Below are positions 1 through 64,000 of a DNA stretch of 64,000 nucleotides, in pieces. Below the pieces are notes generated by a model. The model did no database searches, had not been told where the DNA came from, and saw only the letters and a list, made by a program, of their open reading frames with translations. Both the position numbers and the translations under genes were made by a program. Every line of letters begins with the position of its first letter. Position 1 is the first letter of the stretch. This stretch comes from Pseudomonas sp. ADAK13 (GTDB taxonomy: Bacteria > Pseudomonadota > Gammaproteobacteria > Pseudomonadales > Pseudomonadaceae), in assembly GCF_012935715.1 (NCBI RefSeq), contig NZ_CP052860.1:2852001-2916000 (forward strand). Direction: 5' to 3'.

Positions 1-879
1 CCATGACGGTTGAGTTCGTTGGGGTTCTTGGCCATGTCGAAGCGCGAGTCGTGCTGATGCCAGTTGATGTCTTTGCTGGCGGCCACCACGCCGTAGCGTT
101 TCTGCCCGGCGTCGAAGGTTTGTTGCGGGTTGCTGCTGCCGAAGCAGTCGGTGAAGTTTTCTTCGCAGGTGAGATAAGTGCCCCACGGAGTCTTGCCATT
201 GGCGCAGTTCTGGAAAGTGCCGAGGACTTTTTTGCCGGTCTTGTCGGCGCTGGTTTTCAGCCAGGCATGGCCCGCGGCGGGGCCGCCGAAGCGGATCGGC
301 GAGTTGCCGTGGATGCGCCGGTTGTAGCGCGAGTCCTGGACGAACTGCCAGGTGTCGCCTTTACGCCGTACTTCAATCACTGACACACCTTCGCTGGCCA
401 GCGCCTTGCGCACGTCTTCGGCCGATTGTGGCGCGCCGCCGTGGGCGTAGAGGTAGCGGTAGTTGGTGTATTCGTTGTTGATCGCCATCAGCGCGCGGTT
501 GTTGTCCCCGGGGAAGGCGAACAGGCTCATGCCGTCGTTGTTGTCGCCGAACTGCTGTTCCTGGGCCTTGGCGGTGCCGTTGCCGCTGGGGTCGAAGGCT
601 GGCGCATTCTTGTGCAGTGGCTGGCCCCAACTGATCAGCACCGAGGCGCTGTAGCCAGGCGGCAGGGTGATGGTGTCGCTGGTGGCCGCGGCGATGCTGG
701 CGAAACCCAGCAACGGGCTGTTCGACGCGGCGTTGACCGCCAGGGCGCTGCGGGTCAGCAGGTTGCCGCCGAGGAACATCGCCGCACCGCAGAGGGCGCC
801 GGCGCCGATAAAACGCCGGCGGGTGAGGCCGACCATCTGTTCCAGGTCGGTGGCTTGGTTTTCTTCTAATAGGCTCATT
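1..879 (-). CDS. PhoX-type (DUF839) Tat-exported alkaline phosphatase, 3' end beyond window
   Basis: The first 293 codons are present and the gene runs off the left edge. Residues about 19-24 read TRRRFIG, a twin-arginine signal followed by a hydrophobic stretch rich in Gly, Ala and Leu, so export through Tat is expected. The mature part begins with a typical PhoX/DUF839 segment (LPPGYSASVLISWGQPL) and continues with aromatic and Asn/Asp-rich loops of that family (GDNNDGMSLFAFPG; ALMAINNEYTNYRY; WGTYLTCEENFTDCFG). PhoX enzymes are calcium-dependent periplasmic phosphomonoesterases made under phosphate limitation. The ATG at 877-879 was chosen because the Tat motif sits a normal distance behind it. 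It lies 70 nt downstream of modE on the same strand and has a Pho-box-like sequence upstream. The catalytic part cannot be judged because the C-terminus is missing. Confidence 0.85.
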
Positions 880-922
880 TCAGGCTCCCTGCGGGTTTTT
901 GCAGCCACCTTAGGGAGCGGTC

Positions 923-940
923 GTGACGAAATTGTTGCAG
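923..940 (-). promoter_or_regulatory. Candidate Pho box upstream of the PhoX-type gene
   Basis: Read on the minus strand, CTGCAAC-AATT-TCGTCAC consists of two seven-base half-sites with a four-base A/T spacer, close to the PhoB consensus CTGTMAY-N4-CTGTMAY (6/7 and 5/7 matches). It lies 43 nt upstream of the start codon, where a Pho box would replace the -35 element. The match and position are seen; PhoB control is inferred. Confidence 0.45.
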
Positions 941-949
941 TTTGAAGCG

Positions 950-1720
950 TTACGCGGGGGTGCCCAGCAGCACATTGCTGGGGGAGAACTGCACCTTCAC
1001 CTGCAGGCCTTCGGCGGCCTTGAGCTGTACGAGCGCGTCGGGCTGGGCCAGGGCGCATAAAACCTGGCCATTGGGCAGGGTGATACGGACCTCGCTGGGG
1101 CCATCATCGGCGTCGAGAATGGCCTCGATTTTTCCTTCCAGGCAATTGTGTCCAGGTGTTGCGGACTGCTTCGCGGCCAGCACTTCAAGCCAGCCGGCCT
1201 TGATCAGGGCGACGACTTCGGTGCCGGTCTCCAGTTCCAGGTGCAAGGTGCTGTCGTGGGTGATTTGCGCATCCAGGCTCAGGCCTGCGGCCAGTTCCAG
1301 GCGAATCAGGTCGTTGCGACCGTGGCTGTGAATCGCAATGACCTTGCCGTGCAACTGGTTGCGCGCGCTGGTGCGCAGCATCAGGCGGCCCAGCAGGTTG
1401 AAGTCGCTGGCGTCTTCGGCGGAATCCAGCACCTGGGCTTGCACCACCTGCAGGCGTTGGTAGAGGCGTAGTACCCGTTCACCTTCGGCCGTCAGCCTGG
1501 CGCCGCCGCCGCCCTTGCCGCCGACGCTGCGTTCCACCAAGGGCTTTTGCGCCAGGTTGTTCAACTCGTCGATGGCGTCCCACGCGGCCTTGTAGCTCAA
1601 GCCCGCGCTCTTCGCCGCGCGGGTGATGGAGCCTTGCTCGGCAATGTGTTGCAGCAGGGCAATACGCTGGGGACGGCGGACGATGTGTTGGCTCAGGAGG
1701 GTTGGCAGGGACATGGGCAC
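950..1720 (-). CDS. modE: ModE-type molybdate-responsive regulator
   Basis: 256 residues, the usual ModE length. The N-terminal winged helix-turn-helix (about 20-85) contains GSITRAAKSAGLSYKAAWDAID and the glycine-rich wing VGGKGGGGARLT typical of ModE. Two Mop/TOBE molybdate-binding repeats follow at about 120-185 (SARNQLHGKVIAI) and 192-255 (NCLEGKIEAIL). ModE dimers bind molybdate and then repress the modABC uptake operon and tune molybdoenzyme genes. No mod transporter genes lie in this window, so it acts at a distance or its operon lies elsewhere. It follows comF by 51 nt on the same strand and precedes the PhoX-type gene, so the three may share a transcript. Confidence 0.9.
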   Translation of the reverse strand: MPMSLPTLLSQHIVRRPQRIALLQHIAEQGSITRAAKSAGLSYKAAWDAIDELNNLAQKPLVERSVGGKGGGGARLTAEGERVLRLYQRLQVVQAQVLDSAEDASDFNLLGRLMLRTSARNQLHGKVIAIHSHGRNDLIRLELAAGLSLDAQITHDSTLHLELETGTEVVALIKAGWLEVLAAKQSATPGHNCLEGKIEAILDADDGPSEVRITLPNGQVLCALAQPDALVQLKAAEGLQVKVQFSPSNVLLGTPA

Positions 1721-1771
1721 ACGCTTTGATGGAATGGGCAGACGTTGCGGGCAGGGCGTCTCGGAGTCAAG

Positions 1772-2509
1772 TCATGTGCCCGGCTTGGGCGTACGCGCCA
1801 GGCAATACACATCAACCTGCCGCGCGCCGGCGTCCATCAACAGCCGGGCGAGGCTGTTGGCAGTGGCGCCGGTGGTGAGTACGTCGTCGATCAGCGCCAG
1901 ATGCCGGTCTTTGACCAGGGCATTGTCCGCCAAGGCAAAGGCCTGGAGCAGGTTGCGCTGACGGGTCTTGGCGTCCAGGGCCTGTTGCGCCACGGTTTCA
2001 TGAGGCCGTAACAGCAGGTGCTCATCGTAAGGGATGTTCAGGTCCTTGCTCAGCCAGCGTGCGAGCATCGCCGCCTGGTTGTAACCCCGTTGGCGCAGGC
2101 GTTTGCGGGCCAAGGGTACGGGCAGCAGGCAGTCGGGGCGCGCGAGGCCGGCATCGTCATACCGGTGTTGCAGGAATTGCCCCAGCAGGTGCGCAAGCAA
2201 ATGGCCCAGCGGCCAGCGCGCCTGATGCTTGAAGCGGCTGATCAGGCTGTCGACGGGAAAGCTGTAGGCCCAGGGTGCAACCACCTGTTTAAACGCCGGC
2301 GGTCGCTTCAGGCATTGGCCGCACACCAGGCCCGCCATGGGTAACGGCAGTGCGCACACGTCGCACTGATCCATCAGCCACGGCAGCTCGGTTTCGCAGA
2401 CGTTGCAGATGGAATGGGCGGTTTCGCTGTGCTCGTCGCAGACTAAACAGGGCTGGTTGCTTTTTAACCAGATGTAAACCTTGTGTTTGTTGTCGAGTTG
2501 ACAGTGCAT
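1772..2509 (-). CDS. comF: ComF family phosphoribosyltransferase-like protein
   Basis: 245 residues. The N-terminus carries four paired-cysteine motifs (CLVC, CNVC, CDVC, CGQC) expected of the ComF zinc-binding region. The C-terminal half is a type I phosphoribosyltransferase fold with the PRPP loop [19 protein letters not shown] at about 200-218. ComF proteins are linked to DNA uptake in competent bacteria, but the reaction is not established. It is divergent from bioB. The start at 2509 is used because no later start keeps the first cysteine pair, and this places the proposed BirA operator (2473-2503) inside its first codons. Confidence 0.85.
2473..2503 (+). promoter_or_regulatory. Candidate BirA operator and -35 box of the bio operon
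   Basis: TGTAAACC (2473-2480) and AGTTGACA (2496-2503) are separated by 15 nt. The first half matches the known BirA half-site perfectly, and the second matches its inverted partner GGTTTACA at 6 of 8 bases. The second half includes a perfect TTGACA (2498-2503), with an A/T-rich possible -10 at about 2520-2526. An operator over the -35 box is the expected arrangement for repression by biotinoyl-AMP-bound BirA. It is 97-127 nt upstream of bioB. The site is seen; the function is inferred. Confidence 0.5.
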
Positions 2510-2599
2510 GAATCTTCCTTAAATATGCCGAGCATCCGTGTCGTGCCTGTGGGTATTACTCCCCGCAGGGCTTGCCAAAGCATAATCAAGGAATCGCCC

Positions 2600-3655
2600 A
2601 TGAGCGCCAGCATCACTGCCAACCTGCGTCACGATTGGTCTTTAGCCGAAGTCAAAGCGCTGTTTGTCCAGCCCTTCAATGACCTGTTGTTCCAGGCGCA
2701 GACCGTGCACCGCGCGCATTTCGACGCCAACCGCGTCCAGGTTTCCACGCTGCTGTCGATCAAGACCGGTGCCTGCCCGGAAGATTGCAAATATTGTCCG
2801 CAGTCGGGCCACTACAACACGGGCCTGGAAAAAGAAAAGCTGATGGAAGTGCAGAAGGTCCTCGAAGAGGCCGCCCGCGCCAAGGCCATCGGTTCGACCC
2901 GTTTCTGCATGGGCGCCGCCTGGAAGCATCCGTCGGCCAAAGACATGCCCTACGTACTGGAAATGGTCAAAGGCGTGAAAGCCATGGGCCTGGAAACCTG
3001 CATGACCCTCGGCCGTCTCGACCAGGACCAGACCGAAGCCCTGGCCCAGGCCGGCCTCGACTACTACAACCACAACCTCGACACCTCGCCGGAGTTCTAC
3101 GGCTCGATCATCACCACCCGCACCTACAGCGAACGCCTGCAAACCCTGGCGTACGTGCGTGAATCGGGGATGAAGATCTGCTCGGGCGGCATCCTCGGCA
3201 TGGGCGAGTCGCTGGACGACCGCGCCAACCTGCTGATCCAGTTGGCCAACCTGCCGGAGCATCCGGAATCGGTGCCGATCAACATGCTGGTGAAAGTCGC
3301 CGGTACGCCGCTGGAAAATGCCGACGACATCGACCCGTTCGACTTCATCCGCATGCTGGCGGTGGCGCGCATCCTGATGCCGCAGTCCCATGTGCGGCTG
3401 TCGGCCGGGCGTGAAGCGATGAACGAGCAGATGCAGGCCCTGGCGTTTTTTGCCGGCGCCAACTCGATTTTCTACGGCGATAAACTCCTGACCACCGCCA
3501 ACCCGCAGGCGGACAAGGACATGCAGCTGTTCTCGCGCCTGGGCATCTTGCCGGAAGCCCGTGAAGAGCACGCCGATGAAGTGCACCAGGCGGCGATCGA
3601 GCAGGCGCTGGTGGAGCAAAAGAGCAGCGAGCAGTTCTACAACGCGGCTGTTTAA
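2600..3655 (+). CDS. bioB: Biotin synthase
   Basis: 351 residues. BioB is the radical-SAM enzyme that inserts sulfur into dethiobiotin to form biotin, the last step of the pathway. The SAM-cluster motif CPEDCKYC places cysteines at about 59, 63 and 66. Further conserved features are the [16 protein letters not shown] and [10 protein letters not shown] segments, and the [2Fe-2S] arginine region RLSAGRE near 275. An upstream in-frame start at 2483 exists, but ATG 2600 follows a purine-rich AAGGAA sequence and gives the usual family N-terminus. First gene of the bioBFHCD operon. Confidence 0.97.
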
Positions 3656-3684
3656 GCCATTTCTCCTGCCCACGTGCGATCCAG

Positions 3685-3773
3685 TGTGGGAGCTGGCTTG
3701 CCTGCGATAGCGGTCTATCAGACGCATTGATGCTGAATGTGCCGCCGTCATCGCAGGCAAGCCAGCTCCCACA
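3685..3773. repeat. REPIN (inverted REP pair) between bioB and bioF
   Basis: TGTGGGAGCTGGCTTGCCTG at 3685 is repeated in inverted orientation, ending in CAGGCAAGCCAGCTCCCACA at 3773, around a variable centre of about 40 nt. The transcript could form a long hairpin. It matches the copies at 7614-7698 and 61687-61771. These are dispersed Pseudomonas REP elements mobilised by a RAYT transposase, none of which is encoded here. It sits inside the bio operon and may affect mRNA stability between bioB and bioF. Confidence 0.85.
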
Positions 3774-3809
3774 GGGTTGACCGCGTTCGGTTTGCTTAAT
3801 CGAGGTCTC

Positions 3810-4988
3810 ATGTCTTTCGATCTCGCCGCGCGTCTTGCGGCCCGTCGTGCCGAACACCTGTATCGTCAACGTCCACTGCTGCAGAGCCCGCAAGGCCCTG
3901 AAGTGGTGGTCGATGGCCAGCCGTTGCTGGCGTTCTGCAACAACGATTATCTGGGCCTGGCCAATCACCCGCAAGTGATCGAAGCCTGGCGTGCGGGCGC
4001 GGCGCGCTGGGGTGTGGGCGGTGGCGCTTCGCACCTGGTGATCGGCCACAGCACGCCGCACCATGAACTGGAAGAAGCCCTGGCCGACCTCACCGGTCGC
4101 CCGCGAGCACTGCTGTTCACCACCGGTTACATGGCCAACCTCGGCGCCGTCACGGCGTTGGTGGGGCAGGGCGATACGGTGCTCGAAGACCGCCTTAACC
4201 ACGCCTCGTTGCTGGATGCCGGTTTGCTCTCCGGGGCGCGCTTCAATCGATACCTGCACAACGACGCGGAAAGCCTGGCCAAGCGCCTGGAAAAAGCCAC
4301 CGGCAATACGCTGGTGGTGACCGACGGCGTGTTCAGCATGGATGGCGATGTGGCCGACCTGCCGGCGCTGGCCCGTGAAGCCCGGGCCAAGGGCGCATGG
4401 CTGATGGTGGATGACGCCCATGGCTTCGGGCCTTTGGGCGCCAACGGTGGCGGGATCGTCGAGCATTTTGGCCTGAGCCAGGAGGACGTGCCGGTATTGG
4501 TGGGCACCCTGGGCAAGGCGTTTGGTACTGCCGGGGCGTTTGTAGCAGGCAGTGAGGAACTGGTCGAAAGCCTGATCCAGTTTGCCCGCCCGTATATCTA
4601 CACCACCAGCCAACCGCCGGCGCTGGCCTGCGCCACGCTGAAAAGCCTGGAACTGCTGCGCACCGAGCATTGGCGGCGTGAGCATCTCAACGGGCTGATC
4701 CGCCAATTCCGCTTGGGCGCCGAGCAGATCGGCCTGGAGCTGATGGACAGTTTCACGCCGATCCAGCCGATCATGATTGGCGACAGTGCCCGTGCCGTGC
4801 GCTTGTCGCAGATGTTGCGCGAGCGTGGGCTGATGGTGACCGCGATCCGTCCACCGACTGTGCCCGCTGGCAGCGCGCGACTGCGGGTGACCCTGACAGC
4901 GGCCCACAGTGAGGCGCAGGTGCAGCTATTGTTAAGCGCATTGGAAGAGTGTTTCCGCTTGTTAGGCCAGGAGCCCAACCATGCGTGA
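3810..4988 (+). CDS. bioF: 8-amino-7-oxononanoate synthase
   Basis: 392 residues of a fold-type I PLP enzyme of the alpha-oxoamine synthase family. BioF condenses pimeloyl-ACP (or -CoA) with L-alanine to give 8-amino-7-oxononanoate. The PLP lysine is K236 in [10 protein letters not shown]. The DDAHGFG motif at 201-207 holds the aspartate that contacts the pyridine nitrogen, and the N-terminal FCNNDYLGL segment is typical. ATG 3810 was preferred over an earlier in-frame start at 3777, which lies at the edge of the REPIN. The stop overlaps bioH by 8 nt, suggesting translational coupling. Confidence 0.97.
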
Positions 4989-5712
4989 TCGACTGATATT
5001 GCTGCCCGGCTGGGGCCTCGGCGTTTCGCCGCTGGAGCCGTTGGCGGCGGCGTTGCAGGGGCTGGATGAACACTTGCAGGTGCAGATCGAACCGTTGCCG
5101 GACGTGGAGTCGGACGACCTTCAAGAGTGGCTCGATGAGCTGGATTCGACCTTGCCCCAAGACGTCTGGCTGGGTGGTTGGTCCCTCGGCGGCATGCTTG
5201 CTGCCGAGTTGGCCGCCCGGCGCGGTGATCATTGTTGCGGTTTGCTCACCTTTGCCAGCAACGCAAGCTTCGTGGCCTGGTCCCGCTGGGACCATGGCAT
5301 GCCCGAAGAGGATTTTATTGCGTTTCTTAACGGTTGCCGCCTTGATCCGGTTGCGACGTTAAAACGCTTCAGTCTGCTTTGCGCCCGGGGTTCCAGCGAT
5401 CCCCGATCACTTGCTCGGCTATTGCTGGCGGGTGCCCCTAAAACCTCCGCGCAGACCTTGCTCAGTGGTCTGGAGCTGTTGGGCCGATTGGACACCCGTC
5501 AGGCGTTGGTCGACTTTCAAGGGCCGCAGTTGCATCTGTTTGCCGGGCTGGACGGGCTGGTTCCGGCTGAAGTGGCCAGTGAGTTGTTCGCCTTGTTGCC
5601 CGATGTTGAAATCGGCCTGATTGAACAGGCCGGTCACGCTTTTCTACTGGAGGACCCCCACGGTGTGGCGGGGGCCATCCAGGCTTTTTTGCATGAGTGC
5701 GGTGATGACTGA
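4981..5712 (+). CDS. bioH: Pimeloyl-[ACP] methyl ester esterase
   Basis: 243 residues with an alpha/beta-hydrolase fold. The nucleophile elbow GWSLGG puts the serine at about 68; the probable acid is Asp191 (AGLDGLVP) and the base His219 ([12 protein letters not shown]). BioH removes the methyl group from pimeloyl-ACP methyl ester, ending the fatty-acid-synthase-dependent part of the pathway that BioC starts. It overlaps bioF by 8 nt and bioC by 8 nt. BioH together with BioC means pimelate is made by the E. coli-type route rather than by BioI or BioW. Confidence 0.93.
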
Positions 5713-6517
5713 TTTATCCCATCCTGCGCTGCCCGGCGGCTTGCCAGACAAGCGCCAGGTAGCGGCCTCTTTTTCTCGCGCAGCGGCCAGTTACGACAGC
5801 GTTGCCGAATTGCAACGCGCGGTGGGCAGCGAGCTGCTGCGGCGTCTGCCGGAAGGTATTTCGCCGCAACGCTGGCTGGACCTGGGCTGCGGCACGGGTT
5901 ATTTCAGTCGTGTGCTGGGCCAGTCATTTCCGGACAGCCAAGGCGTGGCCCTGGACATTGCCGAAGGCATGCTCAACCACGCCAGGCCCTTGGGCGGCGC
6001 GCAGCACTTTATCGCTGGCGATGCCGAGCGCTTGCCCTTGCAGGACGCCAGCTGCGGGCTGATCTACTCCAGTTTGGCGGTGCAGTGGTGCTCGGATTTT
6101 GCAGCGGTGCTCAGCGAAGCGCGTCGTGTGTTGCAGCCCGGCGGTGTGCTGGCGTTTGCCAGCCTGTGCGTGGGTACGCTGGATGAGTTGCGCGAAAGCT
6201 GGCGCGCGGCGGATGGCATGGTTCACGTGAACCGCTTCCGGCCGTTCAGTGCTTATGAGCAGTTGTGCGCGGCCAGTGGCTTGCGGGTGCGTAGCCTGGA
6301 GCAGCGTCCCCATGTGCTGCATTACCCCGACGTGCGCAGCCTGACCCACGAATTGAAAGCCTTGGGTGCGCACAATCTGAACCCGGGGCGCCCCGGAGGC
6401 TTGACGGGCCGGGCGCGGATTGTTGCACTGGTGCAAGCCTACGAGCAGTTCCGCCAGGCCCAAGGCCTGCCGGCGACCTATCAAGTGGTGTACGCCGTCC
6501 TGGAGAAACCTCTATGA
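5705..6517 (+). CDS. bioC: Malonyl-[ACP] O-methyltransferase
   Basis: 270 residues. BioC methylates the free carboxyl of malonyl-ACP with SAM, disguising it so that fatty-acid synthase can extend it to pimeloyl length. The SAM-binding motif [12 protein letters not shown] lies at about 57-68, followed by [11 protein letters not shown] and [13 protein letters not shown] (motifs II and III). The start at 5705, inside the end of bioH, gives the usual MTDLSHP N-terminus. Longer in-frame starts at 5693 and 5621 are less likely because they add residues encoded within bioH. The last four bases overlap bioD (ATGA). Confidence 0.94.
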
Positions 6518-7194
6518 GTGCCGCTTACTTCATCACGGGGACCGACACCGACGTCGGCAAGACCACCGTCGCCGCCGGCCTGCTACATGCCGCGCGGCAA
6601 GCAGGCAAGAGCACCGCGGCGGGCAAGCCGGTGGCCTCGGGATGCCAGCTGACGCCCAAGGGCCTGCGCAATTCGGATGCCCTGGCGTTGCTGGCTGAGT
6701 GTTCGTTGCCCTTGACCTATGCCGAGGTCAACCCGGTGGCGTTCGAGCCGGCCATCGCACCGCATCTGGCGGCCCGCGAAGCCGGAGTGGCACTGACGGT
6801 TCAATCGTTGTTGAAGCCCATGCAGCATATTCTCGCCAAGCAGGCCGACTTCACCCTGATTGAGGGCGCGGGCGGTTGGCGCGTGCCCTTGGCGGATCAG
6901 GACAACCTCTCGGACCTGGCCCAGGCATTGAAGCTGCCGGTGATTCTGGTGGTGGGCGTGCGGCTGGGTTGCATCAGCCATGCGTTGCTGACCGCCGAAG
7001 CCATCGCCCGGGACGGTCTGCCACTGGCAGGCTGGGTGGCGAATATCATCGACCCCAAGACCTCTCGTCTGGAAGAAAACCTCGCGACCCTGGCCGAGCG
7101 GCTGCCTGCGCCATGCCTGGGAAGGGTGCCGAAACTCAAGCATCCCGGCGCTGAAGCGGTGGCGGAGTACTTGCAACTGGACCTGCTTGACTAG
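6514..7194 (+). CDS. bioD: Dethiobiotin synthetase
   Basis: 226 residues. BioD uses ATP and CO2 to close the ureido ring of 7,8-diaminononanoate to dethiobiotin. The P-loop [10 protein letters not shown] spans residues 9-18; the substrate lysine lies in KPVASG at about 37, and the [10 protein letters not shown] segment at about 115 is the second conserved motif. It is the last gene of the operon (ATGA overlap with bioC). bioA is not in this window, as is usual in Pseudomonas, where it lies elsewhere. Confidence 0.95.
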
Positions 7195-7268
7195 TTTTGC
7201 CTATGGCTAAGGCATTATGCCATTAGTGTTTTTAACGGGCGTTTTGCCAGTAGGTCTGCTTCAATAAC

Positions 7269-7299
7269 GGTTCACGATTCTCTTATAGGCAGGTTCACG
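7269..7299 (+). repeat. Direct repeat GGTTCACG upstream of the 93-aa gene
   Basis: GGTTCACG occurs at 7269-7276 and again at 7292-7299, with 15 nt between that include TTATAGG. The second copy touches the start codon at 7302. It could be an operator or leader element, but no regulator is recognised. Confidence 0.3.
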
Positions 7300-7301
7300 C
7301 C

Positions 7302-7583
7302 ATGGAAATCTCTGGTAGCAGTGCGTTTTACTCGGGGCTGAGCGCGATTCAGACCGGGCAGAACCGTGTCGACCAGGCCGCCGGCAAGATCGCCAGCGCC
7401 GCCACTACCCAGCCTTCGGACGCACAAAATGATCGGCTGCGTTCCGTAGACGCCAATCAGGCAACCAATTCGGCCAGCAATATGGTCGAGATGGCCCAAG
7501 GCAAGTTCCAGGTCGAGTTGGGCGCCAAAGTCGCGAAGGCTTCCGACGAAATGCTCGGCACGTTGATCGACACTTACGCATAA
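7302..7583 (+). CDS. 93-residue protein resembling a miniature flagellar rod/hook subunit
   Basis: No named family is recognised with certainty. The N-terminal FYSGLSAIQTGQNRVDQAAGKIASAAT resembles the conserved N-terminal helix of rod and hook proteins (GLSAAQTALDVISNNIANAST). The C-terminal NMVEMAQGKFQVELGAKVAKASDEMLGTLI resembles the C-terminal helix of FlgG-type proteins (NVVEE...YEANAKVISTADEMLQTLI). Only about 30 polar residues join the two, so it looks like the paired axial helices without the outer domain. There is no signal peptide, as expected for type III export. It stands 107 nt after bioD, far from flagellar genes. Function unknown. Confidence 0.7.
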   Translation: MEISGSSAFYSGLSAIQTGQNRVDQAAGKIASAATTQPSDAQNDRLRSVDANQATNSASNMVEMAQGKFQVELGAKVAKASDEMLGTLIDTYA

Positions 7584-7613
7584 CCCCCTCTTATCGTGCG
7601 AGCTGGCTTCTCT

Positions 7614-7698
7614 GTGGGAGCTGGCTTGCCTGCGATAGCGTCACCTCGATCCTCCTGATACACCGCGGCGCCTGCATCGCAGGCAAGCCAGCTCCCAC
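7614..7698. repeat. REPIN between the 93-aa gene and the first acyl-CoA dehydrogenase
   Basis: GTGGGAGCTGGCTTGCCTGC at 7614 pairs with the inverted copy ending CCAGCTCCCAC at 7698. A shorter partial copy (GCGAGCTGGCTTCTC, about 7599-7613) abuts its left side, suggesting an older decayed insertion. Same family as the repeats at 3685 and 61687. Confidence 0.85.
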
Positions 7699-7833
7699 GT
7701 TGATCTTCACCGCTCAATAATCTTTTTTCACCCTGAATCGTCATGCGGCATTTCGCTGCAGGCCTTGCCGTGCCTGACGTTGACCCACGTCATGACAAAC
7801 GGCATTTGCGCGACGCTTGACAAGGATTGGTCG

Positions 7834-7861
7834 TAAACGTATGTTTCAAACAACTGTTTGA
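7834..7861 (+). promoter_or_regulatory. Tandem PsrA-like operators upstream of the first acyl-CoA dehydrogenase
   Basis: Two adjacent palindromes are seen: AAAC-GTAT-GTTT at 7835-7846 and TCAAAC-AACT-GTTTGA at 7846-7861. The second fits the PsrA consensus (G/C)AAAC-N2-4-GTTT(G/C). PsrA is a TetR-family repressor released by long-chain fatty acids that controls beta-oxidation genes in pseudomonads; I recall the P. aeruginosa counterpart of this dehydrogenase being in its regulon. The site is 60-87 nt before ATG 7921. Confidence 0.6.
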
Positions 7862-7920
7862 CCGCAATAACACATCCACGCGGTTGTTCATCCCAGATAC
7901 ATCAGCAGAGGTTTATCGCT

Positions 7921-9726
7921 ATGCCTGACTACAAGGCCCCCTTGCGTGATATTCGCTTCGTTCGTGACGAACTGCTTGGCTATGAAGCGCACTATCAGAG
8001 CCTGCCGGCTTGCCAGGACGCTACCCCGGACATGGTTGACGCCATTCTGGAAGAAGGCGCCAAGTTCTGTGAGCAGGTACTGGCACCGCTGAACCGCGTG
8101 GGTGACATCGAAGGTTGCACCTGGAGCGAGTCAGGCGTTAAAACCCCTACCGGTTTCAAAGAAGCCTACAAACAATTCGTTGAAGGCGGCTGGCCGAGCC
8201 TGGCCCACGACGTGGCGCACGGTGGCCAAGGCCTGCCGGAGTCCCTCGGCCTGGCGGTCAGCGAAATGGTCGGCGAAGCCAACTGGTCGTGGGGCATGTA
8301 CCCGGGCCTGTCCCATGGCGCGATGAACACCATTTCCGAGCACGGCACTCCCGAGCAGCAAGAGGCTTACCTGACCAAGCTGGTGTCGGGCGAGTGGACC
8401 GGCACCATGTGCCTGACCGAACCGCACTGCGGCACCGACCTGGGCATGCTGCGCACCAAGGCCGAACCTCAGGCTGACGGTTCCTACAAAGTTTCCGGCA
8501 CCAAGATCTTCATCTCGGCCGGTGAACACGACATGGCCGACAACATCGTCCACATCGTGCTGGCCCGCCTGCCGGATGCACCGGCCGGCACCAAAGGCAT
8601 TTCGCTGTTCATCGTTCCCAAGTTCGTCCCGAACGCAGACGGTTCGATTGGCGAGCGCAACGCGGTGTCCTGCGGTTCCCTGGAACACAAGATGGGCATC
8701 CACGGTAACGCCACTTGCGTGATGAACTTCGACGCGGCCACCGGTTTCCTGATCGGCCCGGCGAACAAAGGCCTGAACTGCATGTTCACCTTTATGAACA
8801 CCGCTCGTTTGGGTACCGCGCTGCAAGGCTTGTCCCACGCTGAAATCGGCTTCCAGGGCGGCCTGAAATATGCCCGCGACCGCCTGCAAATGCGCTCCCT
8901 GACTGGCCCGAAAGCGCCGGACAAGGCAGCCGACCCGATCATCGTGCACCCGGACGTGCGCCGCATGCTGCTGACCATGAAAGCCTTCGCCGAAGGCAAC
9001 CGCGCGATGGTGTACTTCACCGCCAAGCAGGTTGACGTGGTCAAGTACGGCACCGACGACGAAGCCAAGAAACAGGCTGACGCACTGCTGGCCTTCATGA
9101 CCCCGATTGCCAAGGCGTTCATGACCGAAGTCGGTTTTGAAGCCGCCAACCACGGCGTGCAAATCTACGGCGGCCACGGCTTCATCGCCGAGTGGGGCAT
9201 GGAGCAGAACGTTCGCGACAGCCGCATTTCGATGCTGTACGAAGGCACCACCGGCATCCAGGCCCTCGACCTGCTGGGCCGTAAGGTGCTGATGACCCAA
9301 GGCGAAGCGCTGAAGGGCTTCACCAAGATCGTGCACAAGTTCTGCCAGGCTAACGAAGGCAACGAAGCCGTACAGGAATTCGTTGCACCGCTGGCTGCAC
9401 TGAACAAAGAGTGGGGCGAGTTGACCATGAAGGTCGGCATGGCAGCCATGAAAGACCGCGAAGAAGTCGGTGCCGCCTCGGTGGATTACCTGATGTACTC
9501 CGGCTACGCGTGCCTGGCTTACTTCTGGGCCGACATGGCCCGCCTGGCTGCCGAGAAACTGGCTGCCGGCACCACCGAAGAAGGCTTCTACACCGCCAAG
9601 CTGCAGACTGCGCGCTTCTACTTCCAGCGCATCCTGCCGCGTACCCGCACCCACGTTGCAACCATGCTGTCGGGCGCCAACAACCTGATGGACATGAAAG
9701 AAGAGAACTTCGACCTGGGCTACTAA
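7921..9726 (+). CDS. Acyl-CoA dehydrogenase (first of three paralogues)
   Basis: 601 residues, longer than mitochondrial-type enzymes (about 400) because of a C-terminal extension. It catalyses the FAD-dependent alpha,beta-oxidation of fatty acyl-CoA, passing electrons to ETF. Visible features are the FAD/substrate segment [13 protein letters not shown], the [13 protein letters not shown] strand and the predicted catalytic glutamate at about 441 ([15 protein letters not shown]). ATG 7921 was chosen because all three paralogues then begin [10 protein letters not shown]. PsrA-like boxes upstream and a strong terminator downstream make it a single-gene unit. It matches the position of P. aeruginosa PA0506, which I recall being called FadE1; chain-length preference cannot be read from sequence. 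Confidence 0.92.
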
Positions 9727-9745
9727 GCCTCGGCGGGTTCATTTC

Positions 9746-9784
9746 AAAAAGCCGCCGCTCCTTCGGGAGCGGCGGTTTTTTTTT
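9746..9784 (+). terminator. Rho-independent terminator after the first acyl-CoA dehydrogenase
   Basis: AAAAAGCCGCCGCTCC, loop TTCG, then GGAGCGGCGG followed by nine T residues. The nine- to ten-pair GC stem and UUCG tetraloop make this one of the clearest terminators in the window. Confidence 0.95.
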
Positions 9785-9847
9785 GCGCGATAAAAAACCA
9801 CAGCGCAGCACTCAGGGATTGCGCCGTGCGGCCGTTAAAGTGATGGC

Positions 9848-9867
9848 AATGTGATACGCATCACATT
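9848..9867 (+). promoter_or_regulatory. Perfect Crp/Vfr-type palindrome upstream of the diguanylate cyclase
   Basis: AATGTGAT-acgc-ATCACATT is a perfect inverted repeat with the Crp core TGTGA-N6-TCACA. Its centre is about 75 nt upstream of the TTG start at 9933. A further TGTGA half lies at about 9881. Crp/Vfr binding is a strong inference; whether it activates or represses depends on the unmapped start site. Confidence 0.75.
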
Positions 9868-9932
9868 GAATGTGCTTAACTGTGATCAGTGAAGGCACTG
9901 TGCCATCTTTTTAGTGGGTCGGAGCTTTACCC

Positions 9933-11222
9933 TTGTCGCGCGCGTCCGCTGTACGTTTCAGTCATTTTTTACCTTCACTGCTATTACTGCTGGCGGGGCT
10001 CTCGGCTGCGTACGTGAAGGATCTCAATGTGTTCTTCACTTCACTGTTCAACGTACTGCCGACCCTGGTGTTGCTGCTGGGCGGCTCGTACTGCGCGGTC
10101 TACCGTCGCCAGCGCGAGCTGTTCCTGATGATCACGGTGTACGTCATCTATTTCCTGCTGGACACCCAGACCGATTACTACCGTGACAATGGCCGGGTCC
10201 GGGAAGACGCGGCGGTGGTCTTCCATCTGTGCTGCCTGTTGCTGCCACTGCTGTTCGGCATCTATGCGGTGTGGCAGGAAAAAACCCACCTGTTTCGCGA
10301 CTTCGTCGCACGTTGCGCGGTGTTGCTCGCGGTCGGCAGCGTGGCACTGGCCCTTGAGCAAAGTTTCCCCCACGCCTTGTTGAACTGGTTGGCCGAGATT
10401 CGCTGGCCCGCCTTGCATGGCCGCTGGATGAGCCTGATCCAGTTGTCCTACCCGATGTTCCTGATTGGTTTTGTCACCCTGGCCGCGCAGTACTGGTACC
10501 AGCCAAGGCCGCTGCACGCCGCGCAACTGGTGGGCTTGATCGGGTTGTTCTGGATGTTGCCGCAGACTTTCATCCTGCCGTTCACGCTGAATATCATGTG
10601 CAGCCAGGTGATGCTGATGATTGCCGCCGGGGTGGCGCACGAGGCGTATCAAATGGCCTTCCGTGACGAGCTGACCGGGCTGCCGGGGCGCCGCGCGCTC
10701 AATGAGCGTATGCAGCGCCTGGGGCGCAACTATGTGCTGGCCATGGGCGACGTCGATCACTTCAAACGCTTCAACGACACCCATGGCCACGACGTGGGCG
10801 ACCAGGTATTGCGCCTGGTGGCCAGCAAGCTGTCGAAGGTCAACGGCGGCGGCCGCGCCTACCGGTATGGCGGTGAAGAGTTTGCGGTGGTGTTCGCCGG
10901 CAAGACCCTTGATGAATGCCTGCCGCACTTGGAAGAGATTCGCGAAATCATCGCCAACTACGACATCAAGCTGCGTAACCCGGACCGTCCCCACGACGAC
11001 CAGCAGGGTCGCCAGCGTCGTGCTGGCAGTGGCGCGTCGAGCGTGTCGGTGACCGTCAGCATCGGCGTGGCCGAGCGCCAGGCTGAGCAGCGTACGCCCG
11101 AAGAAGTGCTCAAATCCGCCGACCAGGCGCTGTACAGCGCCAAGGGTGCCGGGCGTAATTGCGTGGTGGCCGCAGGGCAAAGCCGCCGGGGCGCGGTGCG
11201 CATGGGCGGCGCTGCCGGTTGA
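9933..11222 (+). CDS. Membrane diguanylate cyclase (GGDEF protein)
   Basis: 429 residues. The first about 230 hold a series of hydrophobic helices (roughly six or seven) with short loops and no recognised sensory family. A GGDEF domain follows from about 245, with active-site motif RYGGEEF (GGEEF at 313-317) and the conserved DVDHFKRFNDTHGHDVGD. The usual inhibitory RxxD five residues before GGEEF is absent (NGGGRAYRYGGEEF), so product inhibition through that site is not expected. The enzyme makes cyclic di-GMP from two GTP. The TTG start at 9933 is supported by GGAG eight bases upstream. A Crp/Vfr palindrome precedes it, and acyl-CoA dehydrogenase genes flank it. Confidence 0.88.
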   Translation: MSRASAVRFSHFLPSLLLLLAGLSAAYVKDLNVFFTSLFNVLPTLVLLLGGSYCAVYRRQRELFLMITVYVIYFLLDTQTDYYRDNGRVREDAAVVFHLCCLLLPLLFGIYAVWQEKTHLFRDFVARCAVLLAVGSVALALEQSFPHALLNWLAEIRWPALHGRWMSLIQLSYPMFLIGFVTLAAQYWYQPRPLHAAQLVGLIGLFWMLPQTFILPFTLNIMCSQVMLMIAAGVAHEAYQMAFRDELTGLPGRRALNERMQRLGRNYVLAMGDVDHFKRFNDTHGHDVGDQVLRLVASKLSKVNGGGRAYRYGGEEFAVVFAGKTLDECLPHLEEIREIIANYDIKLRNPDRPHDDQQGRQRRAGSGASSVSVTVSIGVAERQAEQRTPEEVLKSADQALYSAKGAGRNCVVAAGQSRRGAVRMGGAAG

Positions 11223-11312
11223 GTGATGGTGCTGTATTCAGCGGCCCTACAGTGATTGTCCGGCAGGCCGTGCGGCAGTAGGTTGAAGGTATCTGCTGCC
11301 GGAGACATTGCC

Positions 11313-13097
11313 ATGCCTGACTATAAAGCTCCCCTGCGCGACATGCGCTTTCTGATCGATCACGTCTTTGATTTCCACGGCCACTACGCGGCGCTCGGGG
11401 CGAACGATGCCAGCCCGGACATGGTGGGCGCGATCCTCGAAGAAGGCGCGAAATTCTGCGAAAACGTGCTGTCGCCGTTGAACCGCTCCGGCGATGAAGA
11501 AGGCTGCCATTTCGACAACGGTGTGGTGACCACGCCGAAAGGCTTCAAGGAAGCCTTCGCCCAGTACGTGGAAGGCGGCTGGCACGGTTTGGCGGCAGAC
11601 CCGGCCTACGGCGGGCAAGGCTTGCCGATGTCCCTCGGGCTGGTGCTTGCCGAGATGATCGCCTCCAGCAACACCTCCTGGGGCATGTACCCCGGCCTGA
11701 CTCACGGTGCGATGTCGGCGATCCACGCCCACGGTACTGACGAACAGAAAAACACGTACCTGAGCAAACTCACCGCAGGCCAGTGGACCGGCACCATGTG
11801 CCTGACCGAAGCCCATTGCGGCACCGACCTGGGGCTGATCAAGACCCGCGCCGTGCCTCAGGCAGACGGCAGCTACGCGGTCACCGGCAGCAAGATTTTC
11901 ATCTCGGCCGGCGAGCACGACATGAGTGAAAACATCATCCACCTGGTGTTGGCCAAGCTGCCGGACGCACCGGCCGGGACCAAGGGTATCTCGCTGTTTA
12001 TCGTGCCCAAGTTCCACGCCGATTCGGGTGAGCGCAACGGTGTGAGCTGTGGCTCCATCGAGCACAAGATGGGCATCAAGGCTTCGGCCACCTGCGTGCT
12101 GAACTTCGATGGCGCCCGGGGTTTCCTGATTGGTGAGGCGAACAAGGGTCTCAACTGCATGTTCACCATGATGAACCATGCACGCCTGGGTACCGGGATG
12201 CAGGGCCTTTGCCTGGGTGAAGCCAGCTTCCAGGGCGCGATCAAGTACGCCAACGATCGCTTGCAGATGCGCTCGCTGACTGGCGCCAAGGCCCCGGAAA
12301 AAGCCGCCGACCCGATCATCGTCCACCCGGATGTGCGGCGCATGTTGCTCACCATGAAAGCCTTCAACGAAGGCAACCGGGCGTTGACCTATTTCACCGC
12401 ACAGTTGCTCGATACCGCGCACCTGAGTGCTGACGAGGGCCAGCGCCAGGAGGCTGAAGATTTGTTGGCGTTTCTCACGCCGATCTGCAAGGCCTTCATG
12501 ACCGAAACCGGGCTGGAGGTGACCAACCACGGCATGCAAGTGTTCGGCGGCCATGGCTTTATTCGTGAATGGGGCATGGAGCAGCTGGTTCGCGATTGCC
12601 GGATTGCGCCGATCTATGAAGGGACCAACGGTATCCAGGCGTTGGATTTGCTCGGGCGCAAGGTGCTCGGCAGCCAGGGCAAGCTGCTGCGGGGCTTTAC
12701 CAAAATCGTCCACAAGTTCTGCGCGGCCAATGCGGAGCATCCGCAACTCAAGGCCCATGTGGCGCAGCTCAACCAGTTGAATCAGCAATGGGGCGAGCTG
12801 ACGGTCAAGGTGGGCATGGCGGCGATGAAAAACCCCGATGAAGTCGGCGCCGCCGCTCTGGATTACTTGATGTACAGCGGCTACATCATCCTCGCCTACC
12901 TGTGGCTGCGCATGGCGCTGGTGGCACAAGAGCAGTTGGACAGCGGCCGCGGTGATGCCGATTACCATCATGGCAAACTGGCCACGTGCGAGTTCTACTT
13001 CAAGCGCCTGTTGCCACGCACGGCCGCCCATCGGGCGGCGGTAGAGGCGGGCAGTGAGTGTCTGATGAGTCTGCCGGCGGAGCTGTTTGCACTTTAG
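11313..13097 (+). CDS. Acyl-CoA dehydrogenase (second paralogue)
   Basis: 594 residues, full length. It is closely similar to the gene at 7921: same [10 protein letters not shown] start, MCLTEAHCGTDLG and SGTKIF-type segments, and a predicted catalytic glutamate at about 436 ([15 protein letters not shown]). One difference is a shorter loop after LFIVPKF, where several residues are missing relative to the other two. An earlier in-frame start at 11256 is less likely, since ATG 11313 restores the family N-terminus and follows GGAGA. It lies 90 nt after the diguanylate cyclase with no terminator between, so it may be read from that promoter as well as its own. It matches the PA0507 position. Confidence 0.9.
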   Translation: MPDYKAPLRDMRFLIDHVFDFHGHYAALGANDASPDMVGAILEEGAKFCENVLSPLNRSGDEEGCHFDNGVVTTPKGFKEAFAQYVEGGWHGLAADPAYGGQGLPMSLGLVLAEMIASSNTSWGMYPGLTHGAMSAIHAHGTDEQKNTYLSKLTAGQWTGTMCLTEAHCGTDLGLIKTRAVPQADGSYAVTGSKIFISAGEHDMSENIIHLVLAKLPDAPAGTKGISLFIVPKFHADSGERNGVSCGSIEHKMGIKASATCVLNFDGARGFLIGEANKGLNCMFTMMNHARLGTGMQGLCLGEASFQGAIKYANDRLQMRSLTGAKAPEKAADPIIVHPDVRRMLLTMKAFNEGNRALTYFTAQLLDTAHLSADEGQRQEAEDLLAFLTPICKAFMTETGLEVTNHGMQVFGGHGFIREWGMEQLVRDCRIAPIYEGTNGIQALDLLGRKVLGSQGKLLRGFTKIVHKFCAANAEHPQLKAHVAQLNQLNQQWGELTVKVGMAAMKNPDEVGAAALDYLMYSGYIILAYLWLRMALVAQEQLDSGRGDADYHHGKLATCEFYFKRLLPRTAAHRAAVEAGSECLMSLPAELFAL

Positions 13098-13169
13098 TGA
13101 CCGTAAAATACTTGTTGGTCACAAGCAGACCCTATGTGTCACAAAAGTTGTTCGGTTACACTCGGGGTC
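13097..13169 (+). promoter_or_regulatory. Two dyad symmetries upstream of the third acyl-CoA dehydrogenase
   Basis: GTGACC (13097-13102) pairs with GGTCAC (13117-13122). A second nested dyad follows: GACCC-tat-GTGT at 13128-13139 mirrors ACAC-tcg-GGGTC at 13158-13169. A possible -10 (TACACT) lies at 13157-13162. They could be operators or mRNA hairpins; no specific regulator is recognised. Confidence 0.35.
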
Positions 13170-13219
13170 TGTAAAACTGACACCACCCGAATCACTTTTA
13201 AGTTCTCACGAGGTTTGCC

Positions 13220-14998
13220 ATGGCTGACTACAAAGCGCCGCTGCGCGATATGCGCTTCGTCCTCAACGAAGTTTTCGAGGTCGCCAAACTCTGGGCCCAA
13301 CTGCCCGCGCTGGCAGAGACCGTCGACGCCGAGACCGTTGAGGCAATCCTCGAAGAAGCCGGCAAAGTCACCTCCAAGACCGTCGCCCCGCTCAGCCGCG
13401 GCGGCGACGAAGAAGGCTGCCGCTGGGAGAATGGCGCGGTCTTCACCCCGGCCGGCTTCAAGGACGCCTACAAAACCTACGCCGAAGGCGGTTGGGTGGG
13501 CGTGGGCGGCGACCCAACCTACGGCGGCATGGGCATGCCCAAGGCGGTGTCGGCCCAGGTTGAAGAGATGATCAACTCCTCGGGCCTGGCCTTCGGCCTG
13601 TACCCGATGCTGACCTCCGGCGCCTGCGTGTCGATCAACACCCATGCCAGCGAAGAACTCAAAGCCACTTACCTGCCGAATATGTACTCCGGCGTGTGGG
13701 CCGGTTCCATGTGCCTGACCGAGCCGCATGCGGGCACTGACCTGGGGATTATTCGGACCAAGGCCGAGCCTCAGGCGGACGGTTCCTACAAGGTCAGCGG
13801 GACCAAGATCTTCATCACCGGTGGCGAGCACGACCTCACCGACAACATCATTCACCTGGTGCTGGCCAAGCTGCCGGACGCACCGGCGGGTCCCAAGGGG
13901 ATCTCGCTGTTCCTGGTGCCCAAGTTCATGGTGAATGCCGATGGCAGCCTGGGCGCGCGCAACCCGGTGACCTGTGGCTCCATCGAGCACAAGATGGGCA
14001 TCCAGGCGTCCGCGACCTGCGTGATGAACTTCGACGAAGCCGTGGGCTACCTGGTGGGCGAACCCAACCGTGGCCTGGCGGCGATGTTCACCATGATGAA
14101 CTATGAGCGTCTGGGCGTCGGCATTCAGGGCCTGGCCTCCGGCGAGCGCTCTTATCAGAACGCTATCGAATATGCCCGCGACCGCCTGCAAAGCCGTTCG
14201 CCAACCGGTCCGAAGGCCAAGGACAAGGTCGCCGACCCGATCATCGTCCACCCGGACGTGCGTCGCATGCTGCTGACCATGAAAGCCTCGAACGAAGGTG
14301 GCCGCGCATTCTCCACCTACGTCGCGATGCAGTTGGATACCGCCAAGTTCAGCGAAGACGCCACCGCCCGCAAACGTGCGGACGACCTGGTGGCCTTGCT
14401 GACCCCGGTGGCGAAGGCGTTCCTGACCGACCTGGGCCTGGAAACCACCGTGCACGGCCAGCAGATTTTCGGCGGCCACGGCTACATTCGCGAATGGGGC
14501 CAGGAGCAACTGGTGCGCGATGTACGCATCACCCAGATCTACGAAGGCACCAACGGCATTCAGGCCCTGGACCTGGTAGGCCGCAAGATCGTCGGCAGCG
14601 GCGGGGCGTTCTACAAGTTATTCGCCGACGAGATTCGCCATTTCACCGGCACGGCCGGTGCCGAATTGGCCGAGTTCACCAAACCGCTGAACGCGGCGGT
14701 GGATGACCTGGACGAACTGACCGCCTGGTTGCTGGATCGCGCCAAGTCGAACCCGAATGAAATCGGTGCGGCGTCGGTGGAGTACCTGCACGCCTTCGGC
14801 TACATGGCATACGCCTACATGTGGGCGCTGATGGCCAAGGCGGCCTTGGGCAAAGAAGCTCAGGAAGATTTCTACGCCAGCAAACTGGGCACCGCGCGGT
14901 TCTACTTTGCCCGCCTGCTGCCGCGGATCGCGTCCCTCAGTGCTTCGGTAAAAGCCGGTAGCGAATCGCTGTTTTTGCTGGATGAAGCCCAGTTCTAA
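13220..14998 (+). CDS. Acyl-CoA dehydrogenase (third paralogue)
   Basis: 592 residues, full length. It shares the architecture of its two neighbours but is more diverged: the acyl-binding loop reads MCLTEPHAGTDLG (Ala for Cys), and the C-terminal third (ELTAWLLDRAKSNPNEIGA) differs. The predicted catalytic glutamate is at about 442 (IYEGTNGIQALDLVG). The start follows an ACGAGG sequence. The 122-nt upstream gap contains two dyads, so it probably has its own promoter. It matches the position of P. aeruginosa PA0508, which I recall being called FadE2. Divergence within the cluster suggests different chain-length ranges. Confidence 0.9.
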   Translation: MADYKAPLRDMRFVLNEVFEVAKLWAQLPALAETVDAETVEAILEEAGKVTSKTVAPLSRGGDEEGCRWENGAVFTPAGFKDAYKTYAEGGWVGVGGDPTYGGMGMPKAVSAQVEEMINSSGLAFGLYPMLTSGACVSINTHASEELKATYLPNMYSGVWAGSMCLTEPHAGTDLGIIRTKAEPQADGSYKVSGTKIFITGGEHDLTDNIIHLVLAKLPDAPAGPKGISLFLVPKFMVNADGSLGARNPVTCGSIEHKMGIQASATCVMNFDEAVGYLVGEPNRGLAAMFTMMNYERLGVGIQGLASGERSYQNAIEYARDRLQSRSPTGPKAKDKVADPIIVHPDVRRMLLTMKASNEGGRAFSTYVAMQLDTAKFSEDATARKRADDLVALLTPVAKAFLTDLGLETTVHGQQIFGGHGYIREWGQEQLVRDVRITQIYEGTNGIQALDLVGRKIVGSGGAFYKLFADEIRHFTGTAGAELAEFTKPLNAAVDDLDELTAWLLDRAKSNPNEIGAASVEYLHAFGYMAYAYMWALMAKAALGKEAQEDFYASKLGTARFYFARLLPRIASLSASVKAGSESLFLLDEAQF

Positions 14999-15183
14999 GG
15001 GCTTGGAGGGCGTGTAAGCATTCTCTTACATGACGTGCTGCTATTCGTCCTCTATCGCCATATTGGATCCACGGATAATCTACTTCACATGGACGTCGCG
15101 CAGGAAGCGCAAAGCAACAACACGGACACGTAGGATTCTGCCAGGAAGGCGGAGTGAAATGGATGTCAGGGAAACAGTCTGCA

Positions 15184-15208
15184 AAGCCCCGCTTCGGCGG
15201 GGTTTTCT
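15184..15208 (+). terminator. Terminator after the third acyl-CoA dehydrogenase
   Basis: AAAGCCCCGC, loop TTCG, GCGGGG followed by TTTTCTTTT. The gap 14999-15224 otherwise shows no gene that I can support. The T run favours the plus strand, although the hairpin could also help end the convergent LysR transcript. Confidence 0.85.
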
Positions 15209-15224
15209 TTTGCCTGCGAAAAAG

Positions 15225-16115
15225 TCAGACAGGCGCGTTCATCACGTCTTCCAGCAGCGTGCGCAACAACTCCAGCGTCGCCTGCTGACGCTGCACATCC
15301 CGGCACACCAACCCGACTTTCAACGGCACCCGTGGTTCGCTCAACGGTTTCCACAGCAACCCCTTGCTGTTGTGTTCGTCCTGGGAGCGTCCGGGCAGCA
15401 CTGTCGCCAGCTTGGTGTGGGGCAGGCTGTCGAGAATCCCCACCATCGTATTCAACTCTGCCTGCACTTGCGGGCGTCGGCCCAGGTTGGCCAGTTGGCC
15501 TTGCCATATCTGCCGCACCTGAAACTCTTCCCCGAGCAGTAACATCGGTAACTCGGCGGCTTGCTTCAAGGAGACTTTCTTGAATTCCCGCAGCGGGTGG
15601 TCGGACGGGATGACCACTTTCAGTTCATCTTCATACAGCAGCACGCCGTGCAGCCCCGGCTGGCGCGGCGGCAGGTAGCTGATGCCGATATCCAGCGAGC
15701 CATTGAGCAGCCGGCGTTCGATTTCCATACCGGTCAATTCGTAGATCTGCACCACCAGGTGCGGCTGCGCCTTGCGCACCCGTTCGAGCATCTGCGGCAC
15801 CAGGCTGGTGTGCACGGTTTGCAGCACGCCGATCGCCAGGGTGCGCAACGCCTGGCCCTTGAAGTTGCGCAGCGCTTCCACCGCATGCTGCATGCCGTCG
15901 AGCAGGGGCAGGGCATGGTTGTACAACGTGTGGGCGGCGAGGGTCGGCAGCAGGCGCTTGCTGCTGCGTTCGAACAGGCTCACATCGAGGTTCTGTTCGA
16001 GCTGGCGAATCTGCTGCGACAAAGCCGGCTGGGAGATCGACAGGCGCTCTGCTGCCCGCCCCACGTGGCCTTCTTCATACACCGCGACGAAATAACGCAG
16101 TTGCTTGAAATCCAT
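15225..16115 (-). CDS. LysR-type transcriptional regulator
   Basis: 296 residues. The N-terminal helix-turn-helix (about 1-60) contains EEGHVGRAAERLSISQPALSQQIRQLE, and the rest is the two-lobed inducer-binding domain. The sequence resembles the CynR/CatR branch. It is divergent from the aminotransferase at 16325 across 209 nt, the classic layout for a LysR regulator and its target. A T-N11-A palindrome overlaps its own start codon. The inducer is not predictable. Confidence 0.88.
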   Translation of the reverse strand: MDFKQLRYFVAVYEEGHVGRAAERLSISQPALSQQIRQLEQNLDVSLFERSSKRLLPTLAAHTLYNHALPLLDGMQHAVEALRNFKGQALRTLAIGVLQTVHTSLVPQMLERVRKAQPHLVVQIYELTGMEIERRLLNGSLDIGISYLPPRQPGLHGVLLYEDELKVVIPSDHPLREFKKVSLKQAAELPMLLLGEEFQVRQIWQGQLANLGRRPQVQAELNTMVGILDSLPHTKLATVLPGRSQDEHNSKGLLWKPLSEPRVPLKVGLVCRDVQRQQATLELLRTLLEDVMNAPV

Positions 16116-16128
16116 AAGTAATGCTTAT
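16114..16128. promoter_or_regulatory. LysR-type T-N11-A box overlapping the regulator start
   Basis: ATAAG-TAATG-CTTAT is a perfect 15-base interrupted palindrome with the LysR T-N11-A signature. It overlaps the regulator's ATG, which fits autorepression, and sits at the regulator side of the divergent promoter region. Confidence 0.55.
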
Positions 16129-16324
16129 CGAAAAAGCTGGAAAATCGAAATGGCCGAGTGCCCCCGAGACGCCTAGTCTAGCGCCTATTCACAGGGCTTA
16201 CAGGGCCGGAAAGCGCGATGAGTAGTGTTTATGTTGACGGTGTTTGCATAGGCAGGGCAAAAAACCTCAGCCATGGGTTGAACGGCAGTACCGACCAACG
16301 TGCGATTGCCAGCGGGGTTCATTC

Positions 16325-17605
16325 ATGAACCTGTTCAACCTGCGTCGCCCGGTCCCCAGTCTGGATGATCTGATTCTCGACGCGAAAACCCCGACACTGC
16401 GCGACGACCTTTCCAGCGATTGTTTGATGCCCAGCGTGACGCGTCCGCCCCAAGTGTTTATACGCGGCCAGGGCTCCTGGCTGTGGGACAGCGAAGACCG
16501 TGCCTACCTCGACTTCAATCAGGGCGGCGGCGCCAACAGCCTGGGTCACAGCCCGCAAGTATTGACCAAGGCGTTGGCCGATCAGGCCCAGTCGCTGATT
16601 AATCCTGGCAACGGCCTGCACAACCGCGCTCAACTGAACCTCGCCGACCGCCTGTGCCATCGCACCGGCAGCGACCAGGCCTACCTGCTCAACAGCGGTG
16701 CCGAAGCCTGCGAAGCGGCGATCAAGCTGGCGCGCAAATGGGGTCAGCTCCATCGCGGCGGCGCCTATCGCATCATCACCGCCAGCAACGGTTGCCATGG
16801 TCGCAGTTTTGCCGCGATGTCGGCCTCGGCGGCCGCCAGTGAAAACCGCTTCGAGCCGCAGTTGCCAGGCTTCAGTCACGTGCCGTTCAACGACCTGCCG
16901 GCGCTGCATGCAGCGGTCGACGCGCAAACCGTGGCAATCATGTTGGAACCGATCCAGAACGATGCCGGCGTGATCCCCGCGACCGAGCATTACCTCAAGG
17001 GCGTCGAGCGCCTGTGCCGCGAGCTGGGGATCCTGCTGATCCTCGATGAAGTGCAAACCGGCACCGGCCGTTGTGGCACTTTACTCGCCGAACAGCACTA
17101 TGGCGTCCGCGCCGACATCATCACCCTGGGCAAAGGCCTGGGTGGCGGTGTGCCATTGGCGGCGTTGCTGGCGCGGGGCAAGGCGTGTTGTTTTGAACTC
17201 GGTGAGCTGGAAGGCACCCACCACGGCAACGCGCTGATGGCATCTGCTGGCGTGGCGGTGCTCGATACGGTGCTGAACCACGGATTTCTTGAACACCTAT
17301 GCGACGTCGGTGCCTACCTGGGCGAAGGGCTGGCACGCCTGGCGCATCGTTATGGCCAGGGCGAATTGCGCGGCCAGGGCCTGCTATGGGGACTGACCCT
17401 GTCGGAAGACTCGGCAGATGCAGTGGTAAAGGCAGCGCTGAGTGAAGGTCTGATCCTGGGCGCGCCGCAACCCGACTGCCTGCGCTTCACCCCGGCGCTC
17501 ACGCTGAGCAAAAGCAACGTCGACGAAATGCTCCTGCGCCTGGCCCGCGCCTTCTCCCGGGTGCGCACCGCGCAGCTGCAATGCCGCAAGGGCATTGCCG
17601 TTTAA
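16325..17605 (+). CDS. Class III (acetylornithine-type) aminotransferase
   Basis: 426 residues. Fold-type I PLP enzyme of the acetylornithine/omega-amino-acid branch: YLDFNQGGGANSLGHS, the phosphate-binding LNSGAEACEAAIK, the aspartate motif LILDEVQTGTGR and the PLP lysine in ITLGKGLGGGVPLAA. The GGGANSLGHSP segment departs from the usual GIAVNxLGH, so acetylornithine may not be the substrate. ATG 16325 gives the family-length N-terminus; a longer in-frame start at 16244 is less likely. It is divergent from a LysR gene and ends in a terminator. It lies near the pqq genes, but no role in PQQ synthesis is known to me. Confidence 0.8.
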   Translation: MNLFNLRRPVPSLDDLILDAKTPTLRDDLSSDCLMPSVTRPPQVFIRGQGSWLWDSEDRAYLDFNQGGGANSLGHSPQVLTKALADQAQSLINPGNGLHNRAQLNLADRLCHRTGSDQAYLLNSGAEACEAAIKLARKWGQLHRGGAYRIITASNGCHGRSFAAMSASAAASENRFEPQLPGFSHVPFNDLPALHAAVDAQTVAIMLEPIQNDAGVIPATEHYLKGVERLCRELGILLILDEVQTGTGRCGTLLAEQHYGVRADIITLGKGLGGGVPLAALLARGKACCFELGELEGTHHGNALMASAGVAVLDTVLNHGFLEHLCDVGAYLGEGLARLAHRYGQGELRGQGLLWGLTLSEDSADAVVKAALSEGLILGAPQPDCLRFTPALTLSKSNVDEMLLRLARAFSRVRTAQLQCRKGIAV

Positions 17606-17642
17606 CCCCCTTACTTCCTGAACCGTCTCGCGGTATACGCGG

Positions 17643-17681
17643 CGCCTCCAGCCTGATTCTTTTGGCTGGGGGCGTTTTTTT
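17643..17681 (+). terminator. Terminator after the aminotransferase
   Basis: CGCCTCCAGCC and GGCTGGGGGCG form an eleven-pair stem (two G-U pairs) around a ten-base loop, followed by seven T residues. Confidence 0.9.
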
Positions 17682-17791
17682 GTTTGCTGATTAGAGGATG
17701 GCCTCGTGCCAGATCCCACTGAACCCTCACGAACGCCCAAGGTCGATTAGCTTGTACGGCTCACACGAGCCGATTTTCAGGAGCTAAACCC

Positions 17792-17950
17792 ATGGATATC
17801 ATTCGCATCATCATCGCCATTCTGCTGCCGCCACTGGGTGTGTTCCTGCAAGTGGGTTTCGCTGGCGCGTTCTGGCTGAATATTCTGCTGACCTTGTGCG
17901 GTTACATTCCGGGCATCGTGCACGCCGTGTATATCATCGCCAAACGTTAA
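17792..17950 (+). CDS. YqaE/Pmp3 family small membrane protein
   Basis: 52 residues, too short for many gene finders. It reads MDIIRIIIAILLPPLGVFLQ in the first helix, then GFAGAFWLNILLTLCGYIPGIVHAVYIIAKR. This is the Pmp3/YqaE (UPF0057) pattern: two transmembrane helices, a PPLGV turn, LNxxLTLxGYxPGxxHA and a short basic tail. These proteins occur in bacteria, plants and fungi and are linked to membrane potential and salt stress. AGGAG lies eight bases upstream. It is convergent with pqqE, only 6 nt separating the stops. Confidence 0.92.
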   Translation: MDIIRIIIAILLPPLGVFLQVGFAGAFWLNILLTLCGYIPGIVHAVYIIAKR

Positions 17951-17956
17951 CAGGCC

Positions 17957-19117
17957 TCAGCCTTTCGCAATCAGCCGTGAGTTGCGCTCATTGCGAAAGG
18001 CCAGTTGCTCGATGGTCTGGGTGGCATGCTCCGCTTCCTCGCGGGCCTGGAGGATCATCCCGTGATGCTCCGATTTGCTGCACACCGGGTCGGCGTTGCT
18101 GGCATCTCCGGTCAGCATGAACGCCTGGCAGCGGCAGCCACCGAAGTCCTTTTCCTTCTCGTCGCATGAGCGGCATGGCTCGGGCATCCAGTCATAGCCG
18201 CGAAAGCGGTTGAAGCCGAACGAGTCGTACCAGATGTGTTGCATGCTGTGGTCGCGCACGTTGGGAAATTGCACCGGCATCTGTCGGGCACCGTGGCACG
18301 GTAGGGCAGTGCCGTCCGGTGTCACCGTCAGAAAGATACTGCCCCAGCCATTCATGCAGGCTTTCGGGCGCTCCTCGTAGTAATCCGGCGTAACAAAGAT
18401 CAGCTTGCACGGGTGGCCTTCGGCTTCGAGCTTGGCGCGGTACTCGTTGGTGATGCGTTCGGCGCGCACCAGTTGTTCCTGGGTCGGCAACAGGCCGACC
18501 CGGTTGAGCTGGGCCCAGCCGTAGAACTGGCAGGTGGCAAGCTCGACAAAGTCCGCTTCCAACGCAATGCACAGCTCGATGATGCGGTCGATCTTGTCGA
18601 TATTGTGCCGATGGGTGACGAAGTTCAGCACCATTGGGTAGCCATGGGCTTTTACTGCCCGGGCCATTTCCAGTTTTTGCGCGAAGGCTTTTTTCGAGCC
18701 GGCCAGCAGGTTGTTCACTTGCTCGTCGCTGGCCTGGAAGCTGATCTGGATATGGTCCAGCCCAGCCTTCTTGAAGTCGCTGATCTTCTGCTCGGTCAGG
18801 CCGATGCCGGAGGTGATCAGGTTGGTGTAGAACCCCAGTTTGCGCGCCTCGGCGATCAGTTCGGCGAGGTCCTGGCGCACCAGCGGCTCACCGCCGGAAA
18901 ACCCCAGTTGCGCGGCGCCCATTTCCCGGGCTTCGCGAAATACCTTGATCCACTGTTCAGTGCTCAGCTCCTTGCCCTGCTCGGCGAAATCCAGCGGGTT
19001 GGAGCAATACGGGCATTGCAGCGGGCAGCGGTAGGTCAGCTCGGCCAGCAACCAGAGCGGCAGGCCGATTTCCGGCTTGGGTGGCAGGTCAGGCAAGTTC
19101 GATCCAGTGCTGAGCAC
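17957..19117 (-). CDS. pqqE: PQQ biosynthesis radical-SAM enzyme PqqE
   Basis: 386 residues. PqqE forms the carbon-carbon crosslink between the glutamate and tyrosine of the PqqA peptide held by PqqD. The SAM cluster motif CPLQCPYC places cysteines at about 31, 35 and 38. The C-terminal SPASM region carries further cysteines ([28 protein letters not shown]). GTG 19117 is the best start: it overlaps pqqD by 29 nt and gives the usual [22 protein letters not shown]-terminus, whereas longer starts translate pqqD out of frame. Last gene of the pqq operon here. Confidence 0.95.
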
Positions 19118-19364
19118 GGGCAACCTCCATGAATTGCTCGATGTCTTCACCGAGTTCGGGCACACCCGGGAATTGCTGGTCCAACTCGGCGATGATCGCG
19201 CTGACGTCGCGCTCGCCATCGATCAAACCACCGATCAATGCGGCGCTGTCGTTGAGCTTGATCATGCCTTCCGGGTACAGCAGCACATGGCCTTTTTGGG
19301 CCGGTTCGTACTGGAAGCGATAGCCCTGGCGCCAGGCCGGTTTTTTGCTGCGATCGAAGCTCAT
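19089..19364 (-). CDS. pqqD: PqqD, PqqA peptide chaperone
   Basis: 91 residues. PqqD is a small RRE-fold protein that binds PqqA and presents it to PqqE. The sequence [34 protein letters not shown] matches the family core. The ATGA overlap with pqqC and the 29-nt overlap with pqqE suggest translational coupling. Confidence 0.95.
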
Positions 19365-20113
19365 AGGGTGATCCCCTTATGCCATACACGCTGATCAGTC
19401 ACGCTGTGGTACGGCGGGCGTTTCAGTTCGTAAGCCATGCTCATGGCATCGAGCATGCTCCAAAGAATGTCCAGTTTGAACTGGAGAATTTCCAGCATGC
19501 GCTCCTGGCCTTCGCGGGTGGTGTAGTGCTGCAAGGTGATTGCCAGACCGTGCTCCACATCCCGGCGAGCCTGGCCCAGACGGGTGCGGAAATACTCGTA
19601 GCCTGCCGGGTCGATCCACGGGTAGTGCTGGGGCCAGCTGTCGAGACGCGACTGGTGGATCTGCGGGGCGAACAATTCGGTCAGGGAACTGCTGGCAGCT
19701 TCTTGCCAGCTGGCGCGGCGGGCGAAGTTGACGTAGGCGTCTACGGCAAATCGTACGCCGGGCAGTACCAATTCCTGGGAGCGCAGTTGATCCGGGTCCA
19801 GGCCGACTGCCTGGCCCAGACGCAGCCAGGCTTCGATGCCGCCGTCTTCGCCAGGGGCACCGTCGTGATCCAGCAGGCGCTGGATCCACTCACGACGGAT
19901 CTCTCGGTCCGGGCAGTTGGCCAGGATGGCGGCGTCCTTGAGGGGAATGTTCACCTGATAATAAAAGCGGTTGGCGACCCAGCCCTGGATCTGTTCGCGG
20001 GTGGCACGGCCTTCATACATCGCCACGTGATACGGGTGATGGATATGGTAGAAGGCGCCCTTGGCCCGCAGGGCCTGTTCGAACTCGGCGGTGGTCAGCG
20101 GTATGTCAGTCAT
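19361..20113 (-). CDS. pqqC: Pyrroloquinoline-quinone synthase PqqC
   Basis: 250 residues. PqqC is a cofactor-free oxidase that carries out the final ring closure and eight-electron oxidation of AHQQ to PQQ. Visible family features are the N-terminal helices with [32 protein letters not shown] and [17 protein letters not shown]. It starts 11 nt after pqqB ends and overlaps pqqD by 4 nt. Confidence 0.96.
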
Positions 20114-20124
20114 TTGGCTCGCTC

Positions 20125-21036
20125 CTACAATTCAATGCTCATGCCGTCGTACGCCACTTCCACATTGCGCCGCAGCAACTCGGCTCGCTCGGGCGAGTCC
20201 TCATCCAGGATCGGGTTGGTGTTGTTGATGTGGATAAGCACCTTGCGCTGCTTGGGCAACTGCTCCAGCACTTCCAGCATGCCGCCGGGGCCATTTTGTG
20301 CCAGGTGGCCCATCTCGCGGCCAGTACGGGTGCCGACGCCACGGCGCTGCATTTCGTCGTCATCCCACATCGTCCCGTCCACCAGCAGGCAATCGCTGCC
20401 GGCCATGATCTCCAGCAACGGCCCGTCGACCTTGCCCAGGCCCGGCGCATAGAACAGCTTGCCGCCGGTGCGCAGGTCTTCGACGATCAGACCGATGTTG
20501 TCGCCCGGGTGTGGGTCGAATCGGTGAGGCGAGTAGGGCGGTGCTGCGCTGCGCAGGGGCAACGGCGTAAAGCGCAGGTTGGGGCAGGCGGGAATCGTGA
20601 AGCTGGCGTCCAGCTCGATGCGGTTCCAGGCCAGCCCGCCGTTCCAGTGGGTCAGCATGGTGAACAGCGGGAAGCCGGTGCTCAGGTCTTCATGAACCAT
20701 GTCGGTGCACCACACCTGGTGCGGGCAGCCTTCGCGCAGGCTGAGCAGGCCAGTGGTGTGGTCGATCTGGCTGTCCATCAGGATGATCGCGCTGATGCCG
20801 GTGTCCCGCAGGGCACGGCCGGGTTGCATCGGGGCGAACCCTTGAAGCTGGGCGCGAATGTCCGGCGAGGCGTTGCACAAGACCCAGTTCACGCCGTCAT
20901 CGGAAATCGCGATGGACGATTGGGTGCGCGCCTCGGCCCGCAGGCTACCGTCGCGAAAACCTGCGCAGTTCACGCAGTTGCAGTTCCATTGCGGGAAACC
21001 ACCGCCCGCGGCGGAACCTAGAATCTGGACAAACAT
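20125..21036 (-). CDS. pqqB: PqqB, metallo-beta-lactamase-fold PQQ biosynthesis protein
   Basis: 303 residues. PqqB belongs to the metallo-beta-lactamase superfamily and is reported to hydroxylate the tyrosine of the crosslinked intermediate. Features include [18 protein letters not shown] at residues 7-24, with the family's cysteine-rich N-terminus, [13 protein letters not shown] in place of the usual HxHxDH, and HINNTNPI near 260. ATG 21036 was chosen over a start six codons upstream because [17 protein letters not shown] is the family N-terminus. Confidence 0.95.
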
Positions 21037-21061
21037 GGCCGCTCCATTACACACAACTCAA

Positions 21062-21090
21062 AAATAAAAACGCCCCGGGCGAGCCGAGGC
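21062..21090 (-). terminator. Terminator/attenuator between pqqA and pqqB
   Basis: Read on the minus strand, CGCCTCGG pairs fully with CCCGGGGCG around a short CTCG loop, followed by TTTTTATTTTT. It lies directly after pqqA and before pqqB. Partial termination here would make much more pqqA transcript than pqqBCDE, which suits PqqA being a consumed peptide substrate. Confidence 0.85.
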
Positions 21091-21113
21091 GTTGCATTGC
21101 GATACAAAGCCAA

Positions 21114-21188
21114 TCAGCGGCTGGCAAAGTACATGGTGACTTCAAAGCCGATACGCAGATCAGTGTAAGCAGGTTTGGACCAAGTCAT
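21114..21188 (-). CDS. pqqA: PqqA, PQQ precursor peptide
   Basis: 24 residues: [20 protein letters not shown] then FASR. The conserved E-x-x-x-Y pair (Glu16 and Tyr20) supplies all the carbon and nitrogen of PQQ. GGAG lies eight bases before the ATG. Upstream (21189-21356) is a 168-nt gap that probably holds the pqqA promoter, with A/T-rich sequence around 21230-21245. A terminator follows the stop. Confidence 0.97.
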
Positions 21189-21339
21189 GTTCTTACTCCT
21201 ACGATGGGATGGGACGTTTACTACCAGGTAATACATATAGTCCACCTCCAAGCGGAGATGTTCAGATGTGTGCATGTGAATGTTACGTACTTCTTTTGAA
21301 GATAGCGCTGTCCTGTGGGAAAAAGCCTTTTACCGAAGC

Positions 21340-21364
21340 GGCAATGATCAGCCTGATCATTGCC
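21340..21364. repeat. Perfect inverted repeat between pqqF and pqqA
   Basis: GGCAATGATCAG and CTGATCATTGCC surround a shared central base pair region, overlapping the last codons and stop of pqqF. It lacks a following T run on the minus strand, so it is more likely an mRNA hairpin or a protein-binding site than a standard terminator. Confidence 0.5.
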
Positions 21365-23720
21365 AGAGACCGGCGCTGAGCGGGCCATTGGCCACGCAGT
21401 GCCAGCCGCCTGCAGCCGCATTGAGTTGCTGTGCAGCGTCCATTAAATCCTTGCGGGTGCGGGTCTGGATGAAATCTTGCAATTGATTGATGTAATCCGA
21501 CGGGTGGCCCGCCAAATGGGCGTGCCAGAGCAGTTCAGCGGCTTGGGCGGTGGGCAGGGCATCGAGGGCAAATTGCCAGGCCAGATCACCCGGCAGTTCG
21601 CTGCTGTTGATCAGGGCGGGCAACTGTTTCAGGAACGTTTGCAGATGATCGAGAATTTGCGCAAGGGAGGCGCTGGGAGATTGCACCCCGAACAGCAGGC
21701 CGGTTTGTCCATTGAATTGTCGGATGCCGCTGAACACCGCGTAGCCCAGTTGCAGTTCAACCCGCAGACGCTGGTAGAACGGCGCCTGCATCAGGTGTGC
21801 AAGCAAGCGCCAGCATGCTTCGTCGGCCAGGGATTGGGTCGGTGTCGGGCAGAACAGCAGCAACGCGGCGTCGGTGGAATCGGTACTTACCTCGTGCCAA
21901 AAGTGCTGGCCGCCGGATGAAGGACGTTCAGTGATGGCCGTTGCCGGTTGGCCGGGCAGTTTCCCGGCAGCAGTTTTAATGGCCTCCTCGCCGCTGGCCG
22001 GCATCCCTAAGGCAAGCCCTTGCCAGCGGGCCGTTGACCATCGGTCCTGATGAGGTGTTGGGCTGGCGGGCGTGATGCCTGAGCAACAAGAGGGCAATGC
22101 CTTGAGCAATTGCCGGATGGCCATTGCCGGTGCCGCACGGGTGGATGCTCCAGCTTTTTCATCAAGTTGTATCAGGCTGCGCGCCACTTCTGCCAATACC
22201 GCCGGCATGGGGTCGTGAAGCCCGACCATTCTCAGTTGCCAGTGATTGCCAATGGTCTCGAAGGCAAGTTCGACGCCCGCTTGGCTGGCGTTCTCGCGCA
22301 GGCGTGGGAAAAGGTCTGTGGGTAGCGGCGAATCCAGCTGCCAGCGCAGGTAAATCGCCCCCTCGTCTGTGTCACCTGGCAACGCCTGGCTGAAGGTCAG
22401 CGCCGAAAGATCCTTTCGTCCACGGGAGCGATCCTGGGCGAACGTGCGCAAACCACGATGGGCGCTGGTTTGGCCGCGAATCAGCCCAGGGCGTTCCTCC
22501 CGCGCTGCCGGACGCAGGAACGGATTGTCAGGTGGCAGTTGCCAGGCGTGCCGGGACGGCGGCAGTTGCAGCGAGTCCAGCAGCGCCTTGAGGGACGTGG
22601 CGCTGTGCTCGGACAGGACCGGCTCGTTGTCTTGCCGGGCCAGTGCCAGGGCGCCGCTGACCTGTCGTTTGTGCGCGAGCAGCAAGGCGTACTCTTCCCG
22701 CAGCAGCGTCCAATCACTGTGTGCGAAAAAGCTCAACCAGTCGTGCAACAGTTCTTCGATCACGGTGGTTTGCCGGGCACCGAGCGTGTCCAGGGTGAAC
22801 TTGATATCCAGCAGCGCCTGGCCGCCGAACTGATACAGCACCGTCGCGCTGAGGGCGCTGACCCACTGTCGCGCCTGCAACTCGGCGAGCAACCCACCCG
22901 GGGCCGAAGCGTTCAGCCACAGGCACAGGAAATCCAGGGCTTCAGGGGATGCTTCGCTCACCACCACCTGATGCCAGTGGTGTTCATTGGTGTGTTGATA
23001 GGTCCGTTGAATGCCGGCCAGCAACGCGGGTGCAGGCACCTGTGGCTTCAGCGGTGCGGTCTTCAACGCAGCGCCAAACTGCTTCGCCAAAGCCTCCAGC
23101 TCCGCCAGTGACTGAGGGCCCGCCAGGCTCAAGGTCATCTGCCCGGTCTGATAGAAGCCTTCATAAAAATCCCGCAACGCTTGCTGAAAATCCTCACGCT
23201 CTACCGGCAAGCTATCCCGGTTGCCCGCATGAAACGCCCGCAGCGGATGACCCGCCGCAACGCCTTGCAGCAACGCCTGTTGCTGTTGGGCCGTGGCATC
23301 TTGCGACCAGGCGATAAATTCCGCGTGCAACACTTCACGCTCCCGCAACTGGTCTTCCGGGGCCAGGCGCGGATGGGCGAGCATATCCACCAGACGCTCC
23401 AGCGCCGCATCAAATGCGGGAACCGGCACCTCAAAGAAAAAGTCGGTAGTGCGTTCGCGAGTGCTGGCGTTGACCTGGCCACTCTGACGCTGCACGTAAG
23501 CCATCAGCCCTTCATTTGCAGGAAAACGCTCAGTCCCCAGAAACAACAGATGCTCAAGGAAATGCGCCAGTCCCGGCCACGCCAAGGGCACATCATGACT
23601 GCCCGCTGCAACGCGCAAGGCCGCCGCGCAGCGCTTCAAACGCGGCGCATGATGCAAGGAAACCTGCAGGCCGTTGGCCAGGGTCAATTGAAGGTGATGA
23701 GGGTGGGCCGGCGCAGGCAT
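21357..23720 (-). CDS. pqqF: PqqF, M16 family zinc protease for PQQ biosynthesis
   Basis: 787 residues. PqqF is an insulinase-type peptidase that releases the crosslinked Glu-Tyr unit from modified PqqA. The inverted zinc motif HFLEH lies at 54-58 with the distal glutamate region EREVLHAEF near 130. The second M16 domain occupies the C-terminal half (SLADEACWRLLAHLMQAPFYQRLRVELQLGYAVFSG), with inactive motif as usual. ATG 23720, five bases after GGAAG, is preferred to GTG 23726. pqqF stands upstream of pqqA on the same strand, the arrangement seen in fluorescent pseudomonads, and follows davA by 50 nt. Confidence 0.93.
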   Translation of the reverse strand: MPAPAHPHHLQLTLANGLQVSLHHAPRLKRCAAALRVAAGSHDVPLAWPGLAHFLEHLLFLGTERFPANEGLMAYVQRQSGQVNASTRERTTDFFFEVPVPAFDAALERLVDMLAHPRLAPEDQLREREVLHAEFIAWSQDATAQQQQALLQGVAAGHPLRAFHAGNRDSLPVEREDFQQALRDFYEGFYQTGQMTLSLAGPQSLAELEALAKQFGAALKTAPLKPQVPAPALLAGIQRTYQHTNEHHWHQVVVSEASPEALDFLCLWLNASAPGGLLAELQARQWVSALSATVLYQFGGQALLDIKFTLDTLGARQTTVIEELLHDWLSFFAHSDWTLLREEYALLLAHKRQVSGALALARQDNEPVLSEHSATSLKALLDSLQLPPSRHAWQLPPDNPFLRPAAREERPGLIRGQTSAHRGLRTFAQDRSRGRKDLSALTFSQALPGDTDEGAIYLRWQLDSPLPTDLFPRLRENASQAGVELAFETIGNHWQLRMVGLHDPMPAVLAEVARSLIQLDEKAGASTRAAPAMAIRQLLKALPSCCSGITPASPTPHQDRWSTARWQGLALGMPASGEEAIKTAAGKLPGQPATAITERPSSGGQHFWHEVSTDSTDAALLLFCPTPTQSLADEACWRLLAHLMQAPFYQRLRVELQLGYAVFSGIRQFNGQTGLLFGVQSPSASLAQILDHLQTFLKQLPALINSSELPGDLAWQFALDALPTAQAAELLWHAHLAGHPSDYINQLQDFIQTRTRKDLMDAAQQLNAAAGGWHCVANGPLSAGLWQ

Positions 23721-23770
23721 GGGCACTTCCGAAACGTAGGAAGTGCCTATGCTAGCGCAAACCTGCCGGA

Positions 23771-24565
23771 TCAGTGCTTGTGCAACGCACCGTAGAGCTC
23801 CGGGCGACGGTCCAGCAGGTAGCGATTGGCCGCGCGGGAGTCGATCATCAGTTGGCGATCCAGAGTGCCGACAATCAACGATTCATCAAGACCCGCCTGG
23901 GCAATCCGCTGGCCATCCGGCGCGGCGATGCTGCTTTGCCCGCAATACTGGATCTCGCCTTCCTGCCCGCAATAGTTGGCGTAGGCCACATAACACTGGT
24001 TTTCAAAGGCCCGCGCCCGCACGGTGACATCGGCGACGAAATCGAAGGGCACCATATTGGCGGTCGGCACCAGGATCAACTCCGCCCCCGCCAGCGCCAG
24101 GCGCCGAGTGTTTTCCGGGAATTCCAGGTCATAGCAGATCAGGAACCCCAGCTTCCAGCCGTTCAATTCCACCAGCGGAAACTCATCGTCTCCGGGGCTG
24201 AACATCGAGTGGTCGAGGTCGCCAAACAGGTGGGTCTTGCGGTAGTTGCACAGGCGCTGGCCGTTGGCGTCGATCAACTGCACGGCGTTGTAGATCTGCC
24301 CGTCAGCCCCGCGTTCCGGATAACCATAGAGAATCGCCACACCCGAGTTTTTTGCCAGCGCAGCGATGGACTGCGCAGACGGGCCGTCCTGAGCTTCCGC
24401 CAGGGCGCCGACCGCTTCCAGGCCGATGTTATAGCCGGTGAGAAACATCTCCGGCAGCACCAGCAGGTCGGCGTCGGTAGCCTCTTGCGCCAGTTGATGC
24501 AGGCGCTTGAGATTGCCGGCCACGTCCAGCGGCAAAGGCGGGCATTGATACAGGGCGACACGCAT
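23771..24565 (-). CDS. davA: Probable 5-aminovaleramide amidase (nitrilase superfamily)
   Basis: 264 residues with a carbon-nitrogen hydrolase fold. The catalytic Glu-Lys-Cys triad reads E39 (LVLPEMFLTGYNIG), K110 (YRKTHLFG) and C144 (LLICYDLEFPE in family terms; FLICYDLEFPE here). It follows a tryptophan/lysine monooxygenase gene by 10 nt, and together they match P. putida DavB-DavA as I remember it. DavA hydrolyses 5-aminovaleramide to 5-aminovalerate and ammonia in lysine catabolism. ATG 24565 with AAGGAG upstream is clear; an extra 29 codons further upstream are in frame but overlap davB. Confidence 0.85.
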   Translation of the reverse strand: MRVALYQCPPLPLDVAGNLKRLHQLAQEATDADLLVLPEMFLTGYNIGLEAVGALAEAQDGPSAQSIAALAKNSGVAILYGYPERGADGQIYNAVQLIDANGQRLCNYRKTHLFGDLDHSMFSPGDDEFPLVELNGWKLGFLICYDLEFPENTRRLALAGAELILVPTANMVPFDFVADVTVRARAFENQCYVAYANYCGQEGEIQYCGQSSIAAPDGQRIAQAGLDESLIVGTLDRQLMIDSRAANRYLLDRRPELYGALHKH

Positions 24566-24575
24566 GGGCAACTCC

Positions 24576-26279
24576 TTACTCGGGCAGTGCGATCGGCCCG
24601 ATTTCATCGAACACATCGCCCGGCCCCGGGTTCTGTGGGTGAGTGCTGCCACCGAAGTGAGTCATGATGCCCCACACCGCGTTCAGCGAGGTTTGCACCG
24701 CGCCTTCAACCCACGCAGGCGTCCAGGATACGTCGTCACCGGCAATGAAAATACCGCGTTGCTCTGCCGGCATGTCCTTCTGCATGAAGTGCGCGTACAT
24801 CCGCTGGTTGTAGCGATAGTGGCCCGGCAGTGCGCCCTTGAAAGCACCGAGGAAATGCGGGTCGGCTTCCCACGACACGGTGATCGGATCGCCGATGATC
24901 CGCGCGGCAATGTCGACTTTCGGGTAGATCTTTTTCAGCGCATCGAGGGCCAGTTTTACGCGCTTTTCGATCGGCTGCGGGAGCATCTTCAACGCGTCGC
25001 TCATCCACGAGTAGGACAGGCAAATCACCCCAGGCTTGTCGTCGCCATTGTCGAACAGATAGGTGCCACGGGTCAGGCGGTCGGTCAGCGTCATGCTCAT
25101 CAAATCGCGGCCGGTTTCCGGGTCCTTATCCTTCCAGAACGGCCGGTCGACCATCACGAAAGTCTTCGACGATTGCATGTAGCGGGTGCGGTCGAGGGCC
25201 ATCCACATCTTCTGCGAGAACAAGGTTTCGTCGCACTCGATCTGGGTGGTCAGCAGCCAGCTCTGGCAGGTGGTCAGCACGGCGGCGTATTCGCGGGTGT
25301 CGCCGTAGTTGTCAGTGACGGCGAAACGGCCCCCTGGCGCGTGGGCAATGCGCTTGACCCCGGCCCGTGGCGCGCCGTGGTGCAAGGAACTGAGGCTGGT
25401 GCCTTCGGGCCAGTGGGCACAGTGCTCCGGCACATGGCGCCAGATGCCCATGGGTACCTGGGCGACACCGCCGACCACCAAGTGCTGGTGGTCGTCGCAG
25501 TTGGTCATCACCACGCGGAAGATTTCCAGCATCGAGTTGGGGAAGTCCGAGTCCCAGCCACCGGTGCCGAAGCCGACCTGGCCGAACACTTCGCGGTGAT
25601 GGAAGGACAACTTGGCGAACGCCTTGGAGGTAGCGACGAAGTCGTAGAAGGTGCGGTCGTCCCACAACGGAACCAGCGTATTCCACAGCTCTTTCAGGCG
25701 CGGTACGTCACGGTCGCGGATGGCTTGCTGGATATCGGCGAACTGCGAGCCGGCTTCCAGGGCGTCGGCCCAGGCGTCAGCCACTTCCTGGAACAGTGCA
25801 GGAAGGTCGGCGAGTTTCTGTGCGTAGTGAGTCTGGCCTTCGAGGTCGATGACCGTGCTGCCGGATGCGGGCGTCAGCGGGTTGGGAAACGGTTTGGTCT
25901 CCAGCCCGAGTTTGTCCACGTAGTGGTAGAACGCGGTGGAGGACACCGGGAAGCGCATGCCGCCCAGCTCGGCAATGATGCCTTCGGCGCCTTCAAACGC
26001 CTGGGAACGCAGGCGGCCACCCATTTTCGAGGCTTCGTACACCACCGGTTTCAGGCCGAGCTTCATCAGCTCATAGGCGGCCACCAAGCCGGCAATCCCG
26101 GCGCCGACGATCGCCACTTCGGCGCCATGGTTGGCCGCTGGAATGCTGCCCAGACCGGCCGGGTGCTCGATCCAGTCATCGAAGGCGAACGGGAAGTCCG
26201 GGCCAAAGATGGTGATCGGTTTTTTACCGTTGGCAGGGTGGCGATTGGGCTTGCTGATGGTGCTGGAAGGAATGCTCAT
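24576..26279 (-). CDS. davB: Probable L-lysine 2-monooxygenase (flavin amine oxidase)
   Basis: 567 residues. The FAD Rossmann motif VAIVGAGIAGLVAAYE lies at about 56-70, GGRLRSQ follows near 88, and the C-terminal FAD contact is GIFIAGDDVSWTPAWVEGAVQTSLNAVW. The family also includes tryptophan 2-monooxygenase (IaaM), and databases often use that name, but the strong match to my memory of P. putida DavB and the adjacent davA favour oxidative decarboxylation of lysine to 5-aminovaleramide. The Lrp-type gene upstream (146 nt away, same strand) is the likely regulator. Confidence 0.85.
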   Translation of the reverse strand: MSIPSSTISKPNRHPANGKKPITIFGPDFPFAFDDWIEHPAGLGSIPAANHGAEVAIVGAGIAGLVAAYELMKLGLKPVVYEASKMGGRLRSQAFEGAEGIIAELGGMRFPVSSTAFYHYVDKLGLETKPFPNPLTPASGSTVIDLEGQTHYAQKLADLPALFQEVADAWADALEAGSQFADIQQAIRDRDVPRLKELWNTLVPLWDDRTFYDFVATSKAFAKLSFHHREVFGQVGFGTGGWDSDFPNSMLEIFRVVMTNCDDHQHLVVGGVAQVPMGIWRHVPEHCAHWPEGTSLSSLHHGAPRAGVKRIAHAPGGRFAVTDNYGDTREYAAVLTTCQSWLLTTQIECDETLFSQKMWMALDRTRYMQSSKTFVMVDRPFWKDKDPETGRDLMSMTLTDRLTRGTYLFDNGDDKPGVICLSYSWMSDALKMLPQPIEKRVKLALDALKKIYPKVDIAARIIGDPITVSWEADPHFLGAFKGALPGHYRYNQRMYAHFMQKDMPAEQRGIFIAGDDVSWTPAWVEGAVQTSLNAVWGIMTHFGGSTHPQNPGPGDVFDEIGPIALPE

Positions 26280-26425
26280 GGCTGACCTTGCTGGCGGCTC
26301 GGCGGGGCGCGACCCGCTGAGTATAGGAAAAGATGGCAGCCATTCTAGGGAGCGTAGCGTTCGTTAATAAGACGCAATGTGTCGTCGGATTGAATTGTTT
26401 TTAGTCAGAGTGACGAAGATGCTGG

Positions 26426-26908
26426 TCAGATTGGTTGTCCGCGATCCAGTTTGTTACTGAGGATGATCGAGGTGGTGGTCTTCTCTACACCGTCGACACT
26501 GCCGATTTGGTCCAGCAGTTGATCCAGCTGCTCCGGCGAATCGGTGCGCAGCCAGGCCACGTAATCGAACTCGCCGCTGACCGCACACAGTTGCTGAACC
26601 TGCGCCATGGCACTGATCCGGCGCAGCACTTCCTTGCCCGAGCGCGGTTGCACGGTAATCCCCACGTAGGCCTGTAAACCGCCATCCACCACCCGCTGGC
26701 TCAGGCGTACGCCATAGCCGGTAATCACTTGGGTTTTTTCCAGGCGCGCCAGGCGCGAGGTGACGGTGGTGCGCGCGATGCCCAGTTGCCGGGCGAGCAT
26801 GGCCACGCTTTCGCGGGCGTTGATCTGCAACGCGGCGATCAACTGGCGATCGATTTCATCGAGGACGGGAGGGTGAGAGGCGGGCAAGGTGTTCTCCGGC
26901 GCGGGCAT
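26426..26908 (-). CDS. Lrp/AsnC family regulator
   Basis: 160 residues. N-terminal helix-turn-helix at about 18-65 (LDEIDRQLIAALQINARESVAMLARQLGIARTTVTSRLARLE), then an RAM/ligand-binding domain (VSGEFDYVAWLRTDSPEQLDQLLDQI). ATG 26908 was chosen over TTG 26911. It stands directly upstream of davB-davA on the same strand, so lysine or another amino acid is a plausible effector. The 146-nt gap to davB is A/T-rich in its middle, as Lrp operators often are; no exact Lrp motif stands out. Confidence 0.88.
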   Translation of the reverse strand: MPAPENTLPASHPPVLDEIDRQLIAALQINARESVAMLARQLGIARTTVTSRLARLEKTQVITGYGVRLSQRVVDGGLQAYVGITVQPRSGKEVLRRISAMAQVQQLCAVSGEFDYVAWLRTDSPEQLDQLLDQIGSVDGVEKTTTSIILSNKLDRGQPI

Positions 26909-26964
26909 CAATGGGCAAGCATGTTACAGGCTCATTCCCCTTGATGCTCGCGGCGGCGTTTGGC

Positions 26965-27876
26965 TCAGTTGTGCAGGAACTGCGGGTAGTTTTCCGGGGT
27001 GACCAGTTGGGTCGGAACCCATACATCGCCTTGCAGGGCGGCGTGCTTGATCAGCATCAGCGCCGCGTCCACCGAGCCCGCACCGATGGCCACCGGGTCG
27101 CGGAATACGGTCACTGCCAGTTGGCCTTTCTTCAGCGCCTGCAAACCGTCCGGCGTGCCGTCGATGCCGCCCACCAGAATGTCCTGGCGCCCGGTCTGGC
27201 GCAGGGCCATGGCGGCGCCAATGCCCATCTCGTCATTGTTGGAGGCCACGGCATTGATGGTCTGGCCCTTGGTCAGCCATTCATTCATCAGGTCCATACC
27301 TTTTTCCCGCTGCCAGTCGCCGGACTGTTCTTCAACGACTTTGATCTCGGGGTACTTGGCCAGCACATCCTTGACGCCACTGGTGCGCTTGCCGGTGTCG
27401 CTGTGGGCGAGGCGCCCGAGGATGATCGCCAGGTTGCCTTTGCCGCCCATCTTTTCGGCCAGGTATTCCATCTGCATCCGGCCAATCGCGCGCTCGTCGG
27501 TGCCGACGAAGACGACGCCCGGCGGGAAGGTTTCAACCTCGGGGCGGCTGTTCATGTACACCAGCGGGATCCCGGCGGCGTTGGCCTTTTCGGTGATTTT
27601 ACGGGTGGCGGCGGTGTCGGCCGGGTTGACGATGATCGCGTCGACTTTCTGGCTGATGAAGCTTTCCACCTGGTTCAACTGGCGGACTACGTCGCTGGCG
27701 GAATCTTCCACCTGCAGCTTGACTGCATCGGGCGAGGCCTTGGCTCGGTCCTGCATGGCCTGCACCAGGTAGGAAACGTAGTTATCAAACTGTCCGACCG
27801 ATACCCCAATGCGCAATTCAGCGTGGGCAGCGGTGGACAGCAACAGGGCACAGGCACAGCCAAGCAGGCGCTTCAT
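26965..27876 (-). CDS. Orphan sugar-type ABC transporter substrate-binding protein
   Basis: 303 residues. Signal peptide of about 19 residues (MKRLLGCACALLLSTAAHA), then a periplasmic binding protein of the ribose/rhizopine group: IGVSVGQFDNYVSYLVQAM, VDAIIVNPADTAATRKITEKANAAGIPLVYMNSRP, ASNNDEMGIGAAMAL, GGIDGTPDGLQALKKGQLAVTVFRDP. The ligand is probably a sugar, polyol or inositol-like compound. No ATP-binding or permease gene is adjacent, which is unusual. It is divergent from the PQQ-dependent dehydrogenase with 193 nt between, so the two may be coregulated. Confidence 0.85.
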   Translation of the reverse strand: MKRLLGCACALLLSTAAHAELRIGVSVGQFDNYVSYLVQAMQDRAKASPDAVKLQVEDSASDVVRQLNQVESFISQKVDAIIVNPADTAATRKITEKANAAGIPLVYMNSRPEVETFPPGVVFVGTDERAIGRMQMEYLAEKMGGKGNLAIILGRLAHSDTGKRTSGVKDVLAKYPEIKVVEEQSGDWQREKGMDLMNEWLTKGQTINAVASNNDEMGIGAAMALRQTGRQDILVGGIDGTPDGLQALKKGQLAVTVFRDPVAIGAGSVDAALMLIKHAALQGDVWVPTQLVTPENYPQFLHN

Positions 27877-28069
27877 GACAGGTTCCTTTTTATTGTTTTA
27901 GTGCGACAAAGATTCTGAAACAAACACTATTGGAAATAAAATTCCACTTCAAGTAACGCCCGGAATTTATTTTCGCCGCTGATCGAACACATTAATTTGG
28001 GTCAGATTGTTAAAAGTAACTATTTGGTACATTATTTCCCGTTAGGTATTCAGGAAGGACGTTTGTGAG

Positions 28070-30430
28070 ATGAATAACTTTGGGGCTGCCACCGGCAGCA
28101 GATTTTTGCTGATGGGGCTGGGCCTGCTGATCGCGTTGATCGGCCTGGGTTTGGCGGGCGGTGGCGGTTACCTCGTGGCGCTGGGTGGCAGTTGGTATTT
28201 CCTGCTGATGGGCCTGGCGATGCTTGTTTCCGGCGTGCTGATCGCCAAGCGCAAGCCTCAAGGCGCGTGGCTATACGCCGTGGCCTTGGTGCTGACCGCG
28301 ATCTGGGCAGTGTGGGACACGGGCCTGGAATACTGGCCTTTGGTGTCGCGGGTCCTGACCTTTGCCGTCATCGGCCTGGTGGTTGCACTGATTTATCCAC
28401 AACTCGCCCGCGCCTCTGGGTCGACACCCGGGCGTGGTGCCTATGGTGTCGCCGGGCTGCTGGGCCTTGGCGTGGTCGCCACCCTGGCGTACATGTTTGT
28501 GCCGACTCACGTGGTCAAGGCCAGCAGTGAGCCTGCGGTGACTGCGGTGACACCGGGCACCGAGCAAAAAGACTGGGCCCACTGGGGCAATACCACCGCC
28601 GGCAATCGGTTTGCCGCGCTGGACCAGATCAACAAAGGCAACATCGACAAGTTGCAGGTGGCCTGGACCTTTCACACCGGCGACATCCCTGAAAGCAACG
28701 GCGCCGGCGCCGAAGACCAGAACACCCCGCTGCAGATCGGTGACAGCGTTTACGTGTGCACCGCCTACGGCAAAGTCTTCTCCCTGGATGCCGACACCGG
28801 CGCCCAGCGCTGGAAATTCGACCCACAGGGCAGCGGTCCCAACTGGCAGCGTTGCCGGGGCCTGGGTTATTTCGACAGCAGCGCCAGTGAGCAACCTGCC
28901 GGCGCAAAAGCCTGTGTGAAACGTCTGTTTCTGCCAACCGGCGATGCCCGGTTGATTGCGATCAATGCTGAAACCGGCGCGCCCTGCGAAGACTTCGGCG
29001 ACCACGGCACCGTCGACCTGAAAACCGACATGGGCGAAGTGAAGGCCGGTTATTACCAGCAAACCTCGACGCCACTGGTGGCGGGCAATGTGGTGATCGT
29101 CGGCGGCCGCGTGGCAGACAACTTCTCCACCGGCGAACCGCCAGGCGTGGTGCGCGCCTTTGACGTGCACAGCGGCGAACTGGTGTGGGCCTGGGACCCG
29201 GGCAACCCGAACACCACCAAACGGCCACCCGCGGGTGAGACTTACACTCGGGGGACGCCGAACGTGTGGTCGGCCATGTCCTACGACGCGAAGCTCGGCC
29301 TGGTCTACCTGCCCACCGGTAACGCTACCCCTGACTTCTTTGCCGGTGAGCGTACTGCCTATGACGACAAGTGGAGCTCCTCCATCGTCGCCATTGACGT
29401 GAAGACCGGCCAGGTGCGCTGGCACTTCCAGACCACGCACCATGACCTGTGGGATTTCGACCTGCCAGCGCAACCGCTGCTCTACGATATTCCGGATGGA
29501 AACGGCGGCGTACAGCCGGCCCTGGCTCAAGTCACCAAACAAGGTGAAATCTTCCTGCTCAACCGCGAAACCGGCGTGCCCATCGCCCGGGTCGAAGAGC
29601 GTCCGGTGCCTCAGGGCAATGTGCCCGGCGAGCGGTATTCGCCGACCCAGCCGTTCTCGGTGGACATGCCTTCGATCGGCAATCAGCAACTGACCGAATC
29701 CGATATGTGGGGCGCCACACCGTTTGACCAGTTGATGTGCCGCATCCAGTTCAAAGGCATGCGTCACGAGGGCGTCTATACGCCGCCTGGCCTGGACCGG
29801 GCGCTGCAATTCCCGGGTTCGCTGGGTGGTATGAACTGGGGCAGCGTGTCGGTGGACCCGAACACCAATTACATGTTCGTCAACGATATGCGCCTGGGTT
29901 TGGCCAACTATATGATCCCGCGCGACAAGATCGCAGCCGGTGCCAGCGGCATCGAGATGGGTGTGGTGCCGCAGGCCGGTACGCCGTTTGGCGCCATGCG
30001 TGAGCGCTTCCTCTCGGCAGCGGGCATTCCGTGTCAGAAACCACCGTTCGGCACCATGTCGGCCATCGATTTGAAAACCCACAAGCTGATGTGGCAAGTA
30101 CCGGTGGGCACGGTTGAAGACACCGGGCCGCTGGGCATCCGCATGCACATGCCGATTCCGATTGGCATGCCGACCCTCGGCGCGTCGCTGGCGACCCAGT
30201 CTGGCCTGTTGTTCTTCGCCGGTACCCAGGACTTCTACCTGCGCGCGTTCGATACCGGCAACGGCAACGAAATCTGGAAGTCCCGTTTGCCTGTCGGTAG
30301 CCAATCCGGGCCGATGACCTACGTGTCGCCCAAGACGGGCACGCAGTACATCGTGCTTACCGCCGGCGGCGCGCGACAGTCGCCGGACCGCGGGGATTAT
30401 GTGATTGCCTATGCGTTGCCCAAGAAATAG
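28070..30430 (+). CDS. Membrane-bound PQQ-dependent dehydrogenase, glucose/quinate/shikimate family
   Basis: 786 residues. Five hydrophobic helices span about 10-150, as in membrane glucose dehydrogenase. The periplasmic eight-bladed quinoprotein domain begins at DWAHWGNTTAGNRFAALDQI. It carries the PQQ-site segments GNATPDFF...YDDKWSSSIVAID (the Asp near 425 aligns with the catalytic base region of E. coli Gcd) and FQTTHHDLWDFDLPAQP. It oxidises a sugar or cyclitol in the periplasm and passes electrons to ubiquinone. Glucose, quinate or another substrate cannot be decided from sequence, and there is no OprB porin beside it, as usual gcd has. AGGAAGGA lies ten bases before the ATG. PQQ is supplied by the pqq genes 5 kb away. 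Confidence 0.85.
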   Translation: MNNFGAATGSRFLLMGLGLLIALIGLGLAGGGGYLVALGGSWYFLLMGLAMLVSGVLIAKRKPQGAWLYAVALVLTAIWAVWDTGLEYWPLVSRVLTFAVIGLVVALIYPQLARASGSTPGRGAYGVAGLLGLGVVATLAYMFVPTHVVKASSEPAVTAVTPGTEQKDWAHWGNTTAGNRFAALDQINKGNIDKLQVAWTFHTGDIPESNGAGAEDQNTPLQIGDSVYVCTAYGKVFSLDADTGAQRWKFDPQGSGPNWQRCRGLGYFDSSASEQPAGAKACVKRLFLPTGDARLIAINAETGAPCEDFGDHGTVDLKTDMGEVKAGYYQQTSTPLVAGNVVIVGGRVADNFSTGEPPGVVRAFDVHSGELVWAWDPGNPNTTKRPPAGETYTRGTPNVWSAMSYDAKLGLVYLPTGNATPDFFAGERTAYDDKWSSSIVAIDVKTGQVRWHFQTTHHDLWDFDLPAQPLLYDIPDGNGGVQPALAQVTKQGEIFLLNRETGVPIARVEERPVPQGNVPGERYSPTQPFSVDMPSIGNQQLTESDMWGATPFDQLMCRIQFKGMRHEGVYTPPGLDRALQFPGSLGGMNWGSVSVDPNTNYMFVNDMRLGLANYMIPRDKIAAGASGIEMGVVPQAGTPFGAMRERFLSAAGIPCQKPPFGTMSAIDLKTHKLMWQVPVGTVEDTGPLGIRMHMPIPIGMPTLGASLATQSGLLFFAGTQDFYLRAFDTGNGNEIWKSRLPVGSQSGPMTYVSPKTGTQYIVLTAGGARQSPDRGDYVIAYALPKK

Positions 30431-30436
30431 GGCCTG

Positions 30437-30468
30437 AAAAAGCCGCACGTATGTGCGGCTTTTTTTTG
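30437..30468 (+). terminator. Terminator after the PQQ-dependent dehydrogenase
   Basis: AAAAAGCCGCAC, loop GTAT, GTGCGGCTTTTTTTT. Perfect stem with A and T runs on both sides, so it can serve the convergent LysR gene too. Confidence 0.95.
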
Positions 30469-30472
30469 CGTC

Positions 30473-31339
30473 TTAGCTCACGTCAGCCAACAGGCATCGG
30501 GCAAAGAGTTGCGGCACGGGAAGGTTGCGTTGGCTGTAGCGGCTCAGCAGGATGATTTCCCGGTGAAAGGTCAGTTCGCCCAGCGGGATGACCCGCACCT
30601 GCGGGGATCGGTCCAGCCAGAGTCCCGCGTGGGGAACCAGTGAAACGCCCAGCCCGCATTCGACCATCTTGACGAGGGCTTCTATCTCGTCCAGCTCCAG
30701 CGCAACCTGCACGTCCAACCGCTGTTCCCGCAGAAAACGACTGACCAGCCGCCCGCCAAACGAAGCACGGTCGTAGCGCACATGGGGCTGAGCGGCGAGC
30801 AGCTGCAGCGGGTCATCACCCTTGACCGTTTGCGGCACGATCAGCACAAACGGCTCCTTGCGCAGCACCTGCACGTGCAGCTCCTTGGGCAAGTCAAAGG
30901 GCGGGCGAATGATGATCGCCGAGTCCAGTTCGCCTGCGTCCACCTGGCTGAGCAGCTCCAGGGAAACCCCCGGCACCAACTTGCACTCCACCGTCGGCGC
31001 CGCGTGTCGCAGGCGCACCAGGGCTTGGGGCAGCAGGCCGGTCTGGGCGGTGGTGATCGCGCCGACTTTCAACTCGCCACGGTATTCATTGGCGTCCACC
31101 GGCACGGCCATGCGGTTAAACGTCTCGAGAATTTCCTTGGCCAGCGGCAGCGCGCGGATACCCGCCGCGTTCAGCGTGGCCTGGCGCCCGGTGCGATCGA
31201 ACAACTGCACGCCAAGCACCTGCTCCAACTGGCGGATCTGCGCGCTGACCGCCGACTGCGTCAGCCCGATGTGCATGCCCGCCGCCGCGAACGTGCCATG
31301 ACGGGTGACGGCGATAAAGGTTTTCAGTTCCCGCAGCAT
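30473..31339 (-). CDS. LysR-type transcriptional regulator
   Basis: 288 residues. Helix-turn-helix in the first 60 (HGTFAAAGMHIGLTQSAVSAQIRQLEQVLG), then the effector domain. It is divergent from the VOC/amidase pair (114-nt gap) and convergent with the PQQ-dependent dehydrogenase, so the VOC and amidase genes are its likeliest targets. A/T-rich sequence with several TCGAT/ATCGA repeats lies between them. Confidence 0.88.
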   Translation of the reverse strand: MLRELKTFIAVTRHGTFAAAGMHIGLTQSAVSAQIRQLEQVLGVQLFDRTGRQATLNAAGIRALPLAKEILETFNRMAVPVDANEYRGELKVGAITTAQTGLLPQALVRLRHAAPTVECKLVPGVSLELLSQVDAGELDSAIIIRPPFDLPKELHVQVLRKEPFVLIVPQTVKGDDPLQLLAAQPHVRYDRASFGGRLVSRFLREQRLDVQVALELDEIEALVKMVECGLGVSLVPHAGLWLDRSPQVRVIPLGELTFHREIILLSRYSQRNLPVPQLFARCLLADVS

Positions 31340-31452
31340 GGGCGTCTCGATTGATCGAAATAATTTGAGCTCGATGCGAAAACTATCGTCTTTCCATCGG
31401 TTACGGCAAGGCTAGACTCGGAAGGACTTAATACCCACAGAGGTTAGACCTG

Positions 31453-31878
31453 ATGGCACTGGCTCCTTTTCACCTGGCAATTCCGGTATTCGACCTGGCG
31501 GCTGCGCGGCAGTTTTACGGTGAGGTGTTTGGCCTGGAGGAGGGGCGGGCCAGTGATCACTGGGTCGACTTCGATTTCTTCGGCCATCAGCTGGTTATTC
31601 ATGAGCATCCGAAAACCGCTTCTCAAGAGGCGGCGCACACCAATGCCGTGGACGGCCACGATGTGCCGGTGCCGCATTTTGGCGTGGTGCTGAGTTGGGA
31701 TGATTGGCATGCGCTGGCTGAACGTCTGCAGGCGCGCAACACCCGGTTTGTGTTGGAGCCGCATATTCGCTTCAAGGGCCAGGTGGGTGAGCAGGCGACG
31801 TTGTTTCTGTTCGACCCTTGCGGCAATGCGCTGGAGTTCAAGGCGTTCAAGGATATTGGGCAGTTGTTTGCCAAGTGA
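31453..31878 (+). CDS. VOC family (glyoxalase/dioxygenase-like) protein
   Basis: 141 residues forming a two-module VOC fold. The metal ligands appear to be His7 (FHLAIPV), His75 (PHFGVVLS) and Glu128 (NALEFKAF), the usual His-His-Glu set. The family covers glyoxalase I, extradiol dioxygenases and resistance proteins, so the reaction is open. It precedes the amidase by 10 nt and is divergent from a LysR gene. Confidence 0.8.
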
Positions 31879-31888
31879 GGGGGCGTCG

Positions 31889-33139
31889 ATGAATCAACTC
31901 GACGCGACGGGTATCGCCGAGGCCGTGGTTGCTGCTGGTATTACGCCTGCCTTGGTTGCTGAGCATTTTCTTGCGCGGACAGGTGCCGACGAGCCGCAGA
32001 TCCAGGCTTTTGTATCCTTCGAGCCTGAAGCGGTACGCGAGCAGGCAAGGCAGCTTGAGGGAAGTGCCGGCCTGCTGGCGGGCGTGCCGGTTGGGATCAA
32101 GGACATCTTTGATACGGCCGACCATCCAACGGAATTCTATTCGCCGATTTACCAGGGTAATCGTCCTTCGCGGGATGCCCATGTGGTGACGCTGCTGCGC
32201 CAGGCGGGCGCGATCATCATGGGCAAGACCCACACCACTGAATTTGCCTACATGAACACGGGGCCCACGCGGAATCCGCTTGATCTGGCCCGTACGCCGG
32301 GTAGCTCCAGTGCGGGTTCTGCGGCGGGGATGGCGGCCGGGTTTTTCCCGTTGGCGTTGGGTACCCAGACGGCTGGATCGTTGCTCAAGCCTGCGGCTTA
32401 CTGCGGGTTGTATGCTTTCAAGCCGTCGTTTGGGCTGGTCTCGCTGGAGGGCGTGAAACCGCTGGCGCCGAGCTTCGATACGGTGGGCTGGTATGGACGT
32501 TCGGTGCGCGATCTTGAGCGGGTGGCGCGGGTGTTGATCCCGGGGTTTCCTGCTGTGGAGGCGGTGCGTCGGCCGCTGCGGCTTGGTTTCTGCCGCACCT
32601 CTCGCTGGCCGGATGTGCAGCCGTCGGTGGCGCAGGCGATTGAACAAGCGATCGCCCGGTTGGGGCATCTTGTCAGCGAAGTTGTGTTGCCCGAGGCGTT
32701 CGACGGAGTATTTGATGATCATCAGTTGATCAATGATTGCGAAGGTGCCCGCTCATTGGCCAAGGAGTTTCAGTCTCATCCTGAGTTACTCAGTGATTCG
32801 ACGTTGGCCATGATTGAGTGTGCGAAGGCTACGAGCTGGGAGCAGGAGTCGGCTGCGAAGGCGCGCCTCGCACAACTCGCCCCGCAGCTCGCGCAGATCT
32901 GCCAGCCGTTTGATGCGATGTTGAGTGTTTCCTGCGGGATGTTGGCACCGGTGGGGTTGGAGACCACGGGACCGTCGGACTTCATCAAGTTCTGGGGCGC
33001 GTTTGGCTTGCCGCAGGTGAATGTGCCGGTGTTGCGTGGGGATGGGGAATTGCCGGTGGGGTTGCAGGTGATTGGGGCGTTTAGAGGGGATGCGCCGTTG
33101 CTAGGTACGGCGCAAGTCATTGTTGATGCGCTGGCGTGA
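31889..33139 (+). CDS. Amidase-signature hydrolase
   Basis: 416 residues. The Ser-cisSer-Lys triad is visible: K71 (GVPVGIKDIFD), S141 (PGSSSAGSAAG) and S164 (GTQTAGSLLKPAAYCG). The oxyanion segment GTQTAGS departs from the common GTDTGGS. At about 416 residues it is a short member of the family, resembling allophanate/biuret-type amidases more than GatA. ATG 31889 follows GGGG; the long upstream reading frame overlaps the VOC gene and is rejected. Its third-position codon use looks less G/C-biased than neighbouring genes (many TTG, GCT, GAT), which may point to later acquisition. Confidence 0.82.
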   Translation: MNQLDATGIAEAVVAAGITPALVAEHFLARTGADEPQIQAFVSFEPEAVREQARQLEGSAGLLAGVPVGIKDIFDTADHPTEFYSPIYQGNRPSRDAHVVTLLRQAGAIIMGKTHTTEFAYMNTGPTRNPLDLARTPGSSSAGSAAGMAAGFFPLALGTQTAGSLLKPAAYCGLYAFKPSFGLVSLEGVKPLAPSFDTVGWYGRSVRDLERVARVLIPGFPAVEAVRRPLRLGFCRTSRWPDVQPSVAQAIEQAIARLGHLVSEVVLPEAFDGVFDDHQLINDCEGARSLAKEFQSHPELLSDSTLAMIECAKATSWEQESAAKARLAQLAPQLAQICQPFDAMLSVSCGMLAPVGLETTGPSDFIKFWGAFGLPQVNVPVLRGDGELPVGLQVIGAFRGDAPLLGTAQVIVDALA

Positions 33140-33148
33140 TCAGCGAGA

Positions 33149-33661
33149 TTAAGACGCCTTGCACACCTTGGCAGCGGCAGGATCGTTCGGGATGAACGAA
33201 TCCGGCGCGCCAGGCTTCAGCACCACGTACCCGCGTCGCCACGGTTGATCGTCCACCAGATTCCAGCGATGGCCTGTGCCGGTATTGTCTTCGGCAATCA
33301 GCACTTCACCCGGATGCAGCGTGAACTTTTCACCGCCGCGCGTCACGAACGCCAGCGTGCCGGACAGCGTCATCACGTACTGAGGCTCCGGGTCGTTATG
33401 CCAGCTGTACGAGGAATGCGCCGGGGTTTGCTTGAAGTGAATAGCAGTCACGTCATTGCGCATGCTCTGGTCGATGGTGCCTTCCAGTACGTGGGAGTTG
33501 TTGTCGGCGCCCGTGCACAGCTTGAATGCCTTGATGGTGTCAGTGTTGGCGGGGGCGGCTTGTGCGCCGCTCAAGGTGGCGAGGGTGATTGCGACGGTGG
33601 CCGCGGCACGCAGGCCCAGGCGGTGGATTGGGTTGTGCGGCGAACGTTTCTTCGGATGCAT
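33149..33661 (-). CDS. Secreted cupin-domain protein
   Basis: 170 residues. A basic start (MHPKKRSPHNPIHRLG), a hydrophobic segment and a site near SGAQA-AP suggest a cleaved signal peptide of about 34 residues. The mature protein has one cupin barrel: HSSYSWHNDPEPQYVMTLSGTLAFVTRGG and LHPGEVLIAEDNTGTGHRW. The second HxxxE-type motif is weak, so metal binding is uncertain. ATG 33661 was chosen, because the extra 24 codons upstream have no ribosome site. It converges on the amidase, 9 nt apart. Confidence 0.78.
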   Translation of the reverse strand: MHPKKRSPHNPIHRLGLRAAATVAITLATLSGAQAAPANTDTIKAFKLCTGADNNSHVLEGTIDQSMRNDVTAIHFKQTPAHSSYSWHNDPEPQYVMTLSGTLAFVTRGGEKFTLHPGEVLIAEDNTGTGHRWNLVDDQPWRRGYVVLKPGAPDSFIPNDPAAAKVCKAS

Positions 33662-33778
33662 GGAACAAGTTTCCCTCGTGCTGGAGTGGCGTTGACTGGG
33701 AATCATGGTCTTAGCCGTAGCCGTGCGGGACAACTAACTAATGTTTCATGGCTGAACGCCTCAGGCGCCAGAAACGAC

Positions 33779-33801
33779 AAAGCCGCGCAATGCGCGGCTT
33801 T
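33779..33801 (-). terminator. Hairpin downstream of the tRNA gene
   Basis: AAAGCCGCGC, short AT centre, GCGCGGCTTT: a near-perfect GC-rich stem six bases after the tRNA 3' end. The following T run is weak (TTTGTCGTTTC), so it may act in termination or in tRNA 3' processing. Confidence 0.7.
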
Positions 33802-33806
33802 CAAGA

Positions 33807-33883
<77 letters not shown>

Positions 33884-33898
33884 TCAGTAGGCCGCGGA

Positions 33899-36800
33899 TT
33901 ATAGCGATGGTTTCTTCGCTGTGCCATCCGAAAAGTCCGAAACACTCATGCGAAGGAACGTCGCGGCGAAAACGTCCGGCGGCAGCGGCAGGCTGACGAT
34001 GTAGCCTTGCATCTGTTCGCAGCCTTCAGCCGCCAGAAACGCTTGCTGGGCAGGCGTTTCCACGCCTTCGGCGATGATGGTGAATTGCATGCTGTGGCCC
34101 AGGGCGATGATGGCGCGCACGATGGCCGCGTCGTGTGGGTCATCGGGCAGGCCGCGGACGAAGGATTGGTCGATCTTCAGGAAGTCCAGCGGCAGGCGTT
34201 TCAAATAGCTGAGGGACGAGTAGCCGGTGCCGAAGTCATCAATGGCCAGTTGCACGCCCAGGCCCTTGAGTTGGTGCAGCACCTCCAGTGCTTCCTCGGC
34301 CTGGCTCATGATGAAGTTTTCGGTGATTTCCAGTTGCAGGCAGCCGGGCTCGAGGTGGTTGTCCCGCAGCAGCTGTTCGATGCGCGCGAGCAGGTTGGGG
34401 TGGCGCAGTTGCGCGCCGGCGAGGTTGACGGACAGTGGGCCGAAGTCATCAAAGACCTCTCTCCAGTCGTGCATCTGCCGGCAGGCCTGTTCCAGTACCC
34501 AGTCGCCAATCTGCAGGATCATGCCGTTCTCTTCGGCCAGGGCGATGAAGTGCTCGGGCGGCACTTCGCCAAAGGTGGGATGGAGCCAGCGAATCAGCGC
34601 TTCGGCGCCGATCAGTTGTTGGGTGTCGAGGCTCAGTTTTGGCTGGTAGTAGAGGAACAGTTCGTCGCGCTCGATCGCCCGGCGCAGTTCGTGTTCCAGC
34701 GCCACCCGTTCGTTGGCCTGGGCGGTGAGGTCCTCGGTGTAGCTTTCGACGCGGTTGCGGCCTTTTGCCTTGGAGCGGTACATGGCGGCGTCGGCATTTT
34801 TCACCAGGGTCGCGACGTCGACGCCGTCCCGTGGGTAGAGGCTGGTGCCGATGCTGGCGCTGATAAAGAACTCGTGCTCGCCCGCCTGGAACGGCGGGGT
34901 GAAGCAGGCCAGCAGTTTATTGGCCAGGTGTTCGGCGTCGCTGGCTTGTTGCAGGCCGGGCAACAGGATGATGAATTCGTCGCCGCCCAGGCGCGCAACG
35001 GTGTCGACGTCCCGCAGTTGGTCCTTGAGGCGCACCGCAATGTCCTTGAGCAGCAGGTCGCCAATCGGGTGGCCTAGGCTGTCGTTGATGTGTTTGAAAC
35101 GGTCGAGGTCGAGGAACAGCACGGCGCCCTGGCTGCCGGTTTCCTGTTGATGGTTGAGGGCGGCCTGCAGGCGGCTTTCAAACAGGGTGCGGTTGGGCAG
35201 GCCGGTCAATGGGTCGTGGTGGGCCTGGTAATCGAGGCGCGCCTGGGCGTGCTTGAGGCTGGAGATGTCGGCAAACACGGCAACAAAGTGGGTAATCGAC
35301 TGCTCTCGATTGCGCACCGCGCTGATGGTCAGCCAGCTGGGGTACAACTCGCCGTTCTTGCGCCGGTTGGAGATCTCGCCCTGCCAGTGGCCGTTGGCCG
35401 TCAGTTGGTGCCACATGGCTGCGTAGAAGGCGCTGTCGTGCAGGCCCGAGGCAAGCAGGCGCGGGGTTTGGCCGAGGGCTTCGGCTTCGCTGTAGCCGGT
35501 GATCTCGCTGAAGGCGCGGTTCACGGCGCTGATGTTTTGCCGGGTGTCGGTGATCAGTACGCCTTCGGCCGTGCTCTCGAAGACGGTGGCGGCCTGTTGC
35601 AGTTTTTCCTGCATCAGCTGGCGCTCGGTGATGTCCCGGGCGATGGTCAGCATGCAGTCCTCGTCGCCGATGGGCAGCGGGCGGCTGGAGACTTCACACA
35701 GGCGAATCTCGCCGTCGTTGCGGCGGATGTGGCAGACAAAGTCGCGGACAAACCCGTCCCGTTGCAGCCGCTCCAGCATGTCTTTGCGTTCGTTCAGGTC
35801 GACCCAGATGCCGAGGTCCAGGGTTGACTGGTCCAGTGACATTACGCTGTTGAAACCGGTGATGCGGCTGAAGCCTTCGTTGACCTCAATCAGCAGACCG
35901 TCGCTTTGACGTGATAGCAGCAGGCCGTCGGGCGAGGCGTGGAAGGCCTTGGCGAATTTCTCTTCGGAGGTTTGCAGGCGCTGCTGGGTTTCTTTCAGTT
36001 GGGTGATGTCGCGCACCACCACCACCAGGGCTTCGATGGTGTCGAGTTGAAACGGTTCGGCGGAAATCAGCCCGGTGAAGGCCTGGCCGTTGCTGCGCAG
36101 GAACGGCATTTCCAGGTTGCGGATGCTGGTGGTCTGTACCCGTTGCAGCAAGCCGGGGCCTACACCTTGAATGCCCCAGATATTCAGTTCGGTGGCGGTT
36201 TTTCCCACGACTTCTTCGGAGCTCAGGCCTATCTGGTCTTCGAAGGCCTTGTTGACCTCCATCAGGCAGCCGTCGGACAGCCGCGCGATCACCAGGATGT
36301 CCGGGCATTGCTGGAACACCGAGGCAAATTTCTGCTCCGAAAGCTGCAACGCTTCCTCGGTGCGCTTGGCTTCACTGATGTCGATCATCAGGCCGCGCAA
36401 CACCGGCTCGTGGCCGTGTTCGATCAGGCTGACGATATCCCGCACCCACAGGCAGCGGCCATCGGCGGTGATCACCCGGTAGTCGACACTGTGGTCGCGG
36501 TTGGCTCGGGTTTCTGCGTAGCAATAGGATTCTGTGCGGGTCAGGTCGGCGGGGTGAATGATGTTGCGCCAGAAGCCCGGGATCAGCCAATGGGCCCGAG
36601 GATAACCCAGCAGTTCCTCGGCGTGGGGCGACACGTAGCTGTAGGTGAAATCGCTGATGCTGGCTTCCCAGGCGATCGCGGAAAGGCTCTCCACCAGGCC
36701 GCGATAATGGTATTCGCTGCTGCGCAATTCCTGTTCGAGGGCGACCCGGCGGGAAATCTCCGAGCTGAGCCGGCGGTTGATCCGGATAACCACGGCCAGC

Positions 36801-37642
36801 ACAGTGCTCAGTAACAGCACGGCCGGCAGCCCGTAGAGCAGCACGTCGGTCCAGAGTGTGCGGTGGTCGATGACATTGCCGACCCAGCGTTGCTGGATAG
36901 CCTCGGTCTCGGCCGGGCTGATGTCGGCCAGGACTTTATCGAGGATGCCTACCAGCATCTTGTCGTCCTTGGGTACGCCCATGGCCAATTGATATCGGTA
37001 GGGCGTTTCGCCACTGACGTATAAGCCTTCCAGCTTGAGCTGGCGCAGGCTCCATACGCTGGACGCCAGGTCGCCGACTACCGCATCGACCTTGTCGGTG
37101 GCCAGGGCCTGCAGCGTTGAGCTGACGTTGGGCATGGCCACCAGGTTGAGGTCCGGGTGGTGAGTGCGCAGCAGTTCGTGAGGGGCGTAGTTTTCCACCA
37201 CGGCCACCTTCAGCCCATACAGGTCCTTGAGGTTGCGCGGTTGCGGGCCGCCTTCATGGGCGAGGATGACAATGGGGAAGTCGAGATAAGGGCGGGTAAA
37301 CGACAGGAAGCCCTGGCGTTCCGGCGTGGACATGATGCCCGGCAGCAGGTCGAGTTGGTTGTTGCGGGCCTGCTCCAGCACCGCGCTCCAGTTCACCGGC
37401 TCAATCAGCTTCAGCCGGACCCCAAGGCGATCCTGCATCAGCCGCACGTAATCAGCGGCCAGGCCCTGGTAACGACCGTCTTCATCGCGGTATTCAAAGG
37501 GTGGCCAAGACGCATCGACGCCCAGGCGCAACTCTTGGTGGTCCGCCAACCAGACACGCTCTTCATCAGTGAGAGTCAACGCGCCAGCCGTTGCGGTCCA
37601 GGTCAGCAGCGACAGCAGTAACACGGTCGGCAATCTGGGCAT
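33899..37642 (-). CDS. Periplasmic-binding/PAS/GGDEF/EAL cyclic-di-GMP protein
   Basis: 1247 residues. In order: signal peptide (about 1-20), a bacterial extracellular solute-binding type 3 domain (about 27-265, with LRLGVDASWPPFEYRDEDGRYQGLAADYVRLM), a transmembrane helix (about 275-297), four PAS regions (about 315-805), a GGDEF domain with intact RLGGDEF (886-890) and an EAL domain with intact EAL (1014-1016) and DDFGTGYSSLSYLKRLPLD. Both catalytic motifs are complete, so it may make or break c-di-GMP in response to a periplasmic ligand, perhaps an amino acid. ATG 37642 was chosen because an 82-residue upstream extension is cysteine- and proline-rich with no signal peptide. Confidence 0.9.
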   Translation of the reverse strand: MPRLPTVLLLSLLTWTATAGALTLTDEERVWLADHQELRLGVDASWPPFEYRDEDGRYQGLAADYVRLMQDRLGVRLKLIEPVNWSAVLEQARNNQLDLLPGIMSTPERQGFLSFTRPYLDFPIVILAHEGGPQPRNLKDLYGLKVAVVENYAPHELLRTHHPDLNLVAMPNVSSTLQALATDKVDAVVGDLASSVWSLRQLKLEGLYVSGETPYRYQLAMGVPKDDKMLVGILDKVLADISPAETEAIQQRWVGNVIDHRTLWTDVLLYGLPAVLLLSTVLAVVIRINRRLSSEISRRVALEQELRSSEYHYRGLVESLSAIAWEASISDFTYSYVSPHAEELLGYPRAHWLIPGFWRNIIHPADLTRTESYCYAETRANRDHSVDYRVITADGRCLWVRDIVSLIEHGHEPVLRGLMIDISEAKRTEEALQLSEQKFASVFQQCPDILVIARLSDGCLMEVNKAFEDQIGLSSEEVVGKTATELNIWGIQGVGPGLLQRVQTTSIRNLEMPFLRSNGQAFTGLISAEPFQLDTIEALVVVVRDITQLKETQQRLQTSEEKFAKAFHASPDGLLLSRQSDGLLIEVNEGFSRITGFNSVMSLDQSTLDLGIWVDLNERKDMLERLQRDGFVRDFVCHIRRNDGEIRLCEVSSRPLPIGDEDCMLTIARDITERQLMQEKLQQAATVFESTAEGVLITDTRQNISAVNRAFSEITGYSEAEALGQTPRLLASGLHDSAFYAAMWHQLTANGHWQGEISNRRKNGELYPSWLTISAVRNREQSITHFVAVFADISSLKHAQARLDYQAHHDPLTGLPNRTLFESRLQAALNHQQETGSQGAVLFLDLDRFKHINDSLGHPIGDLLLKDIAVRLKDQLRDVDTVARLGGDEFIILLPGLQQASDAEHLANKLLACFTPPFQAGEHEFFISASIGTSLYPRDGVDVATLVKNADAAMYRSKAKGRNRVESYTEDLTAQANERVALEHELRRAIERDELFLYYQPKLSLDTQQLIGAEALIRWLHPTFGEVPPEHFIALAEENGMILQIGDWVLEQACRQMHDWREVFDDFGPLSVNLAGAQLRHPNLLARIEQLLRDNHLEPGCLQLEITENFIMSQAEEALEVLHQLKGLGVQLAIDDFGTGYSSLSYLKRLPLDFLKIDQSFVRGLPDDPHDAAIVRAIIALGHSMQFTIIAEGVETPAQQAFLAAEGCEQMQGYIVSLPLPPDVFAATFLRMSVSDFSDGTAKKPSL

Positions 37643-37731
37643 AACGGTCTCGTTATGGCACGGGGAATGTTTCGAGTGTAGACGGGCATTGCGGGGGAGG
37701 TGAGGCGGGGAGAATTTAAACTGCAGAAAGC

Positions 37732-37760
37732 AAAAACCCCGGCCTGGGCCGGGGTTTTTG
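37732..37760. terminator. Bidirectional-looking terminator after rpoD
   Basis: CAAAAACCCCGGCC and GGCCGGGGTTTTTG around TG. It lies 4 nt past the rpoD stop and upstream of the GGDEF-EAL gene, and should isolate that gene from rpoD transcription. Confidence 0.93.
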
Positions 37761-37763
37761 TGA

Positions 37764-39614
<1,851 letters not shown>

Positions 39615-39681
39615 AACACCCTATCCACTGAAGGTCTTGGCGGGCAAAAAACAAGCCGAGGATTATACCCGAGCTATGACC

Positions 39682-41643
39682 TCACACGCCAGCTGAGGTC
39701 GGGTTTGATGCGGAAACATTGCGACTTAAAAGGTCGCGCAGTTGATTTTTCTCTTCGGCGGTCAATTCACTCTGACGCGCTTTTCGAAGAAGTTGTTCCA
39801 GGTTTCGCTCGCGTTGACGAGCTACCAAGCTAGTAATGGTGTCGAAAAACTGTTGTTCAAGGTTATCGCCATCAATCAGCCATTCCTTTTCTGCCAATGC
39901 CTTCAGCAAGCGGCCCTGTTCAGTGCCGTGCCAGCGTGCAATCAGCTGGAATGAGTTTAGCTTAGGATTCTTCTGTACGGCTTCGAGCAGGGCCACCAAC
40001 AGTTGTGTATTGGTGTGGTCTTCGGCCGCAAAGTGCCCCGCGTCTTCGACTTTTTGTGCCAGCTGCGGGTGGTGCAATAACGTACGCAGGGCCGCCATGG
40101 TGGGTGGCTCTACTGCTGCTGGGACGCGTGGGCCGCGCGGTTCGTCACGGTCACCGCCACGTTTACCGTTTTTGTCCCAGGGTTTCTTGTCCCATTTCTT
40201 GCCGCCGGCGCCGGGTTTCTTCGGTGTCCACTCCTGCTGGGGCGTGTAGGCCTCCTGCGGTTGGTGGAAGTCGGAATAGTCCGGCATGGCGTCGTAATCC
40301 ATGCCCGGGTCGTAGGCCGGCGGTGCCTCTTGCGGTGCGCTGTGCACCAGCTGGCTGACGGCCTCGCCACTCAAACCGGTAATTTCCAGCAGGCGCTGAC
40401 GCATCAGGGTCCGCAGGTTGGCCCCCGGAACCTTGTCGATCAGCGGTGCCGCGAGGGTGACCATGTGGGCCTTGCCTTCGAGGGAGCGCGGGTCGGACTC
40501 TTCGGTCAGTTGCTGGAAAAAGTAATCGGCCAGCGGTTGTGCATGTTGGTTGATGCGCGCGCGGAACGCGTCGGTGCCTTCGGAGCGGACCAGGGTGTCC
40601 GGATCTTCGCCTTCGGGCAGGAACAGGAAGCGCGCGCGCCGCCCGTCCTGCAGGCTCGACAGCGTCGATTCAAGGGCGCGCCATGCCGCATTGCGGCCAG
40701 CCTGGTCGCCGTCGAAGCAGAACAGTACGTTGGGCACCACGCGAAACAGGCGCTTCAAGTGCTCTTCGCTGGTCGCGGTACCCAGGGTCGCCACGGCGTT
40801 GCGCAAGCCTTGCTGGGCCAGGGCAATCACGTCCATATAGCCTTCAACCACGATGATTTCGTCGAGGTTGCGGTTGTTCTTGCGCGCTTCAAACAGGCCA
40901 TAGAGTTCCTGGCCTTTGTGAAACACCGGGGTTTCCGGTGAGTTCAGGTATTTGGGCTTGTCGTCCCCCAGCACCCGGCCGCCGAACGCGATGATACGGC
41001 CGCGACTGTCACGGATCGGGAACATCACCCGGTCGCGGAAACGGTCATAACGCTTGCCGGTCTCGGCGTTTTCCACCAACAGGCCGGCGTCGATCATGGC
41101 TTTTTGCTGCAGGGTGTCGCTGCTCAGGTGCTTGTACAGATTGTCCCAGCCAGGCGGGGCGAAGCCGAGGCCGAAGTCGCGGGCGATTTCACCGGTCAGG
41201 CCGCGGCCCTTGAGGTAATCGACGGCGGCTTTGCGCTGCGGGTGGCTTTTCAGCGCCTGGCGGTAAAAGTCGGCGGCGGCGGTGAGCAGCGGGTACAGCG
41301 GCGAATCGGTGGGTTGCCGCGGTTTGTGCGGGCGGCCACTTTCTTCGCGGGGGATTTCCATGCCGGCGGCTTTCGCCAGTTCCTCGACGGCCTGGGGGAA
41401 GTCCAGGTTGTCGTGGTCCATGATGAAGCCGAGGGCGTTGCCGCCGGCGCCGCAGCCGAAGCAGTAGTAGAACTGCTTGTCGGGGCTGACGCTGAACGAC
41501 GGCGTCTTTTCTTTGTGGAACGGGCAGCAGGCGGTGTAGTTCTTGCCGGCCTTTTTCATTTGCAGGCGCGAGCTGACAACATCGACGATGTCGGTGCGGT
41601 TCAGAAGGTCGTCAATAAAGCTCTGGGGAATTAGCCCGGCCAT
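39682..41643 (-). CDS. dnaG: DNA primase
   Basis: 653 residues. The CHC2 zinc finger occupies about 38-65 (CCPFHKEKTPSFSVSPDKQFYYCFGCG). The catalytic core includes the TOPRIM motif IIVVEGYMDVIAL at about 260 and DGDQAGRNAA near 310. A Pro/Gly/Lys-rich linker at about 435-500 (KKPGAGGKKWDKKPWDKNGKRGG) precedes the C-terminal DnaB-interaction domain. It makes RNA primers for replication. 67 nt separate it from rpoD, and 445 nt from rpsU. Confidence 0.98.
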   Translation of the reverse strand: MAGLIPQSFIDDLLNRTDIVDVVSSRLQMKKAGKNYTACCPFHKEKTPSFSVSPDKQFYYCFGCGAGGNALGFIMDHDNLDFPQAVEELAKAAGMEIPREESGRPHKPRQPTDSPLYPLLTAAADFYRQALKSHPQRKAAVDYLKGRGLTGEIARDFGLGFAPPGWDNLYKHLSSDTLQQKAMIDAGLLVENAETGKRYDRFRDRVMFPIRDSRGRIIAFGGRVLGDDKPKYLNSPETPVFHKGQELYGLFEARKNNRNLDEIIVVEGYMDVIALAQQGLRNAVATLGTATSEEHLKRLFRVVPNVLFCFDGDQAGRNAAWRALESTLSSLQDGRRARFLFLPEGEDPDTLVRSEGTDAFRARINQHAQPLADYFFQQLTEESDPRSLEGKAHMVTLAAPLIDKVPGANLRTLMRQRLLEITGLSGEAVSQLVHSAPQEAPPAYDPGMDYDAMPDYSDFHQPQEAYTPQQEWTPKKPGAGGKKWDKKPWDKNGKRGGDRDEPRGPRVPAAVEPPTMAALRTLLHHPQLAQKVEDAGHFAAEDHTNTQLLVALLEAVQKNPKLNSFQLIARWHGTEQGRLLKALAEKEWLIDGDNLEQQFFDTITSLVARQRERNLEQLLRKARQSELTAEEKNQLRDLLSRNVSASNPTSAGV

Positions 41644-42037
41644 GGCGTTCTCGTCATCACTGCGTGTAAAAGAGGGCCCGCAACGTGCTCAAGGCACGCA
41701 GGGTGTGCGGCTCGATCAACTGTCGTCTGCTTGGTCTGTCAGGAAGTGTATCTGCCGAACATTCACTGACGTTAGTTCCGATCAGTGCCCGGCGTAGAAA
41801 TGTTGCCCGGGAGTCCGGTCTTGGCCATGTGGGGGCCTCGGATGCTCATCGGTGGGCGCAGCCGACCTGTTGATCGCCTGTTAAAAAATAAGTGTGCTCG
41901 TCAGTAGCCTTGTTAGGCTCGTCAGAAGAGACGTGCACCGCTGGCAAAAGAGCCAGTCCTGACGTGTGAAGCAGTTCGTTTCAGTCGCATGTGCGGCGTC
42001 AACGGTGAAGCATCAAGCGATATCCGCAAATGCCAAC
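41644..42037 (-). other. Long gap between rpsU and dnaG without a supported gene
   Basis: No minus-strand reading frame fills this stretch. In P. aeruginosa a YqeY-type gene lies between rpsU and dnaG (as I recall); none is seen here. Present instead are a direct repeat GCTCGTCAG at 41896-41904 and 41917-41925, an A/T-rich patch at about 41881-41890, and a possible promoter just before dnaG (minus-strand TTGAGC, 17 nt, TTACAC). The region probably carries promoters or processing sites that set dnaG and rpoD levels apart from rpsU. Confidence 0.5.
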
Positions 42038-42058
42038 AGCCCGGCTGAGGGCCGGGCT
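42038..42058 (-). terminator. Hairpin/attenuator after rpsU
   Basis: AGCCCGGC, loop TGAGG, GCCGGGCT is an eight-pair perfect stem 31 nt past rpsU. There is no long T run, so it is likely a leaky terminator as in the E. coli rpsU-dnaG interval. Confidence 0.65.
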
Positions 42059-42088
42059 TGGCAGAAGCTTGCTACGAACGTCTGTGTA

Positions 42089-42304
42089 TTAGTACAGACG
42101 AACGGCGCGGCGCTGCTCGCGCTGAACTTTCTTGGCGTGACGCTTAACAGCGGCTGCTGCTTTACGCTTACGCTCAGAAGTTGGCTTCTCGTAAAATTCG
42201 CGGCTACGAACTTCAGCCAGAACACCGGCTTTTTCGCAGGAGCGCTTGAAACGACGCAGAGCTACGTCGAAGGGTTCGTTCTCTTTTACTTTGACGGCTG
42301 GCAT
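42089..42304 (-). CDS. rpsU: 30S ribosomal protein S21
   Basis: 71 residues, exactly the usual length. [59 protein letters not shown] matches the family throughout, with a strongly basic C-terminus. It leads the rpsU-dnaG-rpoD operon and is divergent from tsaD with 203 nt between, where both promoters must lie. Confidence 0.98.
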
Positions 42305-42507
42305 CCAGAGCTACCTTCTTTCATTACCGGGAATCAACGTTCTCGTCGCAAAAAATTCGCGGCTGAGGTCGTCGGTTTTTAAGGGTTGCGGATGTTAACC
42401 CCTCATTGCCCGGAATGCAAAGCCTCTGATCGAAAACCGCTAGTCGGGAGGGGGAGCGACGACTATTATGCGCGCCTTCGAATTCAGCCTCTACAAGGCG
42501 CAAACCC

Positions 42508-43533
42508 ATGCTAGTTCTGGGATTAGAAACCTCGTGCGACGAAACCGGTGTCGCACTTTACGACAGTGAACGCGGGCTTTTGGCCGACGCGCTGTTCAGT
42601 CAGATCGACCTGCATCGTGCCTATGGTGGCGTGGTGCCGGAGCTGGCCAGCCGTGACCATGTCAAACGCATGCTGCCTTTGATTCGCCAGGTGTTGGACG
42701 AGGCTGGCTGCGTGCCGACCGAGATCGACGCCATTGCTTATACCGCAGGCCCTGGATTGGTCGGAGCCCTGCTGGTTGGGGCCTCTTGCGCCCAGGCGCT
42801 GGCCTTTGCCTGGGGTATTCCGGCCCTCGGCGTGCACCACATGGAAGGCCATTTATTGGCGCCGATGCTGGAAGAAAATCCGCCGCAGTTCCCGTTCGTC
42901 GCTTTGTTGGTCTCGGGTGGCCATACGCAGCTGGTTCAGGTGGACGGAATCGGCCAGTACACGCTTTTGGGCGAAAGCCTGGACGATGCCGCCGGTGAAG
43001 CATTCGACAAGACCGCGAAGATGATGGGCCTCAATTATCCAGGCGGCCCGGAAATCGCGCGGCTGGCGGAAAAAGGCATCCCGGGGCGCTACACCTTCCC
43101 GCGTCCGATGTGTGATCGCCCGGGCCTGATGTTCAGCTTCAGCGGCCTGAAAACCTCTGCCCTGAACACCTGGCAGCAGAGCGTCAGCGCCGGAGACGAC
43201 AGTGAGCAAGCCCGTTGCGACATCTCTCTGGCGTTCCAGCAGGCCGTGGTGGAGACTTTGACCATCAAGTGCAAGCGGGCCCTGAAGCAGGCGGGTATGA
43301 AGCGCCTGGTGATCGCCGGCGGCGTCAGCGCCAACAAGGCATTGCGCAGCTCACTGGAGAAAATGCTCGGCGACATGAAGGGCGATGTGTTTTATGCCCG
43401 TCCCGAATTCTGCACCGATAACGGCGCGATGATCGCCTATGCCGGTTGCCAGCGCTTGCAGGCCGGCCAACATGAGAGCCTGGCTATCAGCGTGCAGGCG
43501 CGCTGGCCGATGGAGCAGTTGCCGCCGTTGTAA
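42508..43533 (+). CDS. tsaD: tRNA N6-adenosine threonylcarbamoyltransferase
   Basis: 341 residues. TsaD transfers the threonylcarbamoyl group to A37 of ANN-reading tRNAs, with TsaB, TsaE and TsaC encoded elsewhere. The N-terminal [17 protein letters not shown], the metal-binding HHMEGH at about 111-116 and the ASKHA nucleotide segments [10 protein letters not shown] and [16 protein letters not shown] ([12 protein letters not shown]) are all intact. Divergent from rpsU, as in most pseudomonads. Confidence 0.97.
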
Positions 43534-43565
43534 TCGGCAACGTGAGCCAGGTTCGGCGGGCGTAT

Positions 43566-44135
43566 TTAAAAATGCCGTTCGCGCCCGGCAAACAGGTCGC
43601 GTAAATTGCCCCGGTGGCGCCAGACGATCAGCAGCGTAAGCACGCTCATCGGCACCAGCGCCGCCGGCGCCTGCCAGGCCAGCAATGGCAGGGTCAGGGG
43701 CGTGGCGATCAGCGCGGCCAGCGAGCTGGTGCGGGTCAGGTAGAACGTCAGCAGCCAGGCCAGGATGGCCAGCAGTGCTGCCGGTGGGTAGACCCCCAGC
43801 AGCATGCCGGCCGCTGTCGCGACGCCCTTGCCGCCGCGAAAGCGGAAGTACAGTGGGAACAGGTGGCCGAGTACGGCGCAGACGCCAATCCAGGCTTGCT
43901 GTTGCAGCGAAAGCCCGGCCAGGTCGGCGATCAGCACCGGCAACAGGCCCTTGCAGACGTCGCCGAACAGCGTCAGTACGGCGAGTTTCTTGCCGGCCAG
44001 GCGCAACATGTTGGTGGCGCCGGCATTGCCTGAGCCACTCATTCGCGGGTCGGGATTTCCCGTCAGGCGGCTGAGCAAAATGGCGAAGGACAGCGAGCCG
44101 AGCAGGTAGGCGAGAGTCGCCAGTAACCAAAACAT
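43566..44135 (-). CDS. plsY: Glycerol-3-phosphate acyltransferase (acyl-phosphate dependent)
   Basis: 189 residues, an inner-membrane protein with about five helices. PlsY makes lysophosphatidic acid from acyl-phosphate and glycerol-3-phosphate. Three conserved loops are seen: [12 protein letters not shown]...[12 protein letters not shown] (about 12-45), KGLLPVL, and [15 protein letters not shown] (about 96-110). Convergent with tsaD (32-nt gap, nothing recognised in it) and divergent from folB across 74 nt. Confidence 0.96.
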
Positions 44136-44209
44136 GCTAACTATTCCGGGCGAGGACGCCCTGATTCTAACGGGGCATCGCGCCCTTGTCGTGCAGCGGA
44201 GAAGAGTGC

Positions 44210-44563
44210 TTGGACAGAGTGTTTATCGAAGGCCTGGAAGTCGACACCGTGATCGGGGCTTACGACTGGGAGCGCGGTATCCGGCAATGCCTGCGTCTGG
44301 ACCTGAGCTTCGCCTGGGATAACCGCCCGGCCGCTGCCGGTGACGACCTGACCCTGGCCCTGGATTACGCCAGCGTGTCCGCCCGCATCCAGGCCTTTGC
44401 CGATCAGGCACAATTCCAGTTGGTGGAAACCTTCGCCGAGCGCCTGGCCGAAGTGTTGATGAGTGAATTCCAGATTCCCTGGCTGCACCTCAAACTGACC
44501 AAGCCCGGCGCCGTTCCGGCTGCCAAGGGCGTGGGCGTGGAGATCGAGCGCGGATGTCGCTAA
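44210..44563 (+). CDS. folB: Dihydroneopterin aldolase
   Basis: 117 residues. FolB cleaves 7,8-dihydroneopterin to 6-hydroxymethyl-dihydropterin in folate synthesis. [25 protein letters not shown] at the N-terminus and the catalytic lysine region [21 protein letters not shown] near 95-115 are typical. TTG 44210 is the best start: GGAGAAG lies six bases upstream and the protein then begins xDRVFIEGL as in relatives. An earlier in-frame start at 44186 adds eight unrelated residues. Overlaps folK by 10 nt. Confidence 0.92.
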
Positions 44564-45072
44564 CTCAGGTTTACCTTGGCCTTGGCAGCAATATCGAGCG
44601 TGAGGCGCACTTGTGCGCAGGCCTCGACGCGCTGGCGGGCTTCCTGACGGATATTCGTTGCTCGCCGGTGTTTGAAAGTCAGCCGGTGGGCATCAAGAGC
44701 GGGCCATTCTTCAATCTGGTGGTGTCGGCCTATACCGACCTGCCGTTGATGGAACTGGACCGCCGACTGAAGTTCATTGAGGCCGACAATGGCCGCTACG
44801 CCCCGGACCGCAAGGGCTTGCCCCTGGACATCGACGTGCTGCTGTACGGCGAGCTGGTGGGTAACTTCGATGGCCTGATTCTGCCCCGGGCCGAGATCCT
44901 GAAGAACGCGTTTGTGCTGTGGCCGCTGTCGTTGATGGCGCCGGAGCGTTTGCATCCTGAGGCGGGCAAGTCATTTGCCGCGCTTTGGCAGGATGCACAG
45001 ATCGATCAGGTATTGGCGCCGGTCGCATTCGTGTGGCGGGATCAGTCGTTGACGCCGGATGCGCTCTTGTAG
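44554..45072 (+). CDS. folK: 2-amino-4-hydroxy-6-hydroxymethyldihydropteridine pyrophosphokinase
   Basis: 172 residues. FolK transfers pyrophosphate from ATP to the product of FolB. Conserved pieces are YLGLGSNIE at 7-15, VFESQPVG and [12 protein letters not shown], and the magnesium-binding [12 protein letters not shown] at about 89-100. Its last 31 nt overlap the 3' end of cca on the other strand. Confidence 0.95.
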
Positions 45073-46277
45073 GCTTTCATCGCCTTGAGGCGTTCGCGTT
45101 TGAGCGCTTCGCCCAATTCGGGGCCTTTGAAGCCTTGTTCCAGTAGCGGCGCGACCGCCACACCTCTGGCCGCCAGCGCCGCGCCACGTAAATAATCCGC
45201 CTGTGGATAACTTCTCTGCTCCAGGCCTTTGCGGCCGCGGGCGTCCATCTCGCACGCCACCACGAACTCTTCAAAACGCTGCGGGCGACGGTAAACGTCA
45301 AAGCTTTGCAGCAACTCCAGCAACGTCGAGGGCCTCAGCTCCAGCGCTCGATGGGCGTGGGTATGGTATTCACCCACCAGCAGCGCCAGTTCCTGGCAAT
45401 CCCTCGGCACCTTGAAGCGCTCGTTCACCGCCTTGATCAGCTTCAAGCCGCGATGCTCATGGGCAATGTGCTGCGGTAACTTATCCACAGGCGTGATGCC
45501 CTTGCCCAGATCGTGCAACAGGCAGGCCCAGCGTACGGTCAGTGGTTGGGCATGGAGGGCAGCCTGTTCCAGCACGCTCAGGGTGTGCACGCCGGTATCG
45601 ATCTCGGGGTGATGAGCTTCGGGCTGCGGTACGCCAAACAGCGCGTCGATTTCCGGCATCAGGGTTTTCAGGGCGCCGCAATCGCGCAGTACCTGGATAA
45701 ACACCTGCGGCTGATTTTCCATCAGTGCGCGGGAAATCTCCTTCCAGCTGCGTTCGGGCGTGAGGGCTTCCAGTTCGCCGGAGTCGCTGAGTTCGCGCAT
45801 CAGCTCCAGGGTTTCTGGCGCAACGGCAAAGCCGAGGCTGGCGTAACGCGCAGCAAAGCGGGCAACGCGCAGGACACGGAGCGGATCTTCGGCAAATGCG
45901 GGAGAAACGTGGCGGAGAATGCGTGCCTCCAGATCCTCCTGGCCGTGATACGGATCGGTGAGGTTGCCGTCGTCATCCTCGGCCATGGCGTTGATGGTCA
46001 GGTCGCGGCGGATCAGGTCTTCTTCCAGGGTGACTTCGGGGCTGGCGTGAAACACAAACCCGCCATAACCCCGGCCGCTCTTGCGCTCCGTACGGGCGAG
46101 GGCGTACTCGTCGCCGTTTTTCGGGTCAAGGAATACGGGGAAGTCAGCGCCCACGGGCTTGTAGCCCAAGGCGAGCATTTCTTCAGTGGTAGCACCGACT
46201 ACGACGCGGTCGACATCGGTAACGGGGATGCCCAGCAGGCGATCACGTACCGCACCACCGACTTTGTAGATTTGCAT
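45042..46277 (-). CDS. cca: Multifunctional CCA tRNA nucleotidyltransferase
   Basis: 411 residues. Cca adds or repairs the 3' CCA end of tRNAs. The nucleotidyltransferase motif is [23 protein letters not shown], with the DxD aspartates at about 21 and 23 (the family usually has a hydrophobic residue where Arg24 stands). An HD domain follows ([11 protein letters not shown] at about 225-235), giving phosphatase/phosphodiesterase activity in the gammaproteobacterial form. It converges on and overlaps folK by 31 nt. Confidence 0.95.
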
Positions 46278-46340
46278 GAAAAAGCCTCCATTAGCGGCAC
46301 AGGATAACGCCTGCGGCGCGCCAATGGAGGCTTTGCGGTT

Positions 46341-47903
46341 TTACAGATGCACAACGGCCAGGTCGAGGCGCCCGTAGTCGTTATCGCTGTGGTCGTTGCG
46401 GGGCGGAACATGGTGGGTTTTCATCACCTGATCGCCTTGCAGCGTTTCGAGGTGGATATCGAACCCCCACAGCCGGTGCAGGTGCTTGAGGACCTCCTCG
46501 GTTGACTCTCCCAACGGTTTACGGTCGTGCTGCTGGTGGCGCAGGGTCAGCGAGCGATCGCCGCGCACGTCGATGCTGTAGATCTGCACGTTGGGTTCGC
46601 GGTTGCCCAGGTTGTACTGCGCCGCCAGGGTTTCGCGGATGGTGCGGTAACCCGGTTCGTCATGGATCGCCGGTACCAGCAGATCGTCCTTGAGGTCGTC
46701 ATCCATGATGCTGAACAACTTGAGGTCACGAATCACCTGGGGAGACAGGTACTGCAGGATGAAGCTCTCATCCTTGAAGCTGCTCATGGCGAACTTGATG
46801 GTGGACAGCCAATCGCTGCCGGCGATGTCGGGGAACCAGCGGCGGTCTTCTTCGGTGGGGTGTTCGCACATGCGCCGGATGTCCCGGTACATGGCAAAAC
46901 CCAGGGCATACGGGTTGATACCGCTGTAGTAGGGGCTGTCGAAGCCCGGCTGGAACACCACGCTGGTGTGGGACGTCAGGAACTCCATCATGAAGCCGTC
47001 GGTGACCAGGCCTTCGTCGTACAGGTCGTTCATCAGGGTGTAGTGCCAGAACGTGGCCCAGCCCTCGTTCATCACCTGGGTCTGGCGCTGTGGATAGAAG
47101 TACTGGGCAATCTTGCGCACGATCCGCACGATTTCCCGCTGCCAGGGCTCCAGCAACGGCGCGTGTTTTTCGAGGAAATACAGGATGTTTTCCTGGGGTT
47201 CGGCGGGAAAGCGCGCATTGTCCTTGTCGCTGTTCTTGCCGGCGCGTTTGGGAATGGTGCGCCACAGGTCGTTGATCTGCTTTTGCAGGTGCTCTTCCCG
47301 GTCCTTCTGGCGCAGGCGTTCTTCTTCGGCGGAGATCGGGTAAGGGCGCTTGTAGCGGTCGACGCCGTAGTTCATCAGGGCGTGGCAGGAATCCAGCAGG
47401 TCTTCCACCGCATCGATGCCGTGGCGCTCCTCGCACTGCATGATGTACTGCTTGGCGAACACCAGGTAATCGATGATCGAGCTGGCATCGGTCCAGGTGC
47501 GAAACAGGTAGTTGCCCTTGAAAAAGCTGTTATGCCCGTAGCACGCGTGGGCTACCACCAGCGCTTGCATGCAGATGGTGTTTTCTTCCATCAGGTAGGC
47601 GATGCATGGGTCGGAGTTGATGACGATTTCGTAGGCCAGGCCCATCTGGCCGCGGGTGTAGGACTTTTCAGTGCTGAGGAAGTGTTTGCCGTAGGACCAG
47701 TGGTGATAGCCCAAGGGCATGCCCACGGACGCATAGGCGTCCATCATCTGTTCGGCGGTGATCACTTCGATCTGGTTGGGGTAAGTATCCAGGGCGTAAC
47801 CCGCCGCGATGCGGCTGATTTCCCGGTCATAGGCCTGGATCAGTTCGAAGGTCCATTCGGACCCCGTGGATATGGGTTGGCGCTTATGCTCTTTGGCGGT
47901 CAT
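46341..47903 (-). CDS. SpoVR family protein (YcgB-type)
   Basis: 520 residues, the usual length. SpoVR proteins have no proven activity; in Bacillus the namesake affects spore cortex, and in Proteobacteria the gene travels with yeaH and prkA. Visible family segments include [42 protein letters not shown] and [20 protein letters not shown]; the His/Glu pattern suggests a metal site. ATGA overlap with the upstream yeaH-type gene shows they form one operon (prkA, yeaH, spoVR). Confidence 0.93.
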
Positions 47904-49171
47904 GTCACTAACCTGCGCTGGAAGAGTTCACGGAAGACCGGGTAGATATCGCCGGCCGAGACCAATTGTTGCTGGGCGAAGGTGTCAGCGAAGGCTTCGC
48001 TGATGCGCTCGTATTCGAACCACAGTGCCTGATGCTCGCGCGGGGTGATTTCGACGTAGGTGTAGTACTGCACGAACGGCATGATCTGGTTGATCAGGAT
48101 GTCGCGGCAGATCGGCGAATCGTCGTTCCAGTTGTCGCCGTCGGAAGCCTGGGCGGCGTAGATGTTCCACTCGTTGGCCGGGTAACGCTCGGCCATGATC
48201 TCCTGCATCAGCTTCAAGGCGCTGGAAACGATGGTGCCGCCGGTTTCCCGCGAGTAGAAGAACTCCTCTTCGTCGACTTCCCGGGCGCTGGTGTGATGGC
48301 GAATGAACACCACATCGATCTTGTCGTAGTTACGCTTGAGGAACAGGTACAGCAGGATGAAGAAGCGCTTTGCGATGTCCTTGGTCGCCTGGGTCATGGA
48401 GCCGGACACGTCCATCAGGCAGAACATCACGGCCTTCGAGCTGGGGTTGGGTTGCTTGACCAGCAGGTTGTACTTCAGGTCGAAGGTGTCGAGAAACGGC
48501 ACGCGGTGAATCCGTGCGCTGAGTTTGGCGATTTCGGCCTCGATTTCCTGAATATCGCCGAAGTTGTCCGGTTCTTCGCGTTTCAGGCGTTCCAGTTCGG
48601 CTTTGGCATCCCGCAGTTTCGCCCGGCTGCTGCCAGACAGGGCGATACGTCGCGCATGGGCCGAGCGCAGGGTGCGGATGATGTTGATCCGTGACGGGTT
48701 GCCTTCGTTGCTGATGCCGGCACGTACGGTTTTGAAGGTGTCGGTACCGGTCAGATTGCGTTTGACCAGGTTGGGCAGTTCCAGGTCTTCGAACATGAAC
48801 TCCAGGAACTCTTCCTGGGTGATCTGAAACACGAATTCATCCATGCCTTCGCCAGAGTTGCCGGCCTTGCCCGGGCCTTTGCCGCCCGCGCCGCCTTGGG
48901 GGCGCTGGATATGTTCGCCGCTGGTGAATTCCTTGTTGCCGGGGTGCACGACAGTCTGTTTGCCGCCCCGGCCGTGGTGCAGCACCGGTTCATCGATGTC
49001 ACGTCCGGGAATGCTGATCTGTTCGCCATGCTCCATGTCGGTGATGGAGCGGCGGCTGACGGCCTCTTCGACGGCCTTTTTGATGTGGTCACGGTAACGC
49101 CGCAGGAAACGCTGGCGGTTTACCGTGCTCTTGTTCTTGCCATTGAGACGTCGGTCGATCACATAGCTCAT
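47900..49171 (-). CDS. YeaH/YhbH family (DUF444) protein
   Basis: 423 residues. The C-terminal half has a von Willebrand-type metal site ([47 protein letters not shown], DxSxS at about 247-251). The N-terminal part is basic and includes a Gly-rich linker ([22 protein letters not shown]). Members are thought to work with the PrkA/YeaG kinase under starvation; the exact role is unknown. It lies between prkA (126 nt) and spoVR (4-nt overlap). Confidence 0.92.
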
Positions 49172-49188
49172 GTGGGAGCCCTCCGGGC

Positions 49189-49240
49189 AGCTTCAAGTTA
49201 CAAGCTTCAAGCGGCAAGCTGGAAGCTTAAAGACAAGCGG
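49189..49240. repeat. AAGCTT/CTTCAAG-rich dispersed-type repeat between prkA and yeaH
   Basis: Overlapping copies of GCTTCAAG, CAAGCTTCAAGC and GGCAAGCTGGAAGCTT give a self-complementary, decamer-like run. Similar runs are common in fluorescent Pseudomonas intergenic regions as I recall. It sits inside the operon and could fold into mRNA hairpins that separate prkA from yeaH expression. Confidence 0.55.
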
Positions 49241-49297
49241 TCGATTGCCAGGCTGTCCGGCGTACCGGGAGCCTGGCCTCTCACGCTTGTCGCTGCC

Positions 49298-51220
49298 TTA
49301 CTGCGATTTGCGAACCCGCAGGTACCACTCGGAGAGCAGTCGTACCTGTTTGTCGGTGTAGCCACGCTCGACCATTCGAGTGACGAAGTCGTTGTGTTTT
49401 TGCTGATCCTCCTTGCTGGCCTTGGCGTTGAAGCTGATGACCGGCAGCAGATCCTCGGTGTTGGAGAACATTTTCTTCTCGATGACCACCCGCAGCTTCT
49501 CGTAGCTGAGCCAGGTAGGGTTCTTGCCGTTGTTGTTGGCCCGGGCGCGCAGCACAAAGTTGACGATTTCGTTGCGGAAATCCTTCGGATTGCTGATGCC
49601 GGCGGGTTTTTCGATCTTTTCCAGCTCCTCGTTGAGGGCCACGCGGTTGAGGATTTCGCCGGTTTCCGGGTCGCGGTATTCCTGGTCCTGAATCCAGAAG
49701 TCTGCGTACAGCACGTAGCGGTCGAAGATGTTCTGGCCGTATTCGCTGTAGGACTCCAGGTACGCGGTCTGGATTTCCTTGCCGATGAACTCGATGTAGC
49801 GCGGAGCCAGGTATTCCTTGAGGAAGCGCAGGTAGCGCTCGCGGGTTTCAGCCTGGAACTGTTCCTGTTCGATCTGCTGTTCCAGCACGTAAAGCAGGTG
49901 TACCGGGTTGGCGGCGATTTCATGCGGGTCGAAGTTGAAGACCTTGGACAGGATCTTGAACGCAAAGCGTGTCGACAGGCCGTTCATGCCTTCATCCACG
50001 CCCGCGGTGTCGCGGTATTCCTGGATCGACTTGGCCTTCGGATCGGTGTCCTTGAGGTTTTCGCCGTCGTATACCCGCATCTTCGAGTAGATGTTGGAGT
50101 TTTCCGGCTCCTTGAGGCGCGACAGGACGGTGAACTGGGCAAGCATCTTCAGGGTGTCAGGCGCGCAATGGGCCTTGGCCAGGGAGCTGTTGAACAGCAG
50201 TTTGTCGTAAATCTTGATTTCATCGCTGACCCGCAGGCAGTACGGCACCTTGACGATGTAGATCCGGTCGATGAAGGCTTCGTTGTTCTTGTTGTTGCGG
50301 AAGGTGTGCCATTCCGATTCGTTGGAGTGGGCCAGCAGGATCCCGGTAAACGGAATCGCCCCCAGGCCCTCGGTGCTGTTGTAGTTACCTTCCTGTGTGG
50401 CGGTGAGCAGTGGGTGCAGCACCTTGATAGGGGCCTTGAACATCTCCACGAATTCCATCAGGCCCTGGTTGGCCCGGCACAGTGCGCCCGAGTAGCTGTA
50501 CGCGTCGGCGTCGTTCTGCGGGAATTCTTCCAGTTTGCGGATATCGACCTTACCCACCAGCGCCGAGATGTCCTGGTTGTTTTCGTCACCCGGTTCGGTC
50601 TTGGCCACGGCAATCTGGTTGAGGATCGATGGATAGAGCTTCACCACCCGGAATTGGCTGATGTCGCCGCCAAACTCGGCCAGGCGCTTGGTCGCCCAGG
50701 GCGACATGATGGTGTTGAGGTAGCGTCGCGGAATGCCGAAGTCTTCTTCGAGGATCGCGCCATCTTCCGTGGCGTTGAACAGCCCCAGAGGCGACTCGAA
50801 CACCGGCGAGCCCTTGATGGCGTAGAACGGCACCTTCTCGATCAGTTGTTTGAGTTTCTCGGCCAGGGACGACTTGCCGCCGCCGACGGGACCGAGCAGG
50901 TAGAGGATCTGTTTCTTCTCTTCCAGGCCTTGGGCGGCATGGCGGAAATACGAGACGATCTGGTCAATGCATTCTTCCATGCCGTGGAAGTCTTCAAAGG
51001 CCGGGTAGCGGCGGATCACCTTGTTCGAGAAAATTCGCGACAGGCGCGAATTGGCTGCGGTGTCTACCAGCTCCGGCTCGCCGATCGCCAGTAGCAGGCG
51101 TTCAGCGGCAGACGCGTAGGCGCTGCGGTCCTTTTTGCACAGTTCGAGATACTCCTGAAGCGAGAGCTCTTCCTGGCGGGTGGACTCGAAGCGTTGTTGG
51201 AAGTGGCTAAAAATACTCAT
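49298..51220 (-). CDS. PrkA/YeaG family serine protein kinase
   Basis: 640 residues. An AAA-type ATPase core with Walker A LLGPVGGGKSSLAEKL at about 107-122 is followed by the C-terminal PrkA kinase domain. E. coli YeaG responds to nitrogen starvation and affects RpoS; the family in Pseudomonas is linked to stress. ATG 51220 was chosen because MSIFSHFQQRFESTRQEELSLQEYL is the family N-terminus and the 26-codon extension upstream crosses a promoter-like palindrome. It leads the prkA-yeaH-spoVR operon. Confidence 0.94.
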   Translation of the reverse strand: MSIFSHFQQRFESTRQEELSLQEYLELCKKDRSAYASAAERLLLAIGEPELVDTAANSRLSRIFSNKVIRRYPAFEDFHGMEECIDQIVSYFRHAAQGLEEKKQILYLLGPVGGGKSSLAEKLKQLIEKVPFYAIKGSPVFESPLGLFNATEDGAILEEDFGIPRRYLNTIMSPWATKRLAEFGGDISQFRVVKLYPSILNQIAVAKTEPGDENNQDISALVGKVDIRKLEEFPQNDADAYSYSGALCRANQGLMEFVEMFKAPIKVLHPLLTATQEGNYNSTEGLGAIPFTGILLAHSNESEWHTFRNNKNNEAFIDRIYIVKVPYCLRVSDEIKIYDKLLFNSSLAKAHCAPDTLKMLAQFTVLSRLKEPENSNIYSKMRVYDGENLKDTDPKAKSIQEYRDTAGVDEGMNGLSTRFAFKILSKVFNFDPHEIAANPVHLLYVLEQQIEQEQFQAETRERYLRFLKEYLAPRYIEFIGKEIQTAYLESYSEYGQNIFDRYVLYADFWIQDQEYRDPETGEILNRVALNEELEKIEKPAGISNPKDFRNEIVNFVLRARANNNGKNPTWLSYEKLRVVIEKKMFSNTEDLLPVISFNAKASKEDQQKHNDFVTRMVERGYTDKQVRLLSEWYLRVRKSQ

Positions 51221-51282
51221 GACGTCGTCACCTCGCTCGATACGTGGAGCCGACGCCGGATCAATCAGTCGATGCTGGCAGT

Positions 51283-51300
51283 CATTGGTGGACACCAATG
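51283..51300. promoter_or_regulatory. Perfect palindrome upstream of prkA
   Basis: CATTGGTG-GA-CACCAATG, with eight-base arms, is centred about 72 nt upstream of the prkA ATG. It looks like a dimeric regulator operator; the regulator is not recognised. The rest of the 285-nt gap 51221-51505 shows no gene. Confidence 0.5.
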
Positions 51301-51505
51301 GCCGTTTTCCCCCCAGAACACCCTGAAACGCTACCGATGACCCGCACGCCGGTGTACCGGCTCTCCCCTGTTTTGGATGGCCTGCGCTTAAGGATAGTTC
51401 GGAATCAGGGAGGTCAAGGCGCGATACGAAATTAGTTTGGCTGCGCCGTTCGTCAGAAACGGCGCTAGGCCAAGCGTCACGCGGGATAGAGAGGTTTGAA
51501 AAAAA

Positions 51506-51835
51506 TTATTGCGCGTCGCCTGCGGCAATTTCTGCAGGATAGGTCGCACGCCATAGCTCAAAGCCACCGTCCAGGCTGTAGACGTCGGAGAAGCCCTGGC
51601 TGACCAGATAGGCCGCCGCGCTTTGGCTGGAGTTGCCGTGGTAGCACGCCACAATCACCGGCGCGTCGAGGTCGGCGGCCCGGATGAAGTCGGCGATGTT
51701 GTGGTTGTCCAGGTGTTGGGCGCCAGTGATGTGGCCGGCGATGTAGGTCGGCTGGTCGCGGATGTCGACCACCACGGCGCCTTGCTCGCGCAGGGCCTGG
51801 GCTTGTTCGGGCGGGATACGTTTGAATTCAGTCAT
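51506..51835 (-). CDS. glpE: Thiosulfate sulfurtransferase GlpE
   Basis: 109 residues, a single rhodanese domain. The active-site loop is [12 protein letters not shown] with the sulfur-carrying cysteine at about 64, and [15 protein letters not shown] is the family N-terminal motif. It moves sulfur from thiosulfate to cyanide or thioredoxin in vitro. It lies 34 nt after apaH and is probably the last gene of the lptD-to-glpE unit. In E. coli glpE sits with glp genes, so this context differs. Confidence 0.9.
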
Positions 51836-51869
51836 GGCGGGCTCCTTTTGGCCTGTATGAAAGCGCGGT

Positions 51870-52721
51870 TCAGCGCTTTGCCGTGGCCTGCAGTTGTTCG
51901 GGGATCGGGGCGTCGCACTGGCAGCTGGAACGCTCGCCAGTGTCGATGTTCATCAGGGTCATGGCGCCGCCCCACACGCAACCGGTGTCGAGGGCGAACA
52001 CGCCCGGTTCATCACATTTGCCTTCCAGGGCTGCCCAGTGGCCGAAGATGATCTTCGTGTCACGGGTCTTGCGCTCCTTGTGAGCGAACCAGGGTTTGTA
52101 GCCGGGCAGGGCAGTGTCGGCGCCTTCCTTGCTCTTGAGGTCCAGCTTGCCTTCGGCGGTGCAGAAGCGCATGCGGGTGAAGTAGTTGGTGATCACCCGC
52201 AGGCGGGCGACGCCGGTGAGTTCGTTATCCCACTTCACGGGATCGTTGCCGTACATGCCGTCCAGATAAGCTGTGTACAGGTTGTCGTCGGCCAGGGCAG
52301 CTTCGACTTCGCCTGCGCACTTCAGGGCTTTCTTCAGCGTCCACTGTGGCGGAATGCCGGCATGCACCAGCGCCATGTCGCGGCTTTCGTCGTAGTGCAT
52401 GATTTTTTGCCGGCGCAACCAGTCAAGCAACTCGGCGCGGTCCGGCGCCTCGAGGATTTCCCGCAGGGTGTCGCCCTTTTTCAGGCGCTCGATGTTATTG
52501 CCGGCCGCCAGCAGGTGCAGGTCATGGTTGCCCAGCACGCACACCAGGGAATCGCGCATGCCATAAAGGAAGCGCAGGGTCTCCAGGGATTGCGGGCCAC
52601 GGTTGACCAGGTCGCCCACGAGCCACAGGCGATCCTTGGCCGGGTCGAAGGCCACACGGTCGAGCAGGCATTTGAGCGGTTCCAGACAGCCTTGCAGGTC
52701 GCCGACAGCGTACGTCGCCAT
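51870..52721 (-). CDS. apaH: Diadenosine tetraphosphatase
   Basis: 283 residues. ApaH splits Ap4A into two ADP and removes Np4 caps from RNA. The calcineurin-type metal motifs are complete: GDLQGC (about 7-12), GDLVNRGP (36-43) and GNHDLHLLA (65-73). The ATG overlaps the apaG stop by one base (TGATG), so the two are translationally coupled. Confidence 0.96.
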
Positions 52722-53101
52722 CAGTGCAGGGCTCCCGGCACTGCCAGGCGGAACGGGGCGATGATGGCGTCGAAGTGTTTACCGTCGTCGGCGAGCATCT
52801 GGTAGCTGCCTTGCATATTGCCGACGCGGGAGGTCATGACGGTGCCACTGCTGTAGGTGTGGCTCTTGCCGGGGGCGATCAGCGGTTGTTGGCCGACCAC
52901 GCCGGCGCCGCGTACTTCCTCGACCTGGCCGTCACCGTCGGTGATGACCCAGTGGCGCGACAGCAGCTTGGCGGGCAGTTCACCGTTGTTTTGCACCGTA
53001 ATGGTGTAGGCGAACGCAAAACGGTTCTGCTCGGGTTGCGATTGTTCCGCCAGAAAGCGGGTGACGACGCTGACGTCGATCTGATAACGAGGATCGGACA
53101 T
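52721..53101 (-). CDS. apaG: ApaG (Co2+/Mg2+ efflux-associated) protein
   Basis: 126 residues, the standard length. Immunoglobulin-like ApaG fold: [49 protein letters not shown] and [23 protein letters not shown] 53101 was chosen; a 27-codon upstream extension runs through a hairpin and has no match to the family. Its molecular role is not settled despite the name. Confidence 0.93.
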
Positions 53102-53164
53102 GCAAGAGGCCTTAAAAGCAAAAGCGGGGGAACAGCGGATGCTGGTCAGTCTAGGCCAACTGAT

Positions 53165-53199
53165 GGGCACTAGGCCAGACATGCTGTCTGGCCGTGCCC
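53165..53199. repeat. Long two-part hairpin between rsmA and apaG
   Basis: GGGCAC-ta-GGCCAGACA, loop TGC, TGTCTGGCC-GTGCCC: fifteen perfect pairs with one two-base bulge. It lies 10 nt past the rsmA stop. No T run follows on the minus strand, so it is more likely an mRNA processing or stability element than a full terminator. Confidence 0.7.
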
Positions 53200-53208
53200 G
53201 ACTTTGCT

Positions 53209-54021
53209 TTATTCAGCCGCTGGCGCTGGCTGAATGGCGAGCTGATCAGCCAGGCGCACGAAGGCGGCCAGGTCCAGTTGCTCGGGGCGCAGGCTGCCGT
53301 CGACGCCGGCGGCTTCGATTTCGGCGTTGCTGAGCAAGGCCTTGAGCGTATTGCGCAGGGTCTTGCGGCGTTGGTTGAACGCTTCGCGCACCACGCGCTC
53401 CAGCAATTTGTGATCTTTGGCCGGGTGCGGCAACACCGCGTGAGGCACCAGGCGCACGATGGCGGAGTCGACCTTCGGTGGCGGGTTGAATGCGCCAGGG
53501 CCAACGTTGAATAGATGCTCAACCCGGCAATGGTACTGAACCATGATCGACAGACGACCCCAGTCACCACCGCCAGGGCCCGCAGCCAGACGCTCGACCA
53601 CTTCCTTTTGCAGCATGAAGTGCATGTCGCGGATGATGCCGGCGTTGTTCAGCAGGTGAAAAATCAGCGGGGTGGAGATGTTGTACGGCAGGTTGCCGAC
53701 CACCCGCAGGCTGTTGGGCGCGGCGTTGAGGCTGTTGAAGTCGAACTTCAGCGCATCGCCCTGATGCAGGTTGAAGTTGGGCATGCCGGCAAATTGCTGG
53801 TTGAGGATCGGGATCAGGTCCTTGTCCAGCTCAACCACGTCCAGCTGGCCGCCGCTCTTCAGCAGGCCTTGGGTAAGGGCGCCCTGGCCCGGGCCGATTT
53901 CTAGCAGGCGGTCTTCGGGCTTGGCGTGAATGGAGCGCAGGATGCGATCAATCACGCCAGCGTCGTGCAGGAAGTTTTGCCCGAAGCGCTTGCGCGCCCG
54001 GTGTTGGTAATGCTCGGTCAT
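53209..54021 (-). CDS. rsmA: 16S rRNA dimethyladenosine transferase (KsgA)
   Basis: 270 residues. RsmA dimethylates A1518 and A1519 of 16S rRNA late in 30S assembly. The N-terminal [14 protein letters not shown] motif [12 protein letters not shown] (about 41-52) and catalytic [15 protein letters not shown] (about 109-123) are intact. It overlaps pdxA by 4 nt (ATGA). Confidence 0.97.
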
Positions 54022-55005
54022 ATACGGGTCTCGGCCATCTGATAGGCGGTTTCCAGGGCCACGTGCAGGCTGCCGGTATCGATCTTGCCGCTGCCGGCGA
54101 GGTCCAGGGCGGTGCCATGGTCGACGGAGGTGCGGATGATCGGCAGGCCCAGTGTCACGTTGACCGCAGCGCCGAAGCCTTTGTACTTCAGCACGGGCAG
54201 CCCCTGGTCATGGTACATCGCCAGCACTGCATCGCAGTGCTCCAGATATTTGGGGGTAAACAGAGTGTCGGCAGGCAATGGGCCGCGCAGGTCCATGCCC
54301 TCAAGGCGCAGACGCTCCAGGGTTGGTTCGATGATGTCGATTTCTTCATGGCCCAGGTGGCCACCTTCACCGGCGTGGGGGTTGAGCCCGCAGACCAGGA
54401 TGCGTGGGTGGGCGATGCCGAATTTCTGTTGCAGGTCGGCGTGCAGGATGCGTGTGACACGCTCCAGTCGCTCGGGGGTAATGGCGTCGGCAATCTCGCG
54501 CAGGGGCAGGTGAGTGGTCACCAGTGCCACCCGCAGGTCGCCCGTTGCCAGCATCATCACCACTTGTTCGGTATGGGTCAGCTCAGCGAGGAATTCGGTA
54601 TGGCCGGAAAAGGCGATGCCCGATTCGTTGATCACGCCCTTGTGCACGGGGGCGGTGATCATCCCGGCGAAATCCCCGTCGATGCAGCCTTGGCCAGCCC
54701 GTGTCAGGGTTTCCAGGACGAAGGCCGCGTTGGCCTTGTCCAGCTGCCCGGCAACGACCTTGGTCGCCAGCGGGGTATCCCATACGTACAGGCTGTTGGC
54801 CGGCGCCGGCAGATCAGGCCAGTTGCCCGGGCCTACCGACAGCAGATCGACAACCACACCCAGCTGCGCGGCCCGCTCAAGGAGCAGGTCGCGGCTGGTA
54901 ATGGCAATCAGGGGGTGTGGCTGGGGGCGAGGCGAGCAGCAGGCACAGGTCAGGACCAATGCCGGCCGGCTCGCCGGGTGTCAATGCGAAACGCTTGGGT
55001 TTCAC
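54018..55005 (-). pseudogene. pdxA: 4-hydroxythreonine-4-phosphate dehydrogenase with an apparent frameshift
   Basis: PdxA oxidises 4-phosphohydroxy-L-threonine for pyridoxal phosphate synthesis. GTG 55005, overlapping the surA stop as GTGA, starts the conserved [20 protein letters not shown] and continues to LCLLLAS. The body, from [19 protein letters not shown] to the end, is in a different frame. The shift falls in a run of five C (54921-54925 on the coding strand region); deleting one C gives an uninterrupted 328-residue protein ending normally. The metal ligands [17 protein letters not shown] and [10 protein letters not shown] are all intact. As written, only a 313-residue frame from 54959 is open and lacks the N-terminus. 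A sequencing error is likelier than loss. Confidence 0.9.
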
Positions 55006-56339
55006 TGGGCTGCCTGGTCGGTGCCTGTTTGGTCGGCACCAGGAAGCTTGTTCTCTACGTAGGCTTCGTCACGGATCTGACGCAACCAGGTCTGCAGCTC
55101 TTCATCGTACTTACGGTTACGCAGTACGGTCAGGGCTTGTTGCTCGCGGGCCTGGGCGGTGTTGTCAGTGGCGCGACGGCCAAGGACTTCCAGCACATGC
55201 CAGCCGTATTGGGTCTTGAACGGCTTGGACAGTACGCCTTGCGGAGTCTTGGCCATGACGTCCTGGAACTCTGGAACCAGTGCCTTCGGATCGATCCAGT
55301 TCAAATCGCCGCCGTTAAGCGCCGAACCCGGGTCTTCGGAGTAGCTCTTGGCCAGTTCGCCGAAGTCTTCGCCCGCTTCGATGCGGTCATAGAGCTTCTG
55401 CGCCAGTTCCTTGGTTTGTGCTTCGGTACGGATCTCGCTTGGCTTGACCAGGATGTGACGAACGTGAACTTCGTCCTTCATCTGGGCTTCTTCGCCACCG
55501 CGCTTGCCGAGCAACTTGAGGATGATGAAACCGCCCGGCGTACGGGCCGGTTGGGTGATGCCACCGACTTCCATGGCGCTCAGCTCGCGGTCGAACGGAG
55601 GTGGCAGTTGCGCGGCTTTACGCCAGCCCATGTCACCGCCTTCGAGGGCGTTATCGCTGCCGGACTGGGCAATAGCCATCTGCGCAAAGTCAGCACCTTG
55701 CTTGAGACGGTCATAGATAGCCTGGGTTTTCGCCGCTGCAGCATTGAGCTGTTCGGCATTCGCGCTGTCTGGCGTAGGGATCAGGATATTGGCCAGGTGC
55801 AGCTCTTCGGAAAGCTGCATCTTGCCGAGGTCAGAGGCCAGGAAGTTCTTCACTTCCTGCTCGGATACCTGAACCCGCTCGGCCACACGACGCTGACGCA
55901 CACGGCTGATGATCATTTCGCGACGAATCTGGTCACGGGCGTCCTCATAGGACAGGCCGTCGTGAGCCAGGGCGGCGCGGAACTGATCAACACTCATGTT
56001 GTTGCGCTGGGCGATGGTGCCGACAGCCTGGTTCAATTCTTCGTCGCTGATACGGATACCGGAACGATCGCCGATCTGCAGTTGCAGGTTTTCAACGATC
56101 AGGCGCTCAAGCACCTGTTGGTCCAGCACGCTGGTAGGGGGGACGCCGCCGCCACGTTTGGCGATGGTTTGCTGAACTTCCTTGACCCGTTGGTCCAGTT
56201 GGCTCTGCATGATCACGTCGTTATCGACGATGGCCACTACCTTGTCCAGCGGTTGAACCGCCGCGTGAGCGGCGGCAGTACCCAGGAACAGCGCGCCCAG
56301 CATCAGCGGGCGCAGACAATCAGAAAGCTTGGTCTTCAC
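55002..56339 (-). CDS. surA: Periplasmic chaperone and peptidyl-prolyl isomerase SurA
   Basis: 445 residues. Signal peptide of about 28 residues (ends [11 protein letters not shown]), SurA N-domain ([19 protein letters not shown]), then two parvulin domains at roughly 180-280 and 290-390 ([35 protein letters not shown]). SurA escorts outer-membrane proteins, LptD among them, to the BAM complex. GTG 56339 gives the usual [11 protein letters not shown] start; alternatives at 56345 and TTG 56357 are possible. It overlaps lptD by 20 nt. Confidence 0.94.
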
Positions 56340-59094
56340 GTTCACGATAACCTTCAATGCCTTTGTCGAGGAAGCTCTCTACCTTGGCGCCGGTCAGGCC
56401 GCCGAGTCCTTTAAGGACGACTTGGAAGAAGAGCCCGTGGTCACCCTTTTCGTTCAGCGGGGCGATCTGGCTGTATTCGTCGTTGGAAACCCAGTAACGG
56501 TTGATGACGCGCAGTTTCCAGCAGCAGTTGTCGTACTCGAAACCACCGAAGGCTTCCAGGGTACGGTTGCGGGCATAGTCATACTGCCAGCGGGTGATCA
56601 GGTTCCACTGGGGAACGATCGGCCACATCATCGAGAAGTCGTGTTGCTGGATTTTGTAGTAATCCTTCACGAAGTTCGGGTCGCCTGGCTGCCCGTAGTC
56701 GCCACCGAACTGCCATTTGCCGGTCAGCTGGTTGTACACCACCTGGTCGTTGCGATAGCGGTAGCCGACGTTGATAACCTTGTTCGGGTTGTCTTCCGGC
56801 TGATAGTGGAACATCGCGCTGCCGGAGCGTGGGCTGTGACTTTCGGTGTCCCAGTTGTAATCGGCGGTTGCACGCCAGTCGCGGTTGAAGCGGAACTCGT
56901 AGTCCAGGGCGATAGGCGATACGTCCGACTGTGCGTCTGCACGATCAGCTGCGAGGATGCCAGGCAGTTGAACTTCACGATCCTTGAAATACAACGCCTG
57001 GCCAACGCTGACGCGTTGACGTTCAAAGCCATTGTCTTCGATCCAGCGGCTGGTCACGCCCAAGGACAGTTTGTTCTCGTCACCTATACGGTCAGAGCCG
57101 CTGAAGCGATTGTCGCGGAACAGTGAGGCGTAGCTGAACGAGTATTCGCTGGTATCGAATACCGGGATATCGCTCTGGTCCTTGTTCGGTACGTACAAGT
57201 AGTACGCACGAGGTTCCAGGGTTTGACGATAGTCTTTGCCGAACCAGTTGGTGGTGCGGTCGAAGTAAAGGCCACTGTCGATACTGGCAATCGGAACTGC
57301 ACGGTCTTGTGAGCTTTTAAACTCATCGCCGGCAGCTAGACTGTTTTTACCGATAGAGTCGAGGTCGAGATCGTATTTGGTATAGACGTATTTAAGCTTC
57401 GGCGTAACAAAACCATAGGTCCAGTTTATTGGGTAGTCGACAGCTGGAGCAACGTTAAGGCGAGTACCGTTTGCACGGGTCAGGCCTGTCACGAAAGTGT
57501 CCAGTCGATTTGTCGTCAAGCCATTTTCATCTGTGAACGTTCCGTTTTGCAAATCACGTTCGAACCGGACAGCTTCGGTTTCGTAAGTAAAGTTCAGCCC
57601 GCCCGGATGGTAAGGCAGTGCGCCATTAAAGGTGATCTGTGGCAAGCGGTCATACGGCGTGATCTGGGAGATCGTTGCCAGCTGGTACGCCTGCAGGTTC
57701 AGCTTCGCCTGGAAGGTATCACCGCGATAGGTCACCGAACCCTGCTGGTTCACGTAGTCCTGGGTCTTGATCCCTTCCTGATAGGACTTCAGATCCTGGA
57801 AGTAATAAGGATCGCTGATGTTGGTGTAGTCGACTTGGGTCAGTACACGCGAATCCAGCCCACCCTTGTGCTGCCAATTGAGCATGTAGCGGGTTTTTTC
57901 GTAGTCGGTCTGGAGCTTGCGCTCGTCGCTATCGTCGTTCAGGTACGCGCCGCCGAACTGGCCTTCGCTGGACTTGGTGAGGTAGCGGAACTCGCCTTCC
58001 ATCAACAGGCCGCGCTTGGTCATGTATTGCGGGTACAACGTGGCGTCGTAGTTCGGCGCCAGGTTGAAGTAGTACGGCGTAACCAACGTGAAGCCAGTCT
58101 CGCCGCCGGTGCTGAAGCTCGGCGGCAGGAAGCCGGATTGACGACGGTTGTCGATCGGGAAATAGATGTACGGGGTGTAAAGGATCGGAATGTCCTTCAC
58201 GCGCAACGTCACGTTGGTCGCGGTACCGAAACCGGTAGCCGGGTTGAGCGTGATGTTGTTGCCCTTGAGCTGCCAGGCGTTGCTGTTCGGCTCACAGGTG
58301 GTGTACGTACCGTCCTTGAGACGGATGATCGCGTTCTCTGCACGCTTGGCGTACAGCGCGTTGCCGCGGATGCGCGATTTGTGCATCACGTATTCGGCGT
58401 TGTCGACCTTGGCGGCGCCGGTGTCCAGTTGGACTTCGGCGTGGTCGCCCACCAGCAGGGCGCCGTTGTCGCGCAGACGGACGTTGCCGTTCAGCTCGCC
58501 ACGGTTCTCGGCCTGGTACAGGTTGGCCTCGTCGGCCTCGACCTGCATGCTGCCCTGGCGCATGACGACGTCACCGGCCAGGGAGGCAATCTGTTGTTCC
58601 TGCTCGTAACGAGAGGCCTTGGCACCGATGAAGGTCGGTGCGTCGCTCTTGTTCGTCTTGTCGTTCATGCCAGGACGAATCGGCTCGATGTACGCGCCGG
58701 AGCAATACGGGCCGGTTTCGGCCAGTTGCGCCGCGGTGAGCTTCTCGCGAGGGACCCAGTCCAGGTGGCTGTAGTCGGCGCTGCGCGAACGCAGGCCCCG
58801 GCCCTTGGCTTCGGTGACCAGTGCGGTCTGCGGCACGGCTTCGGCACCACCGGCAGACTCGCCTTGCGGCGTGCCGCTGGCGGAGCTGACGGCGCTGCCG
58901 TCATGCACCGGGCGTGGTGGCAGCGGGGCTGCGGCCGTCTTCGGCGCGCAATCCCAGGCACCCGAAGCAGAGACTGAGCAGTCATACTGTTCCGCGGCGA
59001 CCACGAATGAGGTGGCGAAAGGTTGCATGGCCAGCAGACTGCCGGTTACCAGCAACGGAAATTTTCTACGAAACGCGGGGGATTTCAATGCCAT
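56320..59094 (-). CDS. lptD: LPS-assembly outer membrane protein LptD
   Basis: 924 residues, longer than E. coli LptD (784) mainly through an N-terminal region after the signal peptide that is rich in Ala, Pro and Ser (about 30-150), as in other pseudomonads. The signal peptide ends near [10 protein letters not shown]. The OstA jellyroll (about 165-300: [34 protein letters not shown]) precedes the 26-strand barrel domain ([20 protein letters not shown] onward). With LptE it inserts LPS into the outer leaflet. ATG 59094 gives the family N-terminus; the 17-codon extension is rejected. Divergent from amgK across 130 nt. Confidence 0.96.
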
Positions 59095-59224
59095 CTTATT
59101 AGTCCGGGCTTCCTGCGTGCCATCTGCCCGCGGTGTGGGCCGCACGCCTCTCGATGGTCTGAAAAAGATGCGTGATAATAAAGCATGACCCGCTTGACGG
59201 CTAGCGCCGTCGGAGACCCTTGTA

Positions 59225-60915
<1,691 letters not shown>

Positions 60916-60916
60916 G

Positions 60917-61684
60917 ATGTTGTGGCCAGGGACTCTGATTGGAGCCGGGGCGGGCTTTGCCATTGCCAGCATTCCGGGGGCCATGTTGGGCGCACTGCTG
61001 GGCCAGGCGCTGGACCGGCGCCTGGAGCTGCAAAGCTGGGCGCAATTGCGTGAGCGCCTCGGCGGTCGGCCGGCGCTGCGTAACGATGAATTACTGTTCG
61101 TGTTGCTGGGCCGCCTGGCCAAGAGCAATGGCCGGGTAGTGGACGGGCATATCCAGCAGGCGCGTCAGGAAATGCGCTCGCTGGACATGGCCGAGCCGGC
61201 CCAGCGCCGCGCCATTGCCGCGTTCAATCGCGGCAAGTCCGGCTCGGACCGGGTGCGCAGTTATTTGGGCGTGCTCAAGGCCCAACCCCATGCAGCGGAA
61301 GGCGTGCTGCGTGCCTGTTGGCGCATGGCCTGGGCGGACGGCAAGGCCAGTACTGCCGAGCGCGAATTGATTGAGCAATGGGGCAAATGGTTGGGGTGGA
61401 CGGTCCAGCAGATCCAGGCACTGGCCGCTGACTACGAGCCTGAGCGCAAGCCATTGGCCAATCGCGGTGGAGCGTATCAGGAAGCGCTGCGGATTCTGGG
61501 GGTGACCGCCACCACCGAGCCGTCAGTGATCAAGCGCGCGTACCGGCGCCTGCTCAGCCGGCATCACCCGGACAAGATTGCCGGCAGTGGCGCCAGCCCG
61601 GCCCAAGTGCGCGAGGCGACCGAACGTACCCGGGAGTTGCATAACGCCTATGCGCTGATTCGCGAACGGCGGGACTTTCGCTAA
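60917..61684 (+). CDS. djlA: Membrane-anchored DnaJ-like co-chaperone DjlA
   Basis: 255 residues. A glycine-rich N-terminal membrane segment (GTLIGAGAGFAIASIPGAMLGALLG, about 5-29) is followed by a TerB-like helical domain (about 55-165) and a C-terminal J domain (about 188-255) with the HPD motif in SRHHPDKIAG. DjlA stimulates DnaK at the inner membrane. It starts one base after the murU stop. A REPIN follows its stop by 2 nt. Confidence 0.9.
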   Translation: MLWPGTLIGAGAGFAIASIPGAMLGALLGQALDRRLELQSWAQLRERLGGRPALRNDELLFVLLGRLAKSNGRVVDGHIQQARQEMRSLDMAEPAQRRAIAAFNRGKSGSDRVRSYLGVLKAQPHAAEGVLRACWRMAWADGKASTAERELIEQWGKWLGWTVQQIQALAADYEPERKPLANRGGAYQEALRILGVTATTEPSVIKRAYRRLLSRHHPDKIAGSGASPAQVREATERTRELHNAYALIRERRDFR

Positions 61685-61686
61685 AG

Positions 61687-61771
61687 GTGGGAGCGGGCTT
61701 GCCTGCGATGCGGGCAACTCGGTCTCACTGATGCGCCGAGGTGATGCCATCGCAGGCAAGCCAGCTCCCAC
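61687..61771. repeat. REPIN after djlA
   Basis: GTGGGAGCGGGCTTGCCTGC (61687) pairs with the inverted copy ending CCAGCTCCCAC at 61771. One arm has GAGCGGG where the other has the complement of GAGCTGG, so the two arms differ by a base, unlike the copies at 3685 and 7614. It fills the gap between convergent djlA and the DUF3530 gene and may end both transcripts. Confidence 0.85.
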
Positions 61772-61802
61772 AGTTGGTCTTCATCCGTTTCAAAAACTGC
61801 GC

Positions 61803-62777
61803 TCAACTCCCGCTGGCTTGTGGGCTCAACCACCCGCGTACCCGCCGGTACAGTTGTTCTTGTCCGGCCGCGCTGTTATCGGGGAAGGCCTTCAGGGACA
61901 CCTGCTTGTAGTTGTCATTCTTCAAGCGCTTGCTGGCCTGGGAACGTTCCAGGGCGGTTTTGCGCGCCTGCTCGCTGTCCTGATAGAACAGATCCGCCGT
62001 CGCCAGCTTCAGTTTGGGCGCCAGTTGTTGCAGGTCCGGTTCACGGCCCGCCGGCGTCTGCGCGGCCACCATGACGAATTTCTGCACCTGCGCCGGTTGT
62101 TTTTCACTCAGGTAACGCGCCGCCCACCATGCGCCGGTGCCGTGGCCGAGCAGCACAATGCTGCGGGCGTTCTGGGTCTGGGCGAAGGCGAGGGCGGCAT
62201 CAATGCGCGCGAAGATTCGCGAGGCGTCAGTCTTGTCTTGTTCATCGCTGCCGGGAACCACGGCCGGGTCGGTGCCTTCGGCTTCAGCGCTGGCAGCTTG
62301 CTCAACGGGTTTGGCAACGGTGCTCGCGTCTTTGCTGCTGGTGTCCACCGCCGCTTTGGGTGATTCGATGACCCGTGGCGGCAGCGTGTCCAGGGTCAGG
62401 TCCGGCAGTGACAAGCTCAGGGTGCCCCAGGCGGCGTCCGGCAGTTTCTGGCGCAATGGCCCGATTGCTTGAGGCCAGTCAGCACTTTCGCCGTTGCCCG
62501 GGACGATAATCACCACGCCTTCAGGCTCGCCACTGTTGGCCGGCTTCCACAGGGCGAGGAAGGAGTCGCTGCCCGCCTGCAACTGTTGCTGCTCCTGTTG
62601 CGGGATTTGTCGCTCCAGGGCGTTGGCTTCTTCCTGGCTGCGTTCCGGCAAAGGCTGGCGCGCCACCGGTTTTTCCGGGGCGGGAGCGGGAGTGTCGGCG
62701 GCCTCGACACAAAAGGCGCTGGTAAACAGCAGCGACAGGCACAATGCTGGCAGTGCCGAGCGGTGGAGAAGTGGCAT
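61803..62777 (-). CDS. DUF3530 family secreted protein with a hydrolase-like fold
   Basis: 324 residues. A signal peptide (about 1-26, ending FCVEAA) leads to a Gln/Glu-rich stretch (NALERQIPQQEQQQLQAGSD), then an alpha/beta-hydrolase-like core with GVVIIVPGNGESADW and the elbow-like VLLGHGTGAWWAARYL. The expected nucleophile serine is replaced by threonine or glycine (GHGTG), so catalysis is doubtful. A low-complexity insert rich in Lys, Ala and Asp lies at about 140-190. Function unknown. Divergent from the sensor gene, convergent with djlA. Confidence 0.8.
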   Translation of the reverse strand: MPLLHRSALPALCLSLLFTSAFCVEAADTPAPAPEKPVARQPLPERSQEEANALERQIPQQEQQQLQAGSDSFLALWKPANSGEPEGVVIIVPGNGESADWPQAIGPLRQKLPDAAWGTLSLSLPDLTLDTLPPRVIESPKAAVDTSSKDASTVAKPVEQAASAEAEGTDPAVVPGSDEQDKTDASRIFARIDAALAFAQTQNARSIVLLGHGTGAWWAARYLSEKQPAQVQKFVMVAAQTPAGREPDLQQLAPKLKLATADLFYQDSEQARKTALERSQASKRLKNDNYKQVSLKAFPDNSAAGQEQLYRRVRGWLSPQASGS

Positions 62778-62854
62778 CGTTGATTTCCGGCCAGAAGTGA
62801 TTCCGGCAGCCTAATGGGTTGGTCAGTGTTTGTCAGTGAGATGAGACGTGGATC

Positions 62855-64000
62855 ATGGGTTTTCGCTACCTGTTGGTTATCGGCTGTTTATGCTTTCCCT
62901 TGATTGCGGGCGCGGTGCCTGCGCCTGCCACTCACCAGGCGCAGCTGGATGCCGGTCAGCGTGAATGGCTGGGGCAGCACCCGGACCTGCGGGTCGGCGT
63001 GGTGTTGCAGGCGCCTTATGCCCAATACGATCGGCGTTTGCAGCGGCTGTCCGGGGCCAACGTTGAGCTGATGCAATGGCTGGCCAAGGCGCTGGATATC
63101 GAGCTGACCTGGCGCAACTTCCCCAATCAGGAGCAACTGGAGGCGGCGGTGCGTGACGGCGAGGTCGACCTCGCCCCCGGCCTGCTGCAAACCCCGGCCG
63201 GTCTGCGCCTGTGGTTGTTCTCCGACCCGTATATGCGTGTGCCCCAGCACATCGTCGGGGTTCGCGATGGCGGCACGGCGGTTGACCTGGAGAAACTCGA
63301 CGACCAATCCCGCGTCGCCGTGCGCATGCCCAGCGCGGTGGCGGATTACCTGCGCAGCACCTACCCGAGCCTCAACCTGCAAGGCGTGCCCATGGAGCGC
63401 CAGGCCCTGCAACTGCTGGTGAGCCAGCAAGCACGGTACGCGGTGGTGGATGAGGCGCAATTGAGCCGTTTGTCTGGCGAAACCGAGTTCGCCGGCCTCG
63501 CCGTGGTGGGCGACATCGGCCTGCCGCAGTTGCTGCGGGTGGCAACGCGACGCGACTGGCCGGAACTGGCCGACATCATGCAAAGCGCCTTGCGTGCGAT
63601 TCCCGCCAGAGACCTGGACCAACTGCACACGCGCTGGCTGCAACCCAAATACCCGCGGGTGACCGAGTCCCCCGGCTTCTGGCAAAACCTCACCCTGTTG
63701 CTGGGGCTCTTGTTACTGGCCAGCCTGGCCGTGGTGTTCTGGCAGCGCCGCCAGCAACGCGGGCTGGAACACAACCTGCTGGCCGCCCGGGAAGAAAGCG
63801 CCGCCCGCGCCGCCGGTGCGGAAGCCTTGCGCCTGACGCAGTTCTCCATCGACCAAAGCACCGTCGGCATCCTGTGGGTCAATTGGGACAGCCATGTGCG
63901 CTACGCCAACCTGGCGGCAGAAACCATGCTCGGCTACGCCCCCGGCGCGTTGATCGAGCGGCCGCTGATCGAGTTCGACCCGACGCTGACCATGGACCGC
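62855..64000 (+). CDS. Sensor protein with periplasmic-binding and PAS domains, 3' end beyond window
   Basis: The first 382 codons are present. Signal peptide (about 1-20), a solute-binding type 3 domain (about 35-255, QREWLGQHPDLRVGVVLQAPYAQ), a transmembrane helix (about 272-294, LTLLLGLLLLASLAVVFW), a coiled linker and the start of a PAS domain (FSIDQSTVGILWVNWDSHVRYANLAAETMLGY). A histidine kinase or hybrid kinase should follow. Its position after djlA and the DUF3530 gene matches P. aeruginosa PA0600, which I recall as agtS, part of a GABA/5-aminovalerate response. That identity cannot be confirmed without the rest. Confidence 0.8.
   Translation, partial: MGFRYLLVIGCLCFPLIAGAVPAPATHQAQLDAGQREWLGQHPDLRVGVVLQAPYAQYDRRLQRLSGANVELMQWLAKALDIELTWRNFPNQEQLEAAVRDGEVDLAPGLLQTPAGLRLWLFSDPYMRVPQHIVGVRDGGTAVDLEKLDDQSRVAVRMPSAVADYLRSTYPSLNLQGVPMERQALQLLVSQQARYAVVDEAQLSRLSGETEFAGLAVVGDIGLPQLLRVATRRDWPELADIMQSALRAIPARDLDQLHTRWLQPKYPRVTESPGFWQNLTLLLGLLLLASLAVVFWQRRQQRGLEHNLLAAREESAARAAGAEALRLTQFSIDQSTVGILWVNWDSHVRYANLAAETMLGYAPGALIERPLIEFDPTLTMDR

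Follow-up and report, generated by a model that had tools for sequence, protein, structure and literature searches.

The window, a stretch of 64,000 nucleotides from the genome of Pseudomonas sp. ADAK13, carries the gene pdxA on its minus strand, overlapping its neighbour at either end. The gene starts with GTG at 55005–55003, which forms a GTGA overlap with the stop codon of the preceding open frame (55002–56357, minus strand), which we take to be surA. It ends with TGA at 54020–54018, in an ATGA overlap with the ATG of the following open frame (53209–54021, minus strand), presumably ksgA/rsmA. This start and the two overlaps had already been named in the original prediction, and the sequence and its open frames confirm them. 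For P. aeruginosa, the operon order ostA-surA-pdxA is reported (PMC9239045). An open frame of 783 aa also runs antisense to pdxA and surA (54063–56414, plus strand) and looks like a shadow of the G+C-rich coding sequence.

The locus is that of PdxA, the 4-hydroxythreonine-4-phosphate dehydrogenase (TIGR00557, PF04166; PDB 1yxo and 1ps6), with the same gene and the same neighbours. Unlike the PdxA proteins of TIGR00557, however, the ADAK13 version has its 26 N-terminal residues out of frame with the rest, and the whole enzyme is found in no single open frame. The start frame (54877–55005, minus strand) encodes 42 residues before it reaches a TGA at 54879–54877; 26 of these are the conserved N-terminus, including a motif of 10 residues, while the following 16 are unrelated out-of-frame residues. 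The remaining 302 residues of PdxA (28–329) lie in a different frame at 54926–54021, with the stop codon extending this conserved and undecayed stretch to 54018. By itself, the downstream frame scores 393.4 bits against the TIGR00557 profile and hence passes the PdxA equivalog cut-off of 290.35, with coverage from profile position 27 onward; for the intact protein, coverage begins at position 2. Because the N-terminus and the remainder of PdxA are in different frames, as had been predicted, we can conclude that the given sequence does contain a frame break.

For comparison we used 117 related loci from two sources (109 and 8), which are the best matches returned and no random sample, and which hold 104 distinct gene sequences because some genomes entered twice. 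In all 117 loci pdxA forms a single open frame, 329 codons long, with an extra codon at position 27 relative to the window. This codon is CAA in 84 loci, CAC in 17, CAG in 14, and CAT and CTC in one locus each; a single base of it remains in the window. When aligned with the DNA of the relatives G261, G339 and G059, the window is two bases short, with no further gap in about 170 aligned bases. pdxA thus loses its frame soon after the start codon through the absence of two bases that the compared relatives possess. The lesion site (54923–54930, minus strand) consists of codon 26, the remaining base of codon 27 and a run of five C at 54927–54923. A second five-C run follows at 54911–54915 and is, like the first, read as CCC-C in the start frame.

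It had been proposed that a C run at 54921–54925 contains one C too many and that its correction gives an enzyme of 328 residues. The run is actually located at 54923–54927, and the codon-27 comparison together with the DNA alignment shows that the proposed account is wrong: the change is a net loss of two bases, and the related enzymes have 329 residues throughout. Moreover, the same five-C run is found inside an open frame in six of the 117 loci (L034, L038, L049, L051, L057 and L133, the last from the near sister G261), an outcome that the original prediction had itself named as refuting. An extra C in the homopolymer is therefore ruled out, both by the two-base gap and by these in-frame runs. 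At codon 27, pdxA is a net two bases short, and this shortfall is no alteration in the length of the C run. A frame break beside a C run need not stem from that run, as the two-base loss seen against the relatives illustrates.

The downstream frame shows no sign of decay. Across its 302 codons, the window and G261 differ by 25 synonymous and 3 nonsynonymous changes (dN 0.0045, dS 0.1127), which falls inside the spread seen when six intact relatives are compared with one another; His200 is the only private residue against all six. Relaxed selection, as it would follow the loss of a gene, is thus not seen in the downstream pdxA frame in the comparisons with G261 and the six relatives. Selection acted on the gene until very recently. 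Because the downstream frame is undecayed, the lesion must be either very recent or not real.

We then have to ask how reliable the assembly is. A comparison of 1 Mb of the ADAK13 genome (G000:C1 2406001–3406000) with G339 covered 850 reference open reading frames, of which the 450 that were matched at 80% identity or more were counted and the other 400 were not. Coverage was at least 97% for 437 of the matched frames; four were split between frames and nine were partial. Besides pdxA, the splits are at 2580509, 2613690 and 2687520, where the gap precedes a plausible real start and was included by the use of longest-ORF starts. Among the nine partial matches, the gap, where there is one nearby, also precedes a plausible start, except at 2500263; the others have no nearby gap. 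Here, "plausible start" is the analyst's reading of the alignments. At G000:C1:2500263 (L230), the alignment with G339 has a one-base gap at the very start of a predicted open reading frame of 166 aa, with almost identical flanks. The reverse search, with ADAK13's own frames against G339, gave 435 full matches out of 453, six splits and 12 partial matches. The inspection of this reverse search covered the splits: one of them corresponds to the open frame antisense to pdxA, and the other five have a gap before a plausible start. Smaller comparisons, of 200 kb and of 600 kb, had the same outcome as that of 1 Mb, and an extra split against G059 (2830060) is not accompanied by a gap in the alignments with G339 and G261. 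When the four splits, the nine partial matches and the six reverse splits are viewed as DNA, only pdxA among the 450 conserved frames in 1 Mb is clearly broken within coding sequence; this verdict leaves aside 2500263, of uncertain coding status. The assembly therefore has no general problem of shifted frames. An error-ridden assembly was not found over these 450 frames; the assembly is clean in this region, and one residual error is possible. Gaps of two bases on the ADAK13 side number 48 in the 467 kb aligned to G339.

The genome, a single contig of 7,300,098 bases that is given as 100% complete, offers no replacement for the enzyme. A profile search gave one PF04166 match, and the genome search gave no match for PdxST, so that a backup by a second copy of PdxA or by PdxST is ruled out. 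Some relatives (e.g., G005, G049 and G087) possess further PdxA-like proteins with approximately 35–48% identity, which are absent from the ADAK13 genome. PdxB, PdxJ, PdxH and the pyridoxal kinase PdxY are all present, each above its equivalog cut-off. A gene for an IS110 family transposase (NF033542, 172.2 bits, cut-off 140) is located a few hundred bases 3' of pdxJ (L160:2557–3501). With no second PdxA, no PdxST and the genes pdxB, pdxJ, pdxH and pdxY in place, loss of pdxA predicts a requirement for vitamin B6 that salvage could meet. The original expectation that the pdxA frame is lost was borne out, and the pyridoxine auxotrophy derived from it holds as a prediction if the lesion is real. 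An E. coli ΔpdxA strain is described as a vitamin B6 auxotroph that is sustained by salvage (PMC10202323), and a Tn-seq study of P. aeruginosa PA14 reports pdxA as nonessential (PMC9239045).

A draw of 398 genomes of the genus contained a pdxA match in every one. Four other genomes gave a much weaker best match (G010, G235, G381 and G366). Because genomes were flagged by a weak best E-value, a gene broken as early as that of ADAK13 would escape notice. In the near-complete genomes G010, G235 and G381 (L213, L211 and L212) pdxA is interrupted, in G010 twice, while in G366, which is 77% complete, the gene is cut by a contig end. As in ADAK13, the three interrupted cases concern a single gene with a change of frame in an otherwise present pathway; their breaks, however, are at about residues 210 and 252, at 86–102 and at 111–112, respectively, whereas that of ADAK13 is at codon 27. 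As in recently inactivated alleles (frameshift pseudogenes), the ADAK13 frame is broken relative to intact relatives and there is no intact second copy. Search listings with the openings of abstracts brought up no literature on this pdxA allele.

We give about an even chance to the reading that ADAK13 carries a very recent loss-of-function allele of its sole pdxA, caused by a net deletion of two bases. In its favour, codon 27 is complete in all 117 loci and the window is two bases short of G261, G339 and G059, a loss that is not the usual one-base miscount of a homopolymer. Gaps of two bases arise naturally between these genomes. That the gene is the only PF04166 match, without PdxST and with the other tested pathway and salvage genes above their equivalog cut-offs, argues for a real deletion as well, as do the position of pdxA as the one clear coding break among the conserved frames and its reported nonessentiality in PA14. 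Against it stand a working pdxA as the rule in the genus draw and the lack of relaxed selection with just one private residue, which would be expected for an error as well. Such a residual sequencing or assembly error, in which two bases were dropped from the consensus beside the C run and the strain's pdxA is intact with 329 aa, is a serious contender that we hold to be a little short of an even bet. It is consistent with a single-copy pdxA among other tested pathway genes that look intact, with the absence of decay past the break and with the C runs on its 3' side; the interrupted pdxA genes in other genomes, including G010 with its two breaks in one gene, may likewise be errors. What speaks against an error is that no other clear coding break was seen among the 450 conserved frames and that two bases were lost, which is not a miscount of run length by one base. 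On the earlier verdict of "most likely a read error" the evidence points both ways: the assembly is not riddled with errors over the 1 Mb, which makes a read error less likely, but one residual error is possible.

We consider the remaining readings improbable to different degrees. The deletion could be real but leaky, if a +1 slip at CCC-C (54927–54924 or 54915–54912) yielded a little full-length PdxA, which we regard as unlikely. Read in the start frame, both C runs give CCC-C, from which a +1 slip would reach the downstream frame. In E. coli, CCC-C at the second codon is reported to give up to about 1% of +1 shifts (PMC4519876), and a further study gives 1.4% with the normal ProL, compared to 8.2% with the suppressor SufB2 (PMC7803779). 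The parallel to the SufB2 case is that the motif is likewise CCC-C, present twice in the ADAK13 start frame, and that the needed shift is +1. In contrast to that case, however, the published rates are for the second codon while the ADAK13 site is at codons 27–28, the site is not conserved, with none of the 117 relatives having a frame break there, and no suppressor tRNA was seen. A pattern search found three tRNA-Pro genes (GGG once, UGG twice), all of them ordinary, so that no suppressor is in sight, although the patterns would miss a diverged gene and, of the three, only the GGG gene had its anticodon loop read base by base. The related idea of a deletion that suppresses itself, where the shift makes or exposes the two CCC-C sites, an ordinary tRNA-Pro slips by +1 and the strain lives on traces of PdxA, would be similarly doubtful. 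For programmed frameshifting at pdxA we find no support; the slippery CCC-C is present in the right sense at the junction, but a conserved frame break is missing, as all 117 loci have a single open frame. Less probable still is a truncated but active enzyme whose translation begins at an in-frame codon such as TTG 54959. This codon opens the downstream frame and gives 313 aa, but no Shine-Dalgarno-like sequence is found ahead of it, and the product would lack the N-terminus that is conserved in all 117 relatives and that the TIGR00557 profile matches from its position 2 on in the intact protein. We see next to no chance for a phase-variable switch through slippage of the C run, which had also been suggested. 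A C run does sit where the two frames meet, a GC repeat in pdxA is among those listed by a meningococcal phase-variation survey (PMC7371114), and a phage-resistant P. aeruginosa isolate is reported with an in-frame CCC duplication at pdxA codon 30 (PMC12054119). These cases show that such pdxA stretches can mutate, not that ADAK13 has a switch. Five C are an ordinary length, given that 1 Mb of the genome contains 664 runs in which C or G is repeated exactly five times; the lesion does not consist in a longer or shorter run, and the relatives are all in frame. A long simple repeat that varies in length between relatives, as is typical of phase-variable genes, is not present.

If the recent deletion is real, the loss of two bases at codon 27 would separate the frame of the N-terminus and its 10-residue motif from that of the other 302 residues, and a ribosome that starts at GTG 55005 would stop after 42 codons. 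The 4-hydroxythreonine-4-phosphate dehydrogenase would be lost and with it the DXP-dependent route, which is blocked without PdxA, at the step before PdxJ. The strain would then rely on outside vitamin B6, taken into use via PdxY and PdxH. Early termination might additionally lower the expression of the genes behind pdxA by polarity. We infer under this reading that the deletion is present in the living strain, together with auxotrophy and possibly polarity.

In summary, the locus displays an ordinary two-base loss in a known gene, for which a real loss and a residual assembly error are about evenly balanced, and a new kind of gene control at pdxA is not supported. If the break is an error, this genome should not be used to support a claim of vitamin B6 auxotrophy. 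If it is real, ADAK13 would represent, within the Pseudomonas fluorescens group, a natural B6 auxotroph that is equipped with salvage genes, and as such would be useful for studying the exchange of vitamin B6 between bacteria.
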